Both the position numbers and the translations under genes were made by a program. From assembly GCA_021162745.1 (NCBI GenBank), contig JAGGYC010000132.1, forward strand, positions 1-38,152: a stretch of DNA of 38,152 bases. The letters run 5' to 3'. Position 1 is the first letter of the stretch; every line of letters begins with the position of its first letter. The notes below the pieces were generated by a model, which was not told where the DNA came from, made no database searches, and saw only the letters and a list, made by a program, of their open reading frames with translations. This DNA comes from Desulfuromonas sp. Lineage in GTDB: Bacteria > Desulfobacterota > Desulfuromonadia > Desulfuromonadales > Desulfuromonadaceae. This document shows positions 1 through 38,152 of this stretch, one piece after another.

Positions 1-83
1 ATTGCTCTGATGTGAGGTTCTGCTACACTCTTTTTTTCTGGATAAACTTCATTGTAGAATAACGTATAGGATGAATTGATTCA

Positions 84-605
84 ATGGAGCGATTTGAGAT
101 TGTCGACGAGTATGATCGTGTTATCGGCCAGCGTTTGCGTTCTGAATGCCATGGGAATCCCGATTTGATCCACCGTGTGGCTCATGTTCTTGTTTTTAAC
201 TTGGCAGGAGAATTGGTTCTCCAGAAGCGCTCGGCGAATAAAGATGTTCAGCCTGGCCGGTGGGACACCAGTGTCGGTGGTCATCTTGACCCTGGCGAGG
301 ATTATCTTCAGGCAGCTCGGCGAGAGATGTTCGAGGAGCTGTCCATAACCGACCTCCCCTTAACACCTCTGTATTCATCTCAAATCAGAAACGCATTTGA
401 ATCTGAGAATGTCATGACCTATCTGGCGATTTTCGATGGAGAAGTTCGTTTTAATCCACTGGAGATTGATGAGGTGAAATTCTGGTCTGCTGATGAGATC
501 GAGGCGATGCTGGGAAAGGATCTATTTACGCCGAACTTTGAAGAGGAGTGGGGGCTGTGGCTCGATTGGTCGGCGCAGAATCCCGGCTGGTTGTTGCTTA
601 AATAA
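84..605 (+). CDS. Nudix hydrolase, YfcD/isopentenyl-diphosphate-isomerase-like
   Basis: A 173-residue Nudix-fold protein expected to hydrolyse a nucleoside-diphosphate-type substrate. The Nudix box runs from about residue 66 to 88: G66, E72, then REMFEEL with R80, E81, E84 and E85. This matches GX5EX7REUXEE except that the usual Gly after the EE pair is Leu. The opening residues (EIVDEYDRVIG) and the HRVAHVLVFN segment resemble the YfcD group, which is related to IPP isomerases but not shown to be one. The start is ATG with a distant AGGA 12 bases upstream. It sits alone before the glnBA promoter. The substrate cannot be told from sequence. Confidence 0.85.
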   Translation: MERFEIVDEYDRVIGQRLRSECHGNPDLIHRVAHVLVFNLAGELVLQKRSANKDVQPGRWDTSVGGHLDPGEDYLQAARREMFEELSITDLPLTPLYSSQIRNAFESENVMTYLAIFDGEVRFNPLEIDEVKFWSADEIEAMLGKDLFTPNFEEEWGLWLDWSAQNPGWLLLK

Positions 606-758
606 GATGCGTTGTGGTTTGTCGTTGCCTTTTTATTGTGCAGCAGCAAGGGGGGAGCCCTGTTTGTAAATGCCGACTCTGTTGTGGTGTGCTGTGTAAT
701 ATGCCGATATTGTGTAGAAAACAGATGACGAAAAAAGTGATCAATCTTTTCTTGGTTA

Positions 759-774
759 TGGCAAGCATTTTGCT
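759..774 (+). promoter_or_regulatory. Sigma-54 promoter of glnBA
   Basis: TGGCAAG, four bases, then TTGCT. This is one base from the sigma-54 consensus TGGCACG-N4-TTGCW, with the invariant GG (760-761) and GC (772-773) separated by exactly ten bases. Transcription would start near 785, about 55 bases before glnB. It fits nitrogen (NtrC-type) control of glnB-glnA. No clear NtrC sites were picked out upstream. Confidence 0.8.
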
Positions 775-834
775 ATTAGTTACTGTAACCGTATTCGAAT
801 TATAAATCTCTTGTCATGGTTTAACGGAGGATAG

Positions 835-1179
<345 letters not shown>

Positions 1180-1227
1180 ATAGTACTTTATTCGTTTTTA
1201 TGTCCATTCTAAAAGGAGAATCGATTG

Positions 1228-2637
1228 ATGACACCAAGAGAAGTTGTTCAGTTCGCTAAAGAAAATAATGTGAAGATGATTGATTACAAATTCCTCGACT
1301 TTGTAGGGATTTGGCAGCACTTTAGCACTCCTATTTCAGAATTTGATGAGGATACATTTGAAGAGGGTATCGGTTTTGACGGTTCCTCTATCCGAGGCTG
1401 GCAGCCCATTCACAACAGTGACATGTTGCTGATCCCGGTTCCTGAAACTGCAAAAATTGATCCTTTCATTGAAGCAACGACCCTGAGCCTGATCTGTAAT
1501 ATTATCGATCCGATCACCCGCGAAGGCTACTCCCGTGATCCCCGCTTTATTGCCACCAAGGCTGAAGCTTACCTGAAGTCAACCGGTATCGGTGATACCG
1601 CTTTCTTTGGTCCTGAGCCTGAGTTCTTCATCTTTGATGATGTCCGTTTCGAGTCCACCTGCAACCAGTCTTTCTATGCAGTTGACTCCATGGAAGGCCG
1701 TTGGAACACTGGCCGTGATGAGTATCCGAACCTCGGTTACAAGCCTCGTCATAAAGAAGGTTACTTCCCTTGTGCTCCGACCGACTCTTCCGTTGATCTG
1801 CGTAACGAGATGGTTGAAGTGCTGCAAAGTGTTGGTATGCGTATTGAGGCTTCTCACCATGAGGTTGCTTCCGGTGGTCAGTGCGAAATCGATATGCGCT
1901 TTGACTCTCTGGTTAGCATCGGTGACACCGTTCAGTGGTTCAAGTACATCATCAAGAACGTTGCCGTACGTAACGGTAAAACCGTAACTTTTATGCCTAA
2001 GCCGATTTATGGTGATAACGGTTCCGGTATGCATGTTCACTCCTCCATCTGGAAAGATGGCGAGAACCTGTTTGCCGGCGACGGTTACGGCGGCCTGTCC
2101 AAGATGGCCATGTATTACATCGGTGGTATCATGAAGCACGCCAAAGCATTGTGCGCCTTCACCAACCCCAGCACCAACTCCTACAAGCGTCTGGTTCCTG
2201 GTTATGAGGCTCCGGTCAACTTGGCTTACTCCAACCGTAACCGTTCTGCCTCTCTGCGTATCCCGGTAACCAATGTCCCGGGTGCCAAGCGTGTTGAGTA
2301 TCGTACGCCTGATCCCTCCTGTAACGGCTACCTGTGCTTCGCCGCTATCCTGATGGCGGGCCTCGACGGTATCGAGAACAAGATCGATCCGGGGCAGCCT
2401 CTGGATAAAGATATCTATGGTCTGTCTCCAGAAGAACTCAAGGATATCCCTTCTGTAGCGACGTCGCTGGAAGATGCTCTGCAGTGCCTGCAGGCTGATC
2501 ATGAATTCCTGCTCAAAGGTGACGTGTTTACCCAGGATGTTATCGACAAGTGGATCGAGTACAAGACCGAAGCGGAAGTTAACCCCGTTCGTATGCGTCC
2601 GACACCGGAAGAGTTTAACCTCTACTACGACATCTAA
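1228..2637 (+). CDS. glnA: Glutamine synthetase type I
   Basis: Glutamine synthetase converts glutamate, ammonia and ATP to glutamine. The protein is 469 residues, the same length as the E. coli enzyme. The adenylylation tyrosine falls at residue 397 ([11 protein letters not shown]), exactly the E. coli position, so this is the GSI-beta type controlled by GlnE-type adenylylation. Active-site stretches such as [26 protein letters not shown] and NRSASLRIP are visible. I chose the ATG at 1228 because AAGGAGAA ends seven bases upstream; the TTG codon just before it is less likely. It is the last gene of the glnBA operon, followed by an intrinsic terminator. Confidence 0.98.
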
Positions 2638-2673
2638 ACAGAATTATCCATTTTACCGATAACTCTTAAGTAA

Positions 2674-2710
2674 TAAAAAAGCCCCTGATTAATTTCAGGG
2701 GCTTTTTTTT
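2674..2710 (+). terminator. Rho-independent terminator of glnBA
   Basis: AAGCCCCTGA, a short loop, TCAGGGGCTT and then a run of eight T. It lies 37 bases after the glnA stop and separates glnBA from the surface-protein operon. Confidence 0.93.
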
Positions 2711-2835
2711 GATTAATCAATCTGAGCGTGGATACTGCTTCAGGTTCGGTTTTTTGGTACGTGGACGATAATTGACAAGAAAGAAGTGTTCATTAGGTTT
2801 GTGTTGCGGATTTGTGTTTTTTTATATATATTGAG

Positions 2836-2851
2836 TGGCTTGAAAGTGGCT
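2836..2851 (+). promoter_or_regulatory. Possible sigma-54-type promoter of the repeat-protein operon
   Basis: TGGCTTGAAAGTGGCT has the GG-N10-GC spacing needed for sigma-54 (GG at 2837-2838, GC at 2849-2850), and the implied start site lies about 45 bases before the ATG at 2907. The match outside those four bases is modest, and the site is also part of a short direct repeat of GTGGCTTGA, so it could be coincidental. Confidence 0.35.
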
Positions 2852-2906
2852 TGAAAAAAGGGGATTGAATGTGGAATTCAATTCATAAAATTTTATGGAG
2901 GTTGTA

Positions 2907-3512
2907 ATGAAAAAAAGTATTGCTGTTGTGACAGGTATGTTGGTTGTTTTGGCTGGTTCAGCTTATGCTCAATCAGAAGTAAAAGGGGCTATTCTTAACA
3001 ATTCAAATGTGAAGAATGCCGCTAATATTGCTATTGGAACAGCTAACAAGGCCAAGGTTGGTTCCATTGGGGTTAAAAATTCATCGATCCAGGGTGCGGT
3101 ATTGAATAACTCCAACGTTAAGAATGCTGCCAACATCGCCATCGGTACAGCCAACAAGGCTAACATGGGTTCGGTAAACATTCAGGGTTCTGCCGTCAAG
3201 GGCGCGGTACTGAATAACTCCAACGTTAAGAATGCTGCCAACATCGCCATCGGTACAGCTAACAAGGCCAACATGGGTTCGGTAAACATTCAGGGTTCTG
3301 CGGTTAAGGGCGCGGTACTGAATAACTCCAACGTTAAGAATGCTGCCAACATCGCCATCGGTGTGGGAAATACGGCTAACATGGGTTCGGTAAACATTCA
3401 GGGTGCCAATATCCACGGTGCGGTATTGAATAACTCCAATGTCAAGAACGCTGCCAATATCGCTATTGGCGTAGGCAATGAAGCCAACATGGGTTCTATC
3501 GTTGTCGAGTAA
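2907..3512 (+). CDS. Secreted protein of five 36-residue Asn/Ala-rich repeats (possible fibre subunit)
   Basis: A 201-residue exported protein. A Sec signal peptide (MKKSIAVVTGMLVVLAGSAYA) is followed by five tandem units built on GAxLNNSNVKNAANIAIG, then xxNxAxxGSxxI. There are no cysteines or aromatics in the repeats, and Asn, Ala, Gly and beta-branched residues alternate as in beta-solenoid or functional-amyloid proteins. I do not recognise a named family. ATG 2907 is chosen over an upstream in-frame ATG because GGAGG lies five bases before it. It is the first gene of a five-gene cluster with a CsgG-like lipoprotein, so a role as the secreted surface subunit, by analogy with curlin, is inferred. 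It ends in IVVE, similar to the end of its small partner (QVVE). Confidence 0.8.
   Translation: MKKSIAVVTGMLVVLAGSAYAQSEVKGAILNNSNVKNAANIAIGTANKAKVGSIGVKNSSIQGAVLNNSNVKNAANIAIGTANKANMGSVNIQGSAVKGAVLNNSNVKNAANIAIGTANKANMGSVNIQGSAVKGAVLNNSNVKNAANIAIGVGNTANMGSVNIQGANIHGAVLNNSNVKNAANIAIGVGNEANMGSIVVE
2985..3509 (+). repeat. Five in-frame 108-bp coding repeats
   Basis: Units begin at 2985, 3093, 3201, 3309 and 3417, each 108 bases (36 codons), the last one short. Units 2, 3 and 4 are nearly identical in DNA. Unit 1 encodes almost the same peptide core with many different synonymous codons, and unit 5 is intermediate. This points to protein-level selection on the core plus recent duplication or gene conversion in the middle. 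Confidence 0.95.
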
Positions 3513-3533
3513 ACGCTAATTTGTAGAGTTAAG

Positions 3534-3577
3534 TCCCCTTGGATGCTTTAGCATCCAAGGGGATTTTCTTTATCTTT
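3534..3577 (+). terminator. Strong hairpin after the repeat-protein gene (terminator or attenuator)
   Basis: A perfect 13-bp stem, TCCCCTTGGATGC and its complement around the loop TTTA, is followed by the T-rich stretch TTTTCTTTATCTTT. It sits between the first and second genes of the surface operon. It probably makes the repeat protein more abundant than the downstream export genes by partial termination or by protecting the mRNA end. Confidence 0.7.
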
Positions 3578-3589
3578 GTGGAGGGTGCA

Positions 3590-3922
3590 TTGAAGACAAT
3601 CAGCGTTGTATTCACGTTACTGTTTGTGCTGGCGTTTTCTTCATTAGTGGTTGCCGGTGACCTCGATGATGGAATTTCCAAGTTTACGGATGACAGTATC
3701 TCTAAATGGGATGATCTGGGCAAGAAAGAGCGCAACGTCAATTATATTAAACTCAATGCACGTAGTCAGGCTGATGTTCGTTCAAATGGCAGTGGCGCGG
3801 TGCAGGGGGGCAGTGGTGGTGGCAACATGAACAGTGTCGTTCTCGGTGCCGGTGGAACGATTCGTGGTGATGTGATCATTATTGATGACAGTAGGGGTGA
3901 TAAGACTCAGGTGGTCGAGTAG
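3590..3922 (+). CDS. Small exported protein of the surface-repeat operon
   Basis: About 110 residues, with a Sec signal peptide (KTISVVFTLLFVLAFSSLVVAG) and a mature part holding a charged N-terminal stretch, a Ser/Gly-rich linker (SNGSGAVQGGSGGGN) and a hydrophobic NSVVLGAGGTIRGDVIII segment. It ends in QVVE, echoing the IVVE end of the repeat protein. The TTG at 3590 is preferred because GGAGGG sits four bases upstream and the codon opens a clean signal peptide; longer in-frame starts would run through the terminator-like hairpin. By position it may be a nucleator or anchor subunit like CsgB or HfaA, but I see no family signature. Confidence 0.65.
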   Translation: MKTISVVFTLLFVLAFSSLVVAGDLDDGISKFTDDSISKWDDLGKKERNVNYIKLNARSQADVRSNGSGAVQGGSGGGNMNSVVLGAGGTIRGDVIIIDDSRGDKTQVVE

Positions 3923-3968
3923 GCAGCCGTGCTGTCATTTGGCATATCACCTGCGATGAGGAGTGACG

Positions 3969-5288
3969 ATGAACTTCAGAAAAACGTATGAATCTAAACT
4001 GTATTTCGTGCTGCAAATGGGACTGGCGTTTTGCCTGACCGTGTTGCTGGCTTCCTGTGCCGCCGTAGATCCGGGCAAAGTTGATGTTGAGTTGAAAAAA
4101 ACTGCACCTAAAATAAAGGTGACCACGTACTCACAGGCATTGTCCGATCTCGGTTTGATGTCGGAGATCTATGCCACTGGTTCACTGAAGATTCAAAGTA
4201 ACCCCATTGGTGACAACACTGGAACGGCACAGTCCACGGGGGGCGAGATTCCGCGGGATATTACCGAGATGATCAAGAGTTCGCTGAACTCCATTGGCGG
4301 TAACATCACCTTTATCCCTTATGATCCTGCCTATATGCAGAATCAAATGGTCACGGGGTATTCAAATTTCGAAAATAAACTGATCCCCGATGTCGTGATC
4401 AGTGGTGGCATCACTGAGTTTGACCGCGGACTTGAGACTCGTGGCGAAAATACCGATGTTGGTGCTGAGGCTGAATTTACCGGTATGAAGGATTGGTTGC
4501 CATCGAAACGAGTTTCCGTCGATTATGGTTCCAGTTCTAAAGATGGTTTGGCCCGCATTACTCTTGATTTCAATCTGCTTGATTTTAGAACCATGGCCGG
4601 CATTGCCAAAATGAATACTGTTAACAGTATGGAAGTGGCTAAGGCGATGGGCAATAAAGAGCTGGGCATAACCATTTTTGGTCCGACTTTTGGCCGTAAG
4701 GGCTCGATCAAGAAAGTACAGGGACGTCATGCTGCTGTTCGACTGTTGGTCGAATTGAGTATGATTCAGATCGTCGGTAAACATCTGGTAATGCCGTACT
4801 GGCGTCTGCTCGGTGATGAAAATGAGCCTGACAATATCGTTATTACGGCCCTGCAACGAAGTTATTACAACTTGAGTGAACAACAGCGCACGGCCATGGT
4901 GCAAGAATGGTTATACCTGCATGGATATGATGTTGATGTGACGGGTAGTATCGGTACACAGACGGTCGCGGCCATGCAAAACTTTGAGCCAACATTTGAT
5001 GGCAGTCATTCGATCTCTGTTGACTCATTTATTGAGATCTATACGACCATTCCCATTGATGAAAAAACATTGGGTCGGCGTAACCAGCTTTATCGGATAG
5101 GACAGCAGGCGAGTGCGGTCAATCCTGTGGTTGTTGCTCCTCAAGTACAACAGGTTGAGGTTGTAGAACAGGTCGCACAGGCGGCACCTGTGGTACAGGT
5201 GGCAGCTTCGCAAGCAGCTCCGGCGCCGGTGGCTGCGCCCGTAGTGAAAAAAGGTATTGGTCGTATTCTTAGTGATGAAGAATGGTAG
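3969..5288 (+). CDS. CsgG/HfaB-like outer-membrane lipoprotein with peptidoglycan-binding-like module
   Basis: A 439-residue lipoprotein. The signal peptide ends in the lipobox LLASC with the lipidated Cys at residue 30. Residues about 55-285 follow the CsgG plan: an early strand (YATGSLKIQ), a hydrophobic core, the PDVVISGGITEFDRG strand, a Gly/Asp-rich insertion, and the RITLDFNLLDFRTMAGIA strand, comparable to the CsgG segment ending in STGEIL. Residues about 302-345 (WLYLHGYDVDVTGSIGTQTVAAMQNF) look like a PG_binding_1 repeat. A Pro/Ala/Val/Gln-rich tail follows. GAGGAG lies five bases before ATG 3969. The likely role is an outer-membrane export channel for the two small exported proteins upstream. 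The CsgG link is by pattern, not alignment. Confidence 0.65.
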   Translation: MNFRKTYESKLYFVLQMGLAFCLTVLLASCAAVDPGKVDVELKKTAPKIKVTTYSQALSDLGLMSEIYATGSLKIQSNPIGDNTGTAQSTGGEIPRDITEMIKSSLNSIGGNITFIPYDPAYMQNQMVTGYSNFENKLIPDVVISGGITEFDRGLETRGENTDVGAEAEFTGMKDWLPSKRVSVDYGSSSKDGLARITLDFNLLDFRTMAGIAKMNTVNSMEVAKAMGNKELGITIFGPTFGRKGSIKKVQGRHAAVRLLVELSMIQIVGKHLVMPYWRLLGDENEPDNIVITALQRSYYNLSEQQRTAMVQEWLYLHGYDVDVTGSIGTQTVAAMQNFEPTFDGSHSISVDSFIEIYTTIPIDEKTLGRRNQLYRIGQQASAVNPVVVAPQVQQVEVVEQVAQAAPVVQVAASQAAPAPVAAPVVKKGIGRILSDEEW

Positions 5289-5307
5289 CCAAAATTAGGA
5301 GGATTGT

Positions 5308-6045
5308 ATGAAGCTACTGATAAAATGTTTGGGGGTTATCGTACTCCTTTCGCTACTGGTCGGTGTCTCACCATCCTGGGCAGGAAATAAACGGATTATG
5401 TCGATTCGTGCGGCCAAAGTACTCGCTGAACGAGCCCTGGTTGAGTCGGTTTATGGCTTGAAGTTGCGTGCGACTGAATCTGTTGAAAATATGGTTGCGG
5501 CCAGCTTTGAAGGTTCGACAGAATCGAAGACCAAGGCGTTGATCAAGGGGATAAAGTTTGAAGATGTCGTTTACGACGAGCCGTCGGATATTGCCAAAGT
5601 GACGGCGATTATCAGTCTGCCCAGTATTACAAACATCGATGGTCAAACTGTGGATCTCCACAATAAGGTGTTTCGTCGGGTCGCTTTTGCGACCTCAACT
5701 CCGTCTCAGGCCGGGCCTTTGATGGCTATGCGTGCTGCTGAGCTGGACGCCTACAAGCAGATGATTAAACAGGTTGTTGGTTTTCAACTGGAAAGTGAAA
5801 CCAGTGTTGAAAATTACATGCTTAAAAGTGATACGGTGAAGACGAAGGTGATGGCGACCATTTTCATGGCTGAACTTGTTGAATATGGTTGGGATGATTA
5901 CGGTGATGCCTTTGTGATAATGCAGCTGAATCTTTCTGAAGTTGGCTCCATGCTCGGTGAGCCGGTACAGTCTGCAGAGGAATTTGTTCAGGTTGAAGGA
6001 CAAGGTTCTCAGGCCGATGACTTTAAAGAGGCACAAAGTTCCTGA
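5308..6045 (+). CDS. Exported protein with two LPP20/FlgT-N-like domains
   Basis: A 245-residue protein with a signal peptide ending SPSWAG. It has an internal duplication. Residues about 30-115 (SIRAAKVLAERALVESVYG, then VENMV and DIAKVTAII) and about 130-215 (AMRAAELDAYKQMIKQVVG, then VENYM and DAFVIMQLNL) repeat the same pattern. AxRAA-A---L-E-V-G is the hallmark of the LPP20 (PF02169) and FlgT N-terminal fold used by envelope and flagellar accessory proteins. AGGAGG precedes the ATG, 19 bases after the CsgG-like gene. It probably assists the lipoprotein as a periplasmic factor; this is inferred from co-location. Confidence 0.65.
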   Translation: MKLLIKCLGVIVLLSLLVGVSPSWAGNKRIMSIRAAKVLAERALVESVYGLKLRATESVENMVAASFEGSTESKTKALIKGIKFEDVVYDEPSDIAKVTAIISLPSITNIDGQTVDLHNKVFRRVAFATSTPSQAGPLMAMRAAELDAYKQMIKQVVGFQLESETSVENYMLKSDTVKTKVMATIFMAELVEYGWDDYGDAFVIMQLNLSEVGSMLGEPVQSAEEFVQVEGQGSQADDFKEAQSS

Positions 6046-6075
6046 TGCGTATCTGTAAAATAGGGGAGATTGACC

Positions 6076-6354
6076 ATGAATAAGCGATTACCCTGGATCC
6101 TCGTCGGAATATTATCGACGGTGTTAATGCTGTTTCTCTTAGGAGCTACCGACATCAGCGCACCAAACTATGGACGCTACCAGCTGTCATCGTGGAGCAC
6201 CGATATCGGTGGAGACCGTGCCGCTGTTGGGGCTTTTATCATCGATACGGCAACGGGTGAAACGAAAACTGCTTATACCCGAATTCTCGATGTTAAGGGA
6301 ACTGGGATTATCTTGAAGAATGACTTAAAGACAACATTCCATTCCATTAAATAG
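6076..6354 (+). CDS. Small membrane-anchored or exported protein
   Basis: 92 residues. One N-terminal hydrophobic segment (LPWILVGILSTVLMLFLLGA) is followed by a small domain with YGRYQLSSW and GAFIIDTATGETK, a motif seen in many short uncharacterised bacterial proteins. The domain is inferred to be periplasmic. ATG 6076 is chosen over TTG 6070 because GGGGAGA lies six bases before it. It closes the surface operon and is followed by a terminator. Function unknown. Confidence 0.65.
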   Translation: MNKRLPWILVGILSTVLMLFLLGATDISAPNYGRYQLSSWSTDIGGDRAAVGAFIIDTATGETKTAYTRILDVKGTGIILKNDLKTTFHSIK

Positions 6355-6373
6355 TTGATAGATGTACAGATTT

Positions 6374-6406
6374 TAAAAAGGCCCATCGGATGATGGGCCT
6401 TTTTTA
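6374..6406. terminator. Bidirectional terminator between the surface operon and copA
   Basis: AAAAAGGCCCATC, a short loop, GATGGGCCTTTTTT. The A-run on the left and T-run on the right let it act on both strands, ending the plus-strand operon and the minus-strand ATPase gene. Confidence 0.9.
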
Positions 6407-6441
6407 GTTGCTGCGCTAAGCATGGCGGGTGATGCTCTGTA

Positions 6442-8646
6442 TCAGTTGATGCGGATATCCTTACGGTAGAGCCTGAGACTGTTGCTGACGACGGTTACGC
6501 TGCTTAAGGACATGGCCAAGGCCGCTAGCATTGGATGGAAGTGACGAAGGAATTCCGGTGTCTGGCTAAAGGGGGCCAAGGCTCCTGCCGCTACGGGGAT
6601 GAGAATGATGTTGTAAATAAAGGCCCAGAACAGGTTTTGGCGGATCACCTGCATGGTGCTTCTGCTGATTTGGACCGCTAAGGCTGCACGGGTCAGGTTG
6701 CCTGAAACAAGGACAATGTCGGCACTTTCCATGGCAATGTCTGTTCCATTGCCCATTGCCATGCCAACGTCCGCCTGAGCTAAAGCCGGAGCATCGTTGA
6801 TGCCATCTCCCACCATCGCAACACGGTATTTCTGTTGTTCCTTCTTTACAATTGCACCCTTTTCAGCAGGGAGAACGTCGGCGATATAGTGTGTTATCCC
6901 TGTAGCCTGGGCAATACTCTGGGCTGTTTGTTCATGATCTCCCGTCACCAGTGTGGTGCTGATCCCCAACCGGTGGAGTTGATCAATTGCCAGGGCAGAA
7001 TCAGCCTTTATCGGATCGGAAAGGGCGATCACTCCGATCGGCAGATCCTGTTCTGCGACAACCATGACCGTCTTGCCTTCCTGTTGCAGCTGTTGCAGGG
7101 ATGTTTCAGCCGTATCCGTCATCTGCTGTACAAACCAGGTGGGTTTACCGATTTTATATTTTTTATCGGCAAGAACCCCTTCGACGCCAAAACCGCTTGA
7201 GGAATGGAACTGCCGTACGTCTGTTAGTGGTAGTGTTCTTTGTTGGGCGGCCGTGGTGATCGCCTTTGCCAAGGGATGTTCCGAGCCCTGTTCTATGCTC
7301 GCCGCAATGATCAATACCTCATCGTTGTTAACTTCATCTGTCAGCGAGATGATGTCGGTCACGGCTGGGCGTCCCTCGGTGATGGTGCCTGTTTTGTCGA
7401 TGAGAAAATGGCTGGTCTGTGCTGTCATCTCCATACCGCTACCGTTTTTAAACAGAATCCCCTGTTCGCTTGCTTTTCCGATCCCTGCCATTAAAGCGGT
7501 TGGTGTTGCCAGTCCCAACGCACAGGGACAGGCAATGATCAGTACGGCAATGAGGCGGATCATTGCCGGGACAAATTCACCGCCAATGCCCCACCATAGG
7601 ATGAATACGCTGCAGGCGATGATAAGAACTATCGGGACAAAGATTGCCGCGATCCGATCAGCCAAGTCTTGAATAGGCGCTTTGCTGCCCTGTGCTTCCT
7701 GAACCATCTGAATAATTTGCGCCAGAACCGTCTCATTACCGACCTTTGTGGCTTCCATCTTCAGTAAGCCGTGTAAATTGGTCGTACCGGCAGTAAGGGG
7801 TGATTTTTTAACCTTATCGACGGGCAGGGGTTCACCACTGAGCATCGATTCATCGACGCAACTTTCTCCTGAAATAACAATGCCGTCAACGGGGATGTTT
7901 TGACCCGGCCTGATGAGCAGTTGGTCACCGATCTGTACCTGTTTGACATCGATCTCCTGTTCTTGATCCTGGCTAAGGCGGATAGCTGTTTTAGGACTCA
8001 GATCCATCAGTTTGCGAATGGCCGCACCTGTCTTGCCCTTGGTTTGTGCCTCCAGCATCTTGCCGAATTTGATCAGGGTGATGATCACCGCCGAGGTTTC
8101 AAAATAAACGTGACTACCGAGCAGGGGGATAAATAACAAGGACAGGGAGTAAAAATAGGCAATACTTGATCCCATTGCCACCAGTACGTCCATATTGCTG
8201 GTCCGGTTGCACAGGCTGCGATAGGCGCCCTGGTAAAAACTGAGGCCGGTATAAAACTGAACCGGTGTGGCCAGAGCCAGAAATAGCCAATTGACCCAGT
8301 CGTCATGACTCCAACTCCCCAGCAGTGAGAAATCGCGACTCATGCTCAAGGTGAACAGGGGTAAGGTAAAGCACAGCCCAACCAGGAATGGGCGCCGCTG
8401 ATCACGCTGGTCAGTGGCAGCATAATCGTCCACCGGGACGGCATGGTAGCCGCACTGTTCGATGGCAATGATCAGCTGGGGTATGTCAATGAGGGAGGCA
8501 TCGTAAGTGATCGTCGCGATTTCACTCGCAAAATTGACTGTGGCCAAGATAACCGCCGTATTTTGATTGAGGGATTTTTCAATAGTCAGTGCGCAATTAG
8601 CGCACGACATTCCTGAAATTCCAAGTTGAATCTCTTGTGTTTCCAT
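6442..8646 (-). CDS. copA: Copper-translocating P1B-type ATPase
   Basis: A 734-residue inner-membrane heavy-metal ATPase. An N-terminal metal-binding domain carries GMSCANC (Cys15, Cys18). The membrane CPC motif is at 373-375, the phosphorylation motif DKTGT starts at Asp417, and the GDGINDAPALAQADVGMAMG hinge is intact. One metal-binding domain, CPC, and conserved polar residues late in the last helices (YN and MxxSS in the C-terminal 60 residues) fit the P1B-1 Cu(I) subclass that exports copper. GGAGGG precedes the ATG. It faces recQ across a 177-base gap. No metal-regulator gene is adjacent. A decayed CusB/CusA copper-efflux remnant occurs at 15452-15901. Confidence 0.92.
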   Translation of the reverse strand: METQEIQLGISGMSCANCALTIEKSLNQNTAVILATVNFASEIATITYDASLIDIPQLIIAIEQCGYHAVPVDDYAATDQRDQRRPFLVGLCFTLPLFTLSMSRDFSLLGSWSHDDWVNWLFLALATPVQFYTGLSFYQGAYRSLCNRTSNMDVLVAMGSSIAYFYSLSLLFIPLLGSHVYFETSAVIITLIKFGKMLEAQTKGKTGAAIRKLMDLSPKTAIRLSQDQEQEIDVKQVQIGDQLLIRPGQNIPVDGIVISGESCVDESMLSGEPLPVDKVKKSPLTAGTTNLHGLLKMEATKVGNETVLAQIIQMVQEAQGSKAPIQDLADRIAAIFVPIVLIIACSVFILWWGIGGEFVPAMIRLIAVLIIACPCALGLATPTALMAGIGKASEQGILFKNGSGMEMTAQTSHFLIDKTGTITEGRPAVTDIISLTDEVNNDEVLIIAASIEQGSEHPLAKAITTAAQQRTLPLTDVRQFHSSSGFGVEGVLADKKYKIGKPTWFVQQMTDTAETSLQQLQQEGKTVMVVAEQDLPIGVIALSDPIKADSALAIDQLHRLGISTTLVTGDHEQTAQSIAQATGITHYIADVLPAEKGAIVKKEQQKYRVAMVGDGINDAPALAQADVGMAMGNGTDIAMESADIVLVSGNLTRAALAVQISRSTMQVIRQNLFWAFIYNIILIPVAAGALAPFSQTPEFLRHFHPMLAALAMSLSSVTVVSNSLRLYRKDIRIN

Positions 8647-8823
8647 AACATCCCTCCGCTGTTAGCGGAAGTTTATCATGTTTCTTGTGGATTACCATTT
8701 GGCGTAAAGAGGTAATGACGGTAGCGGAGGTCGATCGTCTCGATATTAATTGTCGGACGGCATAATCGAGCTGTGTTATTGTAACTGCCGTCAGATTGTA
8801 TCATCCCATTCCGAGGTTTTTTC

Positions 8824-10626
8824 GTGAGTTCTACACCTTTAGAAACATTGCAAACCGTCTTCGGCTACCGTCAGTTTCGACCTTTGCAGCAGCAGATTAT
8901 TGAAACTGTTGTTCAGGGCCGGGACGCCTTTGTGTTAATGCCCACCGGCGGTGGCAAGTCGTTGTGTTTTCAGATTCCCGCCCTTCATCGCTGCGGGGTA
9001 GCGATTGTTGTTTCACCGTTAATTTCGTTGATGAAGGATCAGGTCGATGCGCTAAATGCCAACGGTGTCCGAGCGGCCTATTATAATTCGTCCCTGAAAA
9101 GTGATGAGGCCCGACAGGTGCTGGCCCGATTGCACAATGATGATCTCGACCTGCTTTATGTGGCACCAGAGCGGTTGATGAGCGAGACATTTATTGAGCG
9201 GTTACAACAGATACCTCTGTCCTTGATCGCCGTCGATGAAGCCCACTGTGTTTCACAATGGGGACATGACTTTCGTCCCGAATATGTCAAGCTCGGCCAG
9301 CTTCGGCAGCATTTTCCACAGCTGCCGCTGATTGCGTTGACGGCTACGGCTGATCCACAGACTCGTCAGGATATTCTCAATCGGCTGTGCCTGACTAGCG
9401 CTCCCGTTTTTATCAGTGGTTTTGATCGTCCCAATATCCGCTATACCGTTGTCGACAAGCAGAAACCCTTTGCTCAATTAGAGCAATTTCTTGAACAACA
9501 TCGTGAAGAGTCGGGAATCGTCTATGCCTTAAGTCGCAAGCGCGTTGATGAGATTGCCGGCAAACTGGCAGGGCAGGGTGTTGCCGCCGCTGCGTACCAT
9601 GCTGGATTGCCCGCCAGCGAACGGCAACGGGTGCAAGAAGCCTTTTTGCGCGATGATGTGCAGATTGTCGTGGCCACCGTTGCTTTCGGTATGGGGATCG
9701 ACAAGCCCAATGTCCGTTTTGTCGTCCACTATGATCTGCCGAAAAATATCGAAAGCTATTATCAGGAAACCGGACGTGCCGGTCGCGATGGCCTGGCCGC
9801 TGAAGCGCTGCTGCTGTTTGGTTACGGTGACATTGCCATCGCCCGCGGTTTGATTGAAAAAGGGAATAATCCCGATCAGAAGCGAATTGAAATCCATAAA
9901 CTCAATGCCATGGTCAGTTACGCCGAGCCCTTAACCTGTCGGCGGCGGGCATTGCTTGGCTATTTCGGTGAAACGACCGTTGAGGATTGCGGCAATTGCG
10001 ATATGTGTCTCAACCCGCCGGATCGTTACGATGCCACCGAGGATGCCCAGAAGGTACTGTCCTGTGTCTATCGGGTCGGGCAACGCTTTGGCGCCAAGCA
10101 TGTGATTGATGTGTTACGCGGTTCACAGAACCAACGTATCGGCCAGCTCGGCCATGATCGGTTAAGCACCTTTGCCATCGGCAAGGATAAAATTCAGGAC
10201 GCCTGGAGTAGTTTGATTCGCCAATTGGTGCATCTTGGCTATCTCTATCAGGATGTCGCCAACTATTCGATATTGAAGCTGACCGAATCGTCGCGAGCCG
10301 TTCTGACGGGTCAACAGCAACTTGAACTGGCTCGTCCGCGCGTGAAGGCCACCAGCAGAAAACCGGTTAAAAAACGCGCCATGGATCTCGATTACGATGA
10401 AGAGTTGTTTCAAATCCTGCGTCAGCGTCGCAAAGAGATTGCCGATGAGACCTCCGTACCGCCGTTTGTGGTGTTCAGCGATGCCAGTCTGGTGGAGATG
10501 GCCTTTTATCTGCCCTCGCACGAGGAGGCGATGCTGGCGATCAATGGGGTGGGTAAACATAAGATGGCTAAGTACGGTCAGCAGTTTATTGAGACCATTC
10601 TGGAGTATTGCGCCGAGGAATCTTGA
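8824..10626 (+). CDS. recQ: ATP-dependent DNA helicase RecQ
   Basis: A 600-residue superfamily-2 helicase acting in recombination and replication-fork repair. Visible are Walker A (MPTGGGKS, Lys45), the DEAH box at 138-141, GRAGRDG in helicase motif VI, the RecQ zinc cluster (CRRRALLGYF to CGNCDMC), the winged-helix RQC region, and a C-terminal HRDC domain. Length matches RecQ of the E. coli type. The start is GTG 8824 with GAGG about eight bases upstream; the sequence from residue 9 (LQTVFGYRQFRP) is the canonical RecQ N-terminus. It is followed by a REP-like palindrome. Confidence 0.96.
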   Translation: MSSTPLETLQTVFGYRQFRPLQQQIIETVVQGRDAFVLMPTGGGKSLCFQIPALHRCGVAIVVSPLISLMKDQVDALNANGVRAAYYNSSLKSDEARQVLARLHNDDLDLLYVAPERLMSETFIERLQQIPLSLIAVDEAHCVSQWGHDFRPEYVKLGQLRQHFPQLPLIALTATADPQTRQDILNRLCLTSAPVFISGFDRPNIRYTVVDKQKPFAQLEQFLEQHREESGIVYALSRKRVDEIAGKLAGQGVAAAAYHAGLPASERQRVQEAFLRDDVQIVVATVAFGMGIDKPNVRFVVHYDLPKNIESYYQETGRAGRDGLAAEALLLFGYGDIAIARGLIEKGNNPDQKRIEIHKLNAMVSYAEPLTCRRRALLGYFGETTVEDCGNCDMCLNPPDRYDATEDAQKVLSCVYRVGQRFGAKHVIDVLRGSQNQRIGQLGHDRLSTFAIGKDKIQDAWSSLIRQLVHLGYLYQDVANYSILKLTESSRAVLTGQQQLELARPRVKATSRKPVKKRAMDLDYDEELFQILRQRRKEIADETSVPPFVVFSDASLVEMAFYLPSHEEAMLAINGVGKHKMAKYGQQFIETILEYCAEES

Positions 10627-10640
10627 TGGCGTCGCAAAAA

Positions 10641-10731
10641 GTCCGCCCTACTGCGTTGCAGCGTTTTTTCAAGACCTCGACATACAACATGTATGCCTTC
10701 GTCCTTGAAAAATCACTCCGCCTTGTCGGAC
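10641..10731. repeat. REP-like imperfect palindrome after recQ
   Basis: A long imperfect inverted repeat. The outer arms are GTCCG/CGGAC, the middle arms TTTTTTCAAGAC/GTCCTTGAAAAA, and the centre is near ACATACAACATGTAT. It starts 14 bases after the recQ stop. The shape is typical of dispersed extragenic palindromes in Desulfuromonadales and could also act as a weak terminator. There is only one copy in this window. Confidence 0.6.
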
Positions 10732-10800
10732 AATTTTTTTTGCTTAGCCATCTAATTCATTTTTGCAAGGGGGAGTAACTGACTCCTGCCGGGAGAAGCC

Positions 10801-10966
10801 ATGACCAAGCCACTGAACGCCGTTATCGTGTTCGTTCTTCTCTGCTGCGCCGTTTTCTTCGGCTGCGACAACACCAAGCTGACGCCGATTCCTGAGCATG
10901 GCGTCATCCTCGCCTTTGGCGACAACGTGACCGTGGGCGTCGGTGCCGATTCTTCCCATAGCTATC
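10801..10966 (+). pseudogene. 5' fragment of an SGNH/GDSL-type lipase or esterase lipoprotein gene
   Basis: A GGGAG site and ATG open a lipoprotein signal peptide (MTKPLNAVIVFVLLCCAVFFGC, lipidated Cys22) and then LTPIPEHGVILAFGDNVTVGVGA, the start of an SGNH hydrolase. The family block I is GDSLT, so the catalytic Ser is Asn here. After about 55 codons the similarity stops at the IS3-family boundary (ATAGTAC at 10967) and the frame closes at 10999-11001. The gene has lost its 3' end and probably its activity. Confidence 0.7.
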
Positions 10967-11029
10967 ATAGTACTCTATCAACACTAAATTTTCGGGTCTG
11001 ACTTCGCCTCGCACCATTCCTGCCGCGTT

Positions 11030-11068
11030 GCGAAAACCTTGAAGTGGAGCTGTACTCCTGCGGTTTCG
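11030..11068. repeat. Short REP-like palindrome inside the IS remnant
   Basis: GCGAAAACC at the left and GGTTTCGC at the right enclose an imperfectly complementary core (TGAAGTGGAG and GTACTCC). It lies where orfA of the IS would be expected, so it may be a later insertion or part of the deletion scar. Confidence 0.4.
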
Positions 11069-11094
11069 CGCCTTGCATGTTAACCAAACAATGC

Positions 11095-11849
11095 ATGTTA
11101 CTCGGCATAAACCGCAATAGTCTATATTACCAAGTTAGAGAGAACCACAAAAAAGCATCAAAAAACGCATCGTAGAGATATTTGAAGAAATTCCCATCTA
11201 CGGTGCAGCCAAAGTACATCAACAGCTACTCGAAGACGGCTTCGACGTAAGCTTAAACACCGTGGCAAGCTATCGGCAACAATTCGGTTTCAAGGCAGTT
11301 TTGGCGGTAAAACCAGTCACCACCACCCCGATTGAAGAGCATAAAAAGCATAGTTACAAATTACGAGGGCTAGATATAACACACGTCAATCAAGTATGGA
11401 GCACCGATATCACCTACATAAAAACAAATGACGGCATGGTCTACTTAGCCGCCATAATAGACTGGTATTCCAAGGCCGTACTATCATACAAAATATCCAA
11501 TACAATGGATAGCTCCCTGGTCATGACGGTACTAGATCAAGCCCTCTCCAACCATACAGCACCAGAAATATTTAACACCGATCAAGGAAGCCAATATACC
11601 AGCGAAATTCACACAAAACGCCTTAAAGACAAAGGGATCACCATCTCCATGGATGGCAAAGGCAGTGCAAAATGTGAACGAATCTATCTCAATGAATACG
11701 CTACCATTGCCGAATTGAAGGCAGACGTTGCTGATTATATAGATTTTTATAACAACAAAAGGTCCCATGAAACACTGGGCTACCAGAAACCCATGAATGT
11801 GTATAACGAAGGCATTTTAATGGTTAAATCAATGGATGACGCTGCCTAG
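11095..11849 (+). pseudogene. IS3-family orfB transposase, frameshifted and missing its catalytic Glu
   Basis: Reading from ATG 11095 gives LLGINRNSLYYQVRENHKKAS, then a stop at 11173. Adding one A to the six-A run at 11160-11165 restores KKRIVEIFEEIPIYGAAKVHQQLL and the open frame to 11849. The DDE residues WSTDITY and NTDQGSQYTS are present. However GKGSAK is joined directly to CERIYLNEY, losing roughly 15 residues that normally contain the catalytic Glu (DNxxxERxWRSLKY). The integrase core is otherwise typical. The enzyme must be inactive. Confidence 0.88.
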
Positions 11850-11901
11850 ATATTAGGAATAAGAATCTTTAAATAATTGTCTTGACTGTTTGGGGTACTA
11901 T

Positions 11902-12222
11902 AATCAATAACAACGAATAGCCTTGGAAATGATGCTGCTCGAAGAGCATGTGGGTGATATCCTCGGCGTTACCGCCGAAGTAGATGAGGAGCGGGGCAGG
12001 TTGGTTTCCCTTGGCCTGCAGATACCAGCCGTGCAGCTTGGTACCGTCAGCGCTGGTGAGGCGGAGTTCGCTATCGGCAAAGCGGCTGCGGAGTTCGGCG
12101 AGGGTCTGGGACGAAAGTTTGGCACCGAGGAAGATCATGCCATCCTGCATGAAGTAGAGCTGGGCACTGAGCAGAATCGTTACGGCCAGGATAATGGTAA
12201 GTATCGATGTGATGAATGACAT
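11902..12222 (-). pseudogene. 5' fragment of an alpha/beta hydrolase gene
   Basis: About 107 codons remain. An N-terminal membrane or signal segment (SFITSILTIILAVTILLSAQL) is followed by LTSADGTKLHGWYLQA and LLIYFGGNAEDI, the early core of membrane-anchored alpha/beta hydrolases of the YheT/BEM46-like group, up to GYSLLLI. The next expected residues (the DYRGYG turn, then the Ser nucleophile) are replaced by IS sequence. A strong AAGGAGG site precedes the ATG. The catalytic Ser, Asp and His are all lost. Confidence 0.75.
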
Positions 12223-12622
12223 GGCTCCTCCTTGTTAAGAAGTATACATGCAGTTACCGCGCTCGGTTTGGTTCAGGTACATTTATTGACATATTATTAT
12301 TGTGGGTGGACTTAGCGAACCCTTTTTGTGGGCCTTGCCTATCCTGCGCCCTCCCCACATGGTGTCCATTGGGCATGCAGTGCAATAAGATTATCGAAAA
12401 CGGGCGGTTTCGTGACAATGCTTACAAGTTGCTGGAGCTTTTCTGCCTTCATTTAAAGTGCTGCGAGTTCGGCATCCTGCGTTACTACTTCTGTTTTTAG
12501 GACAGATGAACAGTGAGCACCGGTTATAGAAATTACTGGTCGTTTCATTGCTGTGGGTGGTATCTATTCACGACGTGCTTTAAACGATAGTTACATCCAA
12601 TACCGTTCTGATTGAGGTTGTT
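12223..12622. other. Intergenic region with no recognisable gene
   Basis: About 400 bases between the truncated hydrolase and the gene at 12623. Open frames here have no family signature and poor start sites. A short minus-strand stretch reads MKAEKLQQLVSIVTKPPVFD and may be debris, but I cannot support it as a gene. Confidence 0.5.
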
Positions 12623-12970
12623 GTGAAAAATAAATTGTTACGACTGGTCGAAATCATCCAGGAAGATTTTCCTGAGGAGATTGTTACTGTTTTTAAATTG
12701 ACCAAACGGCCACCACTGAATGAGTGTATTGCCCTGATTTGCCAGGCACGGGATTTTTATCAGCGTCGCTCGGAGACCCTTTGGCTTGAAGCTGGTAAGC
12801 AGCGGACGCCTGAGGAGCGGCGGGCGGCAGCGCTGACTGAAGTGGCCTCGTTTGTGTTTGCCTATCTGACGGGCGATGCCAGGGAGTATGCCGAGAGCGC
12901 CGTGGCGGCGCTGGCGACTTTGGGTCGCCAAGGGGATGGTGAAATTATCAAAATCCTGGCGCGGCGTTAA
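12623..12970 (+). CDS. Hypothetical protein, helical
   Basis: 115 residues, start GTG with GAGG five bases upstream. It appears fully alpha-helical, soluble and charged, with an Arg-rich middle (EAGKQRTPEERRAAAL) and an Ala-rich end. No motif or family is recognised. It stands alone 128 bases before the HlyIII-family gene. The good ribosome binding site and normal composition argue that it is real. Confidence 0.6.
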   Translation: MKNKLLRLVEIIQEDFPEEIVTVFKLTKRPPLNECIALICQARDFYQRRSETLWLEAGKQRTPEERRAAALTEVASFVFAYLTGDAREYAESAVAALATLGRQGDGEIIKILARR

Positions 12971-13098
12971 AGACCTCTCGGAGTTTGTCGGCTACGACTG
13001 TACAGCGCTACTTTTACCTTTCTTTTACTTTTTGCTGTTTCAAAAACACGTATTGTTGAACGGACGTTACCCTTTTTAGCTGAGGAGGCATGGTTGCC

Positions 13099-13764
13099 AT
13101 GAGCGCACGGGTCGGAACAGCACGCTATAGTACGACAGAAGAGCTGGCGAACAGCATTACCCATGGTGTCGGTATCGTGCTGGCGATCTGCGGTTTAGGG
13201 ATTCTTATTACCGTTGCTGCCGAGTCTGGCGGTGTCTGGCATATGGTCAGCTGTAGCGTTTTTGGTACGACATTGATCCTGCTCTATGCTTCATCCACCC
13301 TTTATCACAGTATCCCGTTGCCGCGTGCCAAGGCGGTGTTGCGGGTGTTTGACCATGTGGCGATTCTATTGTTGATTGCCGGCACCTATACCCCATTTAC
13401 CCTGATAACATTGCACGGGCCATGGGGGTGGTCGTTGTTTGGGGTGATCTGGTTTTTGGCGGTGGCGGGTATCTTCATCGAACTGAGTACATTACGCCGG
13501 CGCCGAGCATTGTCGATTGCCCTTTATGTGGCCATGGGCTGGGTGATTGTGCTGGCGGTAAAACCGTTGCTGGCGGCGCTGCCGTCGGAGGGTTGGCTGC
13601 TGTTGCTGTTGGGAGGATTAGCCTATACCGGTGGCATTGGCTTTTATCTGTGGCGAAGGTTGCCGTATCATCATGCCATCTGGCATCTGTTTGTGTTGAC
13701 AGGCAGTGTGCTCCACTTTTTTGCCGTGCTGCTCTATGTGATGCCGGTGACGGTGCTGACATGA
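13099..13764 (+). CDS. Hemolysin III family membrane protein (PAQR-like)
   Basis: 221 residues with seven predicted membrane helices. HlyIII/PAQR signatures are present: EELANSITHGVG near the N-terminus, SSTLYHS in helix 3, FDHVAILLLIAGTYTPF, and the C-terminal HHAIWHLFVLTGSVLHFFA. The conserved His residues form the likely metal site. I chose ATG 13099, ten bases after AGGAGG; an ATG at 13090 is only one base from that site. The family was named for hemolytic activity in Bacillus cereus; the role in this group is unknown. Confidence 0.9.
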   Translation: MSARVGTARYSTTEELANSITHGVGIVLAICGLGILITVAAESGGVWHMVSCSVFGTTLILLYASSTLYHSIPLPRAKAVLRVFDHVAILLLIAGTYTPFTLITLHGPWGWSLFGVIWFLAVAGIFIELSTLRRRRALSIALYVAMGWVIVLAVKPLLAALPSEGWLLLLLGGLAYTGGIGFYLWRRLPYHHAIWHLFVLTGSVLHFFAVLLYVMPVTVLT

Positions 13765-13819
13765 GCATTGCTTTCGGTGATTGAGCAGTCCCCCCCCCTT
13801 TTTATTGCATATTCCCGAG

Positions 13820-14083
13820 TTATTTACTGCGATTGATCATATAGACGACCGCAGCGTCCACCTCATCATTATCAAGAGTTGTTTTGCTGCCTTTAGTCGG
13901 CATTCTGCCGACAACGTGGATGGCGTTTTTAATCACCGGGTCGAGACTGTTTCAGGTGCGTGTGGCCCAGTTCTCTTTGTCACCAATCTTCGGTGCGCCC
14001 ATCACAGCTATATTATAGCAGGCGGCGCAATTTGATTCGTAGATCCGTTGGCCCAGAGCAGCATTGATGGCGGATCTCCTCAT
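13820..14083 (-). pseudogene. Cytochrome c5-like pseudogene with destroyed heme site
   Basis: On the minus strand one frame reads GQRIYESNCAACYNIAVMG, then APKIGDKENWATRT, a TGA stop, then NSLDPVIKNAIHVVG, RMPTKG, and DDEV-like and AVVYMI segments before TAA at 13820. This is the order of a small class I (c5/c555-type) cytochrome c. The heme motif CxxCH has become CAACY, and the frame is interrupted about two-fifths along, where the family has an Arg or Ile followed by Gln/Asn. The methionine ligand region (RMPTKG) is still clear. A decayed periplasmic electron carrier. Confidence 0.85.
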
Positions 14084-14227
14084 TTTCAACCTGTTACAGT
14101 CATTAAACTTCGGCAGATTACGGCACTGTAACTTGACGCACGGCTATGGGATGATATTCATTATGTATAAGATGACGGATCTTTTTCAACCCAAGCGGCA
14201 ACCTGTGTCGTCCTACGGGAGACAGGA

Positions 14228-14752
14228 ATGGAGAGAGTGATGCAAAAAAACAGTGAGAAGTTCGGCATCAGTGACAAGCGGGGACGAGTACAGACCAGCA
14301 GTGATCCTTTTCATCCTGAAAAGGGGATGAAGGAACCAGCAATCTGTTCTGGTTGTGGGGCTGTCTACATCCATAAGCGCTGGACCCTTGACCCTGATCA
14401 GGTCGCCGCAGTGAAAAAAAATCCTGAGGCGCATAAGGTTGAATGTCCAGCCTGCCAGAAAATTGCCCAGAACTATGCTGAAGGGCACATGATACTCAAG
14501 GGCGATTACCTGTGGGCACATGAAGAGGAAATTTGTGCATTACTCAAAACTCAGGAACGAAAGGCGATGAATAAAAATCCTTTGGAACGCATTATTCGTA
14601 TCGAGCGCGGACCAGACTCGTTGCTGGTGGAGACCACCGAAAAAAAACTGGCGGAGCACTTGGGCCGAGCACTACACAATGCGCATCAGGGCGAATTAGA
14701 CGTTTCCTGGGATAATGATCATACCCTGTGTCGTGTCAGTTGGAAGCGTTAG
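14228..14752 (+). CDS. BCAM0308-like zinc-ribbon protein
   Basis: 174 residues. After an N-terminal SDKRGRVQTSSDPFHP comes CSGCGAVYIHKRW, and 35 residues later CPACQ, forming a four-Cys zinc ribbon. The C-terminal half (NPLERIIRIERGPDSLLVETTEKKLAEHLGRAL) has a small alpha/beta domain reminiscent of NMD3-like or BCAM0308-family proteins. Function unknown; the family tends to occur near stress genes. GGAG precedes ATG 14228; an ATG at 14240 is possible. A terminator follows, and next is a broken universal stress protein gene. Confidence 0.75.
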   Translation: MERVMQKNSEKFGISDKRGRVQTSSDPFHPEKGMKEPAICSGCGAVYIHKRWTLDPDQVAAVKKNPEAHKVECPACQKIAQNYAEGHMILKGDYLWAHEEEICALLKTQERKAMNKNPLERIIRIERGPDSLLVETTEKKLAEHLGRALHNAHQGELDVSWDNDHTLCRVSWKR

Positions 14753-14792
14753 CGGAGTTGATCCGTTGCGCTTAAAAAGAGTGGTTGTACAT

Positions 14793-14828
14793 AAAAAAAC
14801 TCCGCAGCGTTCGCTGAGGAGTTTTTTT
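14793..14828. terminator. Bidirectional terminator
   Basis: A-run, then ACTCC-CAGCG, TTCG loop, CGCTG-GGAGT-like arm and TTTTTTT. It ends the zinc-ribbon gene on plus and the universal-stress gene on minus. Confidence 0.85.
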
Positions 14829-14850
14829 GTTGAATCCGTAATATTGCTGA

Positions 14851-15284
14851 CTATGCGTCAGCGTTGTCTGTTACCGGTACAACCAAGGTATGAGTAGCGA
14901 TCTGATTGATTACTTTTTCCTCGGTTGAATCAATCACATGAGCTTCGAAGAAGTTCATGTGATTATGGTCTGGGACCAGTAGATCGAAAAGTTTGCTTTC
15001 ACGGATGAAGGTTTTTACTATATCGTTCGGACTGGCCTGAATAATCTTAATTTCAACCGTAACCCCCTGTTTATTCACCTTAGCCAACTGTTTTTTGATC
15101 TCCTCTTCCGTGTACATATGGTGAAAGGATCGATAACCTCGAGCCGCAAAGGTTGAGGGTTGAACATTGAGATGCAGTAGCGTCACTGTTGCCGCGTAGC
15201 GATGAGCGACATTAAGCGCTGCAAGCAGCACCGCTTCGTCATGTTTGGGGTCAGATAGGCCAATAAGATTTTCTCATAATCCAT
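14851..15284 (-). pseudogene. Universal stress protein (UspA family), frameshifted near the start
   Basis: A strong AGGAGG and ATG at 15282-15284 begin MDYEKIL, the normal Usp N-terminus. The following GLSDPKHDEAVLLAALNVAHRY lies in another frame, consistent with loss of one base around 15257-15262. From there the frame is open to the end (VTLLHLNVQPS, FDLLVPDHNH, EEKVINQIATHTLVVPV). The family ATP-binding GxxGxxxxxxxxxGS is degenerate (PDHNHMNFFEAHVIDST), so it may never have bound ATP. A sequencing error is an alternative explanation for the shift. Confidence 0.75.
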
Positions 15285-15451
15285 GATGATACCTCCTGCG
15301 TTGCTGAATTGTGTGAACCTGCCTGAATGATTGTCCTATAAAACAGATTTAACACCATACCGACTGTTGTCAATGGATGCCAATGTTGTGCAGGAGATTA
15401 AGGGGCAGGGAACAGCAGGGCGTTGTCAATTAAACCGTAGAGCCATGTAGA

Positions 15452-15901
15452 GGCATTGTTCGTGAGGTGCTGGTACGGCCCGGCAGCCAGGTCGAAAAAG
15501 GCCAGGTTCTGGTCAGCGTTGCTATGCCGGAACTCGCCGAACTGATGGCGGCTATCGGCGGCGTGGTGGCGTTGTATGGCCGCGGCATTCCGTTCAGTGT
15601 CAGTGCCGCTATCGGCTTCATTGCCCTGTCGGGTATTGCGGTGCTCAATGGCCAGGTGCTGATCGCCGCCATCCGCAATCAGCTGGCCGAAGGTCTGGCG
15701 GTACAGCAGGCGGTGATCGTCGCCGCCAAGCAACGTCTGGTGCCGGTGCTGGCAACGGCCATCACCGATGCCGTCGGTTTCCTGCCCATGGCGTTGTCGT
15801 TGGGTGTCGGGGCAGCCTGTGTCACGGTTAGGCCGGCATTTTTGCTGAGGATGGCACGACTGGTACTTTTAACCATTTATCGTATGATTTTAACTGTTTA
15901 G
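15452..15901 (+). pseudogene. Fused remnant of CusB-like adaptor and CusA-like RND pump
   Basis: The frame reads GIVREVLVRPGSQVEKGQVLV-SVAMPELAE, a lipoyl-like piece of a CusB/CzcB membrane-fusion protein. It runs straight into LMAAIGGVVALYGRGIPFSVSAAIGFIALSGIAVLNG, a late transmembrane part of a CusA/CzcA heavy-metal RND transporter. After RLVPVLATAITDAVGFLPMALSLGVGA the expected EVQRPLA stretch is scrambled. There is no start codon with a ribosome binding site. A deletion of several kb within a former cus operon, followed by decay, explains it. Confidence 0.85.
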
Positions 15902-16117
15902 ATTCATTTCCGTCTAAACAGATATTGCACTCCCATTTCACATAGGATAAATTGACTATTCTCATAATATTATTTGGGGAGATTTGACCAGGTGGAGTGA
16001 GTGCAGCAGCAAAGTGGGAGATCTACTGCCCCCTGTTTTAATGAACGTAAAGATAGTCATAAAAATATATTAAACAGTCGTATCGCTCTCATGCGTTGAT
16101 GGATGTGATTAGAATGA

Positions 16118-16134
16118 CCGGCTGCGATAGCCGG
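16118..16134 (+). other. Small hairpin in the leader of the c-di-GMP sensor gene
   Basis: CCGGCT, loop GCGAT, AGCCGG, followed by GGGATG. It lies 54 bases before the GTG start, within a 286-base AT-rich gap. I considered a c-di-GMP riboswitch but the GEMM core sequence is absent. Confidence 0.3.
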
Positions 16135-16187
16135 GGGATGAAATAATATAAAGCAGTTAACACTCTGTTGTTTAAGAAAGGGGCATT

Positions 16188-19100
16188 GTGGAACATCTAT
16201 ATCGCCTATGTTATTTCTGGCTGATGATTGTTGCCGTTTCGGGTCTATGGCCACCGGTGGCGTGTGCTGAAGACAACGTATCGCAAAGGGTTCTGCTCCT
16301 CCATTCCTACCATCAGGGACTCTCCTGGACCGACGCAATCACTCAGGCCGTTCAAACTGAACTCGCTGATCACTCTGTGGAATTGGTTATCGAATATCTG
16401 GACAGTAAACGCCGCCCGCTGATTGATGTGTGGCCGCCGATGAGCCATGCCTTGGCGCAAAAATATCCGTCTGATTATTTTGATGCCATCATCGTCAGCG
16501 ATAATAATGCATTGCAGTTTATGAACTGCGAGCGGGAGAAGATATTCCCCGAAGTGCCGCTGGTGTTCTGCGGTATCAATCATTTTCAGCCCAAAATGAT
16601 CCATTTTTTGCAGCCACGGGTCACGGGAGTGACAGAGGAAATTTCTGCTCTGGAAACGGCCCGCTTGATGCAGCACCTGCAGCCTGACCTGAAACGGCTG
16701 ATTGTTGTGTCAGGGGTAACGGAAACAGCGGCCATTAATGAGCTGAACTGTCGTTATCAACTTCACCAGATTGAAAGCCAGCTAACGCTGGAATGGTGGC
16801 ACGGGTTGGAAAGTAATGTGCTGTTTGAACGACTGGCACAACTGAATCCCCGACAGGACGGCGTGTTATTGCTTTCTTATAGTCGTGATGCCAGTGATCG
16901 CTATTTCAGTTTTGAAGAACAGGGACGGCTGTTATCGACAGCTTCCACGGCACCGGTTTATGGCTTGTGGGATTTTTATCTCGGCACGGGAATCATGGGC
17001 GGCGCTGTCGCCAGCGGACAGGACCAGGGGGTACTGGCGGCCACCCTGTGCCTGCGTTTGCTGCAGGGCCATGCAGCGGACGATCTGCCGGTGCAGCGTC
17101 ATACTTCCGGGAATTTGCTGGTTGATCAACGCGTTCTGAACCGTTTTCAAATATCGGATCACCGGCTTCCTGACGAAGCAACGGTTCTGTTCCAAAAACA
17201 TTCCTTCTATCGACAACACACGCGGGAATTCTGGTTGGCGGTGACGATCTTTATGTTGCTGTCGCTTCTCAGTCTTCGTCTGGTGGCCAGTAAAAAACGA
17301 CTGGCGCGGATTGCCCGCGATGTGCGCGAGAGCCAAAAGCGTTTTACGGATGTGACCAATAGCCTTAACGATGTTCTGATTCTGCTTGACCCTCAACTGC
17401 GGGTGCAGTTGATGAACGAGGCTGGCATGCGTGCCTATCATGTCGATCCTGACAACTATCAGGGTCAGCTGTGTCATGAGTTGTTCTGGAACTCTTCCAT
17501 CCCCTGTGAAAACTGCCCGTCGCTACAGGTGATGAAAGACGGAAACGTTGCCAAGGCGTTCCGTTTCCGTGACCACGGTCAGGTGCTGGATCGATCGATA
17601 TATCCCGTTTATGGTGATGCTGAGCAGTTGATTGGTACTGCGGTTATCGCTTCTGATATAACAGAGCGCTACCATGCCGAACAGGCTCTACGCAGAAGCC
17701 AGGAACAGCTACGCGATGTTGCCAACAGCATGCCGGGTGCGATCTTCCAGTTCAGCGTCCCGGCGTTCGGGCAGAAGAAAATGAACTATGTCGGTGGAGG
17801 AATCCGTTCCCTGGCAGGGCTGGATAAAAGCGTCGATATTATGCAGCCGTCACTGTTGCTCGAAGCGATCGTCGCTAATGACCGGCGGCGAGTAATGCAA
17901 TCTTCTTTGCGGGCTGCACGCCAGGAAACCATCTGGGACGACGAGTTCCGCTTCGCAACGCCTCAGGGTGAAAAATGGGTGCATGGCCGGGCTTACCCGC
18001 GTAAGGAAGATGATGGTTCAATAATCTTCAATGGTGTTTTGACTGATATCAGCGGCCGTAAAGTGATCGAGGCCGAGCTCGAACATCGGGTCAATCATGA
18101 TCATCTGACGGGACTGGCTAATGCGCTGCTCTACCGGGACCGTCTTGAACATGCCCTGGTTCGAACCCGCCGCCATGGGGAGATGCTGGCAGTGGTGATG
18201 CTTGACCTTGATCGTTTCAAGGAGATCAACGACAGCCTCGGTCATGCGGCTGGCGATGATCTGTTGCAGCAGGTCAGTCGGCGACTGCAGGACCACCTGC
18301 GCGGTGACGATACCGTTGCCCGCCTCGGCGGCGATGAGTTTATGGTGCTATTGGAAGGTTTGCGCGATCCGGACAGCCTGGTGTCGGTGCTGGAGAAGAT
18401 GATGCAGACCTTTACTCAGCCTTTCTGGGTTGAAGGTCAGGAGCTACGTATTGCGTCCAGCGTGGGTGTTACAACCTTTCCAGAGGGCGGTGACAGCGTT
18501 GAAAGTCTGATTAAAAATGCCGATGTGGCCATGTATAAGGCGAAAAAAAATGGCGGAGGGCACTATTATTTTTATGCAGAAGAGTTGACCGAACTGGCGC
18601 TGGAACGTCTGACGCTGGAGCGGGACCTGCGCAAGGCGCTGGAGCAGAATGAGCTGCTTCTGCATTACCAGCCCAAGGTCGATCTAGTCAGTGGCGAGCT
18701 GATTTCGTTGGAAACGCTGTTGCGCTGGCCTCATCCACAGCGCGGCATGGTACCGCCGGATATCTTTATTCCACTGGCGGAAGCCAGCGAGCTGATTCTG
18801 CCGCTGGGTGAATGGGTATTGAAGGAGGCATGTCGACAGGCCTGCCGCTGGCGTGAGCAGGATCTCTATTTTGGCCGGGTGGCGGTGAACATCTCTCCCG
18901 TGCAGATCAAGCGTGGTCGTCTACTGGAGACAGTTAAAAATGTTCTACACGAAACAGGAGTGGAGCCTGCAAGTCTATGTCTTGAGATAACCGAAACCTC
19001 ACTCATGGAAATTAATGACCAGATTCTGCGCGACCTGCATACCCTGCGGGAATGGGGAATATCGCTGGCTGTTGACGATTTCGGTACCGGATATTCTTCC

Positions 19101-19400
19101 CTGACCTATCTGAAGCGGCTGCCGATCAATACCCTTAAATTGGACAAGAGCTTTGTCGATGATCTGCCCCATAGTGATGAGAGTGCTGCCATTGCCCAGG
19201 CGGTTATCGCCATGGCTCATGCGCTGCAACTCAAAGTGGTGGCAGAGGGGGTGGAGAATGAAGATCAGCGTCAGTTTCTCCTCAATGCCGGTGCTGATCG
19301 GGGGCAGGGCTACCTGTGGGCGCGACCACAGGCCCAACCGGACTTCTCGGCTTTTCCAAAAAAATCTCATTTGACGTTTACCTGGTCACCGCTACGGTGA
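16188..19400 (+). CDS. Hybrid GGDEF-EAL c-di-GMP protein with ABC-type periplasmic sensor domain
   Basis: 1070 residues. A signal peptide (to about 27) is followed by a periplasmic ABC_sub_bind-type domain (about 33-320, starting VLLLHSYHQGLSWT), a membrane helix (about 352-372), two PAS domains (about 385-500 and 505-630, the first with a CPS-type Cys pair NxxIPCENCPS), then GGDEF and EAL. GGDEF is intact at 714-718, with an RxxD inhibitory site just before it (RGDD). EAL reads ETL at 842-844, with DDFGTGYSSL and AEGVEN intact, so phosphodiesterase activity is plausible. GTG start, AAGGGG five bases upstream. It probably links a periplasmic ligand to c-di-GMP, which often controls surface fibres and attachment. 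Confidence 0.92.
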   Translation: MEHLYRLCYFWLMIVAVSGLWPPVACAEDNVSQRVLLLHSYHQGLSWTDAITQAVQTELADHSVELVIEYLDSKRRPLIDVWPPMSHALAQKYPSDYFDAIIVSDNNALQFMNCEREKIFPEVPLVFCGINHFQPKMIHFLQPRVTGVTEEISALETARLMQHLQPDLKRLIVVSGVTETAAINELNCRYQLHQIESQLTLEWWHGLESNVLFERLAQLNPRQDGVLLLSYSRDASDRYFSFEEQGRLLSTASTAPVYGLWDFYLGTGIMGGAVASGQDQGVLAATLCLRLLQGHAADDLPVQRHTSGNLLVDQRVLNRFQISDHRLPDEATVLFQKHSFYRQHTREFWLAVTIFMLLSLLSLRLVASKKRLARIARDVRESQKRFTDVTNSLNDVLILLDPQLRVQLMNEAGMRAYHVDPDNYQGQLCHELFWNSSIPCENCPSLQVMKDGNVAKAFRFRDHGQVLDRSIYPVYGDAEQLIGTAVIASDITERYHAEQALRRSQEQLRDVANSMPGAIFQFSVPAFGQKKMNYVGGGIRSLAGLDKSVDIMQPSLLLEAIVANDRRRVMQSSLRAARQETIWDDEFRFATPQGEKWVHGRAYPRKEDDGSIIFNGVLTDISGRKVIEAELEHRVNHDHLTGLANALLYRDRLEHALVRTRRHGEMLAVVMLDLDRFKEINDSLGHAAGDDLLQQVSRRLQDHLRGDDTVARLGGDEFMVLLEGLRDPDSLVSVLEKMMQTFTQPFWVEGQELRIASSVGVTTFPEGGDSVESLIKNADVAMYKAKKNGGGHYYFYAEELTELALERLTLERDLRKALEQNELLLHYQPKVDLVSGELISLETLLRWPHPQRGMVPPDIFIPLAEASELILPLGEWVLKEACRQACRWREQDLYFGRVAVNISPVQIKRGRLLETVKNVLHETGVEPASLCLEITETSLMEINDQILRDLHTLREWGISLAVDDFGTGYSSLTYLKRLPINTLKLDKSFVDDLPHSDESAAIAQAVIAMAHALQLKVVAEGVENEDQRQFLLNAGADRGQGYLWARPQAQPDFSAFPKKSHLTFTWSPLR

Positions 19401-19412
19401 TCAGGTAAACGT
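19374..19412. repeat. Long palindrome overlapping the sensor-gene stop
   Basis: ACGTTTACCTGGTCACCG, loop CTA, then its complement with a single G-T mismatch: an 18-bp stem including the last codons and the TGA stop of the sensor gene. No T-run follows on either strand. It may stabilise the mRNA end or block read-through into the convergent operon. Confidence 0.85.
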
Positions 19413-19447
19413 CCTGAGCGTTGATTGCGCTTGGTGGAAGAACAGTG

Positions 19448-20485
19448 TTAATCAGATTTCAATCTGATCACTTCAATGGTGGTGATCGCCTGGACGTCGC
19501 GATCATCGGTGTAGTCTGGACCGACAATAACGCGAAACTTGCCCCCCTGTTCAATGGGGTCGCCATCGGCGGTGTCGGCAAGGAGAATTTGCTCGCCCAG
19601 AGTGGAGACCATCAATTCCCCCATGGAGAAGCTGGAACGGTAGCCATCCGTCGCTGAGAGGATAACGATCTGATCCATCTGTAATTTTGCCCCGGCATCC
19701 TTGAGGATTACGGCCAGTGGGGTGCCACTGAAGGTGTGCAGGCCGTGGTAGCCGCGACCGACGCCGACCACTTTTTTGGTGATTTGACGGCGTGGGTAGC
19801 GTTTCAGGCTGGTGATATGCAACGGGTTGCTGACCGCACCGTTGATATGTATCTGCGGCGAAAAGAGCCTAGCATCGCGATTAACCGTGATGGCGGGGCG
19901 AACATCCACCACATCGATATTGACCACCCCTTCGAGGAAACGATCGCTGTAAAAATCGCCGGTGATTACCAATTTAGACAGGGCAATAGGGCGGTAGAGC
20001 TGTTGCATGGCAAACTGGAAATCCTCCGGTTCATGGCACATGGTGCAGTTGTTTTTTGTCGGTAGCACCGGGGTGGATTCATAGGATAACACCACCTCCG
20101 CCGGGTTGTGATAGAAGATTTCGCCCCACGACAGCACTACTTTTTTGCCCTTGGCATCACTCAAGACGATGGTGGCATCGACGGGCTTTTTGAATGTGGA
20201 GCCTTTTTGTTCGATGTTGGCCATGGCGAGCAGGGTGCGTAGGGGAACAGCACGGTGGTGAAATACGCCGTGATAAGCGCCATTGCTGGTGACTTCGTTA
20301 TGCTGCACCTCGACGGATTGCAGCCGTTGCAGATCCGCCAAGGTCAGCTGCATGGGATGATTGACGGCACCGGTGATGGTGAGTAGCGGTTCTGTCGGAG
20401 AGGTTGTGTCGGCAGCGAGCGTGCTGGAGCCCAGATACAGGAAGAACAGCAGTGCCGTAATTGAACGTGTCAGGGTGATTCTCAT
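19448..20485 (-). CDS. Periplasmic SUOX-fold protein with one c-type heme site
   Basis: 345 residues with a signal peptide (ALLFFLYLGSSTLAA). Two copies of the oxidoreductase molybdopterin-binding (sulfite-oxidase, PF00174) fold are suggested. The first starts LLTITGAVNHPMQLTLADLQRL. The second starts IHINGAVSNPLHITSLKRY and ends with FSGTPLAVILKDAG, VILSATDGYRSSFS, GGKFRVIVGPDY. Between them lies CTMCH, a single heme c site. These are the only two cysteines, so the Mo-ligating Cys of true sulfite oxidases is missing and Mo catalysis is unlikely. ATG 20483-20485 overlaps the stop of the ResB-like gene (ATGA). Last gene of the TonB operon. Possible role: heme-linked sensor or reductase of the imported ligand (inferred). 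Confidence 0.75.
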   Translation of the reverse strand: MRITLTRSITALLFFLYLGSSTLAADTTSPTEPLLTITGAVNHPMQLTLADLQRLQSVEVQHNEVTSNGAYHGVFHHRAVPLRTLLAMANIEQKGSTFKKPVDATIVLSDAKGKKVVLSWGEIFYHNPAEVVLSYESTPVLPTKNNCTMCHEPEDFQFAMQQLYRPIALSKLVITGDFYSDRFLEGVVNIDVVDVRPAITVNRDARLFSPQIHINGAVSNPLHITSLKRYPRRQITKKVVGVGRGYHGLHTFSGTPLAVILKDAGAKLQMDQIVILSATDGYRSSFSMGELMVSTLGEQILLADTADGDPIEQGGKFRVIVGPDYTDDRDVQAITTIEVIRLKSD

Positions 20486-21246
20486 ACATTATCTCCATGG
20501 CGAAGTTTGCGAATGATAAAAAAGTAGCCCCCCATCAGCAGGCACATCAGGGTATTGCCCAGGATGATCAATGTCAGACCCGGATCTTGCTTGATGATCA
20601 CCTGTAAGCGGGGTGGTTGATTGGGCAGCGCCTTGCTGCTCATCACCAGATGATAGCTCACTCCCTTGTGCCACAGTGGATGCAGTACCTGTAATTGATT
20701 GGTGATGTTGTGGCCGTTATCGGTGAATTTCAGTTGCGCTTCACAGTGTTGCAGGTTCCCCATGAGTACGCCCGTAGCATGGAAGCTGCTGTGTTGTTCC
20801 AGCACCTCTACGTTGGTGGCGGCGATGGTGATCTGCTGACCGGCTACGCATCTCATTCTGGTTTTCAGCCCGGAGAATTCACTCAGGGCGTGTCCCGACA
20901 AAATGAATACAAAACATAGGTGCATCAGGGTGGGGCACAGCAACAATAATGTGTGTTTTTTGTCAGTATGATGTCGCCGTTGCCAGAGTTGCAGCATGCG
21001 CTGGCTGGAACAGGCTGCTATATTGCAAGCCAGCAGGGTGAGGAGCATCATCAGGCTGATCAACCACCAGCAGTCACCATCAATATTATTTTGTAACCAG
21101 TCGGGCAACAGTTGTGTGTTGATCTGCTGATAGCGTTTATCGCTGTTGGTGTATAACCCACCGATCACCAGATTGACGGTGAGCAGGTTGAGGGTCCAGA
21201 AACACAGCCTGGTGCTGGTCAGGCAGTTCCATAGCGTATAGATCAT
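20482..21246 (-). CDS. ResB-like cytochrome c biogenesis protein
   Basis: 254 residues. Three N-terminal helices (WTLNLLTVNLVIGGLY, WWLISLMMLLTLLACNIAAC, LCPTLMHLCFVFILSGHALSEF) are followed by a periplasmic domain and a last helix (LTLIILGNTLMCLLMGGYFFIIRK). This is the ResB/Ccs1 plan in a short form. With the CcsA-like neighbour it would form a system II heme ligase delivering heme to CxxCH proteins; the SUOX-like protein immediately downstream is the obvious client. It overlaps both neighbours by four bases, indicating translational coupling. Shorter than standard ResB (about 450). Confidence 0.75.
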   Translation of the reverse strand: MIYTLWNCLTSTRLCFWTLNLLTVNLVIGGLYTNSDKRYQQINTQLLPDWLQNNIDGDCWWLISLMMLLTLLACNIAACSSQRMLQLWQRRHHTDKKHTLLLLCPTLMHLCFVFILSGHALSEFSGLKTRMRCVAGQQITIAATNVEVLEQHSSFHATGVLMGNLQHCEAQLKFTDNGHNITNQLQVLHPLWHKGVSYHLVMSSKALPNQPPRLQVIIKQDPGLTLIILGNTLMCLLMGGYFFIIRKLRHGDNV

Positions 21247-22052
21247 TTCCCCTCCTGCTGGTGGGCCGTATTGTTTTGTTGTGTTGCGGGTTGTTGATTG
21301 ACTGTTTTATCGGATCCGGGTTTCGGCAGCAGCGGCAACCCATAGAACACTATGATGGCCATGCATGCAGCTACGATGGCGAAATAGGCCTTTTTGCGAT
21401 TATTGAATCCCTTCAAGAAAGGGGTGTGCAGGTAACTGCAGTAACAGCACCATACGGCGGCTGAATGGATGTGGCGCGTACCCCAGTGGAATAGTCCTCC
21501 CCACCCCAGATAGGTCCAGACACAACCGCTGAGTTGCGCCATGCTGTAAAATACAAAACCCCACACGGCATAACTGTTGAATGATTGAGTGTTGGTACGT
21601 CCGCGCAAAAATTGTAGCGCCAACCAGCCACTGAGGATAAAGCAGCCATGCGCCAGGTCTTCAAAAATGAAGAATAAGTAGGCACTCCAGGTTGGAGTAA
21701 ACGGTTTTGGCAGGTGGCATTCTGGGGGGAAGGCAAGAACCAACATCATTATCCCTGCCAGGGGGATCAGGGCAGACAATATGTGTGTTTGTTGCCGTTG
21801 TTTGTGCCACAGTAGTGCAATCATGGCTGCCAGGCACCAGGGGAGAAAGTGACCGGCGTGGAACACCCCCTCCAACGTGAAAAACCCATAGCGCCAGCAG
21901 CGCCCGAGTTGACTCAGGGTGTGGATTAGCACCCCCAAGGTTACACCCCAGCCAGCCCAACGCTGTTTGCCGCTTATATAGCACAGCAGACTGCCTAGAT
22001 ATACGACACCGGTCATTTGAAACAACAGGGTATAGAAAGGACTTAAAAACAT
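21243..22052 (-). CDS. CcsA/ResC-like cytochrome c assembly protein
   Basis: 269 residues, about eight membrane helices. The organisation follows CcsA (HemY-like heme handling). Conserved elements include HAGHFLPWCL, a Trp-rich WTYLGWGGLFHWGTRH, and the VWCCYCSYLH segment, which corresponds to the usual WGxYWxWDPKE-to-YLH region. The WDPKE core is not conserved (HWGTRH), so it is a divergent branch. A hydrophilic Gln/Asn-rich tail follows the last helix. It starts 49 bases after the TonB-receptor gene and overlaps the ResB-like gene by four bases. Confidence 0.75.
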   Translation of the reverse strand: MFLSPFYTLLFQMTGVVYLGSLLCYISGKQRWAGWGVTLGVLIHTLSQLGRCWRYGFFTLEGVFHAGHFLPWCLAAMIALLWHKQRQQTHILSALIPLAGIMMLVLAFPPECHLPKPFTPTWSAYLFFIFEDLAHGCFILSGWLALQFLRGRTNTQSFNSYAVWGFVFYSMAQLSGCVWTYLGWGGLFHWGTRHIHSAAVWCCYCSYLHTPFLKGFNNRKKAYFAIVAACMAIIVFYGLPLLPKPGSDKTVNQQPATQQNNTAHQQEGK

Positions 22053-22101
22053 AATATCTCACCAAAAAACCGGCGGCAGCACTGCTGCCGCCGGGGGAAT
22101 A

Positions 22102-24108
22102 TTAAAACTTCGCGTTCATCCCCAGCAGAAAGCTGCGACCCTGTTGCAGATAATCATAGTTGATATAATTTTTGTCGGTAAGGTTGTCGAGTTGCAAAAA
22201 CAGCTTGGTGTCAATACCGGCCACTGTCGATAATTTCTGTTCAAGGCGCATGTTTAACAGGAAGTAGTCCGGCATTTTGGTCCAAGTCCCATCGTCTCTT
22301 TTATTCATTTTGTAGTTATAGAACTGACGCTGGGTGTAGGAACCCTGGGCAGAGATCAACAGGCCGAAGGGAAAGTCGTAGCGCATGTCGAGGTTGGCGC
22401 GATGGCGGGGGCGACCTGGTAATTCGCGACCGGTATCCTTATCCTTGGTGAGCATATAGGTGTAATTGAATCCAGCCCTTAAGTGATCTGTAATATCAGC
22501 GTTAACGGTCGCTTCCAGTCCCTGAATACGGGATGATCCAATATTTCTATAGTATGAGATCTTTTCTTCCCCTTGAAAGATATTGTCGCGGTAGATCAAA
22601 TCTTTTATATCGTTATAGAAGTAGACTACAGAACCATCGATGCTTGGATTGAATTGATGATCAAGACCGATTTCGTAGGCGGTTGTTTGTTGTGGTTGGA
22701 GGTTTGGGTTGCCACCGACCATGTCGCTGAACAACTCCTTGAGGTGAGGAAATCGGGTTTTCTTGCTCACCGAGGCGTGGATTGTGGTGGCATTGCTGGC
22801 CGTGATAACCATACCGATTTGTGGATTAAATGTGCTGTCGGAATCGGGCACCGGTTGCTCGATACCATCACTTTCAGCTTTGCGGGGATCGTAGTAATCC
22901 CAACTGGTGCCGATCACCACTGACAGCCAGTTGTTGATGGTGATCTCATCTTCCACGGCCAGGCTGTAGATATCGCTTTCGTACTCACCAATATCCTCCC
23001 AGCTGTCACCCGGGTTGCTGACTTCAGAATGTTGACTGTTGTCGCGCGTGAAACTGGCACCGATCTTCAGGAAGTTAACCTCTCTCGCATTCCAGAACGC
23101 TTGTACATTACCACCGGTGCTGTAGTTGTCGCGCCCAGATTTATAGAACCATCCCCTGTTGCTGGTGTCGGTATCCTTCAGGGTGTTGTCCTGATCAACG
23201 TAAAAAATGTTTGTTTTAATTCGCAACTGTTTGTTGAAACGGTGCTCACCGATCAGACTCACCTGCCATTGTTGCCAATCACTGAACTCCCAGTCGTTGT
23301 TGGGAATTCCCTTCTCGTTGTTGACGTAGTTCATGACCAGATAAAGTTTGGAATTATCGTTGGGGGTGTAGCCCAGTTTGGCATTAACACTTTGCTTGGT
23401 GTAGTCACTGCCATCGCGCTTGCCGCCATCTTCATTGAGGTTCGACCCAATGCCGAATTTGTCACTGTGTTCGTCAAAATCGCTAGACAGGCGAAAACCG
23501 TCACTTTCACGGAAGGTGTAATTGACCCAGTAGTTGAATTTGTCACTGCTGCCGCCGTGAGAGACGGAGTAGTTCTGGGTGTCGTAGTCGCCAAAGGAGG
23601 TGGTGATATCTGTTTGTGGTTTGGAGGTGCCACGTTTGGTAACAATGTTGATAACGCCACCCATGGTATTGGCTCCATACAGCACCGAGGAAGCACCCTT
23701 GGTGATGGTGATTTTAGCAATGGAATCAACGGGGATCAGGGATAGATCGAGCATATGATCGTATTGACCATAGATTGCAACGCCATCGACCAGCACCTTG
23801 AGGTCGCTCTGTTCAAAACCGCGTATGGAGACGGTTTGTTCTGAACGGTTATTTCCTGCGGTTTGAATGTTGATGCCGGGTAGCAGTTTCAGGGCATCGG
23901 AAACATTTTCTGCGCCACGCAACTCCAGGTCCGTGGCGGTGACCTCGGTCACCGTGGTGGCGAGGTTAACGGTCTGTTTTTCTCCGGTGACGATCACTTC
24001 GCCGAGGGTAAACACCGCTTTAGATTCGTCGGCACTGGCCGACCATCCCGGGGTTGCGGCTAGCAACATCATGCCGGTGATGAAGGTGACTATTGTTGTT
24101 TTGATCAT
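22102..24108 (-). CDS. TonB-dependent outer-membrane receptor
   Basis: 668 residues. The signal peptide ends GWSASA, followed by a TonB box (LGEVIVTG), a plug domain (DALKLLPGINIQTAG to GVINIVTKRGTSKP, including VSIRGF and VLVDGV), and a 22-strand-type barrel ending in a C-terminal Phe (LGMNAKF). It uses proton-motive energy from TonB-ExbBD to import a scarce ligand. The barrel is closest in feel to the BtuB/CirA/vitamin-or-siderophore group, but the ligand cannot be read from the sequence. It is first in a four-gene operon with CcsA-, ResB- and SUOX-like genes, and its promoter has two ModE-like boxes, suggesting molybdate, tungstate or a chelated form (inferred). Confidence 0.9.
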   Translation of the reverse strand: MIKTTIVTFITGMMLLAATPGWSASADESKAVFTLGEVIVTGEKQTVNLATTVTEVTATDLELRGAENVSDALKLLPGINIQTAGNNRSEQTVSIRGFEQSDLKVLVDGVAIYGQYDHMLDLSLIPVDSIAKITITKGASSVLYGANTMGGVINIVTKRGTSKPQTDITTSFGDYDTQNYSVSHGGSSDKFNYWVNYTFRESDGFRLSSDFDEHSDKFGIGSNLNEDGGKRDGSDYTKQSVNAKLGYTPNDNSKLYLVMNYVNNEKGIPNNDWEFSDWQQWQVSLIGEHRFNKQLRIKTNIFYVDQDNTLKDTDTSNRGWFYKSGRDNYSTGGNVQAFWNAREVNFLKIGASFTRDNSQHSEVSNPGDSWEDIGEYESDIYSLAVEDEITINNWLSVVIGTSWDYYDPRKAESDGIEQPVPDSDSTFNPQIGMVITASNATTIHASVSKKTRFPHLKELFSDMVGGNPNLQPQQTTAYEIGLDHQFNPSIDGSVVYFYNDIKDLIYRDNIFQGEEKISYYRNIGSSRIQGLEATVNADITDHLRAGFNYTYMLTKDKDTGRELPGRPRHRANLDMRYDFPFGLLISAQGSYTQRQFYNYKMNKRDDGTWTKMPDYFLLNMRLEQKLSTVAGIDTKLFLQLDNLTDKNYINYDYLQQGRSFLLGMNAKF

Positions 24109-24162
24109 GACTACCTCTCAATAAAATGGATACTGTGTGCAAAAAAACGATAGGGGGATAAT

Positions 24163-24202
24163 AGTGATCCGAGGCTGTGAACTCTAAACACGTCGGATCG
24201 CT
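24163..24202 (-). other. Inverted repeat in the leader of the TonB operon
   Basis: AGTGATCCGA and TCGGATCGCT, nine of ten paired, with a 20-base loop. It lies just downstream of the predicted start site in the untranslated leader (about 100 bases). It could form an RNA hairpin controlling the operon or be a further protein site. It does not match a riboswitch I know. Confidence 0.45.
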
Positions 24203-24216
24203 GTTTTACATATGGG

Positions 24217-24244
24217 TGCGTTATATATCTAGGGATATAACGCA
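24217..24244 (-). promoter_or_regulatory. ModE-like operator, box 1
   Basis: A perfect inverted repeat, TGCGTTATAT and ATATAACGCA, with an 8-base spacer. It closely resembles the ModE half-site pattern known in E. coli and predicted in other Proteobacteria (CGnTATATA, six to eight bases, TATATAnCG). It overlaps the predicted -10 element and spacer of the TonB-operon promoter, as expected for a repressor. Confidence 0.65.
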
Positions 24245-24250
24245 TGTCAG
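24222..24250 (-). promoter_or_regulatory. Sigma-70-type promoter of the TonB operon
   Basis: On the minus strand, -35 CTGACA (24245-24250), a 17-base spacer and -10 TATATA (24222-24227). Five of six and four of six bases match the consensus. The start site would be near 24215, giving a leader of about 107 bases. Confidence 0.6.
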
Positions 24251-24251
24251 T

Positions 24252-24275
24252 GGCTATATAGCAGTGTGTATAGCG
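24252..24275 (-). promoter_or_regulatory. ModE-like operator, box 2
   Basis: GGCTATATA, six bases, TGTATAGCG, seven of eight inner arm bases complementary. It has the same CGCTATATA-type half-sites as ModE boxes. Its centre lies 33 bases from that of box 1, about three helical turns, so two dimers would bind on the same face. It sits just upstream of the -35. Confidence 0.55.
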
Positions 24276-24657
24276 CAAAATCAAGAGCAAATACTCTTTA
24301 AATACAATTTCTTACTGTATACATGATGCGCTGTTACACAATGGGACATGCTGCATGAGATTGGCACGTCTTTATTGATTTATGGTTGGATTGTGTCCTT
24401 TTTTTAGTTAGGCCAGCTTGGTGAAACCCAGAAGTGATCATTGACGCAATTGCGTAAAACAGCGGACAGATTGTTTTGGATGAAATGCCCTGCTGACGTA
24501 TATGAAGCAGGGGCAAGGTTACATGTCGATTGCCGAGTTGTACTTATTTGTTAAGCTTGTTTACGTGTTGGTAGACCTGATTAATGGATGATTGAGGCGT
24601 ACCGGGTAGCGCACACTGTCCGCCGTTCGATTGCACCTGCTGCATTGTTGGTTGGAA
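24276..24657. other. Intergenic region between the TonB operon and the archease gene
   Basis: About 380 AT-rich bases. I see no gene, and no sigma-54 or RtcR-type promoter like the one that drives E. coli rtcBA. Confidence 0.5.
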
Positions 24658-24669
24658 ATGGAATCTGTT

Positions 24670-25092
24670 ATGGATCGCTATCAATTGATTGAGCATACTG
24701 CGGACATGGGGATTGAAGCCGAGGCCAGCACTTTGACGGCCTTGTTTGTCCAGGCCGCCCTGGCACTGCGACAGATCGTCTTTGCTCAGACCCGATCGGC
24801 TGTTTTGCAGTATAAATCTATCAGCGTCAGCGGTGAGGATCGTGAAGAACTTCTGGTTAACTGGCTCAATGAAATTCTCTACCAGGTTGAGGTGCATCAT
24901 TTTTATCCGGAAAGTTTTCGGATCGATCAGCAAACAGACCGGCAACTGCAGGCGACCCTCAGCGGCAGTGGTTTTTTACTTAATGGTAACATGCTGCAAC
25001 ACGAAGTTAAATCGGTGACCTATCACCAACTGGAGTTAAAACACGATCGTGCCCGAAACTGCTGGTTTGCACGGATATATGTCGATCTCTAA
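24670..25092 (+). CDS. Archease, RtcB partner
   Basis: 140 residues of the archease family, which speeds GMP loading and turnover of the RNA ligase RtcB. The characteristic start (MDRYQLIEHTADMGIEAEAS) carries the metal-binding His and Asp of EHTAD. The later EELLVNWLNEILY and the C-terminal KAVTYH-like segment (KSVTYHQLEL) and final IYVDL are also typical. ATG 24670 begins two residues before the conserved core; ATG 24658 would add four residues. It lies 21 bases before rtcB, so the two are probably an operon. Confidence 0.9.
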   Translation: MDRYQLIEHTADMGIEAEASTLTALFVQAALALRQIVFAQTRSAVLQYKSISVSGEDREELLVNWLNEILYQVEVHHFYPESFRIDQQTDRQLQATLSGSGFLLNGNMLQHEVKSVTYHQLELKHDRARNCWFARIYVDL

Positions 25093-25113
25093 TGTCGACA
25101 ACAGGGGATTGTC

Positions 25114-26556
25114 ATGAGTATTCATGTTGAAAAAATTGATGATTATCGATGGCGGATTCCCCGTTTTGGCTCCATGCGTACCGATGGTCTGGTGTTTGCC
25201 AGTGCCGCTATGATGAAGGTTCTACAACAGGGAAAGGCCCTACAGCAGGTGTGTAATGTCGCCACCTTGCCCGGTATCGTCGGGCCATCCATTGCCATGC
25301 CTGATATCCATTGGGGGTACGGTTTCCCCATCGGTGGTGTCGCCGCCTTTGATGCTGAGCAGGGTGTGGTCTCTCCCGGCGGAGTGGGGTATGACATTAA
25401 TTGCGGTGTGCGGCTGTTGCGCAGTCGATTGCAGTTTGTCGATATCCAGCCATACCTGCCACAGTTGGCCGACCGGCTGTTTCACAATGTTCCGTCCGGT
25501 GTAGGTTCCCAGCGCAGTGATCTCAAACTGAGTTCTGCTCAGGAACACAAGGTGCTGTCGCAGGGCGCACGCTGGGCGGTTGAGCATGGTTTTGGCCGTG
25601 ACGAAGATTTGAAACATGTCGAAGAGGGCGGCTGTATCGATGGAGCAGAACCCGATCTTATCTCGGATCGCGCGTTGGAACGGGGCAGGGCTCAGCTCGG
25701 CACGCTGGGCAGCGGCAATCATTTTCTCGAAGTACAGCGGGTGGATGAAATTCATGATCGCCAAGCCGCCGAAGTATTAGGCTTACACGAAGGTCAGATC
25801 ACTGTCACCATCCATACCGGTAGCCGCGGGCTGGGTCATCAGGTGTGTGACGACTGGTTGCGCACCATGTATCAGGCCAGCCGTAAATATGCTATTGACT
25901 TGCCTGACCGGCAACTATGTTGTGCGCCCTTGACCAGTCCTGAGGGACGGAACTACCTGGCGGCCATGGCTTGTGCTGCCAACTTTGCTTTCGCTAATCG
26001 TCAACTGATTGCCGCCTGGGTACGCGAATCGTTCGAGCAGGTGTTGCAGCAGGGACCGGAGGCTCTGGGGTTGTCGCTGATCTATGACGTCTGTCACAAT
26101 ATTGCTAAATGGGAACAGCACCGTGTCGATGGTCACCAGCAACGGTTGTGCGTTCATCGTAAGGGGGCTACCCGTGCCTTTCCAGCCGGACATGCCGATC
26201 TGCCTGCGGATTACCGTCAACTTGGTCAACCCGTCCTTATTCCCGGAGATATGGGGCGATACTCCTATGTGCTGATCGGTACGGCGCAGGCTTATGATGA
26301 AACTTTTGGCTCAACCTGTCATGGTGCCGGACGGCTGCTGTCACGTCATGCCGCCAAACGCATGGCCCGAGGGCATGACATTGTCGCCGAACTGGCAAGC
26401 AGGGGGATCATCATCCGTGCCGCGCGACGCGGCACCCTGGGTGAAGAGATTTCGGCAGCCTATAAGGATGTCCGTGATGTGGTCAACGTTGTCCAACAGG
26501 CTGGAATCGGTAAAATTGTCGCCCGCTTGCGGCCATTGGTGGTGGTTAAAGGCTAA
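25114..26556 (+). CDS. rtcB: RNA ligase RtcB (3'-phosphate/5'-OH ligase)
   Basis: 480 residues, full length. RtcB joins 2',3'-cyclic phosphate or 3'-phosphate ends to 5'-OH ends in RNA repair or tRNA splicing, using GTP and Mn. Motifs visible: MPDIHWGYGFPIGG, SPGGVGYDINCGVR with the metal-binding Cys97, LGTLGSGNHFLEVQ, VTIHTGSRGLGHQ, YDVCHN and the guanylylation site STCHGAGR. Note that STCHGAGR replaces the commoner SxxHGAGR with a Cys before His. ATG with the site AGGGGATTGTC upstream. Together with archease it forms an RNA repair pair. Confidence 0.96.
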   Translation: MSIHVEKIDDYRWRIPRFGSMRTDGLVFASAAMMKVLQQGKALQQVCNVATLPGIVGPSIAMPDIHWGYGFPIGGVAAFDAEQGVVSPGGVGYDINCGVRLLRSRLQFVDIQPYLPQLADRLFHNVPSGVGSQRSDLKLSSAQEHKVLSQGARWAVEHGFGRDEDLKHVEEGGCIDGAEPDLISDRALERGRAQLGTLGSGNHFLEVQRVDEIHDRQAAEVLGLHEGQITVTIHTGSRGLGHQVCDDWLRTMYQASRKYAIDLPDRQLCCAPLTSPEGRNYLAAMACAANFAFANRQLIAAWVRESFEQVLQQGPEALGLSLIYDVCHNIAKWEQHRVDGHQQRLCVHRKGATRAFPAGHADLPADYRQLGQPVLIPGDMGRYSYVLIGTAQAYDETFGSTCHGAGRLLSRHAAKRMARGHDIVAELASRGIIIRAARRGTLGEEISAAYKDVRDVVNVVQQAGIGKIVARLRPLVVVKG

Positions 26557-26563
26557 AACCCTA

Positions 26564-26582
26564 GCCGTCACTACTTGACGGC
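26564..26582 (+). other. Hairpin after rtcB
   Basis: GCCGTCA, loop CTACT, TGACGGC, perfect seven-bp stem eight bases after the stop. No T-run follows, so it may be a weak or Rho-assisted terminator. Confidence 0.5.
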
Positions 26583-26642
26583 CTATTATCCCATGATATC
26601 TATCAGGGGGAACTTACCGTTGCATCCATAGAGGAGGAGACT

Positions 26643-27092
26643 ATGAACATAGGTGAACTTTGTACCCGCAATACCGTTATTGTCAGTCCAGAAACCAGTA
26701 TTCTTGCTGTCGCTAAATTAATGCGTAATCAGCACGTCGGCGACGTTGTCGTCGTCGAAGAACGACAGGCCGGTAAGGTTCCGGTGGGGATTATTACCGA
26801 TCGAGATATTGTTGTTGAGTTGCTGGCAAAAGAGGTCGATATCGATAAGGTCTGTGCCGGTGATCTGATGAGCCATGAACTATCGGTTGTTAACGAACTG
26901 GATGGCGTGTTTGAAACCATCGAACTGATGCGCAACCTTGGCGTACGCCGTATGCCGGTGGTCGATGATACTGGCGTTCTGGCTGGAATTCTGGCCGTAG
27001 ATGATCTGTTAGAGCTTCAGGCTGAGCAGTTAACCGATATGGCGCTGTTGTTCAGTAATGCTCGTCTTAAAGAGCGGGAAATGCGCAAATAA
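26643..27092 (+). CDS. Two-CBS-domain protein
   Basis: 149 residues with two CBS motifs: first about 5-62 (VIVSPETSILAVAKLMRNQHVGDVVVV to GIITDRDIV), second about 73-128 (LSVVNELDGVFETIELMRNLGVRRMPVVD to LAGILAVDDLLELQ). Stand-alone CBS pairs bind adenosine nucleotides and regulate partners. A strong GAGGAGGAG site precedes the ATG. The partner is unknown; it is 86 bases after rtcB, probably a separate unit. The short charged C-terminal helix LKEREMRK is typical. Confidence 0.93.
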   Translation: MNIGELCTRNTVIVSPETSILAVAKLMRNQHVGDVVVVEERQAGKVPVGIITDRDIVVELLAKEVDIDKVCAGDLMSHELSVVNELDGVFETIELMRNLGVRRMPVVDDTGVLAGILAVDDLLELQAEQLTDMALLFSNARLKEREMRK

Positions 27093-27099
27093 AATAACA

Positions 27100-27133
27100 C
27101 TTCAGGCTCAACCGAACCTGGTTGGGCCTGAAG
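27100..27133 (+). terminator. Hairpin terminator after the CBS gene
   Basis: CTTCAGGC-CAACC, loop GAACCT, GGTTG-GCCTGAAG; 13 paired bases with one mismatch. Only a weak T-tract follows (ATCTCCTGTTTG). Confidence 0.6.
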
Positions 27134-27177
27134 ATCTCCTGTTTGTCCGACGGGCCATTTACACCAAATTTTTCCTA

Positions 27178-27334
27178 ATTAGCACGAATCTTCCGCTTTG
27201 GTTCTGCTCTGCGCATCCGTCATGCCCGCGAAGGCGGGTATCCAGAGGTTTTACAAAGAGTTCTGGACTCCCGCCTTCGCGGGAGAGACGAGTCTGAGGT
27301 GATCTTTCGAGCGTAGCGGAAGATTGATGCTAAT
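27178..27334. repeat. REP/MITE-like palindromic element, complete copy
   Basis: 157 bases with terminal inverted repeats ATTAGCACGAATCTTCCGCT and AGCGGAAGATTGATGCTAAT (two mismatches). Internal palindrome CATGCCCGCGAAGGCGGGTATCCAG is mirrored by CTGGACTCCCGCCTTCGCGG. A second, truncated copy lies at 35843-35940 beside a RAYT gene. It is the kind of CCCGCGAAGGCGGG element found dispersed in many genomes. Confidence 0.88.
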
Positions 27335-27371
27335 CATCTTCTAACATATTCCCTCTGTCCGCGGTGAGTCA

Positions 27372-27695
27372 CTATGATTGTCGGCGCCGGACAGATTCGC
27401 GCATCTCGTCGCTGATAAAGCGGTTAGCGTAATTTACTACCAGACCGATCAGGGCGGCATCGTCGGTAATACCGAGGATTGGAATCATGTCGGGAATCAG
27501 GTCAATCGGTGACAGCAGATAGAGAACGCTGCCAACCAGCAACCATTTGACATGGCGCGGCGTGGCGGGATGGCGCATCAACTCAACGAGAAGCAGGCCG
27601 TGCGTTTTAAGATGATGCAGCCAGTTGAGCGGGGTGCTGCTAAAGTTTCGTGGAGATGATGAGCGTTGGTTACGACGAGGCTGTTTGTCAGCCAT
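27372..27695 (-). CDS. DUF1232 (YkvA-family) small membrane protein
   Basis: 107 residues. A basic N-terminal region (ADKQPRRNQRSS) is followed by the DUF1232 core YLLSPIDLIPDMIPILGITDDAALIGLVVNYA, with the SPIDLIPDxIP motif and the second helix. AAGGAG precedes the ATG by eight bases. Function of the family is unknown. Directly upstream on the same strand is umuC (36 bases), but a separate role is likely. Confidence 0.88.
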   Translation of the reverse strand: MADKQPRRNQRSSSPRNFSSTPLNWLHHLKTHGLLLVELMRHPATPRHVKWLLVGSVLYLLSPIDLIPDMIPILGITDDAALIGLVVNYANRFISDEMRESVRRRQS

Positions 27696-27731
27696 GAGTT
27701 GAACTCCTTTTCATTTCCTTTACCCACAGAA

Positions 27732-29003
27732 TCAAAACACCTGTGGCAGGTCTTCCCAGCGGGTGGTATAGGCCGGAGACAGGTGAGCGCGATTCATGAA
27801 CCAGTCCTGTTGCGGACGCTGCCCTCCCAGCCAGACCTTACCCCGGCCACTGTGGTTGATCTGGTCAATAGCCTGCATCAGCTGACGGCTGTGGGCACGT
27901 TGTTGCGGATCATCGAATAGTCCAGGTTGTAGACGATCTTCCAAGCACAGATCACCGAGCATCACCCCGGCTTTGGCATAGCGATAGTCCTCTTTCCAGA
28001 TGCTTTTTAGCAATTGGGTGGCGAGGGCAACAATTTCGCGGCTATCGTTGCTGTAGGTTGATAGTTTTGCTGTCGCGGAATTGGCGTAGCAGGGTTCGTG
28101 GGCGTCAAATGGACTGGTGCGAATGCTGACGTTGACCATTTGCGTCATTTGTTGACCCTGACGTAATTTTTCAGCAGCACGGGCAGCAAATTCACACACG
28201 GTTTCACGCAGTTGATCGTAGTCGGTAATTTTCTGGCCAAAGGAGCGTGAACAGAGGATCTGCTGCTTGGCTGCCGGTTGGTTGTCCAGTTCAATACAGG
28301 GTTCACCGTTTAACTCACGAATAGTGCGTTCCATAACGATGGAAAAGCGGCGGCGTGCCGTTTGCAGCGGCATCTGCACCAGTTGCAGGGCGGTGTTAAT
28401 GCCCATGTTCTGTAATTGCAGGGTGCTGCGACGTCCGACCCCCCAGATTTCTCCGACCGGAGTGATATGAAGCAGTTTTTTCTGGCGACGTTGATCCATC
28501 AGATCGACAACACCACCGGTGGCTGGGTAGTGCTTGGCACCGTAGTTGGCTAGCTTTGCCAGGGTTTTTGTCGGGGCGATGCCGACACAAACCGGGACTC
28601 CCACATGTTGATATAGCGTATGGCAAATGTGTTGACCATGCTGGTGCAGACCGTCCTTCGAGTTGAATCCGGCCAGATTGAGGAAGGCTTCGTCGATGGA
28701 GTAGATCTCCATTTCAGGAGACAGTTCTTCAAGGGTATGCATCACCCGTGCAGAGATGTCTGCATACAGCGCGTAATTTGATGAGAATACCTCTATCTGG
28801 TGTCGTTCCACCAAATCGCGCACTTTAAATAACGGCGCGGCCATGGAGACACCCAGAGCTTTAGCTTCTTGACTGCGCGAGACGACACAGCCATCGTTGT
28901 TGGACAGAACAATAACCGGCCGTTTTTTCAGCTGTGGTTTGAACAGCCGTTCACAACTGACATAAAAGTTGTTGCAATCAACCAGAGCATAGACGGGTTT
29001 CAT
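27732..29003 (-). CDS. umuC: DNA polymerase V catalytic subunit
   Basis: 423 residues, Y-family translesion polymerase. Conserved: N-terminal MKPVYALVDCNNFYVSCERLF (metal Asp9), SNNDGCVVSRSQEAKALGV, and the palm EIYSIDEAFL (catalytic Asp-Glu in SIDEA). A thumb helix-hairpin-helix (GEIWGVGRR) and a little-finger domain follow. It shares four bases (ATGA) with umuD. Together UmuD'2C copies damaged DNA after RecA-driven cleavage of UmuD. Full length for the family (about 420). Confidence 0.97.
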   Translation of the reverse strand: MKPVYALVDCNNFYVSCERLFKPQLKKRPVIVLSNNDGCVVSRSQEAKALGVSMAAPLFKVRDLVERHQIEVFSSNYALYADISARVMHTLEELSPEMEIYSIDEAFLNLAGFNSKDGLHQHGQHICHTLYQHVGVPVCVGIAPTKTLAKLANYGAKHYPATGGVVDLMDQRRQKKLLHITPVGEIWGVGRRSTLQLQNMGINTALQLVQMPLQTARRRFSIVMERTIRELNGEPCIELDNQPAAKQQILCSRSFGQKITDYDQLRETVCEFAARAAEKLRQGQQMTQMVNVSIRTSPFDAHEPCYANSATAKLSTYSNDSREIVALATQLLKSIWKEDYRYAKAGVMLGDLCLEDRLQPGLFDDPQQRAHSRQLMQAIDQINHSGRGKVWLGGQRPQQDWFMNRAHLSPAYTTRWEDLPQVF

Positions 29004-29431
29004 GATTTACGCAGTGAATGGATGACGGTGGTAGCAACACCGAATATTTCAAGATCGGCCCCTTCGGGAATGATGATAGGAGCATACGTGCTGTTCATCG
29101 GTAACAGTCGGGTTGCAGGACTGGTTTCGAGCTTTTTGACGGTTAACTCGCCGTTAAACGAGGCAATAACAATATTGCCATGTTGAGCTGTCAGCGAACG
29201 ATCGACAACAAGGATATCGCCGGGGAAGATACCGGCGTCAATCATCGATTCCCCTTGGGCTCGAACAAAATAGGTGGCGGCGGGTTTGTTGATACACAAC
29301 TCATTGAGATCCAGGGTGCGTTCACAGTAGTCCGATGCCGGGCTGGGGAAGCCTGCGGGGACTGCTTCGAGAAACATAGGGATTTCAAGAGATTCAAATT
29401 CGCCGCTTTTTCCAAGGTGTTTTGCAGACAT
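29000..29431 (-). CDS. umuD: UmuD, S24 self-cleaving mutagenesis protein
   Basis: 143 residues. Catalytic Ser62 in GESMIDAGI and Lys99 in GELTVKKL keep the 37-residue spacing of E. coli UmuD (60 and 97). The cleavage site is Ala26-Gly27 in AVPAGFPSPA, matching the Cys24-Gly25 position. GGAG lies six bases before the ATG. It is the first gene of umuDC. I looked for a LexA box upstream (29432-29500) and did not find a convincing one of either the E. coli or Geobacter type. Confidence 0.96.
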   Translation of the reverse strand: MSAKHLGKSGEFESLEIPMFLEAVPAGFPSPASDYCERTLDLNELCINKPAATYFVRAQGESMIDAGIFPGDILVVDRSLTAQHGNIVIASFNGELTVKKLETSPATRLLPMNSTYAPIIIPEGADLEIFGVATTVIHSLRKS

Positions 29432-29706
29432 TTATACTCCGTTTTGACAATAAAATCATTCTACAGGGTTGGTGAAAGCAGTCGACTTGTCAAGGAAATT
29501 GCTATACCTGATTCTGAGGAGGAATGTTTGCCGTGAAAATCCTTTCCTGCACATTTTATTTCTTGTTTTTTTTACTGTCTGTGTCCTCCCGTTTCTCTGT
29601 TGTTTCAGCCGGTTGCAGATTCATGAACCTGCAATACAATATTATTCTTCAATTAATTTTAATCCCACCTATTGACATCGTTATTGTCTAAATTATCGTT
29701 GAGCTT

Positions 29707-30876
29707 ATGACGGTGCTCAAACGACTAAAAATGCTCGTAGAAATCAATTCTTACACGGCCAACAAACAAGGTGTTGATGCGGTGCGCAAACAGTGTGAGT
29801 CCTGGTTGAACCCATTGGGATTTTACAGCCATCTGTTTGCCCGCCAGCATATCGGTGATCATCTGCTGTTGACGACACCGCGAACCGATGGTGACAGGAT
29901 TTTATTGCTCGGACATCTTGACACCGTCTTTCCGGCCGGGACGTTTGAATCATACCGTCAAGACGACAGCTGGGTTTATGGTCCGGGTGTTTGCGATATG
30001 AAAGGTGGTTTGATTGTTGCCATTGAGGCGCTGGAACAGGTATTCCGTCTTAACGGCGCACTTAACAATATTGATTTTCTATTGGTCAGCGACGAAGAAA
30101 CAGGCAGCGATGATTCCAAGGCGTTAACGCAGCAATTGGCACCAGACTATCAGTACTGTTTTGTACTTGAGGCTGCAGGTAAGAACATGGAACTGGTCAC
30201 CGCACGCAAAGGGGTTGGCACCTTCACCATGGAGATTCATGGTCGTAAGGCACATTCCGGAGGCGCATTCCATCAAGGGATCGACGCTAATTGTGAAGCG
30301 GCACATAAACTGCTCAGTTTATGTGCGCTCTGTGATGTGGAGCGTGGTACGACGGTCAATGTTGGCAAGATATCCGGTGGTATTGGTGCCAATACGGTTT
30401 CGGGGGAGGCGTCGCTGCTGTTTGAAATTCGCTATGCCAGTAATGCCGAAAAAGTGAGGTTGCTTACCGCCATTGAAAAACTGATGACGACCAGCGTCAT
30501 CCATGGCACGACACTTCATCTGCGCGGATTGATTCAGCGCGATGTGATGGAGGAAACCCAGCAGCAACAATGGTTGTTGAAACGGATTCGTCAAATCAGC
30601 GGACAGCTGTTACCGACGGAACATCGTGGCGGCGTCAGTGATGCCAATTTAACTGCACAGATGGGGATTCCAACGTTGGATGGTTTTGGCCCGTTCGGTG
30701 ATGGCGATCATACGCTGGATGAACGGGCATTGATTACGAGTTTTACTTCGCGAATCGACCTGTTGGTTCAGGTCCTTAATTATCAACAGCAGCAGCGTAA
30801 CCTTGGTATGGAGAATGACGATGGAACGGATGATCGGGTTGTGGATGTACCAGAATTGCGGCGGCGACAAGATTGA
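29707..30876 (+). CDS. M20-family metallopeptidase (CPG2/ArgE-like)
   Basis: 389 residues. Catalytic domain landmarks: GHLDTVFP (His70, Asp72), GPGVCDMKGG (Asp97), SDEETGS (Glu130/131), a lid/dimerisation domain with KGVGTFTMEIHGRKAHSG, and the C-terminal His in GDGDHTLDE. These dizinc enzymes cut C-terminal Glu or N-acyl groups from amino acids or peptides (carboxypeptidase G2, ArgE and DapE types). No signal peptide, so cytoplasmic. It opens a four-gene overlapping operon with two ATP-grasp proteins and an M14 carboxypeptidase. Its C-terminus overlaps the next gene by 56 bases. Confidence 0.9.
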   Translation: MTVLKRLKMLVEINSYTANKQGVDAVRKQCESWLNPLGFYSHLFARQHIGDHLLLTTPRTDGDRILLLGHLDTVFPAGTFESYRQDDSWVYGPGVCDMKGGLIVAIEALEQVFRLNGALNNIDFLLVSDEETGSDDSKALTQQLAPDYQYCFVLEAAGKNMELVTARKGVGTFTMEIHGRKAHSGGAFHQGIDANCEAAHKLLSLCALCDVERGTTVNVGKISGGIGANTVSGEASLLFEIRYASNAEKVRLLTAIEKLMTTSVIHGTTLHLRGLIQRDVMEETQQQQWLLKRIRQISGQLLPTEHRGGVSDANLTAQMGIPTLDGFGPFGDGDHTLDERALITSFTSRIDLLVQVLNYQQQQRNLGMENDDGTDDRVVDVPELRRRQD

Positions 30877-31732
30877 ACAGCAAATTGTCGATCAATTGAA
30901 TGAGCGGGGGATCGGGACGGTTCGGGGCCTTGATCTTCGTTACTCCAAGGCCACTTCGCGGGGGATTGAGTGTAAGGGGACGCGGATCGACAAGTTGGAT
31001 CTGTTTTTTTCCTACAATGCCGGCGAACAGACAGCCTATCAGGTGTACATGTATGAGTATATCAATGATTTCACGCCGACGATAAATAATTTCCGTTCCT
31101 TCAAGCTGACGGAAGATAAATTCAAGACCAATTCGTTACTGAATAAATATGGGATAAAAACGGCTGATTTTTGCCTGTGCAATAAAGAAAATCCTGAAGA
31201 GTTGGAGCAGGTTTTTGCCGAGCATGGCACGCTGGTGTTTAAGCCGGTGGATGGTTGGGGCGGTACTGGCGTGACAAAAATCGACAGTTTTGATCAATTG
31301 AGTTCACTGAGGCCTCATCTCGATCCTGAAGAGTATAAGTATTACTACGTCGAGCGTTATATCGACTATGACGGCAGCGATTATCGTGTTGATCTGGTCA
31401 ACGGAGAATTTGTTGGCTGTTATGGTCGTAAAGCACGTGAGGGCGACTGGCGAACCAATGTGACATCAGGCGGTAGTGTGATCACCCGGGAACCGATCCC
31501 TGAAGTGATCGACCTGGCCCGTCAGGCTGCCTTGGTCAGTGGATTGGAGATCGCTGGTGTGGACATTGTCTACGACCGTCAAAATGAAGAATACCTTGTT
31601 ATCGAAGTCAACGGACTTCCCGCCTTTGCGACTCCGGAGCAGGAACAGCAGGGGATCGACTTTAACTCACGCAAGGTTGCCAAAATTGTCCACTATATCG
31701 ATGAAGTAACCGGGAGAAAATCATGTCAGTAG
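30821..31732 (+). CDS. ATP-grasp ligase-like protein 1 (RimK/glutathione-synthase type)
   Basis: 303 residues. The fold of RimK/GshB-type ATP-grasp enzymes is visible: a pre-grasp domain with a TPTINNFRSFKLTEDKFKTNSLLNKYGI segment, LVFKPVDGWGGTGVTKID (ATP-binding lysine and Gly-rich loop), YVERYIDYDGSDYRVDLVNGE, KAREGDWRTNVTSGG, and metal-binding IAGVDIVYDRQ and VIEVNGLPAF. Such enzymes join a carboxylate to an amine through an acylphosphate. ATG 30821 was chosen for the GGAG seven bases upstream; longer starts exist. It overlaps the M20 gene by 56 bases and the second ATP-grasp gene by ten. Confidence 0.85.
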   Translation: MERMIGLWMYQNCGGDKIEQQIVDQLNERGIGTVRGLDLRYSKATSRGIECKGTRIDKLDLFFSYNAGEQTAYQVYMYEYINDFTPTINNFRSFKLTEDKFKTNSLLNKYGIKTADFCLCNKENPEELEQVFAEHGTLVFKPVDGWGGTGVTKIDSFDQLSSLRPHLDPEEYKYYYVERYIDYDGSDYRVDLVNGEFVGCYGRKAREGDWRTNVTSGGSVITREPIPEVIDLARQAALVSGLEIAGVDIVYDRQNEEYLVIEVNGLPAFATPEQEQQGIDFNSRKVAKIVHYIDEVTGRKSCQ

Positions 31733-33042
31733 CACAATTACCGCGTTTAGGGTTTCTGTACCTCGATTATGTAATGCGTTTTTTTAACGAGTCCAACTTT
31801 AAGGGCTGGCCAGACCGGATTGAACATGTGGTGTATCATTGGGGTAATGATCAACAATGCTTTGTCGATGAGGTGAAACGTAAAAAGATTGATGTGTTGA
31901 TCGGCAATATCCCGGCGACGGCGTATGAACCATTTAAGCAGATCAAAAAACAGCTGCCGAATGTCCGTTTTGTTCCGTCGGTTGAGAGTCAGTTCAGTAA
32001 TAAATCAAAAGAAAATGTCAGCCGATTTTGCCGTAAATTCAAGCTCAGTCATCCACATACGGAGATCTTTTACGATCGTGAAAAGGGGCTGGACTACCTG
32101 GAAAACTGTTCTTATCCGCGAATTATCAAACGCTCGTATGGTCCTTCAAATTATGGTGGATACTTTGTCCATAAAGTCGATAGTTCAGAGCAGGCCCTGA
32201 CATTGATGAAGAAAAAACGTTATCTGCCGATCTATGTTCAGGAGTGTATCCCGCTGACAAAGGATATTCGTGTGATGTTGATTGGTCATAAGCCGGTGTG
32301 CGCATTCTGGCGTATTGCTGGTGATGATCAGTGGATCACCAATACCTCTCAAGGGGGCTCGATGAGCTATGACAATGTGCCTCTGGGAGCACTTGAACTT
32401 GCCGTGAGCGCCTCTAAGGCGGCAAAAGCCGAATACTTTGCCTGTGATATTGCTGAAGATAAGGATAGCTACACTATTCTTGAGTGTGCAACGGCCTTTG
32501 CGGCCTTCTCCTATATCCGTGACTGGATTGGCCAATACCTGATGTGGGATCTGTCCGGCGGTCGTTTTGCCATGCCCCATATCCCCCTGTTTAGCTGGGA
32601 GGAGTTGGGTAAAATCAAACCTGAATTATTGCGTTGTCTCAGGCATATCGGTTTTAGCCGTTATCAACCTTCAGCCGATGGCACGCTATACAGCAATGAT
32701 CTTCACAGTGACATGTTCCGGATGGAACGGACGGAAAAAAGTTATGAACGTGACATTCCAGTGTTGATCGATCAAGAGCAGCAGCTTCCTCAAGCGGTGT
32801 TGGAACAGGCTGAACAGGGCCTGGCCACGGAGCCTGAAACTCTCGATCTCGATCCACGTCACCTCGCGGAGGTGACGTTGACCGATTTGATGACTTTACA
32901 GGGGATGAGTGAGCCGATGGCTGAGACAATCAGGGCCGATATCGTTGCACATCCTGCCATGGAGTTTACGAAATTACCGGCGGTGGAGACAATTGAAGCG
33001 CCATTGCTGCGTTGCTGGCAGCAGCAGCTCCGGTTGAGCTGA
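31723..33042 (+). CDS. ATP-grasp ligase-like protein 2 with C-terminal HhH
   Basis: 439 residues. The N-terminal domain (RLGFLYLDYVMRFFNE, IDVLIGNIPATAYEP) and middle RIIKRSYGPSNYGGYFVHK, VQECIPLTKDIRVMLIGHKP, AGDDQWITNTSQGGSMS, FACDIAEDKDSYTILECATAF match the ATP-grasp order. The metal ligands at the C-terminal end are less canonical (ILECAT instead of ILEVN). A C-terminal segment (LTDLMTLQGMSEPMAETIRADI) resembles a helix-hairpin-helix. Different from the first ATP-grasp protein, so probably a second, distinct ligation. It overlaps upstream by ten bases and ends within the first codons of the carboxypeptidase frame. Confidence 0.78.
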   Translation: MSVAQLPRLGFLYLDYVMRFFNESNFKGWPDRIEHVVYHWGNDQQCFVDEVKRKKIDVLIGNIPATAYEPFKQIKKQLPNVRFVPSVESQFSNKSKENVSRFCRKFKLSHPHTEIFYDREKGLDYLENCSYPRIIKRSYGPSNYGGYFVHKVDSSEQALTLMKKKRYLPIYVQECIPLTKDIRVMLIGHKPVCAFWRIAGDDQWITNTSQGGSMSYDNVPLGALELAVSASKAAKAEYFACDIAEDKDSYTILECATAFAAFSYIRDWIGQYLMWDLSGGRFAMPHIPLFSWEELGKIKPELLRCLRHIGFSRYQPSADGTLYSNDLHSDMFRMERTEKSYERDIPVLIDQEQQLPQAVLEQAEQGLATEPETLDLDPRHLAEVTLTDLMTLQGMSEPMAETIRADIVAHPAMEFTKLPAVETIEAPLLRCWQQQLRLS

Positions 33043-35657
33043 GAGGGGAGGCTGTTATCAAACAACTGTACCGTTCCTATGAAGAGGCGGTGAATTTTCT
33101 GGATCAACTCGCCGAGGATTATCCCGATCTTGTTCGAGTTGAAACCATCGGTAGCAGTTGGGAACAACGTGAGATTAAGTTGATCACCTTGAGCCTGGAT
33201 GTCACGACTGCCGACAAAAAGCCTGCGTTGTTTTATACCGGTACGATCCACGCGCGGGAGTGGATCGGTGTTGAACTGGCCCTCGATTTTGCAAAATATG
33301 TCGTTGAGAGCATTAGCTTTGATCCATGGGTAAAGGCGTTGTTCCGCTATGCCACTGTGTATATGGTTCCTTGCGCAAATCCCGATGGCCTGGAGTATTC
33401 GCGTAATTATTTTTCATTTTGGCGCAAAAACCGTCGCCAAAATGCCGATGGCTCATTTGGCGTTGACCTCAATCGCAATTTTCCGATCGGGTTTTCAACA
33501 AATAACAAAACCTATTCAGAAATCTACCCCGGTCCCCAACCGTTTTCAGAGCCGGAAACTCAGGCTCTCAGGGATTTTTTCGAGGAACATCCCAATATCT
33601 CTATCGCTCTGGATTACCATTCGCAAGGCAATGTGTTTTTCCCCGCTCATGATTTTCGTCACGAAGACACCATCGATACCACGGATATGAATGTGCTATG
33701 TGCCAACATGGCCGAGAGTATTCGTAAGGTAAGTAATCGTGAATACGGTATTCATCAGGGGAAACCACCGACATCGTTAATTAGTGGCAGCGGGCGAGAA
33801 TTTTACCACTCACACGGCATTCTGGCGAGCGTTGTCGAGGTGGGCACCCGCAATATTTCCGATTATCTCGATGATATGAGAGAACATATCAAAGAACACA
33901 TCCACGCCCTATTGACAGCGCTTGACGAAGTTCCCAACTATGCCAAAGACAACCCCTTGCCGCGGGTGTCTGGACTCGTGATTGAAAATGTCAGCGACCT
34001 TGAGGTGAGTTTCTCCTGGCAGTATGAAACAGAGCGGCCGGTCTATTTTGAAATCTATCGTAATACGCGCCCAAAGGGTTTTTGTACGCGGGCCAATCGG
34101 ATCGGAATCACCAAAATCTGTTCGTTTACAGACGATAGCCTGCAAAGTACGACCGAGTATTATTACTATATTCGTGCCGTTGATAAAGAAACGAAACTTA
34201 AGTCCGCATTTGCGCCGTTACTGCGGGTTAAAACGTTGCTTAACGATGATGAACTCAGCCGAATCTACTATCCTAGTGCTGCACAGACCGGTTATGTTGC
34301 GGAGCGAGTCGAGAACAACCGTGATCATTTTGGTCAGGATTCGCTCCATGTCGGTATTGATGAAACAAAGGGGATAAGTTACGCTATCCTCAACTTTTCT
34401 TTAGCGACGATTCCGGTCAATGCCATCATAAAATCAGTCGTTTTTTCGTTGTATCCAATCAATCGCGTATCGACAACCATTGAAAAATACGGTGAATGGA
34501 ATGTTGCCCTGGTCAATCCTGACAGTATGAACGATTTCGCTGATTTTGATCAGGTCGATCAGGTGGATATTTTACACTATGTAGGCCGCCCGACAACGTC
34601 TGACCATCTAACACAGGGGATTTGGCGTAACTGGAAATTTTCTCAGTTTGAGTGTCGAATCTTACAGGAACAGGTTGCTCAGGGACGGGCTTGCTTTCGC
34701 ATTGAAGGCCCAAAAGAGCTTAAGGCCGGTCGGAGCAAGCAGATGATGCAGTGGGATATCGGCTATGGCCGTGATGGTTCCGGCCTCAATTATCGGCCCA
34801 AGCTGGAAATCGTCTATACTATGGAACCGGTTCGGGTTGAACTCTATCCGAAAACGATCTTAACCCTGTCGCATCAGCAGGTGTTGGAAGATGAGATTCT
34901 GTGTGGTTGCGATGCCAACGGCAAGAAAGTTTATAGTGCCCTTGTCTTCGATATCTCGTCACTCCCTTCATATGATTATAGTGTTATCGTCAGTGCTAAT
35001 CTGTGCCTGAATGCAACCCAGGTGTACTTTAAGGAAAACCTCCGTTTTCATCTTGAATTTTTAGAAGGGACCCCGCGCGAATACGCCGCTATTCACGAAA
35101 GGATCGTGATTGAAAATATCGGTTATGATGTGAGTACCCAGGGGCTGAAAAATAAAAATGGTCAAGAGTTTTATTTTGACAAGTATTCGTTGATGGAATT
35201 GGCTCAGAGGCAAAAACAAAAGCGCAATGTTACGCTATTGTTACGTCCGACATCGTCAGAACATGTGATCAAAGACAAAATGGTAGAGTGGAGTTCCAAG
35301 GAATCTAATTTTGCACCGCGCCTGGTGATTGAATATCTTCCTAAGCGACGTCATCCTGTCGCGCCGATAAACAGCTTACGACATAGTATTGATAATGGAA
35401 GAATACGTCTCGATTGGAATAATCCAGACGAGGCTGATTTCCGTGGGGTAAAGGTGGTAAAAAACAATTTTCGTCCACCATTATCACCCTTTGATGGTGT
35501 GAAAATATATGCCGGTAGCGACAATTATACCTACGACAGCTTTGGCGCCCTTGATTTATGCAAATATTTTGCCGTATTTACTTACGATGATGTGCCGAAC
35601 TATTCTAAACCGGTTCTTATCAAGTATCAGGATCAGAGGAAGAAATGCCGTAAATAG
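33012..35657 (+). CDS. M14 zinc carboxypeptidase with FN3- and DNRLRE-like modules
   Basis: Up to 881 residues (numbering from TTG 33012). Zinc carboxypeptidase core about 18-310: HAREW gives His80 and Glu83; ANPDGLEYS, DLNRNFP and the second His203 in DYHSQG follow; catalytic Glu276 is in VVEVGT. All three zinc ligands and the catalytic Glu are present. Then an FN3-like domain (about 320-410) and two DNRLRE-type beta modules (RIYYPSAAQTGYV onwards, and a second starting MEPVRVELYP). No signal peptide. The start is uncertain: the best ribosome site (GGGGAG, 33045-33050) points to an ATC codon at 33057, not to ATG/GTG/TTG. Last gene of the M20/ATP-grasp operon. Confidence 0.85.
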   Translation: MLAAAAPVELRGEAVIKQLYRSYEEAVNFLDQLAEDYPDLVRVETIGSSWEQREIKLITLSLDVTTADKKPALFYTGTIHAREWIGVELALDFAKYVVESISFDPWVKALFRYATVYMVPCANPDGLEYSRNYFSFWRKNRRQNADGSFGVDLNRNFPIGFSTNNKTYSEIYPGPQPFSEPETQALRDFFEEHPNISIALDYHSQGNVFFPAHDFRHEDTIDTTDMNVLCANMAESIRKVSNREYGIHQGKPPTSLISGSGREFYHSHGILASVVEVGTRNISDYLDDMREHIKEHIHALLTALDEVPNYAKDNPLPRVSGLVIENVSDLEVSFSWQYETERPVYFEIYRNTRPKGFCTRANRIGITKICSFTDDSLQSTTEYYYYIRAVDKETKLKSAFAPLLRVKTLLNDDELSRIYYPSAAQTGYVAERVENNRDHFGQDSLHVGIDETKGISYAILNFSLATIPVNAIIKSVVFSLYPINRVSTTIEKYGEWNVALVNPDSMNDFADFDQVDQVDILHYVGRPTTSDHLTQGIWRNWKFSQFECRILQEQVAQGRACFRIEGPKELKAGRSKQMMQWDIGYGRDGSGLNYRPKLEIVYTMEPVRVELYPKTILTLSHQQVLEDEILCGCDANGKKVYSALVFDISSLPSYDYSVIVSANLCLNATQVYFKENLRFHLEFLEGTPREYAAIHERIVIENIGYDVSTQGLKNKNGQEFYFDKYSLMELAQRQKQKRNVTLLLRPTSSEHVIKDKMVEWSSKESNFAPRLVIEYLPKRRHPVAPINSLRHSIDNGRIRLDWNNPDEADFRGVKVVKNNFRPPLSPFDGVKIYAGSDNYTYDSFGALDLCKYFAVFTYDDVPNYSKPVLIKYQDQRKKCRK

Positions 35658-35842
35658 AATGACAGTGTTTATTGTTCGGCGCGGCTAATCGTTTAGCTGC
35701 TTTCACGGATGCGTGTTAATGCCAGTGTTGTTGGTTTGTTGTGGTCTAATCCAACCGGAATCCATGAAGCCCAAGACAGAACCCGGATGATTCTGGTTGA
35801 TCAGTCGCTTGTCAAAGAACCAAAAGAACAATCTTTTACCTG

Positions 35843-35940
35843 ATTAGCATTAATCTTCCGTTTTGGTTCTGATCTCCGCATCCGGCATGCCCGCGAAGGC
35901 GGGTATCCAGAGGTTTTACAGAGAGTTCTGGACCCCCGCA
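35843..35940. repeat. REP/MITE-like element, truncated copy
   Basis: Matches the left part of the 27178-27334 element: ATTAGCATTAATCTTCCG, TTGGTTCTG, GCATGCCCGCGAAGGCGGGTATCCAG, then GTTTTACAGAGAGTTCTGGACCCCCGC. The right terminal repeat is missing. It ends 31 bases before the RAYT gene at 35971-36540. The rest of the 35658-35970 gap holds nothing else I can identify. Confidence 0.85.
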
Positions 35941-35970
35941 AGGAGGGTTGTGTCCGTATAGTGCTGTAAA

Positions 35971-36540
35971 TTAATTAAGGTCATCGTGGCCCTCATTCAC
36001 TCCGTCGTTGATAAATGTGATGTAATTCAAGATTGCCGTTTTTCGTTCCGTTCCCAATTGCTCCAGTACCCAATCCATTGTCAACCATGGGATAGTTAGC
36101 TCACCGGTGTAAACGGGATGACTGGACCAGGAATATTGATCTGGATGTTGAATCATCCGTGCGCGATATGGATTAAGGTGGATGTAGCGCACCAGCTGCA
36201 ACAGGTAGTTATCCTGATCAATCAACAGTGCCTTGAATCGCCCCTGAAACAGATGTCCGGTCCGTTTAAATTTGCAATTCATGTATTGCGTGTAGCGAAA
36301 GCCGACAACCTGCATCAGTTTAGAAAGAGGAATGTCGCACACCTGTATTGCCAGGTGAACATGGTTATCCATCAGGCAATAAGCATGAACCATGCAGCGA
36401 TAGCGTTCGACTCCCTGTTGAAGCAACAGCAGGAAACGTGAGCGGTCGGCATCGCCAGTGAAAATATCCTGACCAGCGTTACCACGTAGTATAACGTGGT
36501 AAACGGCACCGTCAAAATGGATACGAGGTTTACGAGGCAT
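35971..36540 (-). CDS. RAYT, REP-associated tyrosine transposase
   Basis: 189 residues of the Y1 transposase (TnpA-REP) family, single-strand nucleases that move or process REP palindromes. The N-terminus MPRKPRIHFDGAVYHVILRG is typical. The HUH-type HxH pair is His60 and His62 (MDNHVHLAIQ), with a putative catalytic Tyr in YTQYMN and the RTGHLFQGRFKA motif. HLNPYRARMIQHPDQYSWSSH follows. The usual C-terminal extension seems short. A REP-like copy lies 31 bases beyond its 3' end and another at 27178, which supports an active REP-RAYT relationship. Confidence 0.92.
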   Translation of the reverse strand: MPRKPRIHFDGAVYHVILRGNAGQDIFTGDADRSRFLLLLQQGVERYRCMVHAYCLMDNHVHLAIQVCDIPLSKLMQVVGFRYTQYMNCKFKRTGHLFQGRFKALLIDQDNYLLQLVRYIHLNPYRARMIQHPDQYSWSSHPVYTGELTIPWLTMDWVLEQLGTERKTAILNYITFINDGVNEGHDDLN

Positions 36541-36705
36541 GAGGTAAGGGTAGAAGAGTTAATCAGTTTGTAAGCCTGACCCCTCTAGCTGACCCTCTTT
36601 AGGGATTTTGCATGGATGCGAAAAAGAATGGGTTGTTAGCTGTGTACTGCTCCATTTTGGAGCAAATTGTGCCGTTTAGTGCCTGCACTGTAAGGGCTGG
36701 TGAGA

Positions 36706-36742
36706 CAAAAAGGCGGTTTCGCATTTATGCGAAGCCGCCTTA
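36706..36742 (-). terminator. Terminator of the acetate-permease-family gene
   Basis: On the minus strand TAAGGCGGCTTCGCA, loop TAAA, TGCGAAACCGCCTTTTTG. A 14-bp stem with one mismatch and five T. It ends the gene at 36778. Confidence 0.9.
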
Positions 36743-36777
36743 TCATACTTTGATTGAATTGTAACTTGGCGAGCTAT

Positions 36778-37647
36778 TTAATTTAGTACGAGATCTTCGT
36801 CCTCTTCTTCGTCTAATTGATTTGATGTTTCAATTGCCGCAACGACACCAACGACACCAAGGGGGGCTACTTCGCGATTGTACACTTCATTTAGTACCTG
36901 TGCTAGTCCCGTATACATGGCTGAAAGGCCACAGAAAATACCCTCATAACCTGCAATGACCTTAAATGCGTGGTTGCCAGTGAAGTCCCCAGCAGCGAGG
37001 AGGAAAAACAGGATGGTGAGTGAACCAAAGACAACTTGGAGCGCGCGGTTGAGCTTTAACGTGCCTAAAAATAGAACACCAGTGAAAAGACCCCAGATGC
37101 TGAGGTAGAACCCCATGGAAAATGGTGAAGCTGCAGGAATAGCACCTGTCTTGGGGAGTAGAATCAGGGCGACAAGGGTCAGCCAAAATAGACCGTATGA
37201 GGTGAAAGCTGTGGCTCCAAATGTGTTGTCTTTTTTCCACTCCAGAATACCGACGATAACTTGTCCTAAACCGCCATAAAAAATTCCCATAGCGAGAATC
37301 ATCGCATCGAGGGGAAAGAAGCCAGCGTTATGTAGATTGAGTAAGATTGTGGTCATACCAAATCCTAGAAGCCCTAGGGGGGCGGGATTGGCTGTCGTGT
37401 CTTTGATAGAAAGATTCTTCATAATGTTCTCCTTGTTGATTGCATTGGATTGAAGTTGAAGCTCAGAATTGGGGGAGAGAACTTCAGGATAACGTATCGC
37501 AAGCTCATTGAATTTAACGCATTCGTGGCAATTGCTCGTACAATAACTAATAATTATTTTGACGTCATGGCTTGAAATGTATTCGCAGCCAACGTCGCAA
37601 TGATCTTCATTTTTAGCAAAAAAAGGGCAGAGATTCTCTGGCTGCAT
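36778..37647 (-). CDS. Cys-rich domain fused to a SatP/YaaH-family (GPR1/FUN34) acetate permease
   Basis: A 289-residue frame. Residues 1-75 are a Cys-rich leader ([24 protein letters not shown] and so on, seven Cys) resembling small [metal]-binding domains of this lineage. Residues 76-289 (MKNLS onwards) are a complete SatP/YaaH transporter of about 214 residues with six helices and the signature [14 protein letters not shown], then [10 protein letters not shown], and an acidic tail. AAGGAG precedes the internal ATG (37420-37422), so the transporter could be made alone. SatP-like proteins move acetate or succinate, plausible for an acetate-using bacterium. The first start is behind a hairpin that covers its AGAGG. 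Whether the fused form exists is uncertain. Confidence 0.85.
37420..37434 (-). promoter_or_regulatory. Internal ribosome binding site and ATG of the transporter
   Basis: On the minus strand CAAGGAGAACATTATG. A strong Shine-Dalgarno AAGGAG is spaced five to seven bases from an in-frame ATG. It supports independent translation of the SatP-like permease from residue 76 of the longer frame. Confidence 0.7.
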
Positions 37648-37651
37648 GGCA

Positions 37652-37700
37652 ACACCTCTTGGTTTGTTAACGTACTATTGGTTAACAAAGCAAGAGGTGT
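37652..37700. promoter_or_regulatory. 20-bp inverted repeat upstream of the permease gene
   Basis: ACACCTCTTGGTTTGTTAAC, nine bases, GTTAACAAAGCAAGAGGTGT; 19 of 20 paired. It sits four bases before the minus-strand start codon (37645-37647). In mRNA it pairs the AGAGG Shine-Dalgarno, so it could be a translational switch; as DNA it could be an operator. Confidence 0.85.
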
Positions 37701-37778
37701 GCCAGTTCTGGTAAATTGCTATAAAACTGCATTATTTCGGTAAGTTAAAGAGTTTTGTGGCAAAGGGGATGATTACTG

Positions 37779-38152
37779 ATGCTGGAAAAATGGGGGGAGT
37801 ATTTGCAAATATGCAAAAGCCACAGTTTTAGCAGGCTGTTGGCCTTTCTGATCAATTCTGGCTATTTCGAGAGGGACAATGTTCGACGCTGATTTTATCT
37901 CTACGTGGGTCAAATTTGGATGCAGATCAATACATGTGACAGTGGGGCGGGAGATTGGGTGTGTCGCTTTTTGAGCTATTGCCACCATCAGCATCCATGT
38001 ACGCTGGGGGCCGGTGAGGTTGTCTCTTTTTTAGAGTATCTGGCCTTACAGTGTAAGGTGGCTGGCAGTACTCAAAATCAAGCGTTGAATGCCTTGGTTT
38101 TTCTGTTTGACAAGGTCCTTGAACAACCGCTGGGTGAGCTGGGCGCATACAC
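37779..38152 (+). pseudogene. N-terminal part of an integron-type tyrosine recombinase, interrupted by TGA; runs off the window
   Basis: From ATG 37779, with AAGGGG upstream, the frame reads LINSGYFERDNVRR, then TGA (37890-37892), then FYLYVGQIW and further on GDWVCRFLSY, HPCTLGAGEVVSFLEYLALQ, VAGSTQNQALNALVFLFDKVL and EQPLGELGAY. The last part is the SAM-like core-binding domain of integron integrases (IntI). All of it lies in one frame except the single stop. The catalytic Arg-His-Tyr region is beyond the window. Confidence 0.75.

Follow-up and report, generated by a model that had tools for sequence, protein, structure and literature searches.

Does a five-gene cluster in a Desulfuromonas genome encode a surface fiber together with its own exporter, and does it belong to one of the described fiber systems? 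The cluster lies in a 38,152-nucleotide stretch of DNA, referred to here as the window, which is contig 151 of a 2.9 Mb genome (contig JAGGYC010000132.1 of assembly GCA_021162745.1). From the sequence alone, an original prediction proposed a secreted protein of five near-identical 36-residue Asn/Ala-rich repeats, a tiny exported partner with a similar C-terminus (VVE), a CsgG-like lipoprotein with a peptidoglycan (PG)-binding-type module, a duplicated LPP20-like exported protein and a small membrane-anchored protein, with the logic of curli or HfaA/HfaB. These genes were indeed found as described, except that the shared VVE ending of g1 and g2 is not kept in relatives. The cluster follows glnB and glnA on the plus strand and lies between two terminator-like hairpins read from the sequence, one after glnA (about 2676-2712) and the other at about 6377-6406. 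Its features, with signal and membrane sequences judged by eye, are the following:

2907-3512 (+), g1: exported repeat protein of 201 aa, the putative fiber subunit; a signal peptide followed, from residue 26, by five tandem 36-aa units (2982-3089, 3090-3197, 3198-3305, 3306-3413 and 3414-3509), the fifth four residues short
3531-3566 (+): hairpin of 16 pairs with a T-rich tail between g1 and g2, a possible attenuator
3590-3922 (+), g2: small exported protein of 110 aa, read from a TTG start after GGAGG; candidate nucleator or pore adaptor, a role inferred
3969-5288 (+), g3: lipoprotein of 439 aa with lipobox LASC30 followed by Ala; a CsgG-like putative exporter domain (about residues 45-290), a PG-binding-like module (about 290-380), an Ala/Pro-rich linker and a conserved IGRxLxxxEW tail
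5308-6045 (+), g4: exported protein with two LPP20-like halves
6076-6354 (+), g5: small protein of 92 aa with an N-terminal hydrophobic membrane anchor

Units 2, 3 and 4 of g1 are almost identical also in DNA, units 1 and 5 less so, which suggests recent duplication or conversion of units. In g3, the residue after Cys30 is Ala, which by the usual rule directs a lipoprotein to the outer membrane. The LPP20 match of g4 scores 27.8 bits, over a cutoff of 25.9, and its two halves align with each other at E 3e-7. Both g4 and g5 are conserved, g5 in many relatives, but no family match was found for g5. The PG-binding match in g3 is below the Pfam cutoff (19.8 against 24.6 bits) but recurs in relatives, with PG_binding_1 in 6 and PG_binding_3 in 3 of 26.

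The relationship of g3 to CsgG was examined by sequence, by predicted structure and by profile comparison. In a single-sequence Pfam search the match is weak and below the curated cutoff (12.4 against 20.8 bits), and among 26 relatives 10 show it, with a best E of 2.8e-4. An AF2 model was built from a 26-sequence alignment (mean pLDDT 67.8), in which the core is good, but the expected barrel hairpins (155-192 and 226-231) and the tail are of low confidence. When this model was compared with the PDB by Foldseek, CsgG or curli-complex chains filled all but one of the 23 places at E<=0.001, the exception being one FlgT (best E 1.1e-5, probability 1.00). VIA gave Z scores of 13.6 and 13.3 to CsgG, ahead of FlgT (11.0) and PelC (10.3). 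A profile-profile comparison with a CsgG family alignment from the same class gave P 2.6e-6, whereas g4 and DUF2807 profiles used as controls gave 0.46 and 0.38. Adding E. coli CsgG gave 7.2e-6 and revealed a shared D-x-T-G, and the segment GGITEFDRG...ARITLDF aligns with CsgG. The loop of g3 is about five residues shorter where CsgG carries the Tyr51/Asn55/Phe56 constriction (PMC6957492), which g3 lacks. Two relatives, one of them Geomonas, have TPRs at the C-terminus instead of the IGRxLxxxEW tail (g3 orthologues at loci L018, 7965-9560, and L025, 7971-9593; L and G numbers denote loci and genomes in our collection). The host genome also has a second, unlinked CsgG-domain protein (56 bits; G000:C75:7277-7555, locus L001).

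The g1 repeat is predicted by AF2 to form a regular β-solenoid, with several short strands per unit repeating in register with the 36-residue period (mean pLDDT 91.8, about 97 in the repeats). That one unit makes one coil is read from the strand pattern rather than from coordinates, and the model may owe its confidence to the near-identical repeats. Across 129 distinct units from related loci G2, N6, N15, G19 and A24 are invariant, although the unit model that collected them favors such units. The best PDB match by Foldseek E-value is the functional amyloid FapC (E 2.9e-3), a weak hit with probability 0.11 and TM 0.10. The core of FapC has been given as GN-Psi-G-Psi-N-Psi-a-a-G-x-g-N-q-Q-N-Psi (PMC12392863), which is resembled by the N[VIL]AxGxxN found in every g1 unit; g1 has N-I-A-I-G-x-(A/G)-N-x-A-N-M. 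However, the minimal Fap repeat G-x4-N-x3-G-x6-N (PMC3792158) is absent from g1, a profile search with the repeat against PDB sequences finds no FapC or curlin, and no sequence link of g1 to CsgA/CsgB was found. The resemblance to FapC may be convergence. VIA with the g1 model gave general β-helix matches, the best with Z 10.0 to a putative IgA1 protease, a shape too common to interpret.

The neighborhood is conserved in sediment bacteria of several phyla. A scan with the single g3 sequence found nothing, but the g3 alignment retrieved 26 loci in named genomes. In all 23 with enough sequence upstream a g1-type ORF precedes g2, and g2 precedes g3 (in locus L039 only weakly). Most then carry one or more of a further small exported gene (“mid”), g4, g5 and a gene for a DUF2807 adhesin-head protein (117.9 bits), the last in many relatives, and several have an upstream gene (“up”) and a second, larger repeat protein. 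The names of these genomes cover Thermodesulfobacteriota, Nitrospirota, Campylobacterota and a Myxococcota-labelled MAG, although some MAG labels may be wrong; the Nitrospirota g3 proteins form one group (100/99). Relatives of the same family and order as the host carry the cluster. Among 395 genomes of the host’s phylum, six have a strong g3 and five have g1, all five among the six (P 8e-11). In the sixth, genome G417, two Asn/Ala-rich repeat frames lie directly upstream of g2. Within the host’s genus the cluster is patchy, being found in 2 of 10 genomes. Hairpins comparable to that at 3531-3566 stand at the same place in about half of the relatives. The larger repeat protein (474-976 aa), found upstream of g1 in loci L021 (3984-6149), L024 (3224-6154), L033 (3978-6182), L034 (704-2128) and L042 (3871-6153), ends in SNKNSVV or SNKNSVI plus two residues and is possibly a tip or length-determining subunit. 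Although g2 can be placed consistently as a partial g1 repeat, the scores are mostly no better than those of shuffles, and this is a suggestion only.

The cluster was then compared with the described systems one by one. Curli has in common with it a CsgG-fold lipoprotein exporter, an exported tandem-repeat subunit with a recurring G-x-x-N-x-A and small exported partner genes, but the g1 unit has 36 residues instead of about 20, and the cluster adds the PG-binding-like module, LPP20 and other genes. Searches of twelve operon-bearing genomes found no curlin repeat (PF07012), CsgE or CsgF, while the E. coli controls were detected. The curlin pattern S-x5-Q-x-G-x2-N-x-A-x5-Q is absent from g1, and g2 does not match CsgE or CsgF; a CsgE hit at E 0.0037 in one g1 relative was judged a repeat artefact. 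The Hfa holdfast anchor of Caulobacter also places a CsgG-like exporter next to small and large exported proteins. However, g3 scores 11.8 bits against an HfaB equivalog cutoff of 300 (NF037935), no HfaB family match was found in the twelve genomes, while the Caulobacter control was detected, the g1 subunit is a regular tandem of 36-aa units, no holdfast genes were recognized and there are extra conserved genes. A bridge between g3 and HfaB is provided by the most distant g3 relative examined closely (locus L016, G119:C35, 4278-9621, in a genome of the same order), which sits between a 103-aa HfaA-like protein and a 1008-aa HfaD-like repeat protein that also carries tandem VAKAVDPQAIDKR-type repeats. 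The g3 profile matches this relative at P 9.3e-11, and it hits NCBIfam HfaB at E 1e-4. Its HfaA-like neighbor gives a weak match to the g1 unit model (8.2 bits), above all 200 shuffles, in this single Hfa-like locus. The Fap system of Pseudomonas (FapC/FapB) has repeats of similar length (38-39 residues) with a similar N-Psi-A-x-G-x-x-N core, and FapC, with its Greek-key layer fold, forms one layer per repeat; g1 has no linkers between its units, and the putative exporter here is CsgG-like. In the open-licence papers searched, no description of this cluster was found.

We consider a dedicated secretion system for a surface fiber the best explanation, with a probability of about 0.7. In this view, Sec exports g1 to the periplasm, and g3, an outer-membrane lipoprotein related to CsgG and HfaB, would form a ring-shaped pore through which unfolded g1 passes, its C-terminal module tying the pore to peptidoglycan. 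Each 36-residue unit of g1 would form one coil of a β-solenoid that could stack end to end into an amyloid-like fiber. The small partner g2 is perhaps a nucleator or pore adaptor, g4 a periplasmic ring or gating partner, and the hairpin between g1 and g2 may attenuate transcription, so that subunit output exceeds that of the machinery. The analysis itself establishes the gene content, the repeats, the CsgG homology and fold of g3 (the latter from a predicted model), the conserved synteny and the co-occurrence, whereas Sec export, the membrane pore, passage of g1 across the outer membrane, polymerization, amyloid character, tethering to peptidoglycan and all partner roles are inferred from sequence and models, without experiment. 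The original interpretation is partly supported: none of the three outcomes named in advance as contradicting it (no CsgG fold in the lipoprotein, a repeat fold unrelated to solenoid or amyloid, no conserved neighborhood) was observed, and the curli/Hfa comparison is right as an analogy; the cluster works most like curli or Hfa but is a member of neither as tested, while the VVE link between g1 and g2 is not supported.

Other readings appear less likely. An Hfa-like anchor, in which g1 multimers exported by g3 form short surface assemblies that tether a polysaccharide or another adhesin, is unlikely but draws support from the L016 locus and from Caulobacter, where HfaA and HfaD depend on HfaB for outer-membrane targeting and surface location, anchor the holdfast, and HfaA forms heat- and SDS-resistant multimers (PMC6707917). 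No polysaccharide synthesis or export genes were recognized beside the cluster in the window, however, and the repeat proteins of up to about 26 units in some relatives suit fibers better. Still less likely, g3 could be a ring protein of the FlgT, PelC or TolB kind without a transport pore, and g1 a solenoid that stays in the envelope as a periplasmic or outer-membrane scaffold; these proteins share the fold core and rank below CsgG in the VIA comparison, and LPP20 proteins such as g4 reportedly occur in flagellar basal structures (PMC12222027, listed for LPP20). Nevertheless, CsgG is the best match by both aligners, the two insertions where CsgG has its membrane hairpins are present, though poorly modelled, and the strict link to an exported repeat protein fits a substrate. 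That g1 is a pentapeptide-repeat or ice-binding-like solenoid with a soluble function, merely co-transcribed with its neighbors, is very unlikely: the profile finds pentapeptide-repeat structures at E 3e-7 to 2e-4, but the matches of g1 to PF00805 and PF13599 (14.7 and 20.4 bits against 20.2 and 38) are below the curated cutoffs, 36 is not a multiple of five and the linkage with the putative exporter is conserved.

Distinctive features of this apparently undescribed system are a CsgG-type putative exporter without the aromatic constriction, a PG-binding-like module, a 36-residue subunit repeat and LPP20 and other accessory genes. A further possibility, about as likely as not, is that these are fibers of a distinct class of bacterial functional amyloid, built of 36-residue solenoid layers and delivered by a peptidoglycan-tied CsgG-type pore without the aromatic constriction, with its own conserved accessory proteins, in sediment bacteria of several phyla. 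Curli and Fap are the two well-studied functional-amyloid export routes in Gram-negative bacteria, and surveys built on their models (PMC3521004, PMC12822426) would probably miss this one. If the cluster is what it appears to be, it adds another subunit architecture on a CsgG-type pore, suggests how such an exporter can be fixed to the cell wall and gives biofilm-matrix candidates for sulfur- and metal-cycling sediment bacteria. It would also offer a CsgG-like pore with a different constriction; CsgG is used as a nanopore.

Apparently another CsgG-like export arrangement is found at loci L084 (3498-7627) and L085 (5703-9901), where g3-like exporters lie beside small exported proteins, a 660-730 aa protein and an ABC transporter. 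In the window itself, an ORF of 195 aa at 11262-11849 reads, as judged by eye, like part of an IS3-type transposase.

What the first reader, a model, noticed from the sequence alone, without database searches (positions are those of the whole stretch)
19448..24275. TonB-CcsA-ResB-SUOX-like operon under two ModE-like operators
Four coupled minus-strand genes encode an outer-membrane receptor, a divergent CcsA/ResB heme-attachment pair and a SUOX-fold heme protein. The promoter carries two ModE-type palindromes. The combination suggests an undescribed molybdate- or tungstate-responsive uptake or sensing system that uses its own heme c maturation to make one periplasmic heme protein. Gene content and boxes are seen; the metal link is inference from ModE-box similarity.
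Basis: partly seen in the sequence, partly recalled or inferred. Interest (0 to 1): 0.88.

Follow-up and report, generated by a model that had tools for sequence, protein, structure and literature searches.

The report
TonB-linked molybdenum/tungsten uptake operon
This four-gene operon of a sediment bacterium is very probably part of a previously undescribed way of pulling scarce molybdenum or tungsten through the outer membrane, because in many phyla the same genes sit with, or are even fused to, known molybdate/tungstate transport genes.

Summary
The four genes and both ModE-type boxes are real. (1) The host genome has a full-length ModE. (2) The upstream box is built into a sigma70-type promoter in 12 loci. 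(3) Perfect copies of the box elsewhere in the order precede wtpABC, tupABC and modE. (4) In three species of a related family a Moco/Wco riboswitch precedes the receptor gene. (5) SUOX-like homologues lie near molybdate/tungstate transporter or modE genes in 9/26 and 20/79 loci, against 0/20 random regions; Bacteroidales have modE-wtpA-TonB-SUOX-wtpBC-moeA-moaA-moaC, an acidobacterium mobA-modE-TonB-ccsA-resB-SUOX, and once TupA is fused to SUOX. Best reading: a TonB-dependent Mo/W acquisition module, repressed by ModE. The SUOX halves lack the Moco cysteine and resemble pterin-binding PruR. The imported compound and the roles of heme and CcsA/ResB are unknown. No earlier description was found in the open-access papers searched.

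The parts
22102..24108 (-). TonB-dependent outer-membrane receptor, 668 aa, signal peptide and TonB-box-like FTLGEVIVTG
   Evidence: Plug 92 bits, TonB_dep_Rec 155 bits; below all NCBIfam substrate-specific cut-offs
21243..22052 (-). CcsA/Cytochrom_C_asm-family membrane protein, 269 aa, with altered WWD motif (LGWGGLFHWGTRH)
20482..21246 (-). short divergent ResB-like membrane protein, 254 aa
   Evidence: weak ResB profile hit, E 0.034; conserved next to the ccsA-like gene in relatives
19448..20485 (-). exported protein of two SUOX-fold domains without the Moco-ligating cysteine, 345 aa
20033..20047 (-). CTMCH heme c attachment motif (residues 147-151), between the two SUOX domains
   Evidence: invariant C147, C150, H151 in 15 aligned homologues
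24252..24275 (-). ModE-type box 1 (2 mismatches), overlapping the promoter
24219..24242 (-). ModE-type box 2 (perfect match), just downstream of the inferred transcription start
24255..24284 (-). sigma70-type promoter TTGATT (24284-24279) - 18 bp - TATATA (24260-24255); the -10 element is the right half of box 1
   Evidence: same arrangement around the box in 12 loci
22070..22094 (-). terminator-like hairpin between receptor gene and ccsA-like gene
   Evidence: 11-bp stem, 3-base loop, T6 tail; -25 kcal/mol, z -4.9

Best explanation
It is a molybdenum/tungsten acquisition operon. Shown by sequence and comparative evidence: ModE-type operators sit on the promoter, and the receptor and SUOX-like genes belong, across phyla, to loci of molybdate/tungstate transport. 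Inferred: ModE carrying molybdate or tungstate binds the two boxes, blocks RNA polymerase and represses the operon when the metals are plentiful. When they are scarce, the TonB receptor is made and uses ExbBD-TonB energy to bring a Mo/W compound that porins cannot deliver (an organic chelate, a thio-anion or a pterin-bound form) into the periplasm. There the SUOX-like protein, two PruR-like domains flanking one heme c, receives it and helps to release the tetra-oxyanion, probably by a redox step, to the ABC transporter's binding protein (WtpA in this genome; TupA, ModA or a FecBCD/BtuCD-type system elsewhere). The CcsA/ResB-like pair is the inner-membrane partner; whether it attaches the heme or does something else is open.
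For: Own genome encodes ModE (HTH + 2 Mop domains) beside mobB, and WtpABC with a porin. Box is perfect and unique in the genome, conserved in six species, on the promoter in 12 loci from two families. Across 136 genomes of the order the perfect pattern occurs 15 times and the reversed control 0 times. On reading the fetched loci, several perfect sites precede wtpABC, modE with mod/wtp genes, or modE-tupABC (ModE of L202 confirmed). RF01055 riboswitch, 63-69 bits, directly upstream of the receptor gene in three species. Mo/W binding-protein or ModE genes near SUOX homologues: 9/26 and 20/79 loci, 0/20 random 18-kb control regions. WtpA gene next to the SUOX gene (L169, L172). TupA-SUOX fusion (L186). 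modE-wtpA-TonB-SUOX-wtpB-wtpC-moeA-moaA-moaC (L291, L294). mobA-modE-TonB-ccsA-resB-SUOX (L254). FecCD-type ABC genes inside the operon (L167, L283). exbB-exbD-tonB directly downstream in same-genus genomes.
Against: No transport or binding data; no substrate identified. The receptor scores best, below cut-offs, with heme and siderophore receptor models. In the window's own genus and in the second family the operon is not adjacent to the Mo/W ABC genes (0/16). Some SUOX homologues near wtpABC occur without a receptor gene detected in the stretch (L190, L191, L289), so the receptor is not always next to it. In the window itself no riboswitch is found. One same-genus genome (L078) shows no box.
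Confidence: 0.75

Rival explanations
1. Cofactor or pterin salvage: the receptor imports molybdopterin/Moco/Wco or another pterin, the SUOX-like protein binds the pterin as PruR does, and the heme oxidises it so that the metal or the pterin can be reused.
For: The AF2 model (pLDDT 85) matches SUOX enzymes and the pterin-binding PruR (7kom TM 0.75 by target; 7rkb with neopterin). PruR also lacks the Moco cysteine (PMC13259868). A Moco-sensing riboswitch and Moco biosynthesis genes accompany the operon in relatives.
Against: PruR has Trp where the Moco-ligating Cys would be, whereas here the position aligns with N-E-V. The strongest neighbours are oxyanion transporters, including a TupA fusion, which points to free metal oxyanion as the product. 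Pterin-site residues were not compared.
Confidence: 0.17
2. One reading: the CcsA/ResB pair is a private cytochrome c synthase whose only job is to make the SUOX-like heme protein (this can be true together with the best explanation).
For: Single CxxCH in this window's SUOX-like protein, with ccsA-resB immediately upstream and overlapping; dedicated CcsA/ResB-type synthases are known (own knowledge: NrfI, CcsA1 of Wolinella).
Against: 11 loci have ccsA-resB with SUOX proteins lacking CxxCH, 9 of them with no other CxxCH ORF on the stretch; 42 CxxCH SUOX copies lie in loci without detected ccsA-resB. The WWD aspartate is replaced and a new LGWxxxFxWxx(R/K)H motif is conserved. The motif is an ordinary CxxCH and the genome has two other, high-scoring Cytochrom_C_asm genes.
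Confidence: 0.3
3. An ordinary iron, heme or siderophore uptake operon whose ModE-like boxes are incidental.
For: Best NCBIfam scores of the receptor are heme/siderophore models, far below cut-off; FecCD-type permeases in some operons.
Against: Conserved boxes on the promoter, riboswitch, and modE/wtp/tup/moa neighbours listed above; FecCD-type permeases can also carry molybdate/tungstate (own knowledge: MolBC).
Confidence: 0.03
4. A periplasmic redox enzyme or a metal sensor rather than a transport system; the TonB receptor supplies an organic substrate or a signal.
For: SUOX fold and heme c are typical of sulfite dehydrogenases.
Against: Moco-ligand cysteine missing throughout the alignment; no signalling partner, sigma factor or anti-sigma gene recognised next to the operon in the neighbourhoods read.
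Confidence: 0.05

Closest known systems
TonB-dependent metallophore uptake operons (siderophore, nickel, zinc, lanthanide receptors)
   Same: Receptor with plug and barrel, ExbBD-TonB in same-genus operons, repression by a metal-sensing regulator, ABC importer partners
   Different: Regulator and partners are those of Mo/W; periplasmic partner is a tandem SUOX-like heme protein, often fused to a tetrapyrrole-methylase domain
ModABC / WtpABC / TupABC transporters and the ModE regulon
   Same: Same operator type, shared loci, one TupA-SUOX fusion
   Different: Those carry oxyanion across the inner membrane only; here an outer-membrane step is added, which a large genomic survey of Mo use (PMC6147048) does not mention
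PruR, periplasmic SUOX-fold pterin-binding protein
   Same: Exported SUOX-fold domain without Moco cysteine
   Different: Two domains in tandem with a CxxCH between them; Cys position not Trp; TonB/Mo context instead of DcpA
System II cytochrome c synthase CcsA-ResB
   Same: Cytochrom_C_asm domain above cut-off, ResB-like partner next to it
   Different: WWD aspartate lost, ResB short and below cut-off, not tied to a CxxCH partner
Moco/Wco riboswitch RF01055
   Same: Matches above gathering score upstream of the same operon in three species
   Different: Absent in the window; the describing paper (PMC2408646) does not mention TonB or outer membrane

Membership tests
TonB-dependent receptor | Plug and beta-barrel domains above Pfam cut-off | tested here: met
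   92.2 and 154.8 bits
TonB-dependent receptor | energised by ExbBD-TonB | not testable with these tools
   exbB-exbD-tonB directly downstream in relatives G027, G031, G035; not next to the operon in the window
ModE regulon | full-length ModE in the genome | tested here: met
   HTH + two Mop domains at G000:C84, PRK10676 E 1.2e-50, though below the NCBIfam cut-offs for the whole protein and the HTH
ModE regulon | operator of the form CGNTATAT-N8-ATATANCG, conserved and in the promoter | tested here: met
ModE regulon | ModE binds and molybdate/tungstate controls transcription | not testable with these tools
   needs EMSA and expression data
System II cytochrome c synthase (CcsA/ResB) | WWD motif WGxxWxWD in CcsA | tested here: not met
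   LGWGGLFHWGTRH in the window; Asp replaced across the subfamily
System II cytochrome c synthase (CcsA/ResB) | ResB domain above cut-off | tested here: not met
   13.4 bits against 24.6
System II cytochrome c synthase (CcsA/ResB) | co-occurrence with a CxxCH substrate across relatives | tested here: not met
   11 loci with the pair and no CxxCH in SUOX; met in the window itself
SUOX-family molybdoenzyme | SUOX fold | tested here: met
   Pfam 48 bits; AF2 model and Foldseek
SUOX-family molybdoenzyme | cysteine ligating Mo | tested here: not met
   SorA N-Q-C aligns with N-E-V; the only invariant cysteines are those of CxxCH
PruR pterin-binding protein | exported SUOX-fold domain without Moco cysteine | tested here: met
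PruR pterin-binding protein | Trp in place of the Moco cysteine | tested here: not met
   N-E-V at that position
PruR pterin-binding protein | binds reduced pterins | not testable with these tools
   needs binding assay

The most novel reading that the evidence does not exclude
A hitherto unknown periplasmic machine, made of tandem pterin-site SUOX domains, a heme c, often a tetrapyrrole-methylase-like domain, and a CcsA/ResB pair recruited away from cytochrome maturation, strips Mo or W from a complex imported through a TonB receptor (possibly a pyranopterin, thio-anion or dedicated metallophore) and hands the oxyanion to TupA/WtpA/ModA.
Probability: 0.35. Interest if true: 0.92.

Novelty: new variant of a known kind. 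Interest (0 to 1): 0.8.

Why it matters
Molybdate and tungstate are generally treated as reaching the periplasm by simple passage and being captured by ABC binding proteins. A TonB-dependent outer-membrane step controlled by ModE and, in relatives, by a Moco riboswitch would add a metal class to TonB transport. It would imply organic or thio-complexed Mo/W as a real nutrient in anoxic sediments, and would give a function to a family of 'molybdopterin-dependent oxidoreductase' and CcsA/ResB-like proteins that appear misannotated in Desulfobacterota, Acidobacteriota, Bacteroidales and other phyla.

Tried and rejected
Single-sequence scan of genome contigs found no relatives; the profile scan then found 79. 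Riboswitch in the window: none, and none in the distant loci apart from L203, a G122 contig with no operon gene identified on it. Direct adjacency of the operon to Mo/W ABC genes in its own genus: not seen. Other <=2-mismatch boxes in the own genome (C53, C118, and 22589 inside the receptor gene) look like chance sites within or beside unrelated genes. Heme-uptake reading rejected on regulation and neighbours. PDB sequence search gave only a chance hit for the single protein and a marginal SorA hit for the profile, so the fold rests on Pfam and the model. Paper searches returned no paper whose title or abstract describes TonB-dependent Mo/W uptake; a 2024 TBDT review has no mention of molybdenum or tungsten. 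Subscription literature was not searchable.
Full report
Observation. The four minus-strand genes are present at the stated place: receptor 24108-22102, CcsA-like 22052-21243, ResB-like 21246-20482, SUOX-fold CxxCH protein 20485-19448. The last three overlap by four bases each. The receptor gene is followed by a 49-bp gap with an 11-bp, GC-rich hairpin and T6 tail (-25 kcal/mol, z -4.9). Reading the same gap in relatives shows comparable hairpins in G027, G031, G028 and, with another sequence, in G118 and G119, but not in all. So the receptor may be made in excess over the rest. The promoter holds a perfect ModE-type box and a second with two mismatches; the perfect one is unique in 2.9 Mb, and shuffled upstream regions never gave two such sites in 2000 trials.

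Is the box ModE's? The genome has a full ModE, HTH plus two Mop domains, next to mobB, and a WtpABC transporter behind a porin. The boxes are the conserved islands of the upstream region in six species. In 12 loci of two families the upstream box lies on a promoter with fixed arrangement: TTGNNN begins 8-9 bp before the box, a 17-18 bp spacer follows, and the -10 TATATA/TATACA is the right half of the box. A bound protein there must compete with RNA polymerase, hence repression (inference). Over 136 genomes of the order the perfect pattern occurs 15 times, a reversed control 0 times. Reading the fetched loci, sites outside this operon stand before wtpABC (L195, L196, L197, L200, L201), modE with mod/wtp genes (L198, L199) and modE-tupABC (L202); a perfect match was also found in two loci (L193, L194) without an obvious Mo/W gene. 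Rodionov et al. (PMC545781) and the Geobacter metallireducens genome paper (PMC2700814) describe the same E. coli-type consensus for Geobacter. In three related species (G118, G119, G120) a Moco/Wco riboswitch (63-69 bits, cut-off 36) lies directly upstream of the receptor gene.

Relatives. Receptor-CcsA-ResB-SUOX is kept in the genus and in a second family of the order. In genus members G027, G031 and G035 exbB-exbD-tonB follow directly. In the second family the SUOX protein carries a C-terminal tetrapyrrole-methylase domain (PF00590, E about 1e-37), often with a second copy lacking CxxCH and an amino-acid-permease-type gene behind it. A phylum-wide draw found SUOX homologues in 30 of 395 genomes. 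A profile scan of named genomes gave 79 loci in Desulfobacterota, Nitrospirae, Acidobacteriota, Myxococcota, Aminicenantes, Bacteroidales and others; many are MAGs. A receptor gene was detected in 54 of the 79.

Mo/W neighbours. Using HMMs built mostly from family-confirmed members, WtpA, TupA or ModA (E < 1e-50) or ModE (E < 1e-10) genes lie in 9 of 26 phylum loci and 20 of 79 named loci; some of these are the same or closely related genomes, so the counts are not fully independent. None of 20 random 18-kb regions from eight genomes carrying the operon had one. Telling cases: WtpA next to the SUOX gene (L169, L172); ModE-CcsA/ResB-ModABC beside SUOX-receptor (L179); TupA-SUOX fusion followed by ModE-TupABC (L186); modE-wtpA-receptor-SUOX-wtpB-wtpC-moeA-moaA-moaC in Bacteroidales (L291, L294); mobA-modE-receptor-ccsA-resB-SUOX in an acidobacterial MAG (L254); FecCD-type ABC genes inside the operon (L167, L283). 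This is the main reason for the verdict.

The SUOX-like protein. The AF2 model (mean pLDDT 85, pTM 0.81) shows two SUOX-like halves; Foldseek finds sulfite dehydrogenases and pterin-binding PruR. The SorA stretch N-Q-C with the Moco cysteine aligns with N-E-V here, and the only invariant cysteines among 15 homologues are those of the CxxCH. It is therefore not expected to be a Moco enzyme; like PruR it may bind a pterin, but PruR's Trp is absent (PMC13259868).

CcsA/ResB. The CcsA-like subfamily has LGWxxxFxWxx(R/K)H where canonical CcsA has WGxxWxWD (the canonical motif is from own knowledge, as the two canonical sequences of this genome did not enter the alignment). In 11 loci the pair sits with a SUOX protein without CxxCH, 9 with no other CxxCH ORF of 100 aa or more. 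The pair is thus not simply a synthase for one heme c, though in the window it may still do that.

Mechanism. Shown: operator placement, gene associations, loss of the Moco ligand. Inferred: repression by metal-loaded ModE; import of a Mo/W complex through the receptor; handling by the heme/SUOX protein; hand-over to WtpA/TupA/ModA. Unknown: chemical form imported, role of heme, TP-methylase domain, permease and CcsA/ResB.

Literature. Eight searches of an open-access library and targeted reading returned nothing on TonB-dependent molybdenum or tungsten uptake. Absence there is not proof, as subscription journals are mostly not held.

Verdict.

Noticed in passing
L083:10066-11868, L085:9673-11472, L085:11542-13266: Exported SUOX-like protein fused to a tetrapyrrole (corrin/porphyrin) methylase domain; a SAM-type methylase fold behind a signal peptide is unexpected.
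   Followed up: partly
L186:6477-8264: Fusion of a TupA-like tungstate-binding domain with the SUOX/CxxCH protein, directly followed by modE-like and tupABC genes.
   Followed up: yes
L102:8762-14152, L103, L104: Second ModE-type-box operon in Desulfuromonas relatives: another TonB receptor with an ECF-type transporter (double ATPase, CbiQ-like subunit, unassigned membrane protein) and a protein weakly like methanogenesis marker 11/TiaS; the syntenic place in the window's genome has a porin and WtpABC.
   Followed up: partly
L175:792-7451: FmdE-domain and DUF4213/DUF364 'heavy-metal chelation' genes next to a SUOX-methylase fusion gene.
   Followed up: no
22070-22094: Strong terminator-like hairpin between receptor and ccsA-like genes, with hairpins at the same place in some relatives; may set receptor excess.
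   Followed up: partly
2895-6045: Protein of near-identical repeats (GAVLNNSNVKNAANIAIG...) followed by a lipoprotein that looks CsgG/HfaB-like by eye; resembles a curli-type secretion locus.
   Followed up: no
16188-19400: 1070-aa protein with an apparent N-terminal periplasmic sensor region and GGDEF-EAL domains (read by eye), convergent with the operon.
   Followed up: no
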